DNA of 64,000 bases from Providencia rustigianii DSM 4541 (GTDB lineage: Bacteria; Pseudomonadota; Gammaproteobacteria; Enterobacterales; Enterobacteriaceae): the NCBI RefSeq assembly GCF_000156395.1, contig NZ_GG703817.1, forward strand, positions 319,409 to 383,408, read 5' to 3'. Every line of letters begins with the position of its first letter. Positions within the stretch are counted from its first letter, which is position 1. Of the stretch, positions 1-64,000 are shown one piece after another. The notes beneath the pieces are model-generated. The model was given only the letters and a program-made list of their open reading frames with translations. It searched no databases and was not told the DNA's origin. The position numbers and the translations under genes were made by a program.

Positions 1-309
1 GTTTTTTCACGAGATGAATCCGTTACATTATCATTCGAATATCCGTTAAATCGTCCAGATTTTCGAGATGAGAATATTCAGCATTATGCGGATAATATGA
101 TGGAAATTGTTAAGGTGTATCGTGAGTCTACAAACCCAAGCCAAAAGCAGGATTTTTATAATCAATATCATACGATAGTCTTAAAAATGGTAGAGATTTA
201 TGATAAGTGGGGAAGTGACGGTGTCTGTGTTGAAGAAAAACAAAAATATGAGGATTTTATGGTACAAACACGTGCAATTTTTAGTGCAGGCACATTAATT
301 CAACAATAA
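1..309 (+). CDS. Hypothetical protein, 5' end outside the window
   Basis: Frame 1 is open from the first base to the TAA at 307-309, so this is the C-terminal 102 residues of a longer gene. An internal ATG at 97 gives a 70-residue reading, but the sequence upstream of it in frame is open and protein-like (acidic and aromatic residues, no stop), so the partial reading is preferred. The visible part is hydrophilic with no membrane segment, signal peptide or cysteine cluster. I do not recognise the family. It converges on cobO, with about 40 bp between the two stop codons. Confidence 0.55.
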   Translation, partial: VFSRDESVTLSFEYPLNRPDFRDENIQHYADNMMEIVKVYRESTNPSQKQDFYNQYHTIVLKMVEIYDKWGSDGVCVEEKQKYEDFMVQTRAIFSAGTLIQQ

Positions 310-350
310 TGATAGCGATTATTGTGTTATATGCCTGAACTGAGGATAAG

Positions 351-941
351 TTACCAATCAATACCTTTTTGAGCTTTAATTCCTGCATCAAAAGCGTGTT
401 TTACTGGGCGCATTTCTGTCACTGTATCTGCAAAATCTAGCAATTCCCGATGGCAAGCTCGGCCTGTAATAATCACTGACTGATTTTCTGGTCGAAGCGT
501 TAATGCATTAATAACGTCAGAAATAGGAAGATAATGATAACTCACCATATACGTGAGTTCATCGAGGGCCACTAAGTCATATTGTGGGTCTTGCAGCAGC
601 TGTAATGCATTGTGCCATGTTTCTAAACAGGCTTGTGTATCTGTTTGCTTATTTTGAGTTTCCCATGTAAACCCTGTCGCCATTACATGAAATGGTACGC
701 CTAAAGGTTCAAGAATATTGCGCTCACCGTTATCCCAATTCCCTTTAATGAATTGGACAACGGCGGCTTTTTTTCCATGACCGATTGCACGACATACCGT
801 ACCAAATGCTGCCGTTGTTTTACCTTTACCATTTCCCGTATAGACAATGACAATGCCGCGTTCCAGTTGCGCAGCTTCAATACGTTCGTCAACTTTTTGC
901 TTCAAACGCTGTTGACGTTCGCCATGTCGGTCTTGGCTCAT
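351..941 (-). CDS. cobO: Cob(I)yrinic acid a,c-diamide adenosyltransferase
   Basis: CobO/BtuR-type ATP:corrinoid adenosyltransferase. It transfers the 5'-deoxyadenosyl group of ATP to cob(I)alamin or cobinamide in cytosolic cobamide assembly and salvage. The 196-residue length equals E. coli BtuR. The family P-loop TGNGKGKTT lies at residues 35-43, after a basic N-terminal segment that in this family covers the corrinoid. A Walker-B-like stretch, DLVALDELTY, lies further on. The stop of yciK is only 3 bp upstream of the ATG, so yciK-cobO is almost certainly one transcript, as in E. coli. The cob biosynthesis genes themselves are not nearby, which suits a salvage role. Confidence 0.95.
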   Translation of the reverse strand: MSQDRHGERQQRLKQKVDERIEAAQLERGIVIVYTGNGKGKTTAAFGTVCRAIGHGKKAAVVQFIKGNWDNGERNILEPLGVPFHVMATGFTWETQNKQTDTQACLETWHNALQLLQDPQYDLVALDELTYMVSYHYLPISDVINALTLRPENQSVIITGRACHRELLDFADTVTEMRPVKHAFDAGIKAQKGIDW

Positions 942-944
942 TGT

Positions 945-1709
945 TTACTCCGCTTTAATTGGCTTCAGGCTAGGTTGTGCATCTACGCTTGCGCCTGTTT
1001 GACCTAAACTATCATCACCCATTAAATAAAGGTAGGTTGGCATAATATCGGCTGGTGTTTTTAATGTTGTTGGATCTTCATTAGGGGCAGCACCAGCGCG
1101 CATTGCTGTACGGGTCCGTCCTGGATTAATGCAATTAACACGTAAGGTTGAATCTTTATACTCATCCGCTAATACTTGCATTAAACCTTCTGTGGCAAAC
1201 TTAGATACGGCATAAGCGCCCCAATTAGCTCGCCCTTGTTTTCCTACACTCGAACTGGTGAAAATTAATGAAGCCTGTGGTGCTTTGAGTAATAAAGGAA
1301 GCAATGCTTGCGTTAACATAAAGCCTGCATTGACGTTGATCTGCATGACATCATGCCAAATGTGGGGAGGTTGTTCTGTTATTGGTGCAATGACACCAAG
1401 TGCTCCAGCACTGTGTAATACACCATCAAGATGAGAATGTTGTTTTGCGATATTGCTGGCGATAGTTTGACAATCTTCGCTGGTCGCATTAAGTAAGTCA
1501 ATCAGGTGAGTTTCAGCCGTTTTTCCTGTTAAATCAAAAATATGTTTTTTCACAGCATCTAATTTTTGTGGGTTTCTGCCCAATAAGATTACTGAGGCGC
1601 CAAAGCGTGCATAAGTTAATGCCGCTTCTTGACCTATACCATCAGTCGCGCCGGTAATTAAGATAGTTTTACCATTTAAAAGATCTTGTCTAGGCTGATA
1701 ATGAGGCAT
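945..1709 (-). CDS. yciK: SDR-family oxidoreductase YciK
   Basis: Classical short-chain dehydrogenase/reductase of 254 residues. The Rossmann glycine motif TGATDGIG is at residues 19-26 and the NAG-equivalent HSAG at 99-102. The catalytic Ser is in the 152-154 stretch, with Tyr166 and Lys170 in YAVSK. The C-terminal part has the PG loop (NPGRTRTAM) typical of YciK. The physiological substrate is unknown. It is first gene of the yciK-cobO pair and is divergent from sohB across about 180 bp that must hold both promoters. Function beyond NAD(P)-dependent oxidoreductase cannot be inferred here. Confidence 0.92.
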   Translation of the reverse strand: MPHYQPRQDLLNGKTILITGATDGIGQEAALTYARFGASVILLGRNPQKLDAVKKHIFDLTGKTAETHLIDLLNATSEDCQTIASNIAKQHSHLDGVLHSAGALGVIAPITEQPPHIWHDVMQINVNAGFMLTQALLPLLLKAPQASLIFTSSSVGKQGRANWGAYAVSKFATEGLMQVLADEYKDSTLRVNCINPGRTRTAMRAGAAPNEDPTTLKTPADIMPTYLYLMGDDSLGQTGASVDAQPSLKPIKAE

Positions 1710-1888
1710 ATTTTTTCCTATCGTATTTATTCGCGGTGATAGTTATCATCGCTGGGATTACATAGATAGCCCAATTTAACACATTTATTTAACTTCGGTG
1801 GTCGCTCGTCATTGTTTTTTTACTGGTTGTTTGTGACTAATCATGCGATTATTTTTTAGTTAGCGTTAAATATTAGAAGGATCAACTT

Positions 1889-2935
1889 GTGGAGTATTTC
1901 TCTTTGTACGGACTGTTTTTAGCAAAAGTAGTCACTATCGTGGTTGCGATTGTCGTGCTAGCGGTGTTTGTTTTTGGTGTGGGCATGAGACGCCAAGGGA
2001 GTAAAGGTGCCTTAAAAATCACTGATTTGGGCGAAGGCTATCGTGAGCGTCAGCGTCAAATGCAACAGACCAAAATGAATGACTCAGAGCAAAAAGCTTG
2101 GGCTAAGGCATTTAAAAAACAGCAAAAGGCAAAATCGAAAAATGAAAAAGCAGGGGCTAAAGTCGGGCAATCATCCGTTAAAAAGCCTTGTTTATATGTC
2201 TTAGACTTTAAAGGAAGCATGGATGCCCGTGAAGTTAGCTCTTTACGTGAAGAAATCAGTGCAATTCTGGCAGTTGCAGATCAGCAAGATGAAGTTTTAC
2301 TTCGATTAGAAAGCCCTGGTGGTTTAGTGCATGGTTATGGTTTGGCGGCATCACAATTAATGCGCCTTAAAGAGAAAAATATTTCTCTTACTATTGCAGT
2401 GGACAAGGTTGCTGCAAGTGGCGGTTATATGATGGCGTGTATTGCCAATAAAATTGTCGCTGCACCATTTTCTATTATTGGCTCAATTGGCGTTGTTGCT
2501 CAAGTTCCGAATATTCATCGTTTACTAAAAAAACATGATGTTGATGTTGAATTGCACACTGCGGGTGAATATAAACGTACATTAACCATGTTAGGTGAAA
2601 ATACAGAACAAGGGCGTAAGAAATTTGTTGAAGATTTAAATTCAACCCACGAACTATTTAAAGATTTCGTCCATCAAAATCGTCCGTCTCTTGATATTGC
2701 TGCGGTAGCAACAGGGGAATACTGGTATGGAACTCAAGCCTTAGAAAAAGGCTTAGTGGATGAAATTGGTGTCAGTGATGATCTGATTATTAATGCTATC
2801 GAAACTAAAGAGATTATTAGTGTTCGCTATGTCTTAAGTAAAAAGATGGTTGAGCGTTTTACTAGCAGCGCGGCAGAAAGCGCAGATAAGCTTTTATTAC
2901 GCTGGTGGCAAAGAGGGCAAAAGCCACTATTGTAA
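1889..2935 (+). CDS. sohB: Inner-membrane S49 peptidase SohB
   Basis: SohB, a signal-peptide-peptidase-A-like serine protease of the S49 family, anchored in the inner membrane with its catalytic domain in the periplasm. A single N-terminal membrane segment (about residues 8-32) is followed by a charged Lys/Gln-rich linker (about 50-98) and the S49 domain. The predicted nucleophile is Ser177 in AASGGYMM and the general base Lys229 in AGEYKRTLT. The start codon is GTG at 1889, supported by AGAAGG at 1875-1880 and by the family N terminus. Length 348 is close to E. coli SohB. It is monocistronic and ends at a hairpin shared with yciN. Confidence 0.94.
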   Translation: MEYFSLYGLFLAKVVTIVVAIVVLAVFVFGVGMRRQGSKGALKITDLGEGYRERQRQMQQTKMNDSEQKAWAKAFKKQQKAKSKNEKAGAKVGQSSVKKPCLYVLDFKGSMDAREVSSLREEISAILAVADQQDEVLLRLESPGGLVHGYGLAASQLMRLKEKNISLTIAVDKVAASGGYMMACIANKIVAAPFSIIGSIGVVAQVPNIHRLLKKHDVDVELHTAGEYKRTLTMLGENTEQGRKKFVEDLNSTHELFKDFVHQNRPSLDIAAVATGEYWYGTQALEKGLVDEIGVSDDLIINAIETKEIISVRYVLSKKMVERFTSSAAESADKLLLRWWQRGQKPLL

Positions 2936-3000
2936 TTATCAGAATACATTTGTCATCATCAGATAATTGTTACCAATATTTTATTTTGGACTAACATTAA

Positions 3001-3034
3001 AAATACCGGCTCATAATATAGCCGGTATTTTTTG
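3001..3034. terminator. Bidirectional terminator between sohB and yciN
   Basis: Perfect 11-bp stem (AAATACCGGCT 3001-3011, AGCCGGTATTT 3020-3030) with an 8-nt loop. A T run follows on the plus strand, and a shorter T-rich tail on the minus strand, so it can serve both converging genes. Confidence 0.88.
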
Positions 3035-3038
3035 GTCA

Positions 3039-3296
3039 TTACTCTGGGTCATTGAGTCGATATTTTTCCGAGAATAGATGGGTTAGATGTTTGTACATGT
3101 TAAAAGCGGCTGCGCTTTTAAAGGAGGGGATCCCATTTTCATCGAGGAAAAACTCGCCTTTAAAAACTAAAACATCGCTATGCTGTTCAACGTTATCAAC
3201 AAACATCCCATGAATGTAATCATCGTGGTTTTTAATGATATCGTTGGCTTTTTCAAGCAGTTCCTGTTTTGAAATGTATTGAATTTCATTGCTCAT
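3039..3296 (-). CDS. yciN: DUF2498 family protein YciN
   Basis: Small acidic cytosolic protein of 85 residues, matching YciN of enterobacteria in length and in context next to topA. No signal peptide, membrane segment or catalytic motif is visible. The N-terminal half is predicted helical (QELLEKANDIIKNH), followed by a conserved-looking DNG(I)PSF segment. The molecular function of DUF2498 is unknown. The gene converges on sohB and is divergent from topA across about 290 bp. Identification rests on family resemblance plus position. Confidence 0.88.
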   Translation of the reverse strand: MSNEIQYISKQELLEKANDIIKNHDDYIHGMFVDNVEQHSDVLVFKGEFFLDENGIPSFKSAAAFNMYKHLTHLFSEKYRLNDPE

Positions 3297-3484
3297 ATTA
3301 TCGCTCTCTTGAAAAAATAATTGGTTGCTTCTAGCATTTTATCAGGTAGAGTGTGTGGTTTTCAATGTGGCTAAACACCATTATATGGTTAAAATCAGTC
3401 AACTAGAGCAGTTTGTATGCTTTTTAGAATAATGTGGCTGACCTACAAAATTTGTTCAAACACAAATTATTGTACGAAAAAATA

Positions 3485-3514
3485 TTGATATATTGTGATT
3501 ATATCGCAATATAA
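3485..3514 (+). promoter_or_regulatory. Candidate topA promoter with overlapping near-palindrome
   Basis: In the A+T-rich yciN-topA interval, TTGATA (3485-3490) and ATATAA (3509-3514) are 18 bp apart, a plausible sigma-70 pair. The spacer contains ATTGTGA, 5 bp, TCGCAAT (3492-3510), a near-perfect dyad with one mismatched pair. The half-site spacing is 5, not the 6 of CRP, so the binding protein is unknown. topA promoters are usually multiple and supercoiling-sensitive; others may exist here. Confidence 0.3.
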
Positions 3515-3582
3515 AAAAGAGATTCTCATTTTGCGCATATGGATAGAAAATGCGCCATTGTTGATATTAGGTAAAGGTAAAT

Positions 3583-6198
3583 ATGGGTAAAGCTCTTGTT
3601 ATAGTGGAGTCCCCGGCAAAAGCCAAAACGATCAATAAGTATCTTGGCAGTGGCTACGTTGTGAAAAGCAGCGTTGGTCACATTCGTGATCTGCCGAAAA
3701 GCGGCTCTGGTTCACAATCCGGCTCACAAAAGAGTACAGACTCATCTACCGATAAAGCAAAAGATAAAACAAAGAAAGTCAAAAAAGATCCTCAAGAAGC
3801 GTTAGTAAAACGCATGGGGATCGATCCTTATCATGGGTGGAAAGCGAATTATCAAATTCTACCGGGTAAGGAAAAAGTCGTTTCTGAATTACAATCTTTA
3901 GCTGAAAATGCAGACCACATCTACCTCGCGACGGATCTTGACCGCGAAGGGGAAGCGATTGCATGGCATTTACGTGAAGTTATCGGCGGTGATGACTCGC
4001 GCTTTAGTCGCGTAGTCTTTAACGAAATTACCAAAAACGCAATTACTCAGGCATTTGACAGCCCTGGCGAATTAAACATCGACAGAGTTAATGCGCAACA
4101 AGCTCGTCGCTTTATGGACCGTGTCGTCGGTTATATGGTCTCTCCATTATTATGGAAAAAAGTGGCTCGAGGTCTTTCTGCTGGGCGTGTTCAATCCGTT
4201 GCGGTGAGATTAATTGTTGAACGTGAGCGCGAAATTAAAGCTTTTGTTCCTGAAGAGTATTGGGAACTTCATGCTGATTTAGCGGATAACGCGGCAATAA
4301 ACCTGCGAATGGAAGTGACTTCTCAGTCAGGTAAAGCATTCAAGCCAGTTAATAAAGTACAAACTGAATCAGCAGTTAAATTGCTAGAAAAAGCGCGTTT
4401 TCAGGTTATTGACCGTGAAGACAAGCCGACTTCAAGTAAGCCAAGCGCACCATTTATTACGTCCACACTTCAGCAGGCTGCGAGTACGCGCTTAAGCTTT
4501 GGTGTGAAGAAAACCATGATGATGGCTCAGCGTCTCTATGAAGCGGGTTATATCACCTATATGCGTACTGACTCAACTAACTTGAGCCAAGATGCAGTAA
4601 ACATGGTTCGTGGGTATATTTCTGACAATTTTGGTGAGCAATATTTGCCAAAAGATGCCAACGTTTATACCAGCAAAGATAACTCTCAAGAAGCGCACGA
4701 AGCGATTCGTCCATCCAGTGTCGATGTTTTACCTGACTCACTGAAAGATATGGAAAATGATGCTAAGCGCCTGTATCAGCTGATTTGGAATCAATTTGTT
4801 GCTTGTCAAATGACACCGGCAAAATATGATTCGACGACGCTAACAGTAAAAGCTGGGGATTTTGAACTAAAAGCTAAAGGGCGCACATTACGTTTTGATG
4901 GTTGGACGAGAGTCATGCCAGCACTACGTAAAAATGATGAAGATAAAACCTTACCGCCTATTCAGGTTGGTTCTGAACTATCTCTGCTGGAATTATTACC
5001 AAGCCAGCACTTTACTAAACCACCAGCACGTTTTAGTGAAGCTTCATTAGTTAAAGAATTAGAAAAACGTGGAATTGGTCGTCCATCGACTTATGCGGCG
5101 ATTATCTCAACTATCCAAGATCGTGGTTACGTTAAAGTTGAAAACCGTCGTTTCTATGCAGAAAAAATGGGTGAGATTGTCACGGATCGTTTAGAAGAAA
5201 ACTTCAGCGACCTGATGAACTACGACTTTACTGCACGAATGGAAAACCAGCTGGACCACGTAGCGAATCATGAAGCTGAGTGGAAAACGGTCTTAGATGA
5301 GTTTTTCTCTGACTTTAGCAAGCAGCTAGATGTTGCAGAAAAAGATCCTGAAGAAGGTGGAATGCGTACTAACCCAATGGTTATCACATCAATTATTTGT
5401 CCTGATTGTGAGCGTCATATGGGAATTCGTACTGCATCTACAGGGGTGTTTTTAGGCTGTTCTGGTTATGCATTGCCACCAAAAGAGCGCTGCAAGAAAA
5501 CGATTAATCTGATCCCAGAAGATGAAGTTCTGAATATTCTCGAGGGTGATGATGCCGAAACCAATGCATTAAGAGCGAAACGCCGTTGTCCAAAATGTGG
5601 TACAGCGATGGACAGCTATCTCATCGATAATGGTCGTAAACTCCATGTTTGTGGTAACAACCCAGCATGTGAAGGTTATGAAATCGAAGAGGGCGAGTTC
5701 CGCATCAAAGGTTACGATGGTCCGGTGATTGAGTGCGACAAATGTGGTTCTGAAATGCACCTGAAAATGGGGCGTTTTGGTAAATACATGGGTTGTACCA
5801 ATGACGAGTGTAAAAATACACGTAAGATCTTAAGAAGTGGTGAGATTGCGCCGCCGAAAGAAGACCCGGTACCGCTACCAGAGTTACCTTGTGAAAAATC
5901 GGATGCATATTTCGTACTGCGCGATGGTGCAGCTGGCGTTTTCCTTGCCGCGAATACGTTCCCTAAATCACGGGAAACTCGTGCACCATTAGTTGCTGAG
6001 CTGCAACGTTTTAAAGATCGCTTACCTGAGAAATTAGCGTATTTGGCCGATGCGCCAGCGCAAGATCCGGAAGGTAATCCAACAGTGGTTCGCTTTAGTC
6101 GTAAGACGAAACAACAATATGTTTCTTCAGAGAAAGACGGTAAGGCGACAGGTTGGAGTGCGTTTTATGTTGATGGTGGATGGAAAGCCAAAGAATAG
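3583..6198 (+). CDS. topA: DNA topoisomerase I
   Basis: Type IA topoisomerase that removes negative supercoils by single-strand passage. The Toprim domain is N-terminal, with Glu9 in [10 protein letters not shown] and the acidic triad Asp118, Asp120, Glu122 in DLDREGEA. The active-site tyrosine is Tyr326 in YMRTDS. The C-terminal third has three tetracysteine zinc motifs (first CPDC, second CPKC, third CDKC). Length 871 against 865 in E. coli; the 7-residue offset comes from a longer Ser/Lys-rich linker around residues 43-68. A ribosome site (AGGTAAAGG) precedes the ATG. It stands alone, with ERIC repeats and a terminator downstream. Confidence 0.98.
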
Positions 6199-6202
6199 TT
6201 TT

Positions 6203-6328
6203 TATTCTTCATACTTTGCACTGTAGCGGCGTTGGCTACACTCGCTAACCCTAGTCACATACTTGTGTATGCTCCTAGGGATTAGCTCGATTGCCGCCTT
6301 GCTACAGTACAAATTATTTTGAATAAAT
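6203..6328. repeat. ERIC (intergenic repeat unit), full-length copy
   Basis: 126-bp imperfect palindrome starting 5 bp after the topA stop. Its core CGCTAACCCTAGTCACATAC and the later GCTCCTAGGGATTAGC match the ERIC consensus (CGCTCACCCCAGTCACTTAC and GCTCCTGGGGATTCAC forms) with few changes. The ends are inverted: GCACTGTAGC near 6218 pairs with GCTACAGTAC near 6301. ERICs are non-coding elements found between genes in enterobacteria; transcribed copies fold into a long hairpin. Confidence 0.88.
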
Positions 6329-6397
6329 ATATTCGTCATATTTCACGTGATATCCGCGCTAGCCGCCTTGTTCTAACGCGAACTATTTAGAATAAAT
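6329..6397. repeat. Internally deleted ERIC remnant
   Basis: Directly abuts the full copy. Its left end resembles an ERIC left end (TATTCGTCATATTTCACGTG) and its right end (GCCGCCTTGTTCTAACGCG, then AACTATTTAGAATAAAT) is nearly identical to the end of the copy after sodC. The middle of the element is missing. This looks like an old tandem insertion or a recombination product. Confidence 0.7.
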
Positions 6398-6455
6398 TTT
6401 GGGAATTTTGTTACGAAGTTCAAAACACGAAACTCAAAGCTAGAATCATTATAGA

Positions 6456-6478
6456 AGAGTCCTCAGGGCTCTTTTTTT
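6456..6478 (+). terminator. Rho-independent terminator, topA side
   Basis: Stem AGAGTCC (6456-6462) with GGGCTCT (6466-6472), a TCA loop and seven T (6472-6478). One G-T pair is in the stem. It lies beyond the ERIC repeats, so the topA transcript probably includes them. Confidence 0.75.
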
Positions 6479-6592
6479 ATGCATAATCCGACAGTTATCA
6501 CATAACAAAAGCAGTAATCGCCCATTGCCATTTATTTATTATGCTAACGTTTAGGTTAAGGGTAATAATCACAGTAAATGACTGGAGGCGGT

Positions 6593-7126
6593 ATGAAGTT
6601 CAAGTTATGTTTATTAGCTGCATTATTGACGACTAGTGCGGCGTATGCGGCACAAACTACGGTAGCGCTGAAAGAAGCGACAGCTAAAGGTGACGGTAAA
6701 GCCATTGGTGAAGTCGTCATTTCTGAAACCGAGTATGGTTTGCTTTTCACCCCTACATTATTTGGCTTGCAAGCAGGTGGAGTGCATGGCTTTCATGTTC
6801 ACGAAAATCCAAGTTGTGAACCGGGTGAAAAAGACGGTAAAACTGTTCCTGCACTTAAAGCAGGAGGACATTTAGATCCAGCCAAAACAGGTATACACAA
6901 AGGGCCTTATGATAAAACTGGACACCTTGGTGATTTACCGGGTTTAGTCGTTGATAGCAAAGGTAATGCGACTTACAGTGTGTTAGCGCCAAAATTAAAA
7001 TCCCTGAAAGATATCCAAAATCGTGCATTGATGGTGCATGCGGGTGGGGATAATTATTCGGATCATCCAGAGGTTCTTGGCGGTGGTGGAGCAAGGATGG
7101 CTTGCGGCATTATTCCTTCGTCATAA
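6593..7126 (+). CDS. sodC: Periplasmic Cu/Zn superoxide dismutase
   Basis: SodC converts superoxide to O2 and H2O2 in the periplasm. The ATG at 6593 is chosen over an in-frame ATG at 6578 because GGAGG (6584-6588) sits 4 bp upstream of it and translation then begins with a clean signal peptide, MKFKLCLLAALLTTSAAYA. Metal and disulfide motifs are complete: GFHVHENPSCEP, GGHLDPAKTG with following HKGPYD and HLGDLPGL, and GGDNYSDHPEVLGGGGARMACG. The mature enzyme is about 158 residues. The last residues IIPSS and the stop overlap the left end of an ERIC repeat, so the C terminus may have been altered by that insertion. The gene is absent between topA and cysB in E. coli. Confidence 0.95.
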   Translation: MKFKLCLLAALLTTSAAYAAQTTVALKEATAKGDGKAIGEVVISETEYGLLFTPTLFGLQAGGVHGFHVHENPSCEPGEKDGKTVPALKAGGHLDPAKTGIHKGPYDKTGHLGDLPGLVVDSKGNATYSVLAPKLKSLKDIQNRALMVHAGGDNYSDHPEVLGGGGARMACGIIPSS

Positions 7127-7239
7127 TTCGCACTGTAGCTGTGTTGGCTACACTCGCTAACCCTAGTCACATATTATGTATGCTTCTAGGGATTAGCATG
7201 CTTGCCGCCTTGTTCTAACGCGAATTATTTAGAATAAAT
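7110..7239. repeat. ERIC copy overlapping the 3' end of sodC
   Basis: Second near full-length ERIC, about 80-90% like the 6203 copy by eye, sharing the CGCTAACCCTAGTCACATA core and the terminal GAATAAAT. Its left end (TATTCCTTCGTCATAATTCGCACTGTAGC region) includes the last sodC codons and the TAA at 7124-7126. Together with the 6203 copy it brackets sodC. Confidence 0.85.
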
Positions 7240-7259
7240 GGTTATTCAATACGTTGTAA

Positions 7260-7288
7260 AAAGGCGCTGAAACTAGCGCCTTTGTTTT
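7260..7288. terminator. Bidirectional terminator between sodC and the M13 peptidase
   Basis: Stem AAGGCGCT (7261-7268) with AGCGCCTT (7275-7282), loop GAAACT. T-rich on both sides (TTTGTTTT on plus, TTTTT on minus), fitting two converging genes. Confidence 0.85.
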
Positions 7289-7307
7289 ATATATTTGCAA
7301 TTTTAAA

Positions 7308-9341
7308 CTACCAAATCTTAATACGCTTTTCTGGGGCGAGGTAAAGAGCATTATCCTTATCAACGCCGAAAGTGGTGTACCAATCATCGATATTGCGCAC
7401 AACTCCATTAGCACGGAATTGGTTTGGGCTGTGTGGATCGGTTAGGATTTTATTGCGCTCAGACTCTTTATTAGACAACTCTTGCCAAGTTCTAGCCCAT
7501 GAAATGAAGAAACGCTGTAATCCTGTTGTACCGTCAATAATTGGTGGTTCACCATTAGGATAATTTTCTTTAGCGAATTGCTTATAGGCGCTCAAGGCAA
7601 TATTTAACCCGCCCAAGTCACCGATATTCTCACCAAGGGTTAATTCACCATTAACTTTTTGTCCATCCACCGCAAATCCATTGTATTGGTCGACCAACTT
7701 TGCAGTTTTTTCTTTAAAGTGAGCTTTAGCACTGTTGCTCCACCAGTTACGTAACTGGCCCGTACCATCATATAAGCTACCTTGATCATCAAAACCATGT
7801 CCCATTTCATGACCAATCACTGCGCCAATTGCGCCATAGTTATAGGCAGGGTCGACATTTGGGTCAAAGAATGGTGCTTGTAAAATAGCGGCAGGGAAAA
7901 CAATTTCATTCTGGACTGGATTGAAATAGGCATTGACAGTTTGTGGTGTCATTCCCCATTCCCACTGACGGACTGGTTGACCAAGTTTACTCATCGCATC
8001 GTTATAGGACCAAGCTTCAACTTGCTTATAGTTATCGAGTAGAGCATTTGGCTTCAAATTAATGCTACTAAAATCATTCCATTTTTCGGGGTAACCCACT
8101 TTAACCGTAAATTGCTCCAATTTTTTCAACGCTTCTTGGCGAGTTTGTTCATCCATCCAATCATTATCTTTCAAGCGGGAATTAAAGGTACCGCGAACAT
8201 AGCTCACCAGATCGTTAATTTTCTCTTTAGACTGAGGATTGAAATATTTCTCAACATAAATTTGACCTAATGGTTCACCTTGCAAAGAATTAACCGTTTG
8301 AATAGCGCGTTCTTGGCGAGTACGTTGCTTCTCAATACCATTAAGTTTTTTCGAGTAAAAATCAAAACGGGCATCGGAAAGGGCTTGATTTAGATAGCCT
8401 GCATGGTCACTGACATATTGGAATGTAAGATAATCCTTTAAGACAGAAACAGGCGTTTTTGCGAAAATTTGCGCAGTTTTTTCGACTGCCGTATCATTTT
8501 CAACAACAACTTTAGCTAACTGTTGGTCACTTAATTTCCAATGTTGGATAAAATTATTCCACTCAAAACCCGTGGTGAATTTTTTCATCTCAGATAGAGT
8601 CATTGGGTGGTAATTTTTGATAGTATCCCGGCGCGCTTCAGGGCTCCAATGAACTTCAGCAATTGATTTTTCTAAATCGAAAATTTGTTGAGCCTTTTTC
8701 TTAACATCTTTCTCTCCTGCCAGCTTTAATATCGTCGCAATATAAGCAATATAGTTTTTGCGGATCTCTTTCATCTGTGGCGTATCATCAAGATAATAAT
8801 TGCGGTTCGGTAAACCAAGCCCACCTTGCCCAATATAGAGCACATAGGTATCAGGGGCTTTTGCGTCCAAATCTACCCAATACGAAATCAATGAACTGTA
8901 ACCAGGGCGAGTCATCAATTGACTAATATCATCATGGTTTTTGGCTTGAGCAATATCCTTTAAATCCCCTTTAATTGGGGATAAACCCGCCTTTTCGATA
9001 CTTTTTTCATCCAGATAGCTTAGGTATAAATTACGAATATTACGTTGGTTATGGTTGAGTTGGTTATCGGGTATTTTTTGAAGTTCTTCAATGATGGCTT
9101 GAGTTTGTTTTTCTGTATTTAAATATAAATTTACGAATGAGTTAATGCGTGGCATCCCTGTTGGGATCTTGGCGTTATTAATCCAATCTTTATTCACATA
9201 TTGGTAAAAATCATTTCCTGGCTGAATTGCATCAGATAACACAATTTTTTGCTGGCCGTAGGATAGCTCTTTGGCTAATAAGTGTGGTGCAAAGGATATG
9301 GTCGACATGCCAATTACCATGGCTAAGACTTTCATACGCAT
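7308..9341 (-). CDS. M13-family (neprilysin/PepO-like) zinc metallopeptidase
   Basis: Secreted or periplasmic oligopeptidase of 677 residues. The N terminus is a signal peptide (MRMKVLAMVIGMSTISFAPHLLAK). The M13 zinc site is intact: His511-Glu512-x-x-His515 in VIGHEMGHGFDD, with the third ligand Glu571 and Asp575 in GENIGDLGG. NAYF and a C-terminal QFRANGVVRN..W are also family signatures, so the enzyme should be active on short peptides. An AGAGG-type ribosome site precedes the ATG. It is divergent from cysB across 304 bp and is not part of the E. coli topA-cysB arrangement; sodC and this gene together occupy that interval. Confidence 0.93.
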   Translation of the reverse strand: MRMKVLAMVIGMSTISFAPHLLAKELSYGQQKIVLSDAIQPGNDFYQYVNKDWINNAKIPTGMPRINSFVNLYLNTEKQTQAIIEELQKIPDNQLNHNQRNIRNLYLSYLDEKSIEKAGLSPIKGDLKDIAQAKNHDDISQLMTRPGYSSLISYWVDLDAKAPDTYVLYIGQGGLGLPNRNYYLDDTPQMKEIRKNYIAYIATILKLAGEKDVKKKAQQIFDLEKSIAEVHWSPEARRDTIKNYHPMTLSEMKKFTTGFEWNNFIQHWKLSDQQLAKVVVENDTAVEKTAQIFAKTPVSVLKDYLTFQYVSDHAGYLNQALSDARFDFYSKKLNGIEKQRTRQERAIQTVNSLQGEPLGQIYVEKYFNPQSKEKINDLVSYVRGTFNSRLKDNDWMDEQTRQEALKKLEQFTVKVGYPEKWNDFSSINLKPNALLDNYKQVEAWSYNDAMSKLGQPVRQWEWGMTPQTVNAYFNPVQNEIVFPAAILQAPFFDPNVDPAYNYGAIGAVIGHEMGHGFDDQGSLYDGTGQLRNWWSNSAKAHFKEKTAKLVDQYNGFAVDGQKVNGELTLGENIGDLGGLNIALSAYKQFAKENYPNGEPPIIDGTTGLQRFFISWARTWQELSNKESERNKILTDPHSPNQFRANGVVRNIDDWYTTFGVDKDNALYLAPEKRIKIW

Positions 9342-10620
<1,279 letters not shown>

Positions 10621-10727
10621 GTAACAAAACGACATTGGCACAAAATCTATAAAGGAAATTACTAGGGAGACTATGATTAATAGTGCTTAGTAAAAAAATA
10701 AGGTGCCCAAAACGCCAAGGAGGAGTT

Positions 10728-13400
10728 ATGTCGTTGAGTTTAAAAACAGAAAGTGCAGCAACGCTGCATGTTGGTGACAAACAGTATAATTACTTCAGCT
10801 TATCCCGCGCAGAGCAAAAACTCGGTAGCGGGGAGCGCTTACCTAAATCCCTTAAAGTCTTACTTGAAAATCTACTACGCCATATTGATGGTAAATCTGT
10901 GGTGGAAGCTGACCTACAAGCCATTATTGATTGGCAAAAAAATGCTCATGCAGATAGAGAAATTGCGTATCGACCTGCACGGGTCCTAATGCAAGATTTT
11001 ACGGGTGTTCCTGCGGTTGTTGACCTCGCAGCAATGCGTGAAGCAGTTCAATCCCTCGGCGGAAACGTCAACCAAGTAAACCCATTATCCCCTGTTGATC
11101 TGGTTATCGACCACTCAGTGATGGTCGATGAATTTGGCAATCAACAGGCATTTAGCGATAACGTCGAAATTGAAATGCAGCGTAACCATGAACGTTATCT
11201 CTTTTTACGCTGGGGGCAAAAAGCTTTTAACCGCTTTAGAGTTGTTCCTCCGGGAACGGGGATTTGTCATCAGGTTAACCTTGAGTATCTTGGCAAAGCC
11301 GTATGGTATGAAGAGGTTGGTGGCCAGCTAGTGGCTTATCCGGATACCTTAGTGGGAACAGATTCGCATACCACCATGATTAATGGGTTAGGCGTACTCG
11401 GTTGGGGTGTTGGCGGAATTGAAGCGGAAGCCGCAATGTTAGGCCAGCCAGTATCGATGTTGATCCCAGATGTCGTTGGCTTCAAATTAACGGGAAAACT
11501 TGCTGAGGGCATAACCGCGACAGATTTAGTGTTGACCGTGACCCAAATGCTCCGTAAACATGGTGTGGTGGGTAAATTTGTTGAGTTTTATGGTGATGGA
11601 CTCGCCGATCTGCCATTAGCTGATCGTGCAACCATTGCCAATATGGCACCAGAATATGGTGCGACATGTGGATTTTTCCCCGTGGATGAAATCACACTGG
11701 CCTATATGACATTAACAGGGCGTCATCAAGATGAGATTGCGCTGGTGGAGTCCTACAGTAAGCAGCAGGGTTTATGGCGCTATCAAGGGGATGAACCCAT
11801 TTTTACCAGTACATTAGAATTGGATATGGGCACGGTAGAATCCAGCTTGGCTGGACCAAAACGTCCGCAAGATAGAGTAGAGTTAAGCCAAGTACCTCAA
11901 GCGTTTCAAGGTGCAGTGGATTTGGAACTTAACAAAAAAGATAAACATGCTCATCCACGGATAAAATATCACGATCAAGAATTTGAACTGACTGATGGCG
12001 CGGTGGTAATAGCTGCGATTACCTCTTGTACCAATACTTCTAACCCGAGCGTGTTAATGGCTGCGGGACTATTGGCGAAGAAAGCGGTAGAAAAAGGACT
12101 TATACGCCAACCGTGGGTGAAAACCTCATTAGCTCCGGGTTCTAAAGTCGTTACAGACTATCTTGCATTAGCGGGCCTATCTCCTTATCTCGACCAACTC
12201 GGTTTTAACCTTGTGGGTTATGGATGTACTACCTGTATTGGTAACTCCGGTCCATTACCAGCACCGATTGAAGACGCGATAAAACAGTCCGACCTGACCG
12301 TCGGAGCGGTACTTTCTGGTAATCGTAACTTTGAAGGGCGCATTCATCCTCTGGTAAAAACAAACTGGCTCGCGTCTCCGCCCCTAGTTGTGGCGTATGC
12401 CTTAGCTGGAAATATGCATATCAACCTGAAGACGGAGCCTCTTGGCATCGATAAACAGGGCAATCCGGTTTATCTGAAAGATATTTGGCCATCCAGTGCT
12501 GAAATTGCCTTAGCGGTAGAAAAAGTGAAAACCGATATGTTCCGCAAAGAGTACAGCGCGGTATTTGATGGAGATGAAATATGGCAAACGCTGAGTGTTG
12601 AAAGCTCGTCAACTTATCATTGGCAAAAAGATTCTACCTATATTCGACATCCACCATTCTTTGAAAATATGCCAGCAACACCTAAACCAGTTGCAGATAT
12701 TCATGGTGCCAACATTTTGGCGATCCTCGGTGATTCAGTGACCACTGACCATATTTCACCTGCGGGTAATATCAAGAAAGATAGCCCTGCGGGTCGTTAT
12801 CTTCAGGAACATGGCGTTGCCGTCACAGATTTTAACTCCTATGGGTCTCGTCGTGGTAACCACGAAGTGATGATGCGGGGAACCTTTGCGAATATTCGTA
12901 TTCGTAATGAAATGTTATCCGGTGTTGAAGGCGGCTATACCTTGCATATTCCAACGGGTCAACAAATGGCAATTTTTGATGCTGCGATGTTGTATCAGCA
13001 ACAAAATCGTCCATTGGCTATCATCGCAGGAAAAGAGTACGGTTCTGGCTCTAGCCGTGACTGGGCGGCAAAAGGGACTAACTTATTAGGCGTGCGTGTG
13101 GTGATTGCTGAATCTTATGAACGAATTCATCGTTCCAACCTGATTGGTATGGGGGTTGTTCCTCTTGAGTTTTCGGGGGGTGAGACGCGCAAAACCTTAA
13201 AACTCAAAGGGGATGAGCTGATTGATGTTACAGGATTACAATCATTAACACCGGGACAGAATATTAACGTGAAAATTACCTATGGTAATGGAGATGTAAA
13301 AGAGGTAGTGACACGTTGCCGTATTGATACCGCGACTGAGATGGAATATTACCGCCATGGCGGGATTTTACATTATGTTATCCGCCAGATGTTGCATTAA
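10728..13400 (+). CDS. acnA: Aconitate hydratase A
   Basis: [4Fe-4S] aconitase that interconverts citrate and isocitrate; AcnA is the stress and stationary-phase isozyme in enterobacteria. The start is placed at ATG 10728, where AGGAGG lies 5-6 bp upstream and the protein begins MSLSLKTES. The longer frame begins at a GTG (10683) with no family support. Length is then 890 against 891 in E. coli. Cluster ligands are Cys434 (TSCTNTS) and Cys500/Cys503 (GCTTCIG). The swivelling domain carries the [10 protein letters not shown] substrate-binding arginine motif. It ends at a strong hairpin. Confidence 0.97.
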
Positions 13401-13411
13401 ATTATTGAACC

Positions 13412-13445
13412 AATGCCCGCGGCGTATCACTGTGGGCATTTTTTT
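13412..13445 (+). terminator. acnA terminator
   Basis: Eleven-pair stem AATGCCCGCGG (13412-13422) with CTGTGGGCATT (13430-13440), two G-T pairs, 7-nt loop, then a T run to 13445. Confidence 0.88.
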
Positions 13446-13587
13446 ACTGTTAATTCTTAAACTTTGTTATTTCTCAAGTTTTTCAGCCTAATTCTAAGCT
13501 ATTGTGTTAGTCAGTATTCAGAAAAAGCTCTGTAGTTTGATGGAATGAAATTACCGCATTTATCGAAATAGCGTAAAGGAAATCAAT

Positions 13588-14037
13588 ATGGCAAATATCA
13601 ATGAAACTGATTTTTATAAGGGCGCACTATGGGCAGCAGATATTTTATTAAGTACCTCTCATTGCGCTGGTGCCAATGATGAAGTACGCGATATTTTAGA
13701 ACATATCCCCAATTTATATTCCGTCGTGATGAGAACCCCAGAGGCTGAGGTTCATGATTTAAGATTATATGCAGATAAAGAGTTCCCATTGGGAATGAAT
13801 GCAGAATACACCGCAATTGCGATTGCACCACTGAAAGACTTCTTTGATATTTTGCCAATCACTGAACAAGATCTTGATTGTGCCAGTATGGATGTGGAAA
13901 CCTGGGGTGTTGTGGCCGATTTACCTGACGGTAAGAAAGATTTATTAATCGCGGGGCTATTATCACCTGAAACCGCTCAAGTTTATGCACAGCGATTGTC
14001 TGAGCAGTTAAAATTGCAGCAAAGTACGGCTAATTAA
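13588..14037 (+). CDS. Conserved-looking hypothetical protein, 149 residues
   Basis: I do not recognise this family. A good start context (GTAAAGGAAATCAATATG) and isolation between two terminators mark it as a real, separately transcribed gene. The product is acidic and soluble, with no signal peptide or membrane segment. It begins with ANINETDFYKGALWAADILL, contains a GMNAEYTAIAIAPLKDFFDILPI stretch that may form a core strand-helix unit, and ends in a helical Gln-rich tail. Two isolated cysteines (about residues 28 and 97) do not form a metal motif. It lies between acnA and hemB, which gives no functional hint. Confidence 0.8.
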   Translation: MANINETDFYKGALWAADILLSTSHCAGANDEVRDILEHIPNLYSVVMRTPEAEVHDLRLYADKEFPLGMNAEYTAIAIAPLKDFFDILPITEQDLDCASMDVETWGVVADLPDGKKDLLIAGLLSPETAQVYAQRLSEQLKLQQSTAN

Positions 14038-14072
14038 CGCTCGCCTTGTATTATAAGTAAGCAGAAATGAAC

Positions 14073-14115
14073 AAAAACGCCGATACTGTATTTATATCCA
14101 GTATCGGCGTTTTTT
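14073..14115. terminator. Bidirectional terminator before hemB
   Basis: Perfect stem CGCCGATACTG (14078-14088) with CAGTATCGGCG (14099-14109), extended by flanking A and T runs on both sides, 10-nt loop. It serves the 149-residue gene and the converging hemB. Confidence 0.92.
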
Positions 14116-14142
14116 ATGACCGCTTTTTAATGTTCCGTAAGA

Positions 14143-15120
14143 TTACAGAATTTTATCTTCTGCCAATTGCAATGCAAAATAGGTGAAAATCAAATCTGCA
14201 CCGGCACGTTTAATGGCACCAAGGCTTTCTAAAGTGACGCGAGTTTCATCAATAGCACCGGCTTGAGCTGCAAACTTGATCATGGCGTATTCACCGCTAA
14301 CTTGATATGCACCAATAGGTAATTGAGTGCATTCGCGTAGGTCACGAATAATATCTAAATAAGCCCCAGCAGGTTTTACCATTAACGCATCGGCACCTTC
14401 TTGAGCATCAATTAATGACTCATGTAAGGCTTCACGACGGTTCATCGGATTCATTTGATAAGTTTTTCTGTCACCTTTTAAGCATGAACCGGCAGCGTCA
14501 CGGAATGGACCATACAATGCGGAAGCAAATTTTGTAGAGTAGGACATAATTGCAGTATCCGTAAATCCGGCTTCATCCAATGCGCGACGGATTGCGGCAA
14601 CTTGTCCATCCATTGCGGCAGAAGGTGCGATGAAGTCAGCACCGGCACGAGCAGCAGCAACAGCTTGTAATCCAAGATTATGGATGGTGGCATCGTTATC
14701 AACGAAATCGCCGTGCATAACGCCACAATGACCGTGGGAGGTATATTCACAGAAACAAGTATCGGACATCACCACCATTTCAGGCACGGTGTCTTTACAG
14801 ATACGTGACATACGAGAGACTAAACCGTTATCTTGCCATGCATCGCTGCCAGTTTCATCGAGATGATGTGAAACCCCAAATGTCATTACTGACTTAATTC
14901 CCGCTTTAGCAATGCGCTCAATTTCATAAGCAAGGCGCTTTTCTGGAATGCGAACTACCCCGGGCATGCTAGCGATTGGTGCATAGTCATCTAAGCCTTC
15001 TTCAACGAAGATAGGCAAGCATAAGTCGTTAATAGAGAGATGGGTTTCTTGGAATAGGGAGCGGAGTTGTTCACTTTTACGCAATCTTCTCATGCGTTGG
15101 ATAGAATGCAGGTTATTCAC
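14143..15120 (-). CDS. hemB: Delta-aminolevulinic acid dehydratase (porphobilinogen synthase)
   Basis: Condenses two 5-aminolevulinate molecules to porphobilinogen in cytosolic haem and sirohaem synthesis. 325 residues. Catalytic lysines are Lys197 (SYSTKFAS) and Lys249 (MVKPAGAY, Schiff base). Catalytic zinc ligands Cys122, Cys124 and Cys132 are present in [13 protein letters not shown], so this is the zinc-dependent class. The start is GTG at 15120 with AAGGAGA 6-7 bp upstream. In E. coli hemB is elsewhere on the chromosome; here it sits between acnA and ribA. Confidence 0.97.
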
Positions 15121-15311
15121 AATATCTCCTTGTTAGACGAAGAATAGGCATACAAGATTAGGATTAATATGCGGTATTTTTTCGATGTAATTTTTTGATA
15201 TAAAAGTTGCGAACAGTATAAACCCTAAAAAAAGAATGTGAATATAGCAATTAGCAAATGTATTACATTCGATTGTTTTGATGAAAATAGGGGCTAAGGC
15301 AGAATGATCAA

Positions 15312-15334
15312 GGAAGAGTGCAAGACACTCTTCC
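15312..15334 (-). terminator. Hairpin downstream of ribA, weak terminator candidate
   Basis: Perfect 9-bp stem GGAAGAGTG (15312-15320) with CACTCTTCC (15326-15334) and a 5-nt loop, about 16 bp past the ribA stop on the minus strand. No clear T run follows (TTGATCATT), so it may protect the 3' end or terminate weakly. The rest of the 229-bp ribA-hemB gap is A+T-rich and holds the hemB promoter. Confidence 0.45.
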
Positions 15335-15349
15335 AAGTTGCAGAAAATG

Positions 15350-15946
15350 TTATTGATGCTTAAATAGCAGATGACCCATTTTTTCAGCTTTTACATCTAA
15401 ATAGTGTGCATTACTTGGGTTACGACCAACAATTAATGGCACTCGTTCAACCACATTTATTCCCGCTTCACGCATGATATCAATTTTTTTCGGGTTATTA
15501 GTCAGTAAACGGACTTCATTAATCCCCAGCAATTTATACATGTCTGAGCAGAGGGTGAAATCGCGTTCATCCGCTTTAAAGCCTAGTTTAAGATTGGCTT
15601 CGACAGTATCTAAGCCCTGGTCTTGTAAAGCATAAGCACGGATTTTATTCAGTAATCCAATATTTCTGCCTTCTTGACGGTGATATAATAAGACACCGCG
15701 ACCAATCTCACTGATTTGCTTAAGCGCAGCTTCTAACTGAAAGCCACAGTCACAACGTAAACTAAATAATGCATCTCCCGTTAAGCATTCAGAGTGAATA
15801 CGGCTAAGTACCGGCTCAGCCCCTGAAATATCGCCAAAAATTAATGCGACATGGTCTCGACCTGTTGCAATTTCTTCAAAACCTACCATTAAAAATTCAC
15901 CGAAAGGTGTCGGTAATTTTGCTTCGGCAACACGTTTTAGCTGCAT
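15350..15946 (-). CDS. ribA: GTP cyclohydrolase II
   Basis: First committed enzyme of riboflavin synthesis: opens GTP to 2,5-diamino-6-ribosylamino-pyrimidinone phosphate, formate and pyrophosphate. The start chosen is ATG 15946 ([15 protein letters not shown]), which puts the zinc ligands at Cys54, Cys65 and Cys67 exactly as in E. coli and gives 198 residues. An in-frame ATG at 15958 would add four residues; neither has a strong ribosome site. RQEGRNIGL, the catalytic Tyr/Arg region, and RLLTNNPKK are intact. Unlike many Gram-positives it is not fused to RibB. Divergent from pgpB. Confidence 0.96.
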
Positions 15947-16160
15947 ATTTTCTTTCATTAGTTAAAGTAACTCTTGCTTAATTAATAACGTAAATCGATA
16001 TAAGACAATTATTATAATATATCGATGCTATATGACGTTTGCATATAGAGTCAGGCATTCTTTGCACACTGCCGACGCTGTACTACTATAACAGAGTAAA
16101 TAGGTTGTTCATGCAAGTTTTATTAATAAGGAAATAATGAATTTTTATGGAATACATTAA

Positions 16161-16880
16161 ATGAAAAAGACAATTTATCTTATCGCTATTTTTACATTTT
16201 TATTGATGTTACCGCCGATAATTATGATAGGCATAGGCTGGCAATGGACACCAGAGCAGCAACCGACAATGAAAGGGTTACTGTGGTTAACGGACACTGC
16301 CGGAATGCCCTATAGCATTATCACGTTTATACTGCTGACCTTACTGACTTTGTTTGTCTTTCGTCAGTCTAAAGCGCAGTGGGTTAAACTTATCGTGATT
16401 ATTTTAGTTTGTATTTTGGGCCAGCAAGGCCTTAAATCATTACTAAAGAGTAGCTTCCAAGAACCAAGACCTTATGTGGTCTGGATGGGCGCAACGTATG
16501 GGATTGATGCAACCAAATTTTATGAACTTAAACGCAGTGTGCGTGCAGACGTAGTTAAGGATACGGTTAAATCAAATGACCTGATCCCTAAATGGCAACG
16601 TAAACATTGGCAAGCTGAAACAGGATATTCGTTCCCATCTGGGCATATGTTATTTGCTGCGGGTTGGGCTTTATTGTTGATCGGTTTATTTTGGCAACGT
16701 CGTCAATATACATTAGCTATATTCTTAGGTCTTTGGGCTGAAGGGATTGGGCTAAGCCGAATGTTGCTCGGTATGCATTGGCCAATTGATATCCTGACAT
16801 CAACGTTTATTAGCGGTTGTTTTGCTTTGATTGGATATGCCATCTTCAAATCACATTGGTTTGAAAGACGTCAAGCATAA
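16161..16880 (+). CDS. pgpB: Phosphatidylglycerophosphatase B (PAP2 family)
   Basis: Integral inner-membrane lipid phosphatase acting on phosphatidylglycerophosphate, phosphatidate and undecaprenyl pyrophosphate. 239 residues with about six membrane segments. The three PAP2 signature motifs are present: KSSFQEPRP near residues 95-105, PSGH at 159-162 (catalytic His162) and SRMLLGMHWPID with Ser199, Arg200, His206 and Asp210. Numbering is one residue from E. coli PgpB. It is followed by lapA after about 160 bp, so it may share a transcript with lapAB, as the E. coli order suggests. Confidence 0.93.
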   Translation: MKKTIYLIAIFTFLLMLPPIIMIGIGWQWTPEQQPTMKGLLWLTDTAGMPYSIITFILLTLLTLFVFRQSKAQWVKLIVIILVCILGQQGLKSLLKSSFQEPRPYVVWMGATYGIDATKFYELKRSVRADVVKDTVKSNDLIPKWQRKHWQAETGYSFPSGHMLFAAGWALLLIGLFWQRRQYTLAIFLGLWAEGIGLSRMLLGMHWPIDILTSTFISGCFALIGYAIFKSHWFERRQA

Positions 16881-17042
16881 GGGGCACTAATAACAGTCAC
16901 TGGGACTATCTTGATGAAAAAGGAGCATTTTTAGTGCTGGAAGATACGGGCTGTTAATAATTTACTTTGTCTGGAAGCGCCGAAAATGCTACCTTATCAG
17001 ATAGATGTTTTGGAACGAGAAGAACTGATAACGGGAACAAAT

Positions 17043-17360
17043 GTGAAATACTTTCTGATTTTATTACTGGCGGTCGCTATTTTTATTGTGTCGATTACGC
17101 TCGGTTCAAGCAATGATCAGGTTATTACATTTAACTACCTGATTGCAAAAGGGGATTTTTCTTTGTCCTCGTTACTTGCTACCTTATTTGGTGTCGGTTT
17201 TGTGCTGGGCTGGTTGGTCTGTGCTGTATTTTATTTACGCACGATTGTTAGCTTAAAAAATGCACGTCGTAAAATTAGACGTTTAGAATCACAATTAGGT
17301 GCTGAAGAGAAAACTATTTCTGACTCAACCGAATTAGTGACGCCTCAGAACAAGGAATAG
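17043..17360 (+). CDS. lapA: LPS assembly protein A (LapA, YciS)
   Basis: Small inner-membrane partner of LapB in control of LpxC degradation and LPS assembly. Two membrane segments (KYFLILLLAVAIFIVSITLG and a second around residues 43-66) precede a basic coiled-coil tail (NARRKIRRLESQLG). The start chosen is GTG 17043, which begins (M)KYFLILL exactly where E. coli LapA begins MKYLLIF and has GGGA 5-8 bp upstream; length is then 105. An ATG at 16986 would add 19 polar residues with no counterpart in E. coli LapA; it has its own GGAAG site, so it cannot be excluded. lapB follows 6 bp later. Confidence 0.88.
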   Translation: MKYFLILLLAVAIFIVSITLGSSNDQVITFNYLIAKGDFSLSSLLATLFGVGFVLGWLVCAVFYLRTIVSLKNARRKIRRLESQLGAEEKTISDSTELVTPQNKE

Positions 17361-17366
17361 TCCTCA

Positions 17367-18539
17367 ATGTTCGAGTTGCTTTTTCTGCTGTTACCTGTTG
17401 CCGCCGCATATGGCTGGTACATGGGGCGCAGAAGTGCTCAACAAGATAAGCAGCAGCATGCAAATCGCTTGTCCCGTGATTACGTGACAGGCGTTAACTT
17501 TCTATTATCCAATCAACAAGATAAAGCCGTTGATTTATTCCTTGAAATGCTCAAAACGGAAGATAGTTCCGCGTTTGAAGCGCATCTTACCCTTGGTAAT
17601 CTATTCCGTTCCCGTGGCGAAGTTGAACGCGCCATTCGTATTCACCAATCGCTGGTGGAAAGCGCCGCATTATCCTTTGAACAGCGCCTGTTAGCGACTC
17701 AACAATTGGGTCGTGATTATATGACTGCGGGTGTGTATGATCGCGCTGAAAATATGTTTCAACAGCTGACGGATGAAGTCGATTTTAAACAGAGTGCATT
17801 GCAATCCCTATTAACTATCTATCAACTGACTAGTGATTGGGGCAAGGCGATTGAGACTGCCACTAAATTAGTGAAATTAGGCGCCGAAGAATTACGCGAG
17901 CAAATTGCACATTTTTATTGTGAATTGGCAACCCAAGAGCTTGCAAGTGATGATATTGACGGTGCGTTAAGTTTATTAAATAAAGGCGAGCAGGTAGATA
18001 AAAATTGTGCCCGAATTTCAATAATGAAAGGGCGTATTTTTATTGAACAAGCTAATTATGAAAAAGCGATTAACGCATTAAAGCAAGTTTATTCTCAAGA
18101 TCGTGAACTAGTGTCTGAAACGCTACCTCTATTATACGAGTGTTATCAACACACGGGGCATTCTGATGATTGGGAAGCTTATTTACGTCAATGTGTTGAA
18201 GGTAATTCAGGGGCAATTGCTGAGCTTTATCTTGCCGATATTATTGTTGAAAAACAAAATCATGAAGCCGCTGTCAGTTATATTAATGATCAAATTCAAC
18301 GGCATCCAACCATGCGTTTATTTTACCGTCTGATGGATTACCATTTAGCGGAAGCAGAAGAGGGTCGAGCTAAAGAAAGCTTGATTTTATTACGTAAAAT
18401 GGTTGGTGAGCAAATCAGAACTAAACCTGATTATCGCTGCCTCAAATGTGGTTTTACATCCCGTGCATTATATTGGCACTGTCCATCTTGCCGCTCTTGG
18501 GACACCATTAAGCCCATCCGCGGGTTAGATGGCCAGTGA
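17367..18539 (+). CDS. lapB: LPS assembly protein B (LapB, YciM)
   Basis: Membrane-anchored adaptor that presents LpxC to FtsH for degradation and so balances LPS with phospholipid. An N-terminal membrane helix ([19 protein letters not shown]) is followed by tandem TPR-like helices (about residues 35-340) and a C-terminal rubredoxin-type metal site, Cys358, Cys361, Cys372 and Cys375. Length 390 against 389 in E. coli. The TGA stop at 18537-18539 lies inside a matS site. It is transcribed with lapA, and pyrF starts about 45 bp further on. Confidence 0.96.
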
Positions 18540-18548
18540 CAACGTCAC
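18536..18548. other. matS site (MatP binding), overlapping lapB stop
   Basis: GTGACAACGTCAC is an exact match to the matS consensus GTGACRNYGTCAC, the binding site of MatP in the Ter macrodomain of enterobacteria. The site includes the lapB stop codon. Confidence 0.85.
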
Positions 18549-18585
18549 TTTTTTAATTACGTTAACACTCAATAAAGGCTATAGA

Positions 18586-19323
18586 ATGATTTCCTCAACT
18601 GAGAACCTCACTCGCGTTACGACTCACTCGCCAATCATTGTGGCTCTTGATTATGAAGATGCTAATGCGGCGTTAGCGTTTGTCGATAAGATTGACCCGC
18701 GCGATTGCCGCTTAAAGGTGGGTAAAGAAATGTTCACTTTTAATGGTCCTCAATTTGTTAAGTCACTCCATGATCGCGGTTTTGACGTTTTTCTTGATCT
18801 GAAATTCCATGATATTCCTAATACGGTTGCTCGTGCGGTCTCTGCGGCTGCTGAGATGGGCGTTTGGATGGTGAATGTTCATGCGAGTGGTGGCGCTCGT
18901 ATGATGGAAGCTGCTCGTCAAGCGCTCGAAGTTTATGGGAAAGATGCCCCTTTATTAACAGCAGTGACCGTTCTCACCAGTATGGATGCCTCTGATTTAG
19001 CAGGTATCGGAATCAACTTAACGCCAGCGGAATATGCAGAACATTTAGCATTACTCACTAAGCAGTGTGGCTTAGATGGTGTGGTGTGTTCTGCTCACGA
19101 AGCGAAAGCATTGAAAGAGTTATGTGGGCACGATTTTAAATTAGTGACCCCAGGAATACGCCCTGTGGGAAGCGAAGTCGGTGACCAGCGTCGTATTATG
19201 ACGCCACAGCAGGCTATTGAAGCGGGTGTGGATTATATGGTCATTGGGCGACCAATTACTCGCAGTGACGATCCTGCGCTAACCTTGCAACAAATTAACC
19301 AGTCAATCAGAGAATTAGTATGA
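18586..19323 (+). CDS. pyrF: Orotidine 5'-phosphate decarboxylase
   Basis: Last step of de novo UMP synthesis: OMP to UMP plus CO2. The start is placed at ATG 18586 ([10 protein letters not shown]), preceded by AAAGG at 18574-18578, giving 245 residues, the E. coli length. The longer frame from 18529 would overlap lapB and the matS site. The catalytic array is visible: Asp22 (VALDY), Lys44 (KVGKE), Asp71 and Lys73 with Asp76 in DLKFHD, and the phosphate loop TPGIRP / IGRPIT. yciH overlaps its stop by 4 bp, so the two are translationally coupled. Confidence 0.97.
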
Positions 19324-19646
19324 GTGACGCGAATAGCCGTTTAGTTTATAGCACCGATATTGGGCGGATTGAGGAAGAAAAACCACAAATCACTCGACCC
19401 AAAGGCGATGGTATTGTGCGTATTCGTCGCGAAACATCAGGTCGTAAAGGCAAAGGTGTTTGTGTGGTTACGGGGTTAGATCTCAATGATGTGGAGCTAA
19501 CAAAACTCGCCGCTGAGTTAAAGAAAAAGTGTGGTTGTGGTGGCGCCGTCAAAGAGGGTGATATTGAAATCCAAGGTGATAAACGCGACTTGCTAAAACA
19601 GCTTTTAGAAGCCAAAGGCTACCAAGTTAAATTAGCTGGTGGCTGA
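19320..19646 (+). CDS. yciH: SUI1/eIF1-family protein YciH
   Basis: 108-residue bacterial homologue of eukaryotic translation initiation factor 1. The SUI1 fold covers the C-terminal two thirds ([12 protein letters not shown], then [17 protein letters not shown], and [19 protein letters not shown]). The basic N-terminal tail is disordered-looking. It is joined to pyrF through an ATGA overlap. In E. coli YciH affects start-site fidelity and stress gene expression, but its role is only partly defined. A strong hairpin ends the transcript. Confidence 0.94.
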
Positions 19647-19658
19647 AATGAAATAAAG

Positions 19659-19685
19659 AAGGGGAAACATTACGTTTCCCCTTTT
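19659..19685. terminator. Terminator between yciH and osmB
   Basis: Perfect 10-bp stem AAGGGGAAAC (19659-19668) with GTTTCCCCTT (19674-19683), ATTAC loop, then TTTT. It can also act on the converging osmB. Confidence 0.9.
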
Positions 19686-19703
19686 GCTAGGATATTAAAG
19701 GAC

Positions 19704-19910
19704 TTATTTCTTCACTTGATTTCCAATAATACCACCGATAGCCGCTCCACCTACAGTGCCGAGTGCGCTTCCATCTGTTAATATAGCTCCTCCGACAGCA
19801 CCGATTCCAGCTCCAATTGCTGTATTTTTATCGCGTTTTGACATATTTGAACAAGCACTCACGCTGAATGCGACAGTTGCAATAATGGCCAAAGTGAGGA
19901 TGCGTTTCAT
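19704..19910 (-). CDS. osmB: Osmotically inducible lipoprotein OsmB
   Basis: 68-residue lipoprotein. The signal peptide ends in a lipobox VSAC with the lipidated Cys20. The mature part is a glycine zipper (NTAIGAGIGAVGGAI and TVGGAAIGGIIGNQ), typical of OsmB and the YmgG-type surface family that sits in the outer membrane. The last residues QVKK match the family end. E. coli osmB is induced by high osmolarity and RpoS; here only position next to yciH and sequence can be shown. Single gene. Confidence 0.94.
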   Translation of the reverse strand: MKRILTLAIIATVAFSVSACSNMSKRDKNTAIGAGIGAVGGAILTDGSALGTVGGAAIGGIIGNQVKK

Positions 19911-20081
19911 GATAATGACTCCAACATGGTTGTTTCTAGTGATAACTACCTATAAAAATATAGCAGAGTTAAAATATCACGAATAAGGTGTAAATTGATC
20001 AGAATAATCAGAAATAAATGTCAAGAAGTGTGGGTTATTTAACATTAAATGCTAATGTTTGAATTATGTAGAGTTTTGGAC

Positions 20082-20113
20082 AAAAAAAGACCACGAGACA
20101 AAATCTCGTGGTC
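20082..20113 (-). terminator. rnb terminator
   Basis: On the minus strand, GACCACGAGA, TTTTG loop and TCTCGTGGTC (arms at 20104-20113 and 20089-20098) are followed by seven T (20088-20082). It is a perfect 10-bp stem. Confidence 0.93.
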
Positions 20114-20136
20114 AGATAATAACGAAATCTTAGAAA

Positions 20137-22080
20137 TTAAGCCGCTGGGCGAGCCACAATATTTCGTGTTTCCATACGTACTTCAGCAATGTTGACATCG
20201 ATAATATCATTCAGCTGATAAGCTTTTTCACCTTTAATTAATACGCTACCCGTTTCTTGGCTACATTGAATTTCATCACGTACACTGTGCAAGAATGGTG
20301 CAGGGACAAAAGCGACCGCGCCGTTATTAACGAGTCTGACACGAACTCCACCGCGAGTGATATCGATGATCTCCGCAGGGAATTTAGTATCAGTACCCTC
20401 GAAAGGTTTCAGATAACGGGAATATAGCCAATCACCTACATCTCTTTCTGCCATACGGTTAGCACGACGACGTTCAGCCAACTTAATCGATAACTCTTCA
20501 CTCGGTTTCTCAGTGGCTGGCGTTCCTGCAATAATCGACTTCAGCAGACGGTGGTTTACGATATCAGTATATTTACGAATTGGTGATGTCCATGTTGCAT
20601 AGGCATCAAAGCCCAAACCAAAGTGTGGACCTGGATCGGCTTTCACTTCTGCAAAAGTTTGGAAGCGACGAATACGGCTATCTAAGAACTGGGTTGGTTG
20701 AGAATCCAGTTGACGGCGTAACTGACGGAAACCTTCAAGGGTGAGTAGCTCATCGCCATTCACTTCAATACCATTATCTTTTAACGTTTGAACTACTTGC
20801 TCGATTTGTACAGGGTCAAAGCCCATATGAACGTTAAATACACCAAACCCTAATTTATTTTTCAGTACATTAGCTGCACATAAGTTAGCGGTAATCATCG
20901 CTTCTTCAACAATACGGTTAGCCGTACGGCGACTCTCGGCAACGATATCGAGGACATAGCCATTCTCATCTAAGATAAAGCGATAATCTGGTCTATCTTT
21001 AAAGACTAATGCATTGTCATTACGCCATTTCAGGCGCTTATCAGCCATCTCTTTTAATAGCAAAATTTGCTGAGTATCGGCATCTGATTTTGGCTTCCAT
21101 GTGCCAGTTTCTTCTAACCAATCAGAGACTTCATCGTAGACTAATTTAGTTTTCGATTCGACCCAAGCAAGGAAAAACTCAATATTGCTATCAATAGAGC
21201 CATCTTGCAGGATTTGAGTGATACAGACTAAAGCGGGGCGACGTTCATTAGGACGTAGGGAACACAGGTCATCTGAAAGTTGGCGAGGCAACATAGGAAT
21301 GTTGAAGCCCGGCAAATAGTTAGTGTATGAGCGTGCTAATGCTAACTTATCTAACTCGCTACCTTCTTTAATATAGCTGGTTGGGTCAGCGATAGCGATG
21401 TACAGCTTTAAATTACCTTCCGCTGTTTTCTCGACATACAGCGCATCATCCATATCTTCGGTACTAGCACTATCGATAGTCACAAAGTGTAGGTCGGTTA
21501 AGTCTGTACGCTCGAGACCTTCATCATCGCGCTCGCTGTCAACCATTGCTGGTTCAGTACGGTCTAATTGGTGACGGCGTAACGTTACCCACCATGGGGC
21601 ATAGTGGTCATCACCATACGTAATGAATTCAGTGATATCAGCGTAAAAGCCTTTATCGCCTTTTAATGGATGACGACGCATTTCTGCGACAACCCAGTCA
21701 CCTTGTTTAAATTCGTGAGTGATCCCATTGACTGGACGGCAAGATATTGCGTCTTTTAAGAGCGGATGGTCAGGAATGACGAACAGTCGATTATCGTTAT
21801 CTTTTTTCTGAATTTTACCGACAAAACGGTTAAGAAAAGGCTCAATCAACGCTTCTGGTTCAGCAAATTCACGATCTTTATCGGTGTGGATCGTGGCAGA
21901 GATCCGGTCACCATGCATCACTTTTTTCATTTGAGGTGGCGGGATAAAATAGCTTTTTTGTCCGTCGACTTCTAAAAAGCCAAAGCCTTTTTCAGTACTT
22001 TTAACCAGACCTTCAGCACGAGGTGTTTGAGCGTGCAACGTTTGTTTCAGTTGCGCTAATAATGGGTTGTCTTGAAACAT
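20137..22080 (-). CDS. rnb: Exoribonuclease II
   Basis: Processive 3'-5' hydrolytic exonuclease for single-stranded RNA. 647 residues against 644 in E. coli. Domain order: two cold-shock domains (about 1-165, with [17 protein letters not shown]), the RNB catalytic core and a C-terminal S1 domain (about 560-645). The four catalytic aspartates are in [14 protein letters not shown] (around residues 201-214). [13 protein letters not shown], the conserved RNB arginine motif, is intact. It stands alone on the minus strand, with its own terminator. Confidence 0.97.
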
Positions 22081-22144
22081 ACTTACCGTTTATTTGAGGT
22101 TGAGTTTGGCTCTATTGTTGCGTAAGACAAAGTCTTAGAGCAAG

Positions 22145-22186
22145 GAAAAAATGCGAATGACATCATATCTGTGTGGTAATTCGCAT
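22145..22186 (-). terminator. Terminator downstream of nth
   Basis: On the minus strand ATGCGAAT (22186-22179) pairs with ATTCGCAT (22158-22151) around a 20-nt loop and is followed by TTTTTT. The loop is long but the position, 17 bp past the nth stop, suits the end of the rsx-nth operon. Confidence 0.7.
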
Positions 22187-22202
22187 CTAAGAGCAAAGGG
22201 AG

Positions 22203-22844
22203 TTAATCTTCTGGATAAACTTTATCTTTAAATTCACATAAATCTTCAATAATACAGGATCCACATCGCGGCTTTCGTGCAATGCAGGTATAACGACCGT
22301 GTAAGATAAACCAATGGTGGCAATCGACTTTAAATTCAGCGGGAACTACTTTGAGTAGTTTTTCCTCGACTTCTACCACATCTTTTCCTGGCGCAAACTT
22401 AGTTCGGTTACACACGCGGAAAATATGGGTGTCGACAGCAATGGTTGGCCAGCCAAATGCTGTATTGAGCACAACATTGGCTGTTTTGCGTCCTACTCCG
22501 GGTAAAGCTTCGAGGGCTTCACGATTTTCAGGCACCTGACTGTGATGTTTTTCAATGAGTAACTTACAGGTCTTATACACGTTTTCAGCTTTAGTGTTAA
22601 ATAACCCGATCGTTTTGATGTACTCTTTGATGCCATCGACGCCAAGAGCTAACATTTTTTCTGGCGTATCAGCGATAGGATACAGTTTAGCTGTCGCTTT
22701 ATTAACGCTAACATCGGTGGCTTGAGCTGATAACAGGACAGAGATAAGTAACTCAAAAGGGGAGTTAAATGCAAGCTCCGTCGTCGGTTTTGGGTTGTCA
22801 TCGCGCAGGCGAGTGAGAATTTCAATACGTTTAGTTTTATTCAT
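22203..22844 (-). CDS. nth: Endonuclease III
   Basis: Bifunctional DNA glycosylase/AP lyase for oxidised pyrimidines in base excision repair. 213 residues. The helix-hairpin-helix LPGVGRKTANVV contains the nucleophile Lys120; Asp138 follows in VDTH. The [4Fe-4S] loop ligands Cys187, Cys194, Cys197 and Cys203 (C-x6-C-x2-C-x5-C) fall at the same positions as in E. coli Nth. It begins 19 bp after rsxE and is the last gene of the rsxABCDGE-nth operon, the E. coli arrangement. Confidence 0.98.
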   Translation of the reverse strand: MNKTKRIEILTRLRDDNPKPTTELAFNSPFELLISVLLSAQATDVSVNKATAKLYPIADTPEKMLALGVDGIKEYIKTIGLFNTKAENVYKTCKLLIEKHHSQVPENREALEALPGVGRKTANVVLNTAFGWPTIAVDTHIFRVCNRTKFAPGKDVVEVEEKLLKVVPAEFKVDCHHWFILHGRYTCIARKPRCGSCIIEDLCEFKDKVYPED

Positions 22845-22863
22845 TGCTCACAAAGCTTCAGGT

Positions 22864-23580
22864 TTAAGAAAGATGGCTGCCACAACCTTGTTCTTTTTGA
22901 TATTCACGTGCAGGTTGTTGACCTAATTTTAGAGCGGCGCGCTTTTTCATTTTTTCATCGATAAGATATTTACCTGCCAGCATTAATGCTAGACCGATAA
23001 AAGCGCCCGGAGGGAGCATAGCGAGTAAAAATGGTGAGTCAAGGTGTAAGACCTCTATACGTAATGATTTTGCCCATGAACCAAGCAATAAATCAGCGCC
23101 ATCAAATAGGGTTCCATTACCCAAGATCTCCCGTATTGCTCCGAGCACAAACAGGGCAGCGGTTGCTCCTAATCCCATCGCTAATCCATCAATTGCCGAT
23201 AAAGGAACGGGGTTACGAGAGGCATAAGCTTCAGCTCGCCCAATCACGATACAGTTAGTCACGATCAATGGAATAAAAATCCCCAGAGACTCGTATAAGC
23301 CAAATGCGTAGGCATTGATTAACATTTGTACTGCACTGACTACAGAAGCAATAATCATCACATAAATGGGAATACGAATTTCTGAAGGAACCCAACGGCG
23401 AAATGCGGAAACGGCCACATTGGTACATACCAGAACTAATGTGGTTGCTAGCCCAAGACCAAGGGCATTTGTAGCGGTAGAAGAGACCGCTAGCAGAGGG
23501 CATAAACCCAGTAGTTGGACTAATGCAGAGTTATTTTTCCATAACCCTTGAGCAAATAAATCTTTCGTTTCACTACTCAT
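22864..23580 (-). CDS. rsxE: Rsx complex membrane subunit RsxE
   Basis: Integral membrane subunit of the Rsx/Rnf electron-transport complex, homologous to NqrD. 238 residues with about six membrane helices and the RnfA/E half-signature with Cys ([11 protein letters not shown] near residue 24-34, and [14 protein letters not shown] near 108-121) that holds the intramembrane iron centre shared with RsxA. The C-terminal tail is charged and cytosolic. It overlaps the rsxG stop by one base. In E. coli the Rsx complex reduces SoxR and so switches off the superoxide response. Confidence 0.96.
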
Positions 23581-24209
23581 TATTCATCCCCACAGATAGG
23601 ATAATTGGCTAATTCTTCAGGCACAGTTTGAATAAATGCGGCAGTACGTTTTGTGGCATTAACGACCGCTCTTGGTGTGATAGTTGCCCCAGTAAATTGG
23701 TCAAAATCACCACCATCTTTTTTCACTGCCCAGTGAGGGTCTTTATCAGATTCAATTTTTTTACCCGTGAAATGCGTGATCCAATCGGAAATTCGGGTTT
23801 CAATTTTATCTCCGAGCCCTGGAGTTTCATGATGTTCAGTTACTCGCACACCCAGTACAGTACCTTTAAAATCGGCCCCAACGAGTACGTGGATTGCCCC
23901 AGAATAGCCATCTGGAGCCGTACTTTCTAGCGCAGCTGCCACAGGTTGACCATTTTTACGGGCAATATAAAGATGGCGAGGTTTTTTATTTCCTAGTATA
24001 GCTTCGTTAGTGACTAGATAGCACTCTTTGGACAGCTCATTATCATATAAAGATTCAGGAACGACTTGATCGAGTAGTTTTTGCTGCACTAATGCAGCTT
24101 GCTCCGCAATGGTATCTTTAGTCAGAGTATAAACAGCAGCACTTAATGCTGTTGTCCCTGCGGCAAACAGTGCCAGAATCACTCCATGACGACGCATTGT
24201 ATTTAACAT
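23580..24209 (-). CDS. rsxG: Rsx complex FMN-binding subunit RsxG
   Basis: Periplasm-facing flavoprotein subunit, homologous to NqrC/RnfG. 209 residues. One N-terminal membrane helix (about 10-28) anchors the FMN-binding domain. The flavinylation motif TGATIT is at 173-178 with Thr176 as the expected residue for covalent FMN, a modification carried out by Apb[12 protein letters not shown] and HHETPGLG are further family motifs. It lies in the operon between rsxD (9 bp upstream) and rsxE (1-bp overlap). Confidence 0.96.
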
Positions 24210-24218
24210 TCTGGCTCC

Positions 24219-25298
24219 TTATTTATGTCCGTACGCACGAGGCTGCGTATAGTGGTCAATTAATGGTACGGTGATATTTGCTAATAAGACGGCAAATGCT
24301 ACCGCATCTGGGTAACCGCCGTAGACACGGATAACCCAGACTAAGAAGCCGATAAGTACCCCAAAAATAATTCGACCTTTTGGGGTTGTTGATGCAGTGA
24401 CGGGATCCGTCGCGATAAAGAACGCCCCTAACATCGTCGCCCCTGACAGCAACTGTACCAATGGTGGTGAATAACGGGCATCATCGATTAACCAACTGAC
24501 GATGGCGAGTACTGCCAACGTACCGATAAACGCTACAGGGATATGCCAGCTGATAATTCGACGGCTGAGCATAATTAATCCCCCCAGAAGATAGGCGATA
24601 TTGACCCATTGCCAACCAATACCTGCAAGGGAGCCTTGGAGAATAGGTTGCTGCAATACTTCAGAGATCGAGTGAGTGAGTAAGCCAGTTTTAAAACTAT
24701 CCAATGGAGTGGCTTGGCTCATGCCATCAATACCGGTGCGTAGCTGATCAAGAGTCACGCCGGTTGATGTATGCCCACTAAAAATAACGGCTAGGCTATC
24801 TAATCCGGAAATATGTAATTGTTGTAATTCTTGTGGTGGTAGCCAGTTAGTCATTTGGACAGGGAAAGAAATAAGCAGAACTACATATCCCACCATGGCA
24901 GGGTTAAATGGATTTTGTCCCAATCCGCCGTAACACTGTTTCGCAATAATAATCGCAAAAATAGTCCCTAAGACAATCAGCCACCAAGGCGATAGCGGCG
25001 GTAAACTGACCCCTAAAAGTAATGCAGTCACAATGGCTGAATTATCTTTTAGTACTGGGAGTACAGGCTGCTTACGCAAACGGATAGATATCGCTTCTGT
25101 TAATGCGGCAGTCGCCATCGCTAATGCAATTTGGTACAGAGTACCCACGCCGAAAAAGTATGTTTGAACTGCAATTCCGGGAATTGCAGCAAGTAAGACC
25201 CAAAACATTACCTGACTGGTACTTTGTTTATCATGAGTAAATGGGGCACTGGCTATTTTTAAACGGCGAGCTTTGTTATCAAGCGGTCTAAATTTCAT
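24219..25298 (-). CDS. rsxD: Rsx complex membrane subunit RsxD
   Basis: NqrB/RnfD-type membrane subunit with about nine to ten helices and covalently bound FMN. 359 residues. The predicted flavinylated residue is Thr197 in MSQATPLD. Family motifs [14 protein letters not shown] (about 127-140) and [13 protein letters not shown] (about 295-310) are intact. Together with RsxC and RsxG it forms the electron path across the inner membrane. The gene starts 11 bp after rsxC. Confidence 0.96.
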
Positions 25299-25309
25299 CT
25301 TTTTATCAC

Positions 25310-27649
25310 TTACTCTATAGTTGACTGTTCATTTGATTGTTGCGCTTTTTTCGCTTTGACTCGCGCAATGGCGGCAGCAACGGCAGCTTTACGTGGGTCG
25401 ACTTCAGCGTCGATCTGCGGTGCAGGCTCAATCACTGATTCCGTGGCTTGCTGAGCAGCGGCTTTTTTGGCTTTTGCACGGGCGATAGCGGCCGCAACGG
25501 CGGCTTTGCGTGGGTCGACTTCAGCGTCGACCTGCGGTGCAGGCTCAATCACTGATTCCGTGACCTGCTGAGCAGCGGCTTTTTTGGCTTTTGCACGGGC
25601 AATGGCGGCAGCGACGGCGGCCTTGCGTTGGTCGACTTCAGCGTCGACCTGAGGTGCAGGTTTAATCACTGATTCCGTGGCTTGCTGAGCAGCCGCTTTT
25701 TTGGCTTTTGCACGGGCGATAGCGGCAGCGACGGCGGCCTTGCGTGGGTCGACTTCAGCGTCGACCTGCGGTGCAGGCTCAATCACTGATTCCGTGACCT
25801 GCTGAGTAGCGGCTTTTTTAGCTTTTGCACGGGCAATGGCGGCCGCGACGGCAGCTTTACGTGGGTCAACTTCAGCTTCAACCGGTGGAGCAGGCTCAAT
25901 GTGTAATTCTGCTTGCTGTGCAGCTTTACGCGCTTTAACTCGAGCTAAGGCTGCATTCACCGCTGCTTTTCTTGGGTCATCACTTGAGACTTCGCTATTT
26001 TGCTCTGTTAACTCAGTCGCTTTCTGTGCTTGTTTTGCGCGCAGCTGTGCTTTGCGCGCTTCTCTAGCTGCAATGACAGCGCTATTATCAGGTAATTCTC
26101 CTGAAATAATCTTAATAGGTTCAGAAGACAAACCTTGTTTTGCCTTAACTCTTGCAAGAGCAGCATTGACGGCGTCTTTATCAACGTCATCAACTTGAAC
26201 AGCAGCTTTTTTATGACGCTGTTCACGCGCTAATTTTTCGCGTTCCATACGCTGTTGTTTAGCTTCAAAGCGTAACTTAGCTTCTGCGGAACGACGCTCT
26301 TCTTGAGTAATTTCACGAATTTCCGCTTTTTCCTGACGGTAATATTGAACAAGTGGAATATTACTTGGGCAAACATAAGCGCATGCACCACATTCAATGC
26401 AGTCAAACAAGTTATGTTTTTGAGCTTTTTCGTGCTCATCGCCTTTACTAAACCAATAAAGTTGCTGTGGTAATAAGCCAGCAGGACAGGCATCAACGCA
26501 CAAACCACAGCGGATGCAGGCCTCTTCGATTGGTTTTTTCCCCATCTCTTCCATTGTTGGGACTAATAAACAGTTGCAGATCTTCACAACAGGAACATTA
26601 AGGTCGGGGAGGGTAAAGCCCATTAAAGGTCCCCCCATTATTACCATTTGTTCATCTTCAGGCTCAAACCCAGCTTGTTGAAGTAGATGTTTTACTGGAG
26701 TACCAAGGCGAGCCCAGAAATTTCCTGGTTGTTTAATGGCATCACCGGTCACAGTGACCACACGCTCAATGAGAGGCTGCCCATCAATTACTGCGCGTTT
26801 GATAGCGACAACCGTTCCCACGTTTTGCATCAATACCCCTATTTGGGATGAGCGAGCACCAGAAGGAACTTCTTTACCTGTCAGTATCTTTGTCAGTTGT
26901 TTTGCGCCACCTGACGGGTATTTTGTTGGGATCACACGAATAAAAATTTGTCGGTCAGTCGATGTTAATGCCAGTTTTAATGCCTTGATGGCTTCTGGCT
27001 TGTTATCTTCAATTCCAATGAGTACTTGGTCTGGATTTAAAAGATGTTGTAATACACGGCAACCCTCAATAACTTCCTGAGCATGTTCTTGCATTAATCG
27101 GTCATCGGCGGTGATATAAGGTTCACACTCAGCGGCGTTGATAATTAATGTTTTAATCGCATCTTTCCCGCCTGCTAATTTAGGAGCAGTAGGGAAACCC
27201 GCGCCACCTAAACCCGCAATTCCCGCTTGTTCAATTTTATTAAGTAATTCATCACGGGAAAGTTGATGGTAATCAGGTGCTGGGTGTAATGGATACCAAG
27301 CATCTTGCCCATCGGAGGCAATCTTGACACACAGCTCTTTTAACCCTGAAGGATGAGCGGTAACCATGGGTTCAATAGCACTAATAATGCCAGATGTTGA
27401 GGCGTGAACAGGCACGGTACGACCAGTACCTTTAGTTAAAGGTTGCCCTTTAAGGACTTGATCGCCAACTTGGACAATCAATTCACCTTCTGGTCCCAAA
27501 TGTTGCTGTAAAGGAATAATTAGCTCATTCGGAACGGTAGAAACTCGCATTGGTGTCTGACTTGACTGTAATTTATTTTCCGGTGGATGGATCCCACCGT
27601 CAAAGTCCCAAATATTATCTTTTTTCAGCCAGTTAAATAAATTAAACAT
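25310..27649 (-). CDS. rsxC: Rsx complex iron-sulfur subunit RsxC, with C-terminal repeats
   Basis: Peripheral subunit that takes electrons into the Rsx complex; FMN/NADH-binding RnfC family. Start ATG 27649 ([10 protein letters not shown]) is preferred to the ATG two codons earlier because AGAGG is then about 8 bp away; 779 residues. The N-terminal [10 protein letters not shown] and soluble-ligand-binding domain are followed by two [4Fe-4S] motifs, [12 protein letters not shown] (from residue 378) and [12 protein letters not shown]. The last third is a Lys/Ala-rich repeat region. E. coli RsxC (740 residues) also has such a tail, but this one is longer. It overlaps rsxB by 8 bp. Confidence 0.95.
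25325..25985 (-). repeat. 117-bp coding tandem repeats in rsxC
   Basis: Four nearly identical 39-residue units, each starting [20 protein letters not shown] (one has DQR) and ending PQVDAEV or PQIDAEV, are flanked by a diverged 37-residue unit upstream and a truncated unit at the C terminus. A still older unit, [14 protein letters not shown], lies further N-terminal. The DNA units are about 117 bp and very similar, so copy number should change easily between strains. Confidence 0.9.
26606..26613 (+). other. KOPS-type octamer GGGGAGGG
   Basis: Match to GGGNAGGG on the plus strand, inside rsxC, pointing towards dif. Confidence 0.4.
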
Positions 27650-28256
27650 GTGCATTACCTCTAGTTGAGGCTTGAGACTGAGCTAGAGGCTCTACGGTAA
27701 TATTTTTGACTGGGATTGTATTTAAATCCCATTTCCAGTTAGTTGTGGTTGTTTTAACAGGCACCATTTCAATACAGTCGGTTGGGCACGGAGCAACACA
27801 AAGGTCACATCCGGTACATAAATCTTCAATTACGGTATGCATTGCGCGAGTGGCACCAACAATTGCATCCACAGGGCAAGCTTGAATACATTTGGTACAA
27901 CCGATGCAATTTTCTTCATCAATAACAGCAACTTTACGAACAGGATTCTGTGCGTTCTCATCACCATCAATAGGTTGCGGGTCAACGTTCATTAACTCGG
28001 CAATTTTGAGCATAACTTGCTCGCCGCCGGGGGCGCATTTATTGATCATTTCGCCATTGTTTGCCACCGCTTCAGCATAAGGACGACATCCCGGATAACT
28101 GCATTGACCACACTGGCTTTGCGGTAGAATCGCATCCAGTTTTTCAACAATAGGATCTTCTTCAACTTTAAAACGTAATGAGGCATAACCTAAAATCAGA
28201 CCAAAAATGAGTCCGAAAAAGGCTAATATGCCAATCGCAATCCATAATGACATCAT
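27642..28256 (-). CDS. rsxB: Rsx complex ferredoxin subunit RsxB
   Basis: Six-cluster-type ferredoxin subunit of 204 residues. An N-terminal membrane helix (about 3-25) is followed by a 4Fe-4S domain with Cys49, Cys52, Cys57 and Cys74 ([10 protein letters not shown]), then two classical ferredoxin motifs, [12 protein letters not shown] and [12 protein letters not shown]. It passes electrons between RsxC and the membrane iron centre of RsxA/E. Its ATG shares one base with the rsxA stop codon (TAATG), indicating translational coupling. A second ATG directly follows and could be the true start. Confidence 0.96.
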
Positions 28257-28837
28257 TAGAATTTCACCAAACCACTAAAGCCCATAAATGCGAGAGACAT
28301 CAGCCCTGCAGTAATTAGGCCAATTGACGAACCCTTAAAAGGTGCAGGCACATTTGCAACGGCTAGGCGTTCACGAATAGCGGCAAATAGTACCATGACA
28401 AAAGAGAACCCGACTGCGGCACTAAAGCCATAGACAGCGGATTGCAGGAAATTGTGGGATTGATTGATATTAAGCAGTGCAACCCCTAATACCGCACAGT
28501 TGGTAGTGATTAACGGTAGAAAAATCCCCAATAGACGGTACAGCGTTGGGCTGGTTTTTCTTACCACCATCTCAGTAAATTGTACGACGACGGCAATAAC
28601 AAGAATAAAACTCAATGTACGCAGGTATATGAGATCTAAAGGGATCAAAATCAACGTATCGATCAGCCACGAACTAATTGAGGCGAGCGTCATCACGAAC
28701 GTGGTCGCAAACCCCATCCCAATCGCCGTTTCGAGTTTTTTTGAAACACCCATAAATGGGCATAACCCTAAGAATTTAACCAGAACGAAGTTGTTTACCA
28801 ACACCGTCGCAATAAAGAGTAATAAATAGTCAGTCAT
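28256..28837 (-). CDS. rsxA: Rsx complex membrane subunit RsxA
   Basis: First gene of the rsx operon; NqrE/RnfA-type membrane subunit with six helices. The start is placed at ATG 28837 ([20 protein letters not shown]), giving 193 residues, identical in length and start to E. coli RsxA. A longer frame from 28879 has no family support. The half-signatures [11 protein letters not shown] and [11 protein letters not shown] carry the cysteines that share an iron centre with RsxE. The operon promoter should lie in the 90 bp between here and ydgK, unless it reads through from ydgK. Confidence 0.97.
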
Positions 28838-28925
28838 TACATTGCCTGAAATGAGAATAAAAGCCCAAAAACTGACCAATGTCAGTTTAACGGAGGCTAT
28901 GATAACAAAGCTATTTTTGTGATGC

Positions 28926-29366
28926 TTATCGATCTTGTGTGAAAGTCATTTTCACGTGTTTCGAAACTTTCAAATAAGGAACAAAAAAAGCAGCACCTAA
29001 CAGGGGCCATGCGAGGATTTGAATCGCGGTTTGGTCATCAATAGGCGAAAAGGCAAATGTTTTTAAGCCAATTAAAACTAAAACGAGTAACCAAATGGTA
29101 AAACGGCGTGGGAAATTACGGGAACGTTTGAACATCAATTGAGTGACATGCAGACTGAATAAGGTCATTGTGATACTGATGGCGAATGAAAGATACCATT
29201 CAGGAGTAATATAACCGCTCCAGTTATCAATGCTCGTTACAATCTCATAAAACTTGAGGCAGTACATTACCGTCATACTACAGACAGCGAAAAGAGTCAG
29301 TAATAGATAGCTTGCAGGTACTAATAGCCAACCCGTAATACGGCCAGCGTTATAAGCAGAAGTCAT
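28926..29366 (-). CDS. ydgK: DUF2569 family membrane protein YdgK
   Basis: Inner-membrane protein of 146 residues with four hydrophobic segments (about 10-35, 50-75, 87-105 and 113-132). It matches YdgK in position directly upstream of rsxA and in the [17 protein letters not shown] start typical of DUF2569. Function unknown. The tail is short and charged. It is divergent from ydgJ, with a 130-bp shared promoter region. Confidence 0.85.
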
Positions 29367-29496
29367 AAATTAAGAGTCCATTATTACTAAACAAGATAGA
29401 TAATTTATAATCCTATCATAGATTTATTTGCCAATTGATTCGTTCTGATGATACTTTTTCAGAATAGCAAAATATAGCACTTACTGTGAGGTTCAA

Positions 29497-30540
29497 ATGT
29501 CCAAACCAATTAAAGTCGGGATCGTCGGCTACGGTTATGCGAGTAAAACATTTCATGCGCCATTTTTAGCGATGCTTGATGGCTTCGAATTAACAACGAT
29601 TTCCAGTAGTGACGCCAATAAAGTCAACATTGATTTTCCTGATGTAAAGGTTGTGGCAACACCAGAACAGCTATTTGCTGACCCTGAAATTGAATTAGTC
29701 GTTATTCCAACGCCTAATGATACTCACTATCCACTTGCTAGGGATGCATTGGCGGCAGGTAAACATGTGGTGGTCGATAAGCCGTTTACGTTGAGCGTTG
29801 AAGAAGCCGTTAAATTGAAAGAGCAGGCTGAAAAAGCCGGAAAATTGCTATCGATTTATCACAATCGCCGTTGGGATTCAGGTTTTCGAACAGTGCAAAA
29901 AATCTTGCGTGATGGCTGTTTAGGGGAAATTAAATATTATGAATCTCATTTTGATCGCTACCGACCGGTTGTTAGACAACGTTGGCGTGAAGCAGATATT
30001 CCCGGTGCTGGAATTTGGTATGATCTAGGTCCACATGTTATTGACCAAGTATTACAATATTTTGGAAAGCCGACAGGGATTACTGTGGATTTGGGAATTA
30101 TTCGTCCGGGGGCTCAAGCTGTGGATTATTTCCATGCAATGCTGGAATATGGCGATAAAAAAGTCGTTCTGCACTCCACCACACTCGCTGCTGCACCAAT
30201 GCCAATTTATACTATCCACGGTATGCAAGGTAGCTATGTTAAGTATGGCTTAGATACACAGGAAGATGCATTGAAAGGCGGTGCTATACCTCAAGGTGAG
30301 CATTGGGGGGAAGATCCTAACCTTGGAATTGTGACGTTGTCACAAGGCGATGACATGGTCAGCAAACCGTGGCCAAACGAAAAAGGAAATTATGGCGGCT
30401 ATTATGACGCTATTCACGATGCTATTCGTCTTGGGAAACCGAATCCTGTAACCCCAAATGAAGCTATCGATATTATGAAGCTGATTGAGGCAGGTATAGC
30501 GTCAGCACAACAAAAGCGTACCATTGAAAATATTTTCTAA
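29497..30540 (+). CDS. ydgJ: Gfo/Idh/MocA-family oxidoreductase YdgJ
   Basis: NAD(P)-dependent sugar- or inositol-type dehydrogenase of 347 residues. The N-terminal Rossmann domain begins with GIVGYGYASKTFHAPFL, and the family catalytic-lysine motif is VDKPFTLS (near residue 92-99; the usual EKP is DKP here). The C-terminal alpha/beta domain has GAGIWYDLGPHVIDQ with the expected Asp and His. The substrate is unknown. A matS site is embedded at 30331-30343. It ends at a hairpin. Confidence 0.93.
   Translation: MSKPIKVGIVGYGYASKTFHAPFLAMLDGFELTTISSSDANKVNIDFPDVKVVATPEQLFADPEIELVVIPTPNDTHYPLARDALAAGKHVVVDKPFTLSVEEAVKLKEQAEKAGKLLSIYHNRRWDSGFRTVQKILRDGCLGEIKYYESHFDRYRPVVRQRWREADIPGAGIWYDLGPHVIDQVLQYFGKPTGITVDLGIIRPGAQAVDYFHAMLEYGDKKVVLHSTTLAAAPMPIYTIHGMQGSYVKYGLDTQEDALKGGAIPQGEHWGEDPNLGIVTLSQGDDMVSKPWPNEKGNYGGYYDAIHDAIRLGKPNPVTPNEAIDIMKLIEAGIASAQQKRTIENIF
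30331..30343. other. matS site (MatP binding) inside ydgJ
   Basis: GTGACGTTGTCAC, an exact match to GTGACRNYGTCAC (R=G, N=T, Y=T). It is read as Val-Thr-Leu-Ser in ydgJ, so codon choice supports the site. Confidence 0.85.
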
Positions 30541-30557
30541 GGTTCACCGCTGAAGAT

Positions 30558-30588
30558 AAAGCCAGTCATTAAATACTGGCTTTTATTT
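30558..30588 (+). terminator. ydgJ terminator abutting the next gene
   Basis: Stem AAAGCCAGT (30558-30566) with ACTGGCTTT (30575-30583), 8-nt loop, followed by TATTT. It ends directly before the first possible start of the next gene. Confidence 0.82.
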
Positions 30589-30600
30589 ATGAGAAATCGA

Positions 30601-31578
30601 ATGAATTTATTAGCAAAACTCAAGATAGACTCTTTCTTGTTAATCATGATTGGTGTTGTAGTTGTTGCCAGTATTTTTCCTTGCGAAGGGAACGTCAAAA
30701 TATTCTTTCAATACTTAACGACTGCTGCAATTGCGTTACTATTTTTTATGCACGGCGCGAAGTTATCCAGAGAATCTATCGTAGCTGGAATGGGGCACTG
30801 GCGACTGCATTTACTGGTATTTGCGAGTACATTTATTCTCTTTCCGATCATCGGTGTCGCGTTGCGGTTCATGGTTCCTGAATGGATGTCTCCAACTGTT
30901 TACATGGGATTTTTATATCTATGTGCGCTTCCTGCTACCGTACAATCAGCGATAGCGTTTACATCAGTGGCAGGTGGAAATGTTGCATCTGCCATTTGTA
31001 GTGCATCGGCATCCAGTATTTTAGGTGTTTTTTTATCGCCTATCTTGGTGGGTATTCTGATGGATACGGATGGTAGCCAAGCGATGGATACCTTGAATGC
31101 TATCGGCTCGATTATGTTACAGCTGATGCTACCGTTTGTAGTGGGGCATTTATGTCGACCACTGATTGCTAATTGGATTAACCGTCACCGTCGGTTAGTG
31201 AATACAACAGATCGGTCATCAATTCTATTGGTGGTTTATGTGGCATTTAGTGAGGCTGTAGTAGAGGGGATTTGGCAAACAATTGATGCGTATTCACTGT
31301 TTATTATTACCTTGGTCTCCTGTTTCATACTCGTTGTGGTGATGGTTATTAATGTCATGTCAGCGCGTATTTTTGGCTTTAATAAAGAGGATGAAATTAC
31401 AATCCTTTTTTGTGGTTCAAAAAAGAGCTTAGCCAATGGTGTTCCAATGGCTAATGTCTTGTTTCCTGCGGCTTCAGTGGGGATCATTTTATTACCATTA
31501 ATGATTTTTCATCAAATTCAATTGATGGTTTGCGCCGTTATCGCCCAGCATTACGCCAAACGTTTAGACAAACATTAG
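30601..31578 (+). CDS. yfeH: Bile acid:sodium symporter family transporter, YfeH-type
   Basis: Integral inner-membrane protein of the SBF-like/YfeH family (PF13593 type) with about ten helices. The segments TTAAIALLFFMHGAKLSRE, LCALPATVQSAIAFTS, SASASSILGVFLSP and FCGSKKSLANGVPMANVLFP are close to E. coli YfeH, so a paralogue or displaced orthologue is likely. Start ATG 30601 (MNLLAKLKID) is preferred: it aligns with the E. coli start, while ATG 30589 touches the upstream terminator. Substrate unknown. It sits alone between two hairpins. Confidence 0.88.
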   Translation: MNLLAKLKIDSFLLIMIGVVVVASIFPCEGNVKIFFQYLTTAAIALLFFMHGAKLSRESIVAGMGHWRLHLLVFASTFILFPIIGVALRFMVPEWMSPTVYMGFLYLCALPATVQSAIAFTSVAGGNVASAICSASASSILGVFLSPILVGILMDTDGSQAMDTLNAIGSIMLQLMLPFVVGHLCRPLIANWINRHRRLVNTTDRSSILLVVYVAFSEAVVEGIWQTIDAYSLFIITLVSCFILVVVMVINVMSARIFGFNKEDEITILFCGSKKSLANGVPMANVLFPAASVGIILLPLMIFHQIQLMVCAVIAQHYAKRLDKH

Positions 31579-31595
31579 TTTACATTGAATTTAAG

Positions 31596-31618
31596 AAGGC
31601 AGTTTATCTGCCTTTATT
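31596..31618 (+). terminator. Terminator of the YfeH-type gene
   Basis: Stem AAGGCAG (31596-31602) with CTGCCTT (31608-31614), TTTAT loop, then TATT. It lies 14 bp upstream of a Ter site. Confidence 0.72.
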
Positions 31619-31627
31619 AATACTGAT

Positions 31628-31650
31628 AATTTAGTTACAACATACAGGTG
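31628..31650 (-). other. Ter site (Tus binding), second in window
   Basis: Plus strand reads AATTTAGTTACAACATAC; the reverse complement contains GTATGTTGTAACTAAAT, identical to E. coli TerB over 16 contiguous bases. The G of GTATGTTG, the base whose partner cytosine makes the Tus lock, is conserved. By analogy the blocking face is towards higher coordinates, so forks moving leftwards would be arrested. Confidence 0.87.
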
Positions 31651-31699
31651 GGGTAATAACAAAAAAGAACATGGGCATCAGTGCAAATTAACTATAAAA

Positions 31700-31735
31700 G
31701 GAAAGGTTAAACAGGGCAGAATAGGTGCTCTGCCC
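31700..31735 (-). terminator. add terminator
   Basis: On the minus strand GGGCAGA (31735-31729) pairs with TCTGCCC (31720-31714) across an 8-nt loop, followed by the moderate tail TGTTTAACCTTTCC. It starts 15 bp after the add stop. Confidence 0.6.
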
Positions 31736-31749
31736 AAAGATCAGAAGGG

Positions 31750-32751
31750 TTAGCGATTAGCCGCTTTACGTGTCAATTCCGCTTTTTCACTTTCGGATAA
31801 AAATGCCATGGTTAAACCATTTCGTTGTGCTTGCTCAATTTCACTCGAGGTTAGACCAGCTTGCGGGGCAGCAACATTATACTCATAAGGAAGCTCAATG
31901 CCTTGAACGGCAGGGTCATCGGTATTAATTGAAGCCAATACACCATGAGATAAAAATGTTTTCAGCGGATGTTGAGAAAGTGAAGCTACAGTACTGGTTT
32001 GCATATTGGAGGTTAAACAGCTCTCAATGCCAATGTGATTTTTAGCCAGATACTCAATAAGTTCTGGATCTTCAATAGCTTTAACACCATGACCAATACG
32101 CTGAGCACCTAATTCTTTGATAGCATGCCATATACTTGCTGCTCCAGCCGCTTCACCTGCATGAACAGTAATATTGAGCCCGGTATTACGTGCTTTAATA
32201 AAATGTTCTTCGAATAGAGCACCGGGGAAGCCCAGTTCATCACCAGCAAGGTCAAGTGCACAAAGCTTATCACGGTGAGCCAGTAAACCTTCGAGTTCAA
32301 GAGCGCAGGCTTGTTGACCGAAAGTACGGCTTAAAATACCGATTAAATTAACTTTAATATCATACTGGCGACAGCCTGCAGCAATACCATCAATAACGGC
32401 TTCTACAACGCTTTCAACAGGAAGCTGATGTTTCATCGCCATGTAGTAGGGGGAAAAACGTAATTCTGCATAATCAATACCAGCATTAAATGCATCTTCA
32501 ACGTTTTCAAATGCGACACGTTTACAGGCATCTAAGTCTGCTAATACTGCAACACCCCAATCTAATTTAGTTAAAAAACCAACCAAGTCAGCTTCTTGCC
32601 CCATAATTTGGACGTGAGGTCTTAATGCTTCAATTTCATCGGCCGGAAGTTGGATATTGTGTTGCTGTGCAAGGGAAAGAATAGTTTCAGGACGAATATT
32701 TCCATCAAGATGACGATGGATATCGGTTAAAGGGAGTTGTCTATTTATCAC
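31750..32751 (-). CDS. add: Adenosine deaminase
   Basis: Zinc hydrolase that deaminates adenosine and deoxyadenosine in purine salvage. 333 residues, the E. coli length. Zinc ligands His12 and His14 lie in [10 protein letters not shown]; the catalytic VHAGEAAG and the [11 protein letters not shown] motif with paired aspartates are intact. [11 protein letters not shown] provides a further histidine. The start is GTG at 32751 with AAGGA about 9 bp upstream. It is a single gene. The 80-bp upstream gap before the ydgA hairpin carries its promoter. Confidence 0.96.
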
Positions 32752-32831
32752 AATAAATGATCCTTATGAATGTTCTGCCCCCATTTTGTCTGTAATTACA
32801 TAAAAAGCAATGAAAAATATAGTTAATATAA

Positions 32832-32862
32832 GCAAAAACGCCAGTCATAAAGACTGGCGTTT
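32832..32862 (-). terminator. ydgA terminator
   Basis: Perfect 11-bp stem AAACGCCAGTC (minus strand, 32862-32852) with GACTGGCGTTT (32846-32836), TTTAT loop and T tail. Confidence 0.88.
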
Positions 32863-32884
32863 AATCAATTTATCGTAGGATAAA

Positions 32885-34534
32885 TTATTGTGCAGCTGGC
32901 GCAGCCGGTGCTTCTGCTGGTTGCTCAACTTCTAATACTTGCTCGCTAACTTCAGCGCCTTCAGCAGGTTGAGCTTCTTCTTCGTAGCCCATAGTATCTT
33001 CTGGACCAGACATCATTTTCATCTTAGTTAAGAATTCAGCTAAGGTATATTTGTCATCGTTGAAAGTCAGGTCATTACCTGCAAATTTAACAGTCATTGT
33101 TAAATCTTTTTCGCTATCGATCATCCAAGGATGTTTTTTCTCTTTTGCTTTTTCTGCACGCTGTTCGTCAGTCATGAACATTTCTTCGAACGGGTTAGAG
33201 AACATGTCAGCAGTCAACATTTGTTGAACACCTTCAAATTCAGCAGTAACTTGTTCTTGGATGGCCTTTTTATCTTCGGCAGCCGCTGGAACACCGCCAT
33301 CTAAGATCATAGCTTGAGTCATTGACTCAATAATCATTGGCTTGTTCAGTTTCATGCTGAAGTCAAAAGAGGTGATCAGCTTTTTGAATGCTTCATCAAC
33401 TTTATTAGACATTGCTAATGAAGTGACTTCGTCCTGATTCCACTGGTTGAAAGTGATATTCAGGTCGATAGAGCTTTGGCCAGCTTCGTTTTTCCAGTAG
33501 AACGGGCTAACAGTCAGTACTGGTTTGCTTTTCATTAACTCTGGTAAAGTAGTGGTGAGCATTTGCATTGCGATAGCTTCGCTTGCTTCAGATGGGTTAC
33601 CACTTGCTAAGCCTTCAGCTAACGCTTTGTTATATTGTTCTACAAATTTACCTAATGCTTTCGCATCTAATTTTTCGATAGCAACAGTTAATTCACCAGA
33701 ACCTAAGTTTTGTTCTAATGCTTTAACATCGCTAATTTTGTAAGTCATGTTACCTTTAACGTCTTCGCCGTTAATTGAGGTATCACTAGCAACACTTAGG
33801 TTTTTGAAAGAGAACTTAGTCTCTGGGATGTTAACGTCAGTATCAGCGATAACAAACTCTTGTTTACCTGTGTAGAAACCGTATTGAGTTCTCTTCACAT
33901 TAGAAAACAGTTTTAGACCTTTCATGGTAACGGCTTCTGAATTATTTGCACTGCTAACAACGACGCTATCAGTGACTAATAATGCATCAACAGTTTCTAA
34001 GTCAGTACCTGTTGAGATATCTAATTTTGCACCACTGAACGAGAATTTGCTGTCATCTTTAGCATATTCAAGAGGAATCAGTTCAATGTTAGAGTCAACA
34101 TTTTTGCTGTAACCGATAACCGCAGTACCATTCATGAATGGCTTACCTTTGGTAGCTTCGAACAGCTCTTTAGTTGCTGCTGTATTGGCTAATTCAACAT
34201 TTACTGCGCCTAATTTAGGCATTAAGTTGAATTTAGCAACTTGCGTTAATGGTAATGGACCATGAGCAATATCTGCTTTGAATACGATATTTTCATCAGG
34301 TTTACCTGCTGAACCAATCACGATGTCTGCTTGAGAAGAGAAAACGCCACGTTTGTAGTTTTCCATTTTAAAGCTGACGTCTGAGCTAGGGTCGTTTGCT
34401 GTAACAAACTCATTTGATTTATCAATGACTTTTTTCAGTTCAGCTTCAACTTTAGAGCCTGTATACCATGATGCACCGGTCCATGCAGCACCTAGAGCAA
34501 CGATAACACCAACCGCAACTAATGACTTTTTCAT
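32885..34534 (-). CDS. ydgA: DUF945 family protein YdgA
   Basis: Large envelope protein of unknown function, YdgA/DUF945. The start chosen is ATG 34534 (MKKSLVAVGVIVALGAAWTG), which matches E. coli MNKSLVAVGVIVALG; an ATG three codons earlier is possible. 549 residues. One N-terminal membrane helix, a long beta-rich periplasmic domain with a YKRGVFSSQADI segment, and an acidic Glu/Pro/Ala low-complexity tail (about the last 35 residues). E. coli YdgA has been linked to swarming, which is family knowledge only. It follows manA on the same strand after 100 bp. Confidence 0.92.
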   Translation of the reverse strand: MKKSLVAVGVIVALGAAWTGASWYTGSKVEAELKKVIDKSNEFVTANDPSSDVSFKMENYKRGVFSSQADIVIGSAGKPDENIVFKADIAHGPLPLTQVAKFNLMPKLGAVNVELANTAATKELFEATKGKPFMNGTAVIGYSKNVDSNIELIPLEYAKDDSKFSFSGAKLDISTGTDLETVDALLVTDSVVVSSANNSEAVTMKGLKLFSNVKRTQYGFYTGKQEFVIADTDVNIPETKFSFKNLSVASDTSINGEDVKGNMTYKISDVKALEQNLGSGELTVAIEKLDAKALGKFVEQYNKALAEGLASGNPSEASEAIAMQMLTTTLPELMKSKPVLTVSPFYWKNEAGQSSIDLNITFNQWNQDEVTSLAMSNKVDEAFKKLITSFDFSMKLNKPMIIESMTQAMILDGGVPAAAEDKKAIQEQVTAEFEGVQQMLTADMFSNPFEEMFMTDEQRAEKAKEKKHPWMIDSEKDLTMTVKFAGNDLTFNDDKYTLAEFLTKMKMMSGPEDTMGYEEEAQPAEGAEVSEQVLEVEQPAEAPAAPAAQ

Positions 34535-34643
34535 TGTAGACATCCATCCTTTCAGTACGAGCGTAGCGTACCTACGTATAAATAATATAAGTTTTATTAC
34601 CCGTTTTACTGTGTGTGTAAACGGCTAAATACAGAATATGACA

Positions 34644-35819
34644 CTAAATATTAAACACTCGAGCCAACTTACCATCTCCATAAATGGAAAGGTTATCCTC
34701 ATAGGCAGGTAAAAAAACAGATTCACCAGAATTCATGTTTATTTCTTGAGTACCAGTGCGTAACACTAATTCGCCTTCAATACAGAATAAAATTGAAGCA
34801 CTATTATTAGTAATGGATACTCCCGAGCGGCTAATAGAATATATATTAAATGAAAAATCTTCCACTGGGATCTTATATTTCCAGACATTTCCAGATTTTT
34901 CGGGGATATTGAGCAAATCGCGAGCTTTAGTTGACTTAAAATCAATATTATCAATCAGTTCTTTTGTATCAATATGTTTACTGGTCAAACCTGCGCGCAA
35001 TACATTATCAGAGTTTGCCATAACTTCTAAGCCAACACCTTCTAAATAGGCATGAGGTGTTCGGGCATACAAAAACATTGCTTCACCTGGTTGTAATTCA
35101 ACGATATTTAGTAGAAGAGGGGTAAATAGCCCGTTATCATCGGGATATAAACTTGTCATCTGCTTGATTGAATTCCATGGTTCACCTTGTTTACTATTTA
35201 GCGCAGCTTTTAATACACCTAATGCGAGATCTTTTTGCTCACCAGTCAAATTAAGAATCTGTGCAAATAATTTTCCTAGTTTTTCTTCTGTTGGCTCTTG
35301 AATAAATAATTGAATATCAGGATGGGCTGCAGAGATAAAATCTAAATATTCGACAATTTCGTCGATAGGACGAAACGCATTCATGGCTTTAAATGGTGTT
35401 AAAGCATAGATCAATTCTGGCTTATGGTTATCATCTTTATAATTACGAATAGGGGAATCTAAAGGAATTCCAGCAGCATTTTCTTTAGCAAATCCCGCTT
35501 TAGCATACGCTTTATTTGGATGTACTTGCACTGATAATGGTTGTGCAGCACACAAAACTTTAAAAAGATAAGGTAGGCGACCAAAGTGTTTAGCAACTTT
35601 CGCCCCTAAAATTCGCTCTGGGTCATCATTGATCAATGATTCAAGTGAAACTTTTTGATTTGTTTGCGGTGAAATCACCTCAGAACTTGCCTTTGGGTGG
35701 GCTCCCATCCAAAGTTCTGCCATAGGTAAATTGTCCGGGTTTGGGTAACCATACAGTTGGGTCAGGGCGGTTTTACTACCCCAATCATAGTTCTGGACTT
35801 TGTTTATCATTTTCAGCAT
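34644..35819 (-). CDS. manA: Mannose-6-phosphate isomerase, class I
   Basis: Zinc enzyme that interconverts mannose-6-phosphate and fructose-6-phosphate, linking mannose use and GDP-mannose supply to glycolysis. The start is ATG 35819 (MLKMINKVQNYDWGSKTALT), giving 391 residues as in E. coli; the frame extends 25 codons upstream without family support. Zinc ligands are in QVHPNK (Gln, His), NHKPEL (Glu) and TPHAYLEG (His). AAGAGA lies about 9 bp before the start. It is divergent from fumC over about 180 bp. Confidence 0.97.
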   Translation of the reverse strand: MLKMINKVQNYDWGSKTALTQLYGYPNPDNLPMAELWMGAHPKASSEVISPQTNQKVSLESLINDDPERILGAKVAKHFGRLPYLFKVLCAAQPLSVQVHPNKAYAKAGFAKENAAGIPLDSPIRNYKDDNHKPELIYALTPFKAMNAFRPIDEIVEYLDFISAAHPDIQLFIQEPTEEKLGKLFAQILNLTGEQKDLALGVLKAALNSKQGEPWNSIKQMTSLYPDDNGLFTPLLLNIVELQPGEAMFLYARTPHAYLEGVGLEVMANSDNVLRAGLTSKHIDTKELIDNIDFKSTKARDLLNIPEKSGNVWKYKIPVEDFSFNIYSISRSGVSITNNSASILFCIEGELVLRTGTQEINMNSGESVFLPAYEDNLSIYGDGKLARVFNI

Positions 35820-35998
35820 AACGAAATTCTCTTTTTTGCAAAAATCAACTAATTTCCTTTTTACTACAGTACAATAAGCTCGACCAAGTCTCATAATTGA
35901 AATTCAATTTGTGGCATTATACTGCTCGGTTATTTGCTTACCTGCAAGCAGATGATTCTAAAATCAATTATTCTGAGTATGTACCTAAGGAGCTAGTA

Positions 35999-37396
35999 AT
36001 GGCAGCCACTCGCATTGAAAAAGACTCAATGGGACCAATTGAAGTACCTGCTGACCACTTGTGGGGCGCGCAAACGCAGCGTTCTTTAGAACATTTCCGT
36101 ATCTCTGTAGAAAAAATGCCTGTTGCCTTAATTCACGCATTAGCGGTGACTAAAAAAGCAGCGGCAAGTGTGAACATGGATTTAGGTTTGCTGCCAAAAG
36201 ATCGCGGTGACGCAATTATCGCTGCGGCAGATGAAGTGCTCGCTGGCAAACACCCAACAGAATTCCCTCTTGCTATCTGGCAAACCGGTTCTGGTACTCA
36301 AAGTAACATGAACATGAATGAGGTGCTAGCTAACCGTGGTAGCGAGATCCTCGGAGGTCAACGTGGTAATGACCGTCTGATTCACCCTAATGATGATGTT
36401 AACAAGAGCCAAAGCTCCAACGACGTTTTCCCAACAGCAATGCATGTCGCTGCGGTTGTGGGGATCCGTGAACATCTCCTGCCAGAACTGAAAGTTCTGC
36501 ACAAAACTCTCGACGCGAAAGCTAAAGAATTCAAAGATATCGTAAAAATTGGTCGTACTCACTTACAAGATGCTACTCCATTGACTTTAGGCCAAGAAAT
36601 TTCTGGCTGGGCGGCAATGCTGGCTCACAATGAAAAGCATATTGAAAACTCAGTTCCACATGTTTGTGAACTGGCGCTAGGTGGAACAGCTGTTGGTACG
36701 GGTCTAAACACGCATCCTGAATATGCGGTACGTGTGGCGAAGAAAATTGCTGAATTAACCGGTCAACCATTTGTTACTTCACCCAACAAATTTGAAGCGC
36801 TCGCGACCTGTGATGCATTAGTTCATGCTCACGGAGCCCTGAAAGGCTTAGCTGCATCATTAATGAAGATTGCTAATGATGTTAGATGGTTAGCTTCAGG
36901 TCCTCGTTGTGGTATTGGTGAAATATCAATCCCTGAAAACGAACCAGGCAGCTCAATCATGCCAGGTAAAGTTAACCCAACACAATGTGAAGCATTAACC
37001 ATGCTGTGCGCACAAGTGATGGGTAACGATGTAGCTGTTAACATCGGTGGTGCTTCAGGTAATTTTGAGCTGAACGTATTCCGCCCAATGGTTATTGATA
37101 ACTTCTTACAATCTATTCGTTTACTCGCGGATGGTATGCGTAGCTTTAATGAGCACTGTGCTGAAGGTATCGAACCAAACCGTGAGCGTATTGAAAAATT
37201 ACTGCATGAATCTCTGATGCTGGTAACGGCTTTAAATACCCACATTGGTTATGACAAAGCAGCTGAAATTGCTAAAAAAGCTCATAAAGAAGGTCTTACC
37301 CTGAAAGAAGCCGCACTGAAATTGAACTACTTAACTGAAGCTCAATTTGATGAGTGGGTTCGTCCAGAAGACATGGTTGGAAGTATGAAATCTTAA
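35999..37396 (+). CDS. fumC: Fumarate hydratase class II
   Basis: Iron-independent fumarase of the TCA cycle. The start is ATG 35999 ([17 protein letters not shown]) with AAGGAG at 35987-35992; the frame is open from 35897 but the extra 34 residues have no counterpart in FumC. 465 residues against 467 in E. coli. The superfamily signature [13 protein letters not shown] contains the catalytic serine loop, and the active-site histidine is in [10 protein letters not shown]. In E. coli fumC is a SoxS target and replaces FumA under iron or oxidative stress; no such box was confirmed here. Confidence 0.97.
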
Positions 37397-37422
37397 TTTA
37401 TCCATCACAATAAATTGAGGTC

Positions 37423-37458
37423 AGCCCCGATACTAACAATAGAATCGGGGCTTTTTTT
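37423..37458. terminator. Bidirectional terminator between fumC and tus
   Basis: Perfect 9-bp stem AGCCCCGAT (37423-37431) with ATCGGGGCT (37444-37452), 12-nt loop and seven T. The tus stop codon (37457-37459) overlaps the T run. Confidence 0.9.
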
Positions 37459-38365
37459 ATCGTTCGATATACAAATTTAATCTTGGAATGAGTAATTCTA
37501 CAGGTTTAGATCGTGGACGATGGCGTAGCGCAATCTGATCAACATGGTAATCTGATAATTCACCAACCGTAATATCTTCAAGACTTTTTTCTACGGCAAA
37601 GATAAGCAATGGTGTTGCACAAGGATACTGAACCTGTTTCTGACTCTCTTTATCCCATACTCTGGCAATGGGCTGAACTTTTACAGGGCGCTGGGTTTTT
37701 AAAATGGCATCATGAGGAAGAGAGCGGATCAAGGCTATTTCATTCTCCAATTGCAACTGCCAATGTTCCCTCTGCATATGAGAAGGTGTTCGACCACTTT
37801 CTAAACTAGCCTGTAATCTACTAAGCATCTGTTCTTGAGTGACTTTATTAATAACTTTTTTATTTGCCCACCCAAAGCGAACCGTATCCACATCTACAAT
37901 CGACGTGATTGTTCGATAGGTATTAAGGGTTAATAACCCATGAAGGCTCTCGCGTATAAACTCAAAACGATGAGATTCGTCAACCTGAGTAACGATATTT
38001 TTTATGCTTAGTTTTAATTGATTTATATCGGTTATTAACGATTGAAAGAGATGGTAATCGGGTAGGGATGCTTCGATAACGATGGCACCAGGCAAACGAA
38101 TTGCCGCTTTATTACTAACAGATTCAGATTTATTGTGGATAAAGAGCAACTTAAATAGCTCAATAGTATGGTTAATAGCATCGATTCCAACGTGTTTATC
38201 AACAAATATCGAGGAAACTTCGTTATGTTCATCACCTTTAAGGACTTCAGGCAAACTGAATACACAGGCCTGAATGCGGTCTTGCTTAGTTAGATGATGG
38301 CAAAACTGGTTAATGTTGAATTCTAATTGATTAAAATGAGTGATTAATTCTTGTTTTTTACTCAT
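37457..38365 (-). CDS. tus: Replication terminus site-binding protein Tus
   Basis: Monomeric protein that binds Ter sites and blocks the replicative helicase from one side. About 302 residues, near the E. coli length of 309, with the family pattern of an N-terminal helical part and a later beta-rich DNA-binding core (for example KVQPIARVW near the middle and HRPRSKPVELLIPR at the C terminus). ATG 38365 is preferred to a GTG one codon earlier, with AAGG about 8 bp upstream. A Ter site lies only 10 bp upstream of the start, so Tus should repress its own gene as in E. coli. It neighbours fumC and manA as in E. coli. Confidence 0.94.
   Translation of the reverse strand: MSKKQELITHFNQLEFNINQFCHHLTKQDRIQACVFSLPEVLKGDEHNEVSSIFVDKHVGIDAINHTIELFKLLFIHNKSESVSNKAAIRLPGAIVIEASLPDYHLFQSLITDINQLKLSIKNIVTQVDESHRFEFIRESLHGLLTLNTYRTITSIVDVDTVRFGWANKKVINKVTQEQMLSRLQASLESGRTPSHMQREHWQLQLENEIALIRSLPHDAILKTQRPVKVQPIARVWDKESQKQVQYPCATPLLIFAVEKSLEDITVGELSDYHVDQIALRHRPRSKPVELLIPRLNLYIER
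38060..38067 (+). other. KOPS-type octamer GGGTAGGG
   Basis: Match to the FtsK-orienting sequence GGGNAGGG on the plus strand, inside tus. It points rightwards, towards dif. Confidence 0.4.
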
Positions 38366-38374
38366 CACAGAGCC

Positions 38375-38397
38375 TTTTTAGTTACAACATTCAGATG
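38375..38397 (-). other. Ter site upstream of tus
   Basis: The reverse complement reads GAATGTTGTAACTAAAA, sharing the invariant ATGTTGTAACTAAA core of E. coli Ter sites and the lock guanine. It ends at the tus ribosome site and has the same orientation relative to tus as E. coli TerB. Blocking face towards higher coordinates (forks moving leftwards are stopped). It doubles as the likely tus operator. Confidence 0.9.
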
Positions 38398-38650
38398 GGT
38401 GATAAACCAAAACTAACATTAGCTACTGTGTTTATCAATTAATTTCAACCAGGAAGAGAGGAACTAGGGATACCTATGTGATTATACTCTTATTACGATT
38501 CATACTGAAAGGGCTATATTCTATAATCCAATTTAATATCAATGTATTATCTAAATTTAACCTGAACATCGTCATTATTACCGGAATATAAATAATGCCG
38601 ATGCTCAGGCTATCGAGCCTATTGACTAAAAATAAGCTCGATATTAGCCG

Positions 38651-39913
38651 CTAGCATTTATTCTTCAGCTTATAGCCGATAGCTACACCAAGTAATAGAA
38701 TTACCGAAATGAACAATGCGACGCCATTCCATCCATAAAATGACCAGAAAACCCCACCTAATGTACCTGCAATGCTGGAACCTGCATAATAGCTAAAAAG
38801 GTAAAGAGATGAAGCTTGTCCGCGGGCACGCTTGGCTCGACGACCAACCCAACTACTAGCTACCGAATGTCCTGCAAAAAAACCAGCGGTTAACACAGTC
38901 ATACCCGTCAATATTATCCATATGTTTGGGTGTAACGTTAATACCACGCCAATAAGCATCATACCAATAGCAGCAATGAGCACTCTGCCATAACCGTATT
39001 TCTGAGTTAAACTACCCGTTTTTGTTGCGCTATAAGTGCCTGTTAAATAGATAATAGATAAAAATCCAACAACTGATTGGCTAAAATTATAGGGTGGCTC
39101 CAATAAACGGTAACCAATATAGTTGTACATTGTGACAAAGGCGCCCATCAGCACAAAGCCTTCAATAAACAACCAAGGCAATCCCTTATCTCGTAGATGT
39201 AAGTGTAGGTTAACCCAAAGATTTCTAGGTTTGAGAGAGGTGGCCCTAAAATGTTGGGAAGGGGGTAATAAACGCCAAAAACCAATTGCGGCAATTAACG
39301 CTAAAGTGCCTAAAATAACGACCGCAACCCGCCAAGAATAATAATCAGCTACGACACCAGTCATTAGACGCCCGCTCATTCCACCAATCGAATTACCGCT
39401 AATATACAGTCCCATGGAGAGGGCTACATAGCTAGGATGGATTTCTTCGCTTAAGTAGGTCATCGCAACCGCCGCAACACCACTTAAAGATAGACCAACT
39501 AATGCTCGAGCAATCAATATTCCTTGCCAGCTTTGCATTACTGAACTCATTAACGTAAATATTGCTGCACATGTGAGGGATATCACCATCACATTTTTAC
39601 GGCCAATAGCATCTGAAATAGGCCCAGTAACCAGTAAACCCAGCGCCATCAGCCCAGTACTGAGTGAGAGTGATAAACTTGCAGTTGCCGGAGAAACATT
39701 AAAATCGGAGGATAACATCGGTAAAATTGGCTGGACAAAATATAGGAGGGCGAAGGTTGCAAAGCCCACGGTAAAAAATGAGAGTGTCACCCGCAGATAG
39801 AGAGCATCATCCCGTTGGATATAATGCTTTTTTGGATCGCTGCTGATCAAGGTTTTAGTCGTTTTATCCTCCATGATGGTGTTCGTTGAAAGGCGATTTG
39901 ATGACGGTTCCAT
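38651..39913 (-). CDS. ynfM: MFS transporter YnfM
   Basis: Twelve-helix major facilitator transporter close to E. coli YnfM (ALLYFVQPILP, GPISDAIGRKNVMV, GLSLSGVAAVAMTYLSEEIHPS, SMGLYISGNSIGGMSGR and RGQASSLYLFSYYAGSSIAGT). The start is ATG 39913 with AAGGA 6 bp upstream; an in-frame TTG at 39934 is less likely. 420 residues. The substrate is not established; arabinose efflux has been suggested for the family. It is divergent from the LysR gene ynfL, which probably controls it. The 285 bp between here and tus hold the tus promoter, a Ter site and small hairpins (38607-38620 and 38614-38640). Confidence 0.93.
   Translation of the reverse strand: MEPSSNRLSTNTIMEDKTTKTLISSDPKKHYIQRDDALYLRVTLSFFTVGFATFALLYFVQPILPMLSSDFNVSPATASLSLSLSTGLMALGLLVTGPISDAIGRKNVMVISLTCAAIFTLMSSVMQSWQGILIARALVGLSLSGVAAVAMTYLSEEIHPSYVALSMGLYISGNSIGGMSGRLMTGVVADYYSWRVAVVILGTLALIAAIGFWRLLPPSQHFRATSLKPRNLWVNLHLHLRDKGLPWLFIEGFVLMGAFVTMYNYIGYRLLEPPYNFSQSVVGFLSIIYLTGTYSATKTGSLTQKYGYGRVLIAAIGMMLIGVVLTLHPNIWIILTGMTVLTAGFFAGHSVASSWVGRRAKRARGQASSLYLFSYYAGSSIAGTLGGVFWSFYGWNGVALFISVILLLGVAIGYKLKNKC
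39256..39263 (+). other. KOPS-type octamer GGGAAGGG
   Basis: Match to GGGNAGGG on the plus strand, inside ynfM, pointing towards dif about 6.6 kb away. Confidence 0.4.
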
Positions 39914-40026
39914 AGGTATTCCTTGACGGTGCAACTCATTTGATTTCGATCAAAGAATAGAAAGTTTCAACTTTTTTGTCTAATATATTAATTATACATA
40001 ATAATATCTTTAAAGTATCAATTACC

Positions 40027-40941
40027 ATGAATATTGAATTACGCCATTTGCGCTATTTTATTGCGGTCGCAGAAGAACTACATTTTGGACGAGCAGCCGA
40101 ACGCTTGCACATATCTCAGCCTCCATTAAGTCAACAAATTCAGTTACTTGAAGAGAAAATCAATGCGAAGTTACTGGAACGAAATAATCGAAATGTTGCA
40201 CTAACCCCGGCTGGGGCTATGTTCTTAAAAGAAGCTTATCAAATCTTGGGACAAGTCGATGCCGCAGCGACCAAAGCCGCTCGAATGGAAAAGGGCGAAC
40301 TTGGTGAACTCTCTATTGGTTTTACATCGACGACACCCTTTATGCACAAGGTCACGATGAGCTTACGTCAATACCGTGAAGCTTATCCCGACGTATCAAT
40401 TCACATGCACCAGATGAACACTAAACAGCAAATTCCGCCACTAGTAACTGGGCGAATTGATATTGGCATCATGCGTAATACAATATTGCCGGAGCAACTT
40501 GATTATCAGTTACTGTTTAAAGAGCCTTTTATGGTGGCAGTTTATGAAGGTCACCCATTGTTAGCTTATGAAGATACTGGCGTTAGTATTCAGCAACTCG
40601 CAGCTTATCCTCTGGTCTTCTTTGAGCGAGAGGTGGGCACTGCATTATATGATGAAATAAATCATTTGCTGGCTTCTGAGGGCGTTGTACCCACGATTTC
40701 TCAAGAAGCTGGTGAGGCAATGACTATTTTAGGATTAGTTTCTGCTGGGATGGGAATATCAATTATCACTGAGTCTTTCACTCGAATGAAAATTGATGGT
40801 GTGAGGTACCTCAAGTTAGCGAACAGTCAGGCCACATCAGAAGTTTGGTTAGTTTACAATACAAGACGCACCCAGCCAGCTGCAGCGAAGAAACTAACCG
40901 AATTGTTATTACACAATATTGTCGGTCAATCGAATCAATAG
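40027..40941 (+). CDS. ynfL: LysR-family regulator YnfL
   Basis: LysR-type regulator of 304 residues, start ATG 40027 (MNIELRHLRYFIAVAEELHF), identical in start to E. coli YnfL; the frame extends 17 codons upstream without support. The N-terminal helix-turn-helix (about 18-40, GRAAERLHISQPPLSQQIQ) is followed by a two-lobed effector domain with the GEAMTILGLVSAGMGISI segment. The effector is unknown. Divergent orientation and a short gap of about 110 bp to ynfM suggest autorepression and control of ynfM. Confidence 0.92.
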   Translation: MNIELRHLRYFIAVAEELHFGRAAERLHISQPPLSQQIQLLEEKINAKLLERNNRNVALTPAGAMFLKEAYQILGQVDAAATKAARMEKGELGELSIGFTSTTPFMHKVTMSLRQYREAYPDVSIHMHQMNTKQQIPPLVTGRIDIGIMRNTILPEQLDYQLLFKEPFMVAVYEGHPLLAYEDTGVSIQQLAAYPLVFFEREVGTALYDEINHLLASEGVVPTISQEAGEAMTILGLVSAGMGISIITESFTRMKIDGVRYLKLANSQATSEVWLVYNTRRTQPAAAKKLTELLLHNIVGQSNQ

Positions 40942-41042
40942 ATTAACGAGATATATATCACATTTCGTATGTAAATGAAGTCATGAATTTCAGCGCATAG
41001 GGCATAATCACGGGTAGCGTTATAACGAATTCTGAGCTAAAA

Positions 41043-42254
41043 ATGACAAATCAAACGGGCCACATTGATCAAATTAAACAACTGAATACAGGAATTGTGT
41101 ACCGAGTTATTGCTCAGCATGGTCCAATTTCTCGTATTGCGTTGTCTAAGCAATCTCAACTCGCGCCCGCAAGTATTACTAAAATCACCCGTGAATTAAT
41201 GGATGCACACCTCATTCAAGAGCGTGAGTTTCCAGTCTTGGGTTTGAGAGGACGTCCGGCCATCGGTCTGGTGACCGAAAGTGAAGGCTGGCAATTTCTT
41301 GCAATCCGAATTGAAAACAATCAACTGACACTTTCACTCAAAGAAATTAGCTCGAAGACTCTTGCAGAAAATAGTTATTCTTTTGACGTGAAAGGAAATC
41401 AACAATTTTGCCTGCAATTATCTGCGCTAATGAGTCTGTTTTTTGAACAGAATAAGAATTGCTTGGAGCGAGTTACCGCAATTAGCATTCTACTCGATGG
41501 TATTCTAGATTCATCTTCAGGTGTCATTTATAGATTACCAAATTATGATTTAGATGCGTTGCCGATTAGCAATTATTTGACAGAACAAACTGGATTACCC
41601 GTTTACTTGAATCCCTCAGTAAACGCATTAGCGCTTATGGATAATTTAAGTTATTCAACCCAGCGAAGAAACAAAAACATTATTTATTTGCAGCTACATG
41701 ATGTAGTAAATATTGCCGTACTCAATCAGGAAAAATCTTTAGATTCCAGTACCCGACATCCTATTTTATTTGGTCATATTCCTGTAGAGATCTTACAGGG
41801 ACTTGATTGTTATTGTGGTGGGAAAGGGTGTTTAGAAACATTGGTATCCGTTTCATCCATATTAAAACAAGCGAGAATATTGCTTGCAGATTATCCGGCG
41901 TCGATATTAAACCAAAAAGAAATAAATATTGAAGCTATTTGTCAGGGAGCAAATATTGCAGATTCATTATGCTTAAAAATACTGGATTCTGTTGCTCAGC
42001 AATTAGCACACCCGTTAGCAATGATGATAAATATACTCGGCACTCAACTTATTCTTATCAATTCCCCATTAAATAGTTCAGATGAATATTGGTATACCCA
42101 ATTGCATCATTATATCAATTTATATGTAAATCCCTTGTATCGTTCAAAATTACTTATTGAAAAGTCAACATTTTCTATTAAAGAAAGTGAAACTGCGGTT
42201 ATTCATCACTCATTATATGATGGTTCGTTGTTACTAAAATTATTACAAGGTTAG
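41043..42254 (+). CDS. mlc: ROK-family repressor Mlc, with a diverged effector domain
   Basis: Repressor of PTS and sugar-use genes (ptsG, ptsHI, manXYZ in E. coli), inactivated by binding dephosphorylated PtsG. 403 residues against 406. The winged helix-turn-helix (about 10-75, GHIDQIKQLNTGIVYRVI and QLAPASITKITREL) is well conserved, as is the zinc site: His245, Cys256, Cys258 and Cys263 (CYCGGKGCLE). The ROK core is odd. The E. coli HNVGAGVI glycine motif is HDVVNIAV, the catalytic-type Asp of QHDISAW is absent (LNPSVNA), and VEIGH is ILFGH. The C terminus YDGSLLLKLLQG matches Mlc. DNA binding should persist; sensing may differ. Confidence 0.9.
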   Translation: MTNQTGHIDQIKQLNTGIVYRVIAQHGPISRIALSKQSQLAPASITKITRELMDAHLIQEREFPVLGLRGRPAIGLVTESEGWQFLAIRIENNQLTLSLKEISSKTLAENSYSFDVKGNQQFCLQLSALMSLFFEQNKNCLERVTAISILLDGILDSSSGVIYRLPNYDLDALPISNYLTEQTGLPVYLNPSVNALALMDNLSYSTQRRNKNIIYLQLHDVVNIAVLNQEKSLDSSTRHPILFGHIPVEILQGLDCYCGGKGCLETLVSVSSILKQARILLADYPASILNQKEINIEAICQGANIADSLCLKILDSVAQQLAHPLAMMINILGTQLILINSPLNSSDEYWYTQLHHYINLYVNPLYRSKLLIEKSTFSIKESETAVIHHSLYDGSLLLKLLQG

Positions 42255-42396
42255 TACAATTCGATAAAGTTCTTATTATCTTACACAAAATTGAGCTAAC
42301 GCAAACTTCTTATTTTCCCATTCCCATAAACTGAATTCATGTCATTTTTACAGCATTTTGCTGCCACACAGTCTGTCACTTCAGGATAGAAAAAAC

Positions 42397-43074
42397 ATGA
42401 TGAATCTATTTATTACCGGGACAGATACAGATGTCGGGAAGACGGTATCGACACTAGCAATATTACAAGCACTAAATAATCAAGGAATTAAGGCTGTAGG
42501 ATATAAACCTATTGCCGATCAATGCATCGATACGCCCGAAGGGAAGCGCAATAAAGATGCTTTATTCATTCATAGCGTATCGAAAGATCTGGTTTCTTAT
42601 GATGATGTGAACCCAGTTAGGCTTGATGATAACTATAGCCATGAAAATAAAATTGATTTCAATAAAATAAAATCAGGATTAGACCGTCTTCATGAGCAAT
42701 GTGATACGGTGGTTATTGAAGGTAATGGGGGATGGCGTTATCTGCTTGATGATAATACTTTCTATGCAGATTGGCTCAAAGGGCAATCTGTCGGTGTTAT
42801 TTTAGTGGTAGGAATTCAGCATGGCTGTGTTAACCATGCACTATTAACCGCTGAAGCAATAAGAAATGACGGGTTGCCGTTAATTGGCTGGGTCGCAAAC
42901 AGAATTAACCCTGGCTTAGCTCATTACGCTCAAATCATCAAACGTATGCAGCAGCACATCAAAGCACCATTGCTTGGTGAAATCCCATATTTATTACGTC
43001 CTGAAGAAAAAGAGTTAGGGCATTATTTAGATGGGGAAAAACTGCAAGAATTCGTTGGCGTTCCTGCTCTATAA
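42397..43074 (+). CDS. bioD2: Dethiobiotin synthase-like protein BioD2 (YnfK)
   Basis: ATP-dependent carboxylase family that closes the ureido ring of dethiobiotin in biotin synthesis. The start is ATG 42397 or 42400 (MNLFITGTDTDVG), with AGGA upstream; the 42358 start has no family support. About 225 residues. P-loop GTDTDVGKT near residue 8-16, EGNGGWRYL (the EGxGG motif), and LIGWVANRINPGLAHY, which is almost identical to E. coli YnfK. YnfK is a second BioD copy of unclear need. It follows mlc on the same strand, as in E. coli. Confidence 0.93.
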   Translation: MMNLFITGTDTDVGKTVSTLAILQALNNQGIKAVGYKPIADQCIDTPEGKRNKDALFIHSVSKDLVSYDDVNPVRLDDNYSHENKIDFNKIKSGLDRLHEQCDTVVIEGNGGWRYLLDDNTFYADWLKGQSVGVILVVGIQHGCVNHALLTAEAIRNDGLPLIGWVANRINPGLAHYAQIIKRMQQHIKAPLLGEIPYLLRPEEKELGHYLDGEKLQEFVGVPAL

Positions 43075-43095
43075 CTTATCTACGTAATCAAAATA

Positions 43096-43124
43096 AAAGG
43101 GCACTTGAATGAGTGCCCTTTTTT
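43096..43124. terminator. Bidirectional terminator between bioD2 and ynfD
   Basis: Perfect 10-bp stem AAAGGGCACT (43096-43105) with AGTGCCCTTT (43112-43121), 6-nt loop, T run to 43124. Confidence 0.9.
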
Positions 43125-43149
43125 GTGGAAAAAATTAATACGAGAAGAT

Positions 43150-43389
43150 TTACTGATGACGAGTATAAATGATTTTATAAGTATCATTCTGGCAGTGTCC
43201 AACAACTTGCCCTTTAGCAGGGTCAACTTCATCATTGGGAACCGCAACTAAACTAAAACCATCTTTGGGTACGCCATTATTTATGATTTTTTGCCTAATT
43301 TCCTCAATGACGCTTTCACATGAAGCGTGAGCAAAAGCAGGGGCTAAAAGCGCTAAAAATAAGGGTATTACAATTTTGGTTTTCATCAT
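43150..43389 (-). CDS. ynfD: DUF1161 family periplasmic protein (YnfD-type)
   Basis: 79 residues with a cleavable signal peptide (MKTKIVIPLFLALLAPAFAHA; the second Met may be the start). The mature part carries two cysteines, CESVIEEIRQKIINNGVP and VGHCQNDTYKIIYTR, that should form a disulfide, as in YnfD/DUF1161. This is shorter than E. coli YnfD, whose Pro/Ala/Gln tail is missing. Function unknown. It lies next to the YnfB-type gene on the same strand, with a 48-bp gap. Confidence 0.88.
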   Translation of the reverse strand: MMKTKIVIPLFLALLAPAFAHASCESVIEEIRQKIINNGVPKDGFSLVAVPNDEVDPAKGQVVGHCQNDTYKIIYTRHQ

Positions 43390-43437
43390 TTATCCTACTT
43401 TAATACGTTTATGCCACATCAAAACCATGACAACAAA

Positions 43438-43806
43438 TTACGGATTTGCGATTGGACGACCACTATTTACATCAAGACAACGTTGAGTATTGGGCTCCCA
43501 ATAGGCATTCAGATTTAAACTTTTCTCACATTTATCTTTTGCATCAAATGCGGCATCGATTTTATCGAATTCTTTCTCTGTACGACTATTCACTTTAGAA
43601 CGTAGCATTTTAGTTTCATCCCACTGTTCTTTTTCTTGGCGAGCCTGTTCCTTATTAAGAGGATCATTACCGCTACCGACAGAGACACAAGTGCTGCCAG
43701 CTGTACAAGAGGTATTAGCGGCTTGTGCGGCACTCATTCCCATTAGTGGAAGGCAAAAGCAAATCGCGGTAAGGCTCTTTTTAATAAACTGCATTGACGT
43801 GCTCAT
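43438..43806 (-). CDS. ynfB: DUF1283 family periplasmic protein YnfB
   Basis: 122 residues from ATG 43806, chosen over ATG 43827 because AAGGA sits 7 bp upstream. A signal peptide (about residues 1-29, ending AQA) is followed by a charged helical domain with the DUF1283 signature: [37 protein letters not shown] and [12 protein letters not shown]. Two cysteines in the last part probably pair. Function unknown. The ynfD-ynfB neighbourhood is conserved with E. coli. Confidence 0.9.
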
Positions 43807-43896
43807 GTAAGTTCCTTCTGTGATCAAGCTAAGTGTATTAACGGAGTATAGCTAAAAATCAAGGGGTTCGTCTTTATAGAATAGTACGAAAAATTA

Positions 43897-44643
43897 TCAT
43901 TGTTTATGAACGGTTAATCCTGCGAATGTTTGACATACAGGCATCAACTCTAATGTATTCACATTCATGTGTGCTGGGAGTGTTGCAACCCAAAAAACGG
44001 TTTCAGCAATATCGTCTGGTGTTAACGCCTCAGCACCTTTATACGTATTGGTAACTTTATCATCATCCCCTTTAAAGCGCACATTGGAAAACTCGGTACC
44101 CCCAACTAAGCCCGGTTCGATATCGGTAACTCGAATTTTTTTACCGTATAAGTCTGCACGTAATCCTAAAGAAAACTGTTTTACAAATGCCTTAGTCGCG
44201 CCATAGACATTACCGCCTTTATATGGCCAAGAGGCTGCAGTTGATCCGATATTAATAATATGCCCGTGGTTTTTCTCGACCATATCCTGTAATACTTCGT
44301 AAGTCATGTTCACCAACCCTTTTGTATTCGTGTTGATCATCACTTCCCAGTCATCCGGGTTGGCATCAAAAGCAGGTTCTAACCCTAAAGCCAATCCCGC
44401 ATTATTGACTAATATATCAATATTTTTAAGGTGAGAAGGTAGGCTAGAAATTGCGTGCTGAATAGCTTTTCTATCTTGAATATCAAGGGTTAACGGATAA
44501 AATTTATCACCTAATTCTTGATGCAAAGCATTTAATCTTTCTGTTCTGCGCCCTGTACCAATTACCGTGAAATTATGCTGAATAAATTTACGTGCAATTG
44601 CCTCACCAAAGCCTGATGTTGCACCGGTTACTAAAATAATCAT
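43897..44643 (-). CDS. ydfG: NADP-dependent 3-hydroxy acid dehydrogenase YdfG
   Basis: Short-chain dehydrogenase of 248 residues, the E. coli YdfG length. YdfG oxidises L-allo-threonine and serine and reduces malonic semialdehyde in pyrimidine breakdown. Rossmann motif TGATSGFG at 6-13, NNAG near residue 81, and catalytic YGATK with the preceding IGSTAASWPYKGG serine. EPGLVGGTEFSNVRFKGD is a YdfG hallmark. A GAGGT ribosome site precedes the ATG. Single gene; 165 bp separate it from the SseJ-like gene. Confidence 0.95.
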   Translation of the reverse strand: MIILVTGATSGFGEAIARKFIQHNFTVIGTGRRTERLNALHQELGDKFYPLTLDIQDRKAIQHAISSLPSHLKNIDILVNNAGLALGLEPAFDANPDDWEVMINTNTKGLVNMTYEVLQDMVEKNHGHIINIGSTAASWPYKGGNVYGATKAFVKQFSLGLRADLYGKKIRVTDIEPGLVGGTEFSNVRFKGDDDKVTNTYKGAEALTPDDIAETVFWVATLPAHMNVNTLELMPVCQTFAGLTVHKQ

Positions 44644-44808
44644 AGGGACCTCATGTTGTTATCATTGTTTATTTATTGATTCATTCTAACTCTTTCTTCA
44701 GGAGTCTTCCAAGTCCCTTTAACTGGTTAGAATATCATCATTTTTTTAAAGAAGTAGGGAGGATATATATATAGGATCTTCTGCAATATTTAAAATAAGG
44801 TAAATGAT

Positions 44809-45759
44809 ATGAAGTTATATATAGATAGCATAAATAGCAGCCACTGCAATGATAATAGATATCTGTTATTAAAAAAATGCATAGAAAAAAATAGAGTGAG
44901 TAATATAAAAATAGATAATATAACTTCAATAAAAAATACAAATGAGAAATTAAATAACTTTGATAAACTGATTGTTCTAGGTGATAGCCTTTCAGATTCA
45001 GGAAATATTTTTAAAAGATTCAAAAGGATTTTCCCCTCAGCAATTCAATATTATAAAGGCCGATTCACCAATGGATTCACTTGGGTTGACCACTTAAGCA
45101 AACCCAATTTACTCTTTAATAAATGTGTGAATTTATCTTATGGTGGTGCTGTCGCAGGGAACTATAAGCTTAAAGAGGGATTTGCCTGCCATTTTTTGTC
45201 AAGTATTAAAAAACAGTTAAAAAAGGTAAAAACAACGAAAAACGATTTAGCGATAATGATGGCAGGTGCAAATGATTATATGACATACAAGAAAGATGAT
45301 GTGGATAGGGTGATAAAAGCACAAAAATCCAATATGACTAAATTAATAAAAAAAGGCACTAAAAATATTATTATTGCTGGAATACCTGATATCTCACATA
45401 CGCCATCAGCTAAAAGCAAAACTAACGAACAACGAGCGAGGTTAACCTCCTTAAGTATGGAGCATAATGAAAAAGTTCGTAGCTTAGTTAATGAGATGAG
45501 TTCTAAAAATAAAGATATTAAAATTCACTTTTTCGATACCAACAAAATCTTTGAATCAGTTATTGAAAAAGCCAAAGAATTACCCGGATATGTAATCGAT
45601 AAGAGCTATTACAGCGGAAGTTATGTCGAATTAAATAAAATAGATGAAATGGTCTCTGATCATAAGCATATATTTAATGATAGAGTTCACCCATCAGAAG
45701 AGGTCCATGCCATTCTTGCTTATGAGTTTGAAAATTTCATAAAGGAAAAGTTTTTATAA
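44809..45759 (+). CDS. SseJ-like SGNH/GDSL lipase-acyltransferase, putative type III effector
   Basis: 316-residue SGNH hydrolase. Block I GDSLSDSGN gives the nucleophile Ser60, block II Gly112/113 in SYGGAVAGN, block III GANDYMT with Asn155, and block V DRVHP with Asp291 and His294, so the catalytic set is complete. KGRFTNGFTW, NDLAIMMAGANDYMT, IIIAGIPDISHTP and FNDRVHPSEEVHA follow the catalytic domain of Salmonella SseJ closely. SseJ is a translocated glycerophospholipid:cholesterol acyltransferase. As in SseJ, there is no Sec signal peptide; the first 50 residues are polar and Asn/Lys/Ser-rich. Codon use is strongly A+T-rich against its neighbours, suggesting transfer. No secretion genes are nearby. 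Confidence 0.82.
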   Translation: MKLYIDSINSSHCNDNRYLLLKKCIEKNRVSNIKIDNITSIKNTNEKLNNFDKLIVLGDSLSDSGNIFKRFKRIFPSAIQYYKGRFTNGFTWVDHLSKPNLLFNKCVNLSYGGAVAGNYKLKEGFACHFLSSIKKQLKKVKTTKNDLAIMMAGANDYMTYKKDDVDRVIKAQKSNMTKLIKKGTKNIIIAGIPDISHTPSAKSKTNEQRARLTSLSMEHNEKVRSLVNEMSSKNKDIKIHFFDTNKIFESVIEKAKELPGYVIDKSYYSGSYVELNKIDEMVSDHKHIFNDRVHPSEEVHAILAYEFENFIKEKFL

Positions 45760-46131
45760 TTTGTAATAGCATAGCCATGGATGGCTTGAAAGTTAAAAAG
45801 CAAGGTACTAAAAGCACCTTAGATAAAAGTATAAAAAATACCCAGAAAAGCGATAAACAAACCAACACGATTAACCAGCCAGAACGCTGGATTTCTTCAT
45901 TTTATACTTTAGTTCGCATAATGCATATTATGTTAAATAGCATTCATGGTTATATCAGTCTTTGTTAGTTATGCGGTTTAACGTCATTCCCTACTATTTA
46001 GCCGTTATTCTTGTATAGATGAAATGCTCTCGCAAAATCTAGAGGCTGTGAGTATTGATTGCCACTAACCTTCATTTCTTGTAATCTTCGCAGGCTTTAA
46101 AAACATAAGATAATGACACAGGATAATAATA
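45760..46131. other. 372-bp intergenic region carrying dif
   Basis: No convincing gene. A 63-codon frame from 45777 has no ribosome site and runs through dif, so it is rejected. A small hairpin CCAGC (45875-45879) / GCTGG (45886-45890) followed by ATTTCTTCATTTT may terminate the SseJ-like gene just upstream of dif. The right part holds the promoter of the next gene. Confidence 0.6.
45911..45938. other. dif site, chromosome dimer resolution
   Basis: 28-bp XerCD target: XerC arm AGTTCGCATAA (E. coli GGTGCGCATAA, two changes), 6-bp centre TGCATA (E. coli TGTATA), XerD arm TTATGTTAAAT (identical). The inner halves of the arms are inverted repeats. It lies between genes and to the right of two Ter sites that face it correctly. 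Confidence 0.93.
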
Positions 46132-46422
46132 ATGAGCGAGCATACTTCCAAAGACCCATTGCATGGAATCACACTTGAAATGCAAGTGACTGCATTGGTC
46201 AATCGATATGGCTGGCCAAAATTAGGTCGTATCATCAAAATCAATTGCTTCACCAAAGATCCAAGTATCAAATCGAGCTTAAAGTTTCTTCGCAGAACAC
46301 CATGGGCACGAGCTGAAGTTGAAGCTCTCTATCTTGATATGTTAGAAGAGAGTTCAATTGATGAAACTGATTTATCCCCTACTTCACCATGGGGAAATCA
46401 CCACAATAAAAACGAAAGCTAA
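46132..46422 (+). CDS. VF530 family DNA-binding protein (DUF2132)
   Basis: 96 residues. The segment DPLHGITLEMQVTALVNRYGWPKLGRIIKINCFTKDP (38 aa in total) then SIKSSLKFLRRTPWARAEVE is the signature of the VF530/DUF2132 family, whose Vibrio fischeri member has a solved helical, DNA-binding-like fold. The cellular role is unknown. The C-terminal 20 residues are acidic then polar and probably disordered. It is the first gene to the right of dif. A plausible start context is the ATG after GGATAATAATA. Confidence 0.85.
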   Translation: MSEHTSKDPLHGITLEMQVTALVNRYGWPKLGRIIKINCFTKDPSIKSSLKFLRRTPWARAEVEALYLDMLEESSIDETDLSPTSPWGNHHNKNES

Positions 46423-46461
46423 CGGTGCGTGATTTCAAGATAGAGATATTGTTGGCGATGA

Positions 46462-46944
46462 CTATTTAACCCATTCGACTAACTCATCAATCTGTGAGTG
46501 AGAAAACACAGAAATCCCTGATTGGGATAATAATGTTGTTGCGACCCCCATACCTGGAACTGTCTTGCCATTAAATGTTCCATCATAAATAAGATTTACT
46601 CCACAAGTGGGACTTCCATCGGTTAAAAGTGCAGCAACGCAACCTTCCTCTTCAGCCCGTTGCAAAGCAAGCCATGCTGCCAACTGATAATGTGAAGTCA
46701 CATCAGTTCCCGTACTTTCAAGCATCTTAGCGTTACCTTGCATCACCTCATAACCAGTCGCTGAAATAATTTCTACAGGTAAGCGTGGAGTTGGTAACCC
46801 AGCGGCCAACTCAGGACAAAATATCACTAAACGCTGCTCTTCCTGCCAACGTAATAAAACTGTTTGTAAATGCGCTTTTGCTGTTCCGTTGTAGCGAACG
46901 TTATGTCCCATTAGGCAAGCACTAACGAGAATCTTTTTCTTCAT
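46462..46944 (-). CDS. DUF523 family protein, TudS-like
   Basis: 160 residues. Three conserved cysteines, Cys10 (VSACLMG), Cys43 (FCPE) and Cys114 (SPTCGV), match the DUF523 pattern; the family includes TudS, a [4Fe-4S] thiouracil desulfidase. VRYNG (residues 16-20) and PEIISATGYEV-type segments are also family features. Desulfuration of thiolated bases is plausible but inferred. It is shorter than DUF523-DUF1722 fusions. The start is one base past the stop of the upstream ATPase gene on the same strand, so they form a pair. Confidence 0.85.
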   Translation of the reverse strand: MKKKILVSACLMGHNVRYNGTAKAHLQTVLLRWQEEQRLVIFCPELAAGLPTPRLPVEIISATGYEVMQGNAKMLESTGTDVTSHYQLAAWLALQRAEEEGCVAALLTDGSPTCGVNLIYDGTFNGKTVPGMGVATTLLSQSGISVFSHSQIDELVEWVK

Positions 46945-46945
46945 T

Positions 46946-47491
46946 CTATTGGCTCATGTTCGAAAGAATAAAATTAACTCGCTCATCAACAGACAAACAA
47001 GGTATCTCAATCAATTTATAATTGTATTGCTCATATATAGAAACCATCGCATGGTAAGTCATCACTGAATCTTCAAAGGTCTGTTTTCTTTCCACATCCT
47101 GAACATAGATTTCTTTCCATGGCGGTGCTATAAATACTGTTTTTTGATATTCAAATATGCGAATTGCTCGGTCTAAATGCTTGGGTACTGCTATTTCACA
47201 TAATTGTAAATAGCCTGCAATATCAGGCAATCCACGATCAAAAAAGCTTAACCCATTATTATTGTTCGCTAAATGCCATGAGCGAATTTCCCAGCATAGC
47301 ATCATTTCAGCAAACGCTTGTTTATCTAGCCATGGCAGTGCACTGCCTCCAATACGTACCTGATCCTGAATAATTGCCCTACCAGACTCAGGTAAACAGT
47401 CATATTTTTGGGCAATCAATCCCTCAATGATTGCACTTTTGCCAGCCCCTGGACCGCCTGTAATAATGACTCGTTGTTGGATATCTGACAC
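46946..47491 (-). CDS. AAA_28-type P-loop ATPase/kinase
   Basis: 181-residue P-loop protein. Walker A GGPGAGKSA at residues 12-20, an FFDRGLPD motif (about 83-90) in the Walker-B/lid position typical of the AAA_28 NTPase family, and a later KQTFEDS segment. The family resembles nucleotide or nucleoside kinases (thymidylate-kinase-like fold), but the substrate is unknown. Its stop nearly touches the DUF523 start, so the two products may act on the same substrate class. The 190 bp upstream hold promoters for this gene and the GNAT gene. Confidence 0.85.
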   Translation of the reverse strand: MSDIQQRVIITGGPGAGKSAIIEGLIAQKYDCLPESGRAIIQDQVRIGGSALPWLDKQAFAEMMLCWEIRSWHLANNNNGLSFFDRGLPDIAGYLQLCEIAVPKHLDRAIRIFEYQKTVFIAPPWKEIYVQDVERKQTFEDSVMTYHAMVSIYEQYNYKLIEIPCLSVDERVNFILSNMSQ

Positions 47492-47683
47492 TTAATTTCC
47501 TCAATATTTTGTTATCTTGGTTGCTGTAATAAATGACCTTTTCCACGCCCTTTCTCAATAAAGTTTACTGACAGATTAGTTAAGCATTGAAACTTTAAAT
47601 AAGTCATCAATCAAACATTTATTTCAAGATACTTACCCAATAAAATGTTATTACTGTATTCAGTCATTTTTAAAATGTAACTA

Positions 47684-48127
47684 ATGGAGAATAAAAAGAA
47701 ATTTATGTTGATTCGTCTTGCAGCTACAAATGATATTGCACCATTAATCCATATTGATAGCTATGCCAAATTTGATAATACTCGTGAACAACAAATTGAA
47801 AGTTGGGTTAAAAATGGGAGTTGCTATATTGCTGAAAAAAAGGGTGAGGTGTTAGGATATGGCGTATTACATTATCATTTCTTTGGTTGTGGTTTTATCG
47901 AGATGATCATGGTTGATGAACAGTTTCCTCACCAAGGTATTGGCTTAGCATTATTGGATGCCCTCAAGGTAAACTGCCATCATTCTAAGTTGTTTACCTC
48001 TACCAATCAATCCAATCTGTTGATGCAAAAATTGCTCTTGAGGTCAGGTTTTATCCTGAGTGGGCAAATTGATAATCTTGATAAGAATGACCCTGAACTC
48101 ATTTTTTATACTGGTAAAACTTTATGA
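47684..48127 (+). CDS. GNAT family N-acetyltransferase
   Basis: 147 residues with the GNAT fold: AIEKKGEVLGYGVLHYHF-like strands and the acetyl-CoA loop VDEQFPHQGIGLALLDAL (about residues 77-94). The substrate cannot be told. ATG 47684 has a poor ribosome site and ATG 47705 (MLIRLAATND) is an alternative that fits the usual GNAT start. The stop overlaps the MerR start by 4 bp (ATGA), so acetyltransferase and regulator are co-translated, which suggests a small resistance or detoxification module together with the downstream MFS gene. Confidence 0.87.
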   Translation: MENKKKFMLIRLAATNDIAPLIHIDSYAKFDNTREQQIESWVKNGSCYIAEKKGEVLGYGVLHYHFFGCGFIEMIMVDEQFPHQGIGLALLDALKVNCHHSKLFTSTNQSNLLMQKLLLRSGFILSGQIDNLDKNDPELIFYTGKTL

Positions 48128-48546
48128 AAACTCTATCCATTACTCGAGTCTCTGAGCTTACGGGACTGACGACAGCAACGATCCGTTTTTATGAGAGTAA
48201 GGGATTAATTGCTCCGATTGGTCGAAAAGGGCTCACTCGAATTTATGCCCAAGAAGTCCTCACTCAACTCTCATTAATTATTTTGGCAAAACAAGCACAA
48301 TTTTCATTAGATGATATAGTCGAAATGTTAAATAATTTTCCAGAAAAAGGCATCGAACGCCCTGTCCTTCGAGTTAAAATAGATGAAATCGAACAGAAAA
48401 TTCAAGAATTACAAAAGCTAAAAGAAGGGTTACTCCATGTAGAGCAATGTTCAGCTGAAAACCATTTACAGTGCCCTAAATTTCAGAAAATTTTGTCGAT
48501 TAGTTTAAAAAAAAATATGACAAAACTACTCAAAAATCCCTCTTGA
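48124..48546 (+). CDS. MerR-family transcriptional regulator
   Basis: 140 residues. Winged helix-turn-helix at the N terminus (SITRVSELTGLTTATIRFYESKGLI, quoted over about residues 5-29), a linker helix, a dimerisation coiled coil (EIEQKIQELQKLKEGLLHVEQ) and two cysteines in CSAENHLQCPKF that could be an effector site. A MerR-type operator lies directly after the gene in front of the MFS gene, which is presumably the target. It is coupled to the GNAT gene by ATGA overlap. The effector is unknown; one or two thiols suggest a metal or electrophile, but multidrug-type MerR regulators also occur next to MFS pumps. Confidence 0.88.
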   Translation: MKTLSITRVSELTGLTTATIRFYESKGLIAPIGRKGLTRIYAQEVLTQLSLIILAKQAQFSLDDIVEMLNNFPEKGIERPVLRVKIDEIEQKIQELQKLKEGLLHVEQCSAENHLQCPKFQKILSISLKKNMTKLLKNPS

Positions 48547-48573
48547 CTTAAAGTTAACTTGAAGTTGTATCAT
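48543..48573 (+). promoter_or_regulatory. MerR-type promoter with 19-bp spacer and palindromic operator
   Basis: TTGACT (48543-48548) and TATCAT (48568-48573) are separated by 19 bp, the overlong spacing typical of MerR-activated promoters. Filling the spacer is ACTTAAAGTTAACTTGAAGT (48546-48565), a 20-bp palindrome with one mismatched pair. It is about 65 bp upstream of the MFS start. Confidence 0.82.
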
Positions 48574-48637
48574 CCGGCATATTGAATCCAATTCCATTAG
48601 ATGAATTATTTATCTCAATGAACAATAAGGAATTTTT

Positions 48638-49816
48638 ATGCCACGTTCCGTTCTTTGGCTCGCTGCGGCTTTAGCTTTATTTACGACAGGAAATTCTCTT
48701 GTACTGTCTGTTGCTGTTTTAGTTGGATCCCAACTCACAGATGACCCAGCCTATGCCACGCTTCCCCTATTAACTCAATATATTGGATTAATTGCAGCAT
48801 CAGTACCTATCGCTCATTTTATGATGCGGTTTGGTCGGCGTGCTGGGTTTATTCTCGGTGATATTGGTGGATTCGCCGGCGCCCTGTTAGCCATAGCAGG
48901 AATTTATACACAAAATTTATTTATTTTTTCTATTGGAACATTTTTCACAGGTACCGCAATCGGCATCGCGAAGCAATACCGATTTGCAGCATTAGAAGAA
49001 GCCCCATCCTCCCTAAGAGCCAAAGCCATTGGTCTGGTAATGAGCGGAGGAATTGTTGCAGTCTTAATTGGCCCATCACTGGCGATCTCAACACGAACAA
49101 TCGTCTCTAATTATCCATTTATTGGTACATTTGGTGCTTTATCCATTATTTATATTCTTGCATTTATTCTGTTGTTATTCTTACCATTAAAACTCAACCC
49201 AATTAAAAAAACCAGCATAACACCTTCAATAAATCGCACGTATCGACAGCTTTATTCTCAGCCACTATTAAGGTTGATTGCCGTTGTGAGTGCGGTCGGC
49301 TATGCCTTAGTTGTCTACATGGTCGGGACATTCTCATTAGCGATGAAAGCTCAGGGATTTGATTTTGCTGCCATTGCATTTGTGTTCCAGTGCCACATAT
49401 TAGGCATGTTTGCCCCTTCATTTTTTACAGGGCAACTTATCAGCCGTTTTGGCGTAAAAACCTTCGTTTGGATGGGCGCAATTTGCTTAGTTATTGCCAA
49501 TATTGTTGGGTTAACAGGAACTAGCTACGCACATTTTCTCGTCACGATGACATTAGTTGGATTGGCTTGGAATTTTATTTTAATTACTACAACCCATTTA
49601 TTGCCTCAGACTTATCAAGAAAATGAAAAAGCAAAAATTCAAGGTGCGACAGATTTTCTAATTTTCAGTTTTGGTGCTATTGGAAGCTTAATTGCAGGAT
49701 TCGCATTCTATTTGATGGGATGGCATTCAGTAAATATATTTGGATTAGTCGTGGGTGCTAGCGTGATTATTATTATGATATGGCTACGTAATAGCTTAAG
49801 TACACAGCATTCCTGA
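48638..49816 (+). CDS. MFS transporter, target of the adjacent MerR regulator
   Basis: 392 residues with about twelve membrane helices, a short cytosolic N terminus and the usual basic loop MRFGRRAGFILGD between helices 2 and 3. The fold belongs to the YcaD/permease-like MFS branch often annotated as drug or unknown exporters. Substrate unknown. An AAGGA ribosome site precedes the ATG. It is preceded by the MerR-type promoter and probably followed by a long hairpin (49833-49878). Confidence 0.87.
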   Translation: MPRSVLWLAAALALFTTGNSLVLSVAVLVGSQLTDDPAYATLPLLTQYIGLIAASVPIAHFMMRFGRRAGFILGDIGGFAGALLAIAGIYTQNLFIFSIGTFFTGTAIGIAKQYRFAALEEAPSSLRAKAIGLVMSGGIVAVLIGPSLAISTRTIVSNYPFIGTFGALSIIYILAFILLLFLPLKLNPIKKTSITPSINRTYRQLYSQPLLRLIAVVSAVGYALVVYMVGTFSLAMKAQGFDFAAIAFVFQCHILGMFAPSFFTGQLISRFGVKTFVWMGAICLVIANIVGLTGTSYAHFLVTMTLVGLAWNFILITTTHLLPQTYQENEKAKIQGATDFLIFSFGAIGSLIAGFAFYLMGWHSVNIFGLVVGASVIIIMIWLRNSLSTQHS

Positions 49817-50131
49817 TAATGCATTAACTCAATTAAATGGCAGTAATTATTTTTCACCTATTTATTACGGCCATTTAACGTTCTAATTTTCACACTACGA
49901 TTCCTTTAACACAATGATCCCCTCGACCCATTCTTCTCCTATTCGCAAAACATGGTCTTCTAGATATATATTGCGAGTAATCGGTGTTAATTCAGCGCAA
50001 TCAACTTATTGAATAGTTCTCATTCAATTATAAATTGCTAAAGTTAGTCACTTTCATTGATAATATCTGCGCTTTATTTCCTATGCATACACAAAATCAA
50101 CTGACTTACTCGTGATTTAAAGGGTTTTTAT
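49817..50131. promoter_or_regulatory. 315-bp gap upstream of the porin gene
   Basis: Contains a long hairpin (49833-49847 with 49864-49878: TTAAATGGCAGTAAT and ATTACGGCCATTTAA, one mismatch, 16-nt loop) not followed by a T run, 17 bp past the MFS stop. The remainder is A+T-rich and must hold the porin promoter. OmpR boxes could not be identified confidently. Confidence 0.5.
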
Positions 50132-51226
50132 ATGAAATACAATAAATTAACAGTGCTTGTTACAACACTTATGGTCGCAGGGACAGCTAATGCGGTAGAA
50201 GTATATAACCAAAATGGTAATAAATTTGATGTTTATGGCCAAATTGATGTGCGCCACTATATTGCTGACTCAAAAAGTGGTGAAGATGGCGATGACTCAC
50301 GTGTTCGCCTAGGCTTTCGTGGTGACACGCAAATTACCGATCAATTAATTGGTTATGGTCGTTTTGAGTGGGAAACACCAACAAATAAATCTGAAAGTGA
50401 TAACGAAAACCAAAATCGTTTTGCGTATGCAGGGTTAAAATTCGGTGATTACGGCTCTCTGGATTATGGTCGTAACTATGGTGTGATTTACGATACTAAC
50501 GCATGGACTGACGTACTACCGTTATGGGGTGCAGACACCATGGACCAAGAAGATAACTTTATGACGGGTCGTAACCGCAACTTACTGACTTACCGTAATA
50601 ATAATGCATTTGGTTACGTTGATGGCTTAAGTTTTGCTTTGCAATACCAAGGCAAAAATGGCGATCAAAACCTCTCCTCTAGTGATGATGCGTTGACTAA
50701 TAACGGCGATGGCTACGGTTTCTCTACAGCCTATGAATTAGGTTACGGCGTCACTTTAGGCGGTGGCTACACTAACTCAAATCGCACCCCAGCTCAAAAG
50801 AATCAATCTACAGGCGCAACCGGTAAACGAGCTGAGGCTTGGAACGTTGGCGGAAAGTTTGAGTGGGAATCACTATATTTAGCAGCAATGTATGGTCAAG
50901 CATTGAACACCACTCGTTTTGGTGGCGATGATGAAGAATCTGTCGCGAACAAGTCAGAAAACCTAGAAGTTGTAGCATTATATGAACTGGATTTTGGTTT
51001 GACCCCTTCAATTGGTTATAACCAATCTAAAGGCAAAAATCTGGGCGAATTCGGCAATAAATATTTAGTGAAATACCTTGCTGTTGGTGCGGCATATGAG
51101 TTTAACAACAATATGTCAGCAGTCATCGATTACAAAATTAACCTACTGAATAAAAACGAATTTACTCGCGAATATAATATCAATACCGATAACGTGTTGG
51201 GTCTAGGATTAGTTTACCAATTCTAA
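50132..51226 (+). CDS. OmpC/OmpF-type general porin
   Basis: Outer-membrane trimeric porin of 364 residues, sixteen-strand barrel. Signal peptide [21 protein letters not shown] then mature [16 protein letters not shown]. Family motifs are [35 protein letters not shown] (20 residues) and the constriction loop L3 with [21 protein letters not shown]-like sequence. It ends in Phe, as needed for BAM-dependent assembly. It cannot be assigned to OmpC or OmpF from sequence alone. It is a single gene with a strong terminator. L3 and barrel loop changes in this gene would affect antibiotic entry. Confidence 0.95.
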
Positions 51227-51240
51227 TCATGGGTAAATAG

Positions 51241-51285
51241 AATAGGCGCTACCGTACAATTTTATCGATAGCGCCTATTTTTTTA
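51241..51285. terminator. Bidirectional terminator between the porin gene and gss
   Basis: Perfect 11-bp stem AATAGGCGCTA (51241-51251) with TAGCGCCTATT (51269-51279) and seven T. The gss stop codon (51283-51285) overlaps the T run. Confidence 0.9.
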
Positions 51286-53175
51286 TTTAGATTGTTTTAA
51301 AAAATCTTCATCATCGAGTACCCATAACGGCTCGATATCGCTATCTTTTTTAATGACCAGAGATGGGTCTGAACGTAGACAAACGCCTCCATAATGTCCC
51401 CCGATCGTGAAAGTACAGACTTGAATATAACGACCTGAAACCTTAGGCAAGCACCACAGCTGCTGATAAACATTTTCTTGATAATTAAATTGCCCATCAG
51501 TTTCATCCAAAACTTCATCCAGATGGTCAACTAAACCAATATTATCCCCACAGCGCCCTGCTATTGGCTTAACGGCGTAACCTGTTTGGCGTAACTCATC
51601 ATTGATTTCAAAATCAGTGTTCAATAAATACGGATGATGAGGAAACAATGACCAAAGGATAGGTAGAATAGCTTTATTTCCAGGTATCACCGTCCATAAA
51701 GGTTCAAACACACGAATTTCGGGACGTAATAATACATCAATTAACCGAACATCATTATGGTGAGGATGCCCTGTGCAGATAGGTAAAGCAGAAAAGGTAA
51801 TGTCGCTTTCACTTTCTTGGCGCAATTGCTCAAGTACAGTTTCCCATGCCCATGTTTTCCACACGCATTCTAATACACGCCCTTCACCATCAACCACTTG
51901 CCCCGTTTCATTCCACTCTAATTCGTCTAAACCATGAATAATTTTATACTCAAATCCAGCGGCTTTAATGGATTGAGCCATAAATAAGGCATGGTAGTCT
52001 TCCTCACCATCATTATCTTGCATGATGTGAATAAACGGTTTTGCCGAAGTATGCTTCCAAGTATCCGTTAATATCTCGTTAAGACGTTCCCCTGGATTCC
52101 AACCCGTTTTTAATCCGCCAACCTGTGCCCATTTTTCGATAATTAACCCAGTCTCAGTATGGCAAGATGCAGAGTCTGCATTATATTCATAGACTTTCAG
52201 ACCCCGTTCATCCATACAGAAATCAACCCTTCCTGTGACCATATCATGACGACGGTTTTGCCATGACAAACGTAAACGTGGCCATAAAATTTCAGGAATA
52301 TTAAATAACTTCAATAAATTATCGTCTTTTAGTACTTTTTCTGTCGCGTGAAGATACATTAAGTGGACTTCATTGGTCGCTTGCATCAACTTATTTTCAG
52401 CGGTGCTTGAGATAGTAAAGTACTCATGGGGATCTGCATTCAGCCTATGTCCACGCTTATCTTTGACATAAGCATGCTCAATTGGGTTAGATTCATCTAA
52501 CCATCCATAGTTAAAATTGATTTGGCTATCTAATTTAGAACCATGCAGCTGCATGAGCTGCGGATTGACATCTGGCTCAATATAGGCGAACTGGTCATTT
52601 TCTGTCTGGACCATCCACCCGAGAATGGTGGTATCCGTGAAAGTATCGATTACGGTATAAATACCATTATCAAACTGCAAGGGAAGTTCGCGGGTCCACT
52701 GCTGCCCCACGGGAAGTTTATGATGTAAGACATTTTGCTCAACAACACGGACTTTATCGTCAAAAACATGTGTAATAACCGCCACGTGACCCGTTTTTTG
52801 AAATTCCCCTCCTTCAGCCCAAATTAATAGACTTCCAGCAACTGGCTTAACTTGACTGCCATTTTTAAATGCCCGTAGAGGTAAAATGTCATCATCAACC
52901 ACATGACGTAAAAATCTCAGAGAAAAAATCTCGTATGCCATTCCAACATCAGTAAATACAACACCATAATTGAGATACAGAAAGCGGCGTGCAAACTCAA
53001 CACACTGCCACTTATATCCCATATATTCGTTACCAATATAGCTACGAAAGGATATGTCATCATGCTTATCAATATCTTCTATGGAACTGTAATCTGATGA
53101 GTAAATAGCGACCCCGCCTGGGGCATAGCCAAGTAAAGTACCAAAAGGTTCATGTTGCGAAGTAATGTTACTCAT
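51283..53175 (-). CDS. gss: Bifunctional glutathionylspermidine synthetase/amidase
   Basis: Makes glutathionylspermidine from glutathione, spermidine and ATP, and hydrolyses it with a separate domain. 630 residues against 619 in E. coli. The N-terminal CHAP-type amidase domain has the nucleophile Cys58 in YKWQCVEFARR and a histidine in KTGHVAVITHV. The C-terminal ATP-grasp synthetase domain has RLRLSWQNRRHDMVTGR, EYNADSASCHTE, the HIMQDNDGEEDYH loop and the terminal WCLPKVSGRYIQVCTFTIGG. All are conserved, so both activities should be present. In E. coli the product protects protein thiols. Single gene; the start is MSNITSQHEPFGT. Confidence 0.97.
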   Translation of the reverse strand: MSNITSQHEPFGTLLGYAPGGVAIYSSDYSSIEDIDKHDDISFRSYIGNEYMGYKWQCVEFARRFLYLNYGVVFTDVGMAYEIFSLRFLRHVVDDDILPLRAFKNGSQVKPVAGSLLIWAEGGEFQKTGHVAVITHVFDDKVRVVEQNVLHHKLPVGQQWTRELPLQFDNGIYTVIDTFTDTTILGWMVQTENDQFAYIEPDVNPQLMQLHGSKLDSQINFNYGWLDESNPIEHAYVKDKRGHRLNADPHEYFTISSTAENKLMQATNEVHLMYLHATEKVLKDDNLLKLFNIPEILWPRLRLSWQNRRHDMVTGRVDFCMDERGLKVYEYNADSASCHTETGLIIEKWAQVGGLKTGWNPGERLNEILTDTWKHTSAKPFIHIMQDNDGEEDYHALFMAQSIKAAGFEYKIIHGLDELEWNETGQVVDGEGRVLECVWKTWAWETVLEQLRQESESDITFSALPICTGHPHHNDVRLIDVLLRPEIRVFEPLWTVIPGNKAILPILWSLFPHHPYLLNTDFEINDELRQTGYAVKPIAGRCGDNIGLVDHLDEVLDETDGQFNYQENVYQQLWCLPKVSGRYIQVCTFTIGGHYGGVCLRSDPSLVIKKDSDIEPLWVLDDEDFLKQSK

Positions 53176-53271
53176 ATTACAGCTCCACTGATATTAATTA
53201 AATTGCAATTATAAGACTGCTAATAATCAGTATACGCTCGTAATATTGAAAAAACCTCGGTTTTTCATAGA

Positions 53272-53301
53272 CAAAAAAAAGCACCTAAGTTATAGGTGCT
53301 T
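53272..53301 (-). terminator. Terminator of the 87-residue gene
   Basis: On the minus strand AAGCACCTA, TAACT loop and TAGGTGCTT (arms 53301-53293 and 53287-53279) are followed by eight T. Confidence 0.88.
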
Positions 53302-53339
53302 TATGGTGTTGAATTTATGAATTCAAGAGGATACGTATT

Positions 53340-53603
53340 TTAACGGTGTCCCCGGGTATGGTTGTTTGATGACCAACTGAAAGTAGAGCTAGTGTCCACC
53401 ACTCGATCTTTTTTCTTTTGAACTCGTAATTTTTTAGCTTCTTTTTCAACTTCAGCGGATATTTCGGTAATGATTTGCTTTTTAACTTTGTTCTCTTCGC
53501 TATTACTTAATTCACGTCCAAGACTTTTACGCTCTTGCGCTAACCGCTGCCTCACTCGCATTCGTTGAGACTCGGTCATTTCTTGTAGTGTTAGAATTTT
53601 CAT
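53340..53603 (-). CDS. Small basic hypothetical protein, 87 residues
   Basis: I do not recognise the family. The product is highly charged and predicted helical over residues 1-70 (MTESQRMRVRQRLAQERKSL and a Glu/Lys-rich coiled-coil-like segment), with a polar Ser/His-rich C-terminal tail. No membrane segment, cysteine or metal motif. A good terminator and a clear gap on both sides support it as a gene. GGAGTAATG-type ribosome site before the ATG. The composition is compatible with a nucleic-acid- or ribosome-associated protein, but there is no direct evidence. Confidence 0.72.
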   Translation of the reverse strand: MKILTLQEMTESQRMRVRQRLAQERKSLGRELSNSEENKVKKQIITEISAEVEKEAKKLRVQKKKDRVVDTSSTFSWSSNNHTRGHR

Positions 53604-53747
53604 ATCATTACTCCCTACGCAGGTTGAAGTCCTGTATTAATATAGCACGCTGATATTTTTTAGTCCTGCACTAGGTGCCATCAATACTGTTTAGGAGTAT
53701 AGTAGCCAATATCGAAATTAGAATTGATATGAATCACTTTATTTATT

Positions 53748-54845
53748 ATGGAATTAGCCTCATCCCCTCAAAATATTCGCCAACTCTTAATCTCTGACAC
53801 GCCTATTATTGATGTCCGTGCTCCTATTGAATTTCAGCAAGGCTCTATGCCGTCAGCGTTGAATTTACCGTTAATGAATGATGACGAACGTACCGAAGTC
53901 GGTATCTGCTATAAACAGAAAGGCTCCGATAAAGCAGTAGCTTTAGGTCATCAATTGGTGTCTGGGGAATTACGTGAAAATCGAATAGCTGCATGGAAAG
54001 CAGCATGTCAGCGATACCCTGAAGGGTATATCTGCTGTGCTCGTGGAGGAATGCGTTCCCATATTGTCCAACAATGGTTAAAAGATTGCGGTATCGAATA
54101 CCCTTTAATTAGCGGTGGATACAAGACATTACGCCAAGCAGCAATTGATGCCATTAACGAATTATCCCAGCGCCCCGTCATTCTTATTGGTGGCTGCACT
54201 GGCAATGGAAAAACGTTATTAGTACAAAATTTAGATGATGGTATTGATCTAGAAGGAATCGCACATCATCGTGGCTCCTCTTTTGGGCGTACACTAGAAG
54301 CCCAATTTTCACAAGCCACCTTCGAAAATTATCTCGCTGTATCCATGCTAAAAAAAGCCCCTAACCATAACCGTTGGATACTTGAGGACGAAGGTCGCGC
54401 TATTGGCATCAATAGCCTACCAGAGCCTATGCGAGCAGCAATGGAAGCCGCCAATATCGCCGTCGTCGAAGATCCATTTGAATTACGTATGCAAAGGCTA
54501 AAAGAAGAGTATTTCAACCGAATGACTCATGATTTTATTGCAGCCTATGGGGAAGAAAAAGGTTGGGATGCCTATAGTGAATATCTGCATCATGGGTTAT
54601 ATGCCATTCGTAAACGTTTAGGTTCTCAGCGTGCCATAGAGCTAACAGTATTACTCGATAACGCATTGATTGAGCAACGAAAAACAGGTCATACGGAAGT
54701 TCATTTTTCATGGTTAAGCCCACTACTCCATGAATATTATGACCCGATGTACCGTTATCAACTGAGTAAAAAGCAGCAACGCATCGTCTTCAAGGGGACG
54801 TTTGAAGAAGTGACTGAATGGGTTAAGTCAACCGCAAATAGGTAA
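53748..54845 (+). CDS. selU: tRNA 2-selenouridine synthase
   Basis: SelU/MnmH/YbbB: geranylates 2-thiouridine at the wobble position of tRNA Lys, Glu and Gln and replaces the sulfur with selenium from selenophosphate. 365 residues. The N-terminal rhodanese domain carries the catalytic Cys96-Cys97 pair ([11 protein letters not shown]). The C-terminal P-loop domain has GGCTGNGKT at 148-156. Both are intact. The ribosome site is weak. The selenophosphate synthetase selD is not in the window. A matS hairpin follows the stop. Confidence 0.95.
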
Positions 54846-54857
54846 ATACTCCATTAT

Positions 54858-54880
54858 AAAAGGTGACAGCGTCACCTTTT
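54858..54880. terminator. Terminator hairpin built on a matS site, after selU
   Basis: Stem AAAAGGTGAC (54858-54867) with GTCACCTTTT (54871-54880) and an AGC loop, 12 bp past the selU stop. It can serve the converging LysE-family gene. The 13 central bases are a matS site. Confidence 0.75.
54863..54875. other. matS site (MatP binding) in the selU terminator
   Basis: GTGACAGCGTCAC, an exact match to GTGACRNYGTCAC (R=A, N=G, Y=C). It is 9 kb to the right of dif, so matS sites lie on both sides of dif. Confidence 0.85.
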
Positions 54881-54898
54881 ACCTACCAAATAACAAAA

Positions 54899-55546
54899 TC
54901 ACTTTCTAAGTGCTAGCTCACTCACACCTTGGTAAATCAATTTAGAGGCTAATCCCCCTAAGAGCAGACCAACCGCCTTCCCTACGACTTTATGGATCCG
55001 GGAATATGTCCGCCTAACGGAAGAAAGTGAAAAAGTTTGGCATAAAATAATCCGCCAAATTAGTGACGCCAACACAATTCCTAGCCAAATAACAATTTTA
55101 GTCCATAGCGGTGTCGAGGTTGAAATAGTTGTAGAAAAAATACTGACAAAAAACAGAACCGTTTGCGGATTGGATAAATCCGTGATTAATCCGCGACGAA
55201 AGTAAATTCCGGTAGGAAAAATTTCCGTTGCATTTTCAGTGGCTAAATTAAGTTGAGTTCTATTACGAAAAATACTCACTGCATAATAAAGTAGATACAA
55301 GCCGCCTAAAATCTTAATCACTGAAAAGAGAGACTCAAACTGGGTCATCAATGTCACCAACCCAAATAGCCCTAGCCCTGAATAAATAGCATCTCCCAGC
55401 ACAACACCATATCCACATGTCAGCCCTGCTTTTTTCCCTGAGCTGAGGGTGGTTTGAACGACAGTAAATAAGTTAGCGCCAGGATTGAAAAAAGTGAGTA
55501 CAAATAAAAACAGCGTAATGATAATGCTATGTAGAGGATCCATCAT
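54899..55546 (-). CDS. LysE/RhtB-family amino-acid exporter
   Basis: 215 residues with six membrane segments, a typical RhtB/LysE arrangement. The family motif FFNPGANLFTVVQTTLSSG (about residues 20-38) and GLTCGYGVVLGDAIYSGLG (about 41-59) are present, as is ITDLSNPQTVLFFVSIF. Members export threonine, homoserine, lysine or other small amino acids; the substrate is not decided by sequence. The first two codons are ATG ATG. It converges on selU. Confidence 0.92.
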   Translation of the reverse strand: MMDPLHSIIITLFLFVLTFFNPGANLFTVVQTTLSSGKKAGLTCGYGVVLGDAIYSGLGLFGLVTLMTQFESLFSVIKILGGLYLLYYAVSIFRNRTQLNLATENATEIFPTGIYFRRGLITDLSNPQTVLFFVSIFSTTISTSTPLWTKIVIWLGIVLASLIWRIILCQTFSLSSVRRTYSRIHKVVGKAVGLLLGGLASKLIYQGVSELALRK

Positions 55547-55632
55547 TGTCTCTCTAATCAGTCGATGATGTTTCCATTATAGACATTGAAAATGCTAAAT
55601 TCCTGAATCTGTGTTCGTATTCAGATAAAAAA

Positions 55633-56109
55633 TTAACCTTGTTGAGAAAGTGTTTTTCTACGCTGTAGTAACCATTTATCTAGCTCATTAGCAAACTGCT
55701 GACGATCCCGTTGGTTCATACTTGCAGGCCCTCCCGTTTGTACGCCACTTGCGCGCATGGTATCCATAAAATCACGGATAGTCAGGCGTTCACGGATTGT
55801 CGCTTCACTGTACCGCTCTCCACGAGGGTTCAAGGCAACCGCCCCCTTTTCCATGACTTCTGCTGCCAATGGAATATCCGCAGTAATAATCAAATCGCCA
55901 GCTTGAGCACGTAAAACAATTTCATTATCAGCAACATCAAACCCTGCTGGAACCTGTAAAGTTTTCAAAAAAATAGACGGTGGAACGGAAAGACGTTGGT
56001 TAGCGACAAAAGTAATTTGCACTTTATCCCTATCCGCGGCTCGATATAAAATTTCTTTAATCACTTTCGGACAAGCATCCGCATCAACCCAAATCACCAT
56101 CATTTTCAT
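55633..56109 (-). CDS. yaiI: YaiI/YqxD family protein (DUF188)
   Basis: 158 residues, close to E. coli YaiI. Typical DUF188/PIN-like motifs: [20 protein letters not shown] at the N terminus, [23 protein letters not shown] with an acidic catalytic-type DxxITxD set, and [18 protein letters not shown]. The acidic residues fit a metal-dependent nuclease fold, but no activity is known. It precedes the LysE-family gene on the same strand by about 90 bp. A stop-like A+T-rich gap separates it from the aldolase. Confidence 0.92.
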
Positions 56110-56214
56110 TTAAACCTATTAAATTATTACTTTAGCGTATCATAACATGTTATCAGTAACTTAGGAGGTACAAACCTGAGTAAGCCCAAGGATTTGAGCT
56201 TACCGACAATACAA

Positions 56215-57240
56215 TTAGCGCAAAGAATTGAACGTGCTGATAAAAGAATCGACATCTTGCTGAGTTGTTGACCATGAGGTGCACAAGCGTATGCAGGTTT
56301 TACCCGCTTCAGGGGCCGGCATGCTGCTTAACACATAATGAGCTAACAATTTAGTAGCTAGTTCGTCAGGCAGGATCACAAACACTTGGTTTGATTCAAC
56401 GGGTGCGAGGAACTCAAAGCCTTGCTGAGTAAAGAAATCGGCTAAGTTATTCGCCATTTCATTAAGATGTTTACCCAGTTTAAAATAGAGGTCATCCGCA
56501 AATAACGCGTTAAACTGTGCTGCAAGTAACCATCCTTTTGCTTGCAATCCGCCCTTTTGCTTGATGCTAAAACGAAAATCTGATTTTAAGCTTGGGTTTA
56601 AAATAACTAAAACTTCCCCCGTTAATGCCCCAATTTTTGTTCCACCAATATAAAAAATATCGGTTAATTGCGCGATATCCTCAATGGTTAAGTCACTGGC
56701 ATGGGACATCAAGCCAGAGGCTAAACGAGCGCCATCCATAAATAACAACAACCCATGCTGATCACAGACTTTACGTAGTGCTATTAGCTCTTCTTTACGG
56801 TAAACAGTGCCAATCTCAGTCGAGTTACTGATATATACCAATTTAGGTTGAACACAATGTTCATCGGTATGAGCGGCTAAAACCTGTTCAATCAATGCTG
56901 GAGTTAACTTACCTGACTCAGATTTAACCGTAAAAACCTTGTGTCCAGTGGCTTCAATTGCCCCTGTTTCATGCACTGCAATATGCCCTGAATCCACAGC
57001 AATTGCGGCTTGATGGGGTCTTAATACATGAGAAATCGCTGTTAAATTGGTGATCGTACCACCATTAAAAAAATGAATATCTGCATCCGGGCGCCCAATA
57101 CGTTGTTTCAGTTGCTCAGCAACGCTGGCACATAACTCATCTGTGCCATACCCTTGAAAGCGCTTACCCGCTAAGCGATTTAACTCATCCATTACTGCTG
57201 GGTGCGCAATTTCATTATAATCATTGATAAAACTGTACAT
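56215..57240 (-). CDS. Low-specificity L-threonine aldolase-type PLP enzyme
   Basis: PLP-dependent beta-eliminating lyase/threonine aldolase family of 341 residues. Lys202 in YIGGTKIGALTGE is the expected Schiff-base lysine, and Asp169 in LLFMDGARL pairs with the PLP ring nitrogen. FFNGGTITNL and VDSGHIAVHETGA are the PLP phosphate and stacking motifs (His90). Activity: cleavage of threonine or allo-threonine to glycine plus acetaldehyde. Exact stereo-preference unknown. It is distinct enough from ltaE that a symbol is not given. Single gene with a 150-bp upstream gap. Confidence 0.9.
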   Translation of the reverse strand: MYSFINDYNEIAHPAVMDELNRLAGKRFQGYGTDELCASVAEQLKQRIGRPDADIHFFNGGTITNLTAISHVLRPHQAAIAVDSGHIAVHETGAIEATGHKVFTVKSESGKLTPALIEQVLAAHTDEHCVQPKLVYISNSTEIGTVYRKEELIALRKVCDQHGLLLFMDGARLASGLMSHASDLTIEDIAQLTDIFYIGGTKIGALTGEVLVILNPSLKSDFRFSIKQKGGLQAKGWLLAAQFNALFADDLYFKLGKHLNEMANNLADFFTQQGFEFLAPVESNQVFVILPDELATKLLAHYVLSSMPAPEAGKTCIRLCTSWSTTQQDVDSFISTFNSLR

Positions 57241-57389
57241 GGGGGCGACCTACCGTTAGCTAGTTGACTGTGTTCGAGATTCGAAATAAGCCAATAGTTA
57301 TATTCGTATAGTATTCAATGTTCAATGATATTTTTTAGCAGATCGCACTTACTGATTAGCGTGTCGCCATAAAATGTCGGTTTTTCCCT

Positions 57390-58271
57390 TTAAGCAACTT
57401 GCTGGGCGATTTTTAATGCCAACTTGCGTTCCGTTCTTTGGCTTACCCACACACTGAGCAAAATCACTAACATGCCAATAAACTGTAAAGGGGTTAGCTG
57501 TTGCTCCAGCCACATCCATCCCAAAATAACCGCACTCATGGGACTGAGAAAACCTAATGATGCAACTGAACTGGGCCCGAGTATTGCCAACCCACGAAAC
57601 CAGAGCGCATAAGTCAGTGCCCCGCCAATCAGTGTTAGATAACTTAATCCCACAAGATTGAGCATACTTAACGAAGGTAAGGCAGGTTCAAAAAATAGCG
57701 CAAAAGGCAATAAGACCAAACCCCCCGCAGTTAATTGCCACGATGTAAACGTCAAGGCTGACACGGGCGGCTGCCAGCGGCGACTTAATACCGTCCCTGC
57801 GGCCATGGATAACGCACCAAACAATCCTGCAATCACTCCGGTTAGATCCAATCTCGCACTTGGCGTTAGCAATAAGATAGCGACACCAAAGATCCCCGTA
57901 AATGCCGCCATAATTGAAATCCTGGATAGCTGGCTGTTAAGTAACCAACGACTCAAAAATAGCACAATCAGTGGCTGAACGGCTCCGACAGTAGCGGCAA
58001 CCCCGCCAGGCAAGCGGTAAGCCGAAATAAACAATAGCCACCAAAACAGCGAAAAATTAAGAACACCAAGAATAATCACTCTCAACCACCAGATACCTTG
58101 GGGTAATTGACGGAGAAAGAGCAACAGTAATAAACCGGCGGGTAATGCACGTAATACCGCTAAAGTCAGCGGCATACCAGCGGGTAACATTTCTGTGGTA
58201 ATCAAATAGGTACTTCCCCAAACAATGGGGGCTAGTGCTGTTAGAAACAAAACCCAATATCTATTCATCAT
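57390..58271 (-). CDS. EamA/DMT-family transporter, PecM-like
   Basis: 293 residues with ten membrane segments in two EamA repeats, e.g. IVWGSTYLITTEMLPAGMP at the start and LGFLSPMSAVILGWMWLEQQ near the end. It is divergent from a MarR-type regulator with operator palindromes between them, the arrangement of pecM and pecS in Dickeya, where PecM exports indigoidine. Here only the arrangement and fold are shared; the substrate is unknown. The first two codons are ATG ATG. Confidence 0.88.
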   Translation of the reverse strand: MMNRYWVLFLTALAPIVWGSTYLITTEMLPAGMPLTLAVLRALPAGLLLLLFLRQLPQGIWWLRVIILGVLNFSLFWWLLFISAYRLPGGVAATVGAVQPLIVLFLSRWLLNSQLSRISIMAAFTGIFGVAILLLTPSARLDLTGVIAGLFGALSMAAGTVLSRRWQPPVSALTFTSWQLTAGGLVLLPFALFFEPALPSLSMLNLVGLSYLTLIGGALTYALWFRGLAILGPSSVASLGFLSPMSAVILGWMWLEQQLTPLQFIGMLVILLSVWVSQRTERKLALKIAQQVA

Positions 58272-58287
58272 TAAACTCAGCTTGATT

Positions 58288-58305
58288 TATCTTGAGGTCA
58301 AGATA
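58288..58305. promoter_or_regulatory. MarR-type operator, box 1
   Basis: TATCTTGAGGTCAAGATA: perfect 8-bp arms around GG. It is nearest to the EamA gene start. Confidence 0.78.
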
Positions 58306-58315
58306 AATTCAAACA

Positions 58316-58331
58316 ATCTTGACGTCAAGAT
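58316..58331. promoter_or_regulatory. MarR-type operator, box 2
   Basis: ATCTTGACGTCAAGAT, a perfect 16-bp palindrome with the same half-site as box 1. Centres are 27 bp apart. It lies close to the MarR gene start. Confidence 0.8.
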
Positions 58332-58352
58332 AATTTATTGTATGATTCGCCT

Positions 58353-58838
58353 ATGGATAGAATCGATAAAATCACTCAACAATGGGAACGTGAACGCCCA
58401 GACCTTGATATTAGTGCCATGGGGCTAATTGGTCGCTTAGGTAACGTTGCTCATCACCTGACCCGAGAAATGGAGAAGGTTTTTACGCAATTTGGTCTGA
58501 ACCGATCAAGTTTCGACGTACTTGCGACTCTACGTCGTGCGGGGTCTCCTTATACGCTGACCCCCAGTGAGTTGCTGGCAACCTTAATGGTGACTTCAGG
58601 CACCATGACCAACCGGATTGATCAACTGGAAAAAGCCGGTTATGTCACTAGGCACACCAACCCTGATGATGGACGTGGCTTTCTGGTAAGTTTAACGCCT
58701 GAAGGGTTAGATTTGATAGATAGCATGGTAACAGCACACACACTAAATCAAGCTCGTTTAGTCGCTGCACTGTCTGAAGAAGAGCAGCAGGCTCTTAACC
58801 AGTTACTTCGTGGTTTTTTAGCCTCATTAGAATCCTAA
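58353..58838 (+). CDS. MarR-family regulator, PecS-like
   Basis: 161 residues from ATG 58353 (MDRIDKITQQWERERPDLD); an in-frame TTG at 58338 is less likely and would lie nearly in the operator. The winged-helix core is clear (STFSDVLATLRR-type segment, then PSELLATLMVTSGTMTNRIDQLEKAGYV and DPDDGRG-like wing). The N terminus QQWERERPDLDISAMGLIG resembles PecS QQWRNERPDLDVEPMLVIG. PecS responds to urate-like ligands and oxidation; here the effector is unknown. It very likely represses itself and the divergent EamA gene through the two palindromes. Confidence 0.9.
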   Translation: MDRIDKITQQWERERPDLDISAMGLIGRLGNVAHHLTREMEKVFTQFGLNRSSFDVLATLRRAGSPYTLTPSELLATLMVTSGTMTNRIDQLEKAGYVTRHTNPDDGRGFLVSLTPEGLDLIDSMVTAHTLNQARLVAALSEEEQQALNQLLRGFLASLES

Positions 58839-58843
58839 GCAAT

Positions 58844-58867
58844 AGGGGAACTCCATTTCCCCTTTTC
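58844..58867. terminator. Terminator after the MarR gene
   Basis: Stem AGGGGAA (58844-58850) with TTCCCCT (58857-58863), loop CTCCAT, tail TTTTCG. The converging yehQ stop lies at 58870. Confidence 0.7.
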
Positions 58868-58869
58868 GC

Positions 58870-60924
58870 TTAGTTATTTAATTCAAAAGGTAACATTTTT
58901 TGTGAGCGTTCAAATTGGTCACACAGATACACTAATTGCAGCAGACTTTCTGGCGTTTGGTTATCTATTTGCAGATAGTTATCCAGCAACTTAGCAAACC
59001 ATAGCATACCGAGATCTTGCAAAGTTCGGACAACATCGCTGAGCTCATCCGATTGGTTCTCTGACAACCGTTGTCTTCCAGTACAACCTTGGGTCTCTAG
59101 TACTGAAAAAATAGGGCGCGTTATTTGCTGAGCTAAGGTGGGTTCAGGTGCAAATGCCAGATTATCACGCTGCTTTTTAGCCATATATTCCGCAATCGTT
59201 GTCATAAACTGAGAAGCCTGTTTCTTACGCGGAATAGCGTCAAAATCAAGATAAAACAGTTCAATTCCCTGCTCTTTCTTCAACCATAATGTTTTTGGTA
59301 TTAATTGGAGATGTTGCTGATTTTCATTAGCTTGTAGCGAAATAGCCTGGATATCCCAGCCTTTTTGGGTGATAAACCGTAGCTCCTCAATTTGATTATT
59401 TTCACTTCCTTGCCAATTTAAGCGCAAAAATACTCGGTTTTGGTGGATATCACAAACAGGCCAAATCACACACTGCTCAATTTCGTTCCATTGCAAAGGT
59501 TCATAGCTCGCGATGTGCAGCACAATGGGTTCAAATTGCACCTCTTCACTCAGATTAGACAAATATTCCGCAGCAACTTGCCAATCAGTAAAACCCAACT
59601 GACTTTTTAAGGATTGATAATCATCAAATGAGATAAGTTTATCGCGACTTATTGCGTAGCTTTCACCACTTGCTGAGAGCTTTCCTTCATCCGATATCCG
59701 AGGGGCATGCAACTCAAATCGTCCACGCATCAAATTATCCGCAGTCTGCTTCCAAATCGCTAAGGTTTGCCACACATTACGGCGATTAAATGTGGTATCA
59801 AGAGAATTGGCTCTTGCTTGGGAACATTGCACCACATTGTTCTCTTGATGATCCCAAAAACTCAATGTTGCCCCAATCGCACCGCTCTGAGTCTGCCACC
59901 ACTGCGCAGCGATAGGCATCAACGACAAAATATCTGTCTTCGTATCATAATGACGTCGACCAAAAGCCCGTAGCGTTGCTATCTGGGATTCATTGGCATG
60001 GGCTAACTGATACACATAGGCGCTAATTTGTGCAATAAACCGCAGAACTTGACCTTCATCCATCGTGAAATGGCGCTGAGCTAATAACTTAGCTTGATGG
60101 CTTAACCGCTTCAAATAATTAGCCAATCTCGGTAATCCTTCGGCACGAGCGGACATATTCAGCAGATGTAATTGTGCTGCACTACTTTGGCTGATATGGG
60201 ATAAACCTTGGCGCAGCATATCGTGAATAAAACGCTGTATGGTCTCAAGCACCTTATGTTCATCATCGCTAAGTTTCTGCTGATGGGGATTGACTTGAAT
60301 AAGATCTTCAGGCCAATTCCATGGCTGATGGTATTGAATAAACAGCTTAGCAATGACCGCCAAATGCAGGGCTTTTTGCTGCTTTTCAGGCAGTGAGGAC
60401 AATATCCCTTGAAAGCCGTTACCACGAATATAAATAATCGGTTCTTCGTATTGTGGAATAAAGATTTTCAGTTGGTTGGACTGATCGTCAAGAATCAAGC
60501 TCCGATCTTGCCAATCCTGTACGATCTTCACGGCTAATCGGCAATCAGGTTTACTATTCTGCTTAATCAGTGCCTGTGGATCTAAGCTGAGTAGCTCAGG
60601 TAATAGAGGCTCTAGCTCGATAGAACCTGAGGATTCAAGCTCCACGTCTGCACTTTGCTCATGATTATGGCTTTGTACCCACAAAACGGCAGCAAGAATA
60701 TGCTTACAGCAACCTGTCGCTGAACAGTCACAACGAGACTTTTGGATTCCTTGAGGATCTAAAGTGACCTGTTGACCATCACTAATAAAAGTTCCATCCG
60801 CTAAACTTTCGGGATCTACCTTGTTATTTTCCAGATCTTTGCGTGCTCGACGCAGCAAACCTACGTTAGCAAATACCGCTAATGCATCATCGTCATAATG
60901 TAAATAGAGGTTTTTCCAACTCAT
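58870..60924 (-). CDS. yehQ: SWIM zinc-finger protein YehQ
   Basis: 684 residues from ATG 60924 (MSWKNLYLHYDDDALA), close to the E. coli length; a TTG seven codons earlier is rejected because GAGGTG lies 7 bp upstream of the ATG. The SWIM finger CxCxnCxH is near the N terminus (Cys65, Cys67, Cys73, His75). The rest is large and mostly helical, without a recognisable enzyme motif. The start overlaps the yehP stop as ATGA, so the two are coupled. The function of YehQ is unknown. SWIM domains bind DNA or protein. Confidence 0.9.
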   Translation of the reverse strand: MSWKNLYLHYDDDALAVFANVGLLRRARKDLENNKVDPESLADGTFISDGQQVTLDPQGIQKSRCDCSATGCCKHILAAVLWVQSHNHEQSADVELESSGSIELEPLLPELLSLDPQALIKQNSKPDCRLAVKIVQDWQDRSLILDDQSNQLKIFIPQYEEPIIYIRGNGFQGILSSLPEKQQKALHLAVIAKLFIQYHQPWNWPEDLIQVNPHQQKLSDDEHKVLETIQRFIHDMLRQGLSHISQSSAAQLHLLNMSARAEGLPRLANYLKRLSHQAKLLAQRHFTMDEGQVLRFIAQISAYVYQLAHANESQIATLRAFGRRHYDTKTDILSLMPIAAQWWQTQSGAIGATLSFWDHQENNVVQCSQARANSLDTTFNRRNVWQTLAIWKQTADNLMRGRFELHAPRISDEGKLSASGESYAISRDKLISFDDYQSLKSQLGFTDWQVAAEYLSNLSEEVQFEPIVLHIASYEPLQWNEIEQCVIWPVCDIHQNRVFLRLNWQGSENNQIEELRFITQKGWDIQAISLQANENQQHLQLIPKTLWLKKEQGIELFYLDFDAIPRKKQASQFMTTIAEYMAKKQRDNLAFAPEPTLAQQITRPIFSVLETQGCTGRQRLSENQSDELSDVVRTLQDLGMLWFAKLLDNYLQIDNQTPESLLQLVYLCDQFERSQKMLPFELNN

Positions 60925-62084
60925 TGCATCACCTCTGCCAACCAATGGGCGAAATGCTCTGGGGTTAATGCCGCCACATTCATGCCTCGATCCGCCAGCT
61001 TTTGGGCAATTTCAGTATCATAGACCGGTAAGGCTTCATCATCTAGCGCGGCCAATCCGAGCAGTTTAACTTGTTGGCTATTCAAGCGCTCAGTGCAACT
61101 AAGCAGATTATTCAGCGCCCCACCTTCTTCAAAATCACTGATAAGGGAAATCACCGTTCGTTTAGGATTGCGGATCAGGCTTTCACAATAATTCATCGCC
61201 TTGGCAATATCCGTTCCGCCACCAAGTTGTACGGTCATCAAAACCTCCACTGGGTCATGGGCTAGATGAGAGAGGTCAACGACTTGGGTATCAAATACCA
61301 CGAGAGAAACCCGTACCGTTGGCAATGCAGCTAAAATACTGGCACACACTGCCGCATACATTATCGAACTGGCCATTGAGCCACTTTGGTCCACACACAG
61401 AATAACATCCCACGGCAAGTGCTGTTGTTGCCGAGAATTAAAATAAGGCGTTTTGATGACTAATCGCTGATGTTGAAGATCATAGTTCTTTAAGTTGGCG
61501 GCAATGGTTGCTCGCCAATCGAAATTACGGCTATTGGGAATTAATGAACGCCTAAAGCGATTGCGCCTGCCGGTTAGCGCCTGCCGAAATTGGTTGCGCA
61601 TTTGGCTCAAAATATCATCCACAACTTTACGAATAATATTCTTTACCGCATCGCGAGTTTCCTCACTCATTTTTCCACGTAAGCTAAGCAAGGATTTTGC
61701 CAGTGCTTTGGTCGGCTCCATGGCATTCAGGGCTTGAGGATTTTTCAATAAGCTACTGATTTCATAACGTTCTAAAGCCTGTGTTTGCATTCTTTCAAAG
61801 GTACTATTGGGAAAAAGTTTACGGGCTTGATTTAACCAATTCACTGCGGTCAGTTGAGAAGCATCTAACGATCCGTGGCGTCCATTTTCTTGGCGTAACC
61901 CACGACGCTGGTATTCACGGCGATATAAAAAATCTAATGAGCGTTCGATTTTAAGCTCATTTCCATTAAATGTAGCCTGCCCCAATGCATTATCGGCATA
62001 TTGCCCCAAGATCAAACGCCAACGTTTTGCCAGCTGGATCTGTTCTTCGGTTAATTTGAGTTCTTCCGGTTGCGGGTTATCCAT
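60921..62084 (-). CDS. yehP: VWA-domain protein YehP
   Basis: 387 residues from ATG 62084, preceded by GAGGAG 7 bp upstream (a GTG five codons earlier is rejected). The helical N-terminal half (about 1-215) is followed by a von Willebrand factor A domain with a complete MIDAS: Asp232-x-Ser234-x-Ser236 (VDQSGSM), Thr291 (GGGTDIAK) and a following ISDFEEGG aspartate. VWA proteins of this type work with MoxR-family AAA+ ATPases as metal-dependent adaptor or insertase partners. The start overlaps the yehM stop by 8 bp (ATGGATAA). Confidence 0.92.
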   Translation of the reverse strand: MDNPQPEELKLTEEQIQLAKRWRLILGQYADNALGQATFNGNELKIERSLDFLYRREYQRRGLRQENGRHGSLDASQLTAVNWLNQARKLFPNSTFERMQTQALERYEISSLLKNPQALNAMEPTKALAKSLLSLRGKMSEETRDAVKNIIRKVVDDILSQMRNQFRQALTGRRNRFRRSLIPNSRNFDWRATIAANLKNYDLQHQRLVIKTPYFNSRQQQHLPWDVILCVDQSGSMASSIMYAAVCASILAALPTVRVSLVVFDTQVVDLSHLAHDPVEVLMTVQLGGGTDIAKAMNYCESLIRNPKRTVISLISDFEEGGALNNLLSCTERLNSQQVKLLGLAALDDEALPVYDTEIAQKLADRGMNVAALTPEHFAHWLAEVMQ

Positions 62085-64000
62085 GGGATGGCTCCTCACT
62101 GTGTGACTTAAACCAGCCAGTTAATCCTTGGTCAGCAAGTTGTTGTTGAATTTTTTGTTCTAATTCCATGGCTTGTAGAAGCTGCTGTTGATTAAATTGA
62201 GCTTGATGCAACGTGAGGTCGTGGGTCTCGATGGACAGTTTCTGAGCGACTACCCGAGCCATATTGGCATTTTGTTTTGGTGTGAGCTGACTGAATGCAA
62301 AACGCAGATCTGGCAGAACTTGAATAAAGCGATTGTCATCCCACTGGCTTAATAGCTGGTTCAGCAACTCGATTAGCAAGGGTAAACGTACCACTAATTC
62401 TGGCGCTGTACGCATGATCCCAATAAAGTAACCGATGGCGAGTTCCGGATCGCTCCCCAAACTGAATGTGCGTTCAATCTCTTTTGTGAGTACAGACTCG
62501 TCGATCTTTCCTCCCAGATAGCGGATCGCATCCACTGCCCCTTTAATTAATGGCGCATGATTAAGCTGTCCGTCTAAGCGATCGAGCTGTGCATAAAATT
62601 CAGTGGAATAGTCACTGTGTGGGTTGATTTCAGGAATGAAGGTGATGAGCTCTCGACATGAAAGTAGCGCATTAAAATCGTGCTCTTGTCGCTGTTCATC
62701 TCCTTGGCTAATCTGATCAAGGCAATAAAATGCTTGTTGCAGCACCTTATCGAGACGCTGGCGTATCCCACTATCCTGCTCAATATCAAAGACACTGCGA
62801 CCTCGCCATAAATGCACTAATTTATGGCCACACGCCACCAATGATTCAAACTTGGCATCTTGCTGAATATAGCTATCAAGCAAGTTAAACAGTGTCGGAA
62901 TACGCTGATGCAACCCAATCAATGCCGCTTGCATCAATAAGGTCACGGCACTTTGGCTTGAACGACTGACACCTTGCTCCTCTAACTGTTTCTCCATTTG
63001 TAAAATCTTATTCAATGCAATGGATTTCAGCTGAGTCCCTTTCTCGGATAACGCAATTAGCTCCCCTTCCACATTGGGTGTCCACGCGTACTGCCACTCT
63101 TCGAACAATAAATCCATCTGATTAACCGATAAAAAATTGGGTCCTGCAATTAATTTTGCAAAATGGATCTCTAGAAATGCTAAAAGATGTAGAAAGCGGC
63201 TACGTAGACGATGTTGCTTATTGCGGTAGACATCTAAACGACTAACTTTGGCTAACGTATCATCCAGTTTAAAACGAAAGGCTTTTGCAATGTCATAAGT
63301 TTCCGAAACTAATGGTGGCGTGATAGTGCCTTTGGGGATCTGCCCTAAGGTAAAACCAGAAAAACAGGTTTTTATCTCATGCCATAATTCATTTTGACTT
63401 TCATCTAAACTGCCTTTGATAAATGCACTTTGTAGCCCATCCAAAAGGTCATAGCGGCCTGGCCCCGTGTGTCCACGAAAAGCCGCTAATCTTAAGCTCT
63501 GTTCTGCGGCCAATTTAACCGATAAAAATCCCGGCGCGGCATCAAATTGTTTTTCTCTCAGGGATTCAGCCACTTTAGACAAAAATCCAATGCCTTGTTG
63601 ATGACGATAAATGGCTGTAGGGATCATTTTTTGTTGCAGTTGGTCAGCACGTTGCTGTAGTAAGCCTTCCCAGACTTGCTGATAAAATGCAGGTGACGGC
63701 ATCCCCGATGCATAGCCATTTAGTGCATCAAGACGGTCATAACTGTAGCGGATCAGCCAAGCGCTATCCTGCTCTGCCATTTTTTGCTGTTGGGTAAATT
63801 GTTTTTGCTGTACTGGTGTCAGTGCAAAGTGATGCTCAATGGACGGAGCTAATCCTTCAATTAATGCAAGGGTATGAAATCCCCCCGTCACTACCACAAT
63901 TTTTGCGTTCGGCTCTTGGGATTTAATGGTTTGGATATGGGCTTGCATATGGGATTCACGTTGGGTCGACCCCTCAGAATCAAGAACTTCAGGCTCATAA
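62077..64000 (-). CDS. yehM: YehM-type protein (DUF5682), N terminus outside window
   Basis: The frame is open to the last base, past the first visible ATG (63948), with residues YEPEVLDSEGSTQRESH before it, so the gene begins beyond 64000. About 640 C-terminal residues are visible. A KIVVVTGGFHTLALIEGLAP segment near the left end resembles the glycine-histidine motif of TraB/EreA-like folds; the remaining 550 residues are helical, with no clear catalytic motif. It is the large partner of yehP and yehQ; the order yehL (MoxR AAA+), yehM, yehP, yehQ in E. coli predicts the ATPase just beyond the window. Function unknown. Confidence 0.82.
   Translation of the reverse strand, partial: YEPEVLDSEGSTQRESHMQAHIQTIKSQEPNAKIVVVTGGFHTLALIEGLAPSIEHHFALTPVQQKQFTQQQKMAEQDSAWLIRYSYDRLDALNGYASGMPSPAFYQQVWEGLLQQRADQLQQKMIPTAIYRHQQGIGFLSKVAESLREKQFDAAPGFLSVKLAAEQSLRLAAFRGHTGPGRYDLLDGLQSAFIKGSLDESQNELWHEIKTCFSGFTLGQIPKGTITPPLVSETYDIAKAFRFKLDDTLAKVSRLDVYRNKQHRLRSRFLHLLAFLEIHFAKLIAGPNFLSVNQMDLLFEEWQYAWTPNVEGELIALSEKGTQLKSIALNKILQMEKQLEEQGVSRSSQSAVTLLMQAALIGLHQRIPTLFNLLDSYIQQDAKFESLVACGHKLVHLWRGRSVFDIEQDSGIRQRLDKVLQQAFYCLDQISQGDEQRQEHDFNALLSCRELITFIPEINPHSDYSTEFYAQLDRLDGQLNHAPLIKGAVDAIRYLGGKIDESVLTKEIERTFSLGSDPELAIGYFIGIMRTAPELVVRLPLLIELLNQLLSQWDDNRFIQVLPDLRFAFSQLTPKQNANMARVVAQKLSIETHDLTLHQAQFNQQQLLQAMELEQKIQQQLADQGLTGWFKSHSEEPSHG

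Follow-up and report, generated by a model that had tools for sequence, protein, structure and literature searches.

A dif site between a lipase gene and a VF530-family gene

In the 64,000-nucleotide stretch of Providencia rustigianii DSM 4541 DNA analysed here (the window), a short-chain dehydrogenase gene on the minus strand (43897..44643), which we take to be ydfG, is followed on the plus strand by a GDSL-lipase gene (44809..45759, G+C 0.30), a conserved block of sequence (45855..45910) and, abutting the block, a 28-bp dif-like site (45911-45938). The site is intergenic, as first annotated: the lipase reading frame ends at 45759, and a VF530-family gene (46132..46422, plus strand), the first gene on the XerD side, starts at 46132. 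The start of the VF530-family gene lies 150-245 bp from the dif start in the window and in 5 of 22 congener stretches. The dehydrogenase gene forms the left boundary of a variable interval, which in the window spans 44644-45910, holding the lipase gene and the block, and has a G+C content of 0.306 versus 0.395.

The plus-strand site AGTTCGCATAA-TGCATA-TTATGTTAAAT comprises an XerC-binding arm (45911..45921, AGTTCGCATAA), a central region (45922..45927, TGCATA) and an XerD-binding arm (45928..45938, TTATGTTAAAT), the 11-6-11 layout of dif given in the available text of PMC3089051. With up to three mismatches to E. coli dif allowed, it was the single match in the window (0 in 100 shuffles) and in the whole 3.98-Mb genome, a draft of 35 contigs (reversed control, 0). 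Relative to the sequence that we take to be the E. coli reference, two of its three mismatches fall in the XerC arm and one in the centre (TGTATA in E. coli), and the XerD arm is the same. The initial annotation had described the site in these terms and had seen no second copy, which our search extends to the genome at three mismatches; a second dif or dif relic was also sought within the window and none was found.

The surroundings of the site are consistent with a replication terminus. A GC-skew inflection, which the initial annotation had proposed as a check, was found within 14 kb of dif: the cumulative skew, followed along 398 kb of contig, peaked 13.9 kb to the left. The placement of a chromosomal dif at the terminus therefore stands, but the statement that it fixes the terminus at 45.9 kb was too exact. 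The motif GGGNAGGG, presumably the KOPS motif, occurred left of dif seven times on the plus strand and four times on the minus strand and right of dif zero and three times, respectively, these being few sites. A motif search located exact matS sites on both sides of dif, at 18536..18548, 30331..30343 and 54863..54875, and with up to two mismatches the window held 15 matS matches against 4.26 expected. Genome-wide, 14 of 15 exact matS sites lay on the dif contig, between 311 and 684 kb, with dif at 365 kb. The tus gene for the replication terminus protein (37457..38368, minus strand; PF05472, 1.9e-95) is 7.5 kb from dif, with a Ter-like site directly upstream of it (38378..38393, minus strand, exact 13-base core) and another, also with the exact core, at 31631..31646 (minus strand). 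Both of these good matches lie left of dif, and the three window matches at up to three mismatches equal chance (3.13), so that of the matS and Ter sites said to flank dif only the matS sites do so. The exact Ter core alone stood out, with four occurrences in the genome, three of them on the dif contig; at up to one mismatch the genome gave 11 matches against 10 in the control. Ter sites in facing orientations make a trap, and a facing Ter-like match was present beyond the window at C35:488209 (plus strand), 123 kb to the right. The genome also encodes XerD (392 bits, above the cut-off of the profile search), another Xer protein, which scored 275 bits against the XerD model and is taken as XerC, and MatP.

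Separately, we observed a second sign change of the GC skew at ~245 kb on this contig (G000 C35), ~120 kb left of dif, and the exact matS sites on the contig were lopsided about dif, with 3 to the left and 11 to the right; a rearrangement or misjoin is possible.

Dif-like sites were located in 48 of 60 genomes (the window genome included) and in 22 of 23 congeners; for the exception, G020, another search setting gave no convincing site either. The central region of the 22 congener sites was TGCATA in 18, TACATA in three and TGTGTA in one. Natural XerC arms came in three variants (AGTT, GGTT and GATT), and the XerD arm was identical in all 49 dif-like sites listed, a constancy favoured by a search pattern that left the XerC-arm and central positions free. 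One genome of the set, G027, had dif-like sites on C1 and C2 (L063 and L064), two contigs measuring 4.7 and 0.45 Mb, which might point to a second large replicon.

We looked for signs that 45911-45938 is a plasmid-type or secondary dif-like site instead of the chromosomal dif and found nothing in favour; given that it is the sole match in the genome to three mismatches, lies near the skew turn, tus and matS and has a neighbourhood shared with congeners, this explanation is hardly credible. Because the sequence match, single copy, skew, matS, Tus, MatP, Xer proteins and congener sites agree, its identity as the ordinary chromosomal dif of a Providencia species is well supported. It is presumably active in dimer resolution, with the host XerC and XerD resolving chromosome dimers at the terminus through it. 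As first reported, the value of the site was that of routine terminus annotation.

A conserved block against the XerC arm

Alignment of the dif flanks showed conservation concentrated on the XerC side. Along the 50 bp leading up to dif, the majority base made up 0.82-0.96 of each column, compared with 0.35-0.47 beyond -70; on the XerD side its share was 0.69 over the first 10 bp, 0.54 over the second 10 bp and at most 0.46 thereafter (ungapped columns from 21 of 23 genomes, with G017 and the partly masked G019 omitted and G009 and G012 anchored at the end of an inserted element). The upstream edge is sharp, species diverge beyond it, and the conserved stretch measures ~50-56 bp. The block touches dif in 20 of the 23 genomes with a located dif, with an internal deletion in G022 and a diverged sequence in G018. 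An IS1202-like element occupies that place in the other three, the block lying just past the element in G009 and G012 and persisting as a partial block 8.7 kb upstream in G017. A 31-base core of the block was recovered with up to three mismatches in 20 of 24 genomes (reversed control, 0) and had no such match in G017, G018, G020 and G022. The interval between ydfG and dif, where both ends were visible, ranged from 137 bp (G007) to 24.8 kb (G006) and differed in content.

Such a pattern might reflect a plain dif beside which selection maintains ancestral host sequence, such as a terminator or accessory sequence, that phages have copied. Every one of the 23 genomes in which dif was located has some form of the block (only part of it in G017, and with the deletion in G022), and within it a short hairpin, CCAGC-N6-GCTGG (45875..45890, plus strand), can form, with a z of -3.12 and 2 of 200 shuffles folding equally well. 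Ancestral host sequence accounts less readily for the abrupt change of upstream sequence between species at the block edge, or for the absence of block matches, at up to 9 of 38 substitutions, from eight stretches of seven other genera of the family, though G032 gave a weak block-like match (65.6% over 64 bp, E 0.12).

The distances between blocks also argue against ancestral host sequence, since they were independent of species distance (Mantel r -0.04, p 0.63), in a comparison of 19 genomes that has low power and in which most pairs are near saturation. Block distances averaged 0.176 against 0.492 for third-codon-position species distances and were the smaller in 166 of 171 pairs. For this set G009, G017 and G019 had been omitted beforehand, G020 had no located dif and G022 was dropped for its deletion; the dif-side block used for G006 and G010 is the prophage's. 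Near relatives differed at 7 of 56 block positions (G010/G015, third-codon distance 0.083) and 6 of 56 (G003/G008, 0.120). In the nearest pair, G007/G023 (0.011), the block was 90.9% identical over 66 bp in a gapped alignment and the XerD flank had changed as well, suggesting that the whole neighbourhood evolves fast.

Filamentous prophages, relics and insertion elements at dif

Tandem prophages were present at dif in 2 of 22 congeners, with one more congener masked there. G006 (L041) and G010 (L045) each carry two copies on the XerC side of dif, spaced by 10,060 bp and 8,865 bp, respectively. Proteins of the G006 prophage matched the replication initiator, ssDNA-binding, pI/Zot and pIV secretin families of filamentous phages, with pIII- and pVI-like proteins identified by weaker PHROG matches alone, and the G010 relatives of its replication, ssDNA-binding, pI/Zot and pIV proteins were 47-75% identical. 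Zot was detected in 3 of 25 genomes (15 congeners among the 25), namely G006, G010 and, weakly and away from dif, G012. At the DNA level, the G006 att region had no match among 50,697 phage records.

In both arrays the block precedes the inter-copy att site as well as dif, so the prophage-type end sequence common to the two is the sequence joined to the XerC arm in the window. Between the copies, an intact XerC arm comes after the block, then a centre that is lengthened and an XerD arm that is degenerate; a second dif-like site, inverted, lies less than 100 bp further on. The attP strand of G006, the one genome folded, formed one hairpin pairing both dif-like sites (z -6.87, 0 of 200 shuffles). 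The Providencia dif, that of the window included, is probably also where CTXphi-like filamentous phages of the genus attach. For CTXphi itself, the available text of PMC3089051 describes a folded single-stranded phage genome that an exchange of strands by XerC links to dif; the product is one functional dif, with its XerC side from the phage and its XerD side from the host, plus non-functional dif-like sequences. The host-end arm of the G010 array is AGTTCGCATAA, the one found in the window, and the present dif has GGTTCGCATAA, as in the phage att; under the CTXphi mechanism, the phage would have exchanged the XerC arm of this genome.

In G006 and G010 the host side of the inserted prophages already had the block, which therefore predates them. 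A block on the host side is also what ancestral host sequence would give. Phage end-gene relics joined to the block in two species, G015 and G021, the latter with a fragmentary secretin remnant, speak against that explanation, and on balance we regard it as unlikely. Further traces were a left att with a left end 1.26 kb from dif in G002 and, in G008, a partial block with an att-like site 0.88 kb upstream. Outside the genus, repeated secretin-like matches at ~-10.6 and -1.6 kb from dif in G032 (L065) suggest a further tandem filamentous prophage.

The elements separating block and dif in G009 and G012 are IS1202-like by their layout. The G012 element (L047, ~5.58 kb) encodes a transposase of 468 aa and, at 28.8 bits against a cut-off of 24, a CHAT-domain protein of 1268 aa, and has a 5-bp duplication, ACTTA; the one at the same position in G009 (L044) has ends related to those of G012 and a CHAT-domain protein in two frames. 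The element end lies 5 bp from the XerC arm in G012 and G017 and 4 bp in G009. The G017 locus (L052, 4130-12299) carries the same transposase (96%) beside dif, then a type III-A retron RT and PRTase pair and Gabija GajA/GajB; the left end of this element was sought and not found.

Origin of the XerC flank and comparison with known systems

No resident filamentous prophage was found at dif in the window. A search between ydfG and dif in the window genome yielded no phage gene, second block, left att junction or att relic; Zot was sought in the genome and not found, the interval had no match among phage records and the GDSL lipase none among phage families. Even so, the initial annotation, right in that no resident XerCD-using element was found, went too far in seeing no sign of one: the block matches prophage ends in two congeners, and a single full dif is the outcome of CTXphi-type integration, so that the absence of an element does not follow from it.

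It could be argued from the low G+C (0.306 versus 0.395) and the position between ydfG and dif, where other species carry prophages and other DNA, that the lipase and the rest of 44644-45910 together make up a decayed prophage or a dif-using cassette. Neither a phage gene nor a left att was found there, and in G016 a 45% identical lipase occupies the same place next to ydfG, with two genes after it that recur at the locus in other congeners. The lipase therefore looks like a resident of the locus, and we consider a decayed prophage or cassette very improbable; the lipase as phage cargo was likewise rejected, as its G016 relative sits in place. When 44644-45856 was compared with 24 genomes, besides its own genome G016 shared two pieces of ~149 and 123 bases, and G004 and G015 shared short pieces of ~50 bases, in a DNA-based search that would miss diverged lipases.

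The best reading makes the window dif a post-integration site: its XerC flank, and perhaps the XerC arm itself, would derive from a filamentous phage since lost. The block stands alone in the window genome and is older than the G006 and G010 prophages, which leaves its phage origin an inference. CTXphi-like integrations at dif would have recurred in Providencia; the block at 45855-45910, possibly with the XerC arm, would be the phage-side end of one of them, and the phage would later have been lost, its interval now being occupied by the lipase gene. Support comes from the abrupt block edge, the phage relics that adjoin the block, the exchanged XerC arm of G010 and block distances that do not follow species distance. 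Against it, strong constraint on host sequence could mimic the Mantel outcome, near relatives differ on the XerD side too, neither the exact block pattern in viral contigs nor the G006 att region in phage records had a match, and tandem prophages were seen at dif in just 2 of 22 congeners. We therefore think it quite probable that the site is a functional dif and phage attachment site bearing on its XerC flank the scar of a lost filamentous phage; the dif part of this reading is near certain, the scar part less so.

A bolder extension, possible but somewhat doubtful, would make the Providencia dif a rolling chimera, its XerC flank and arm repeatedly rewritten by phages and its XerD arm owned by the host, with nearly every species scarred. 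IS1202-like elements would then settle between scar and dif and might compete with phages; of those seen here, one carries the CHAT-domain passenger and one lies beside Gabija and retron genes.

If a phage left the flank, a site needed for orderly chromosome segregation may have its XerC side supplied by phages and renewed across the genus, and a short mark at dif could record filamentous-phage infection in genomes now without the phage. Renewal by phages would also help to explain why the XerC arm varies between species while the XerD arm was identical in the 49 sites listed. Among the literature matches listed, no paper dealt with the Providencia dif or filamentous prophages of Providencia, and none combined Providencia, dif and chromosome dimer resolution. 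The main text of a paper on Providencia defence systems (PMC12935923) contains no mention of a dif site, filamentous, inovir, XerC, IS1202 or terminus. Because prophages at dif and dif targeting by IS1202 are already published, site and mechanism are of known kinds; within the literature searched, the genus-wide mark at dif is a new observation.

The window site resembles dif of E. coli and other Enterobacterales in its 28-bp, 11-6-11 organization, XerD arm, terminus position and nearby tus and matS, and differs from that of E. coli in two XerC-arm bases and one central base. The IS1202 family, which targets dif ('dif site hunters') according to the available text of PMC10132070, includes three larger members with an extra ORF, one of which, ISKpn21, was found 5 bp from an XerC side, as are the element ends in G012 and G017 (4 bp in G009); the main text available does not name Providencia, the window genome has no such element and that of G012 is distinguished by its 5.58-kb length and 1268-aa CHAT passenger. 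Tandem filamentous prophages of the UPphi/Ypfphi type occur at dif in other Enterobacterales (PMC7307601) and, like those of the congeners, do not repeat the full dif between copies; the available main text describes no genus-wide conserved block and does not mention Providencia. Compared with CTXphi (PMC3089051, text as available), the prophages described here differ in having Providencia hosts, with integration known from sequence alone. The G006 prophage is moreover a mosaic, its assembly protein being closest to If1 (47.5%) and its replication protein to Vibrio phages (~36%). The congener prophages share with CTXphi an attP1 whose centre is lengthened and whose XerD arm is degenerate, a second, inverted site less than 100 bp away, the keeping of one full dif and, in G006, two dif-like sites that pair in the strand fold (PMC3089051, same text).
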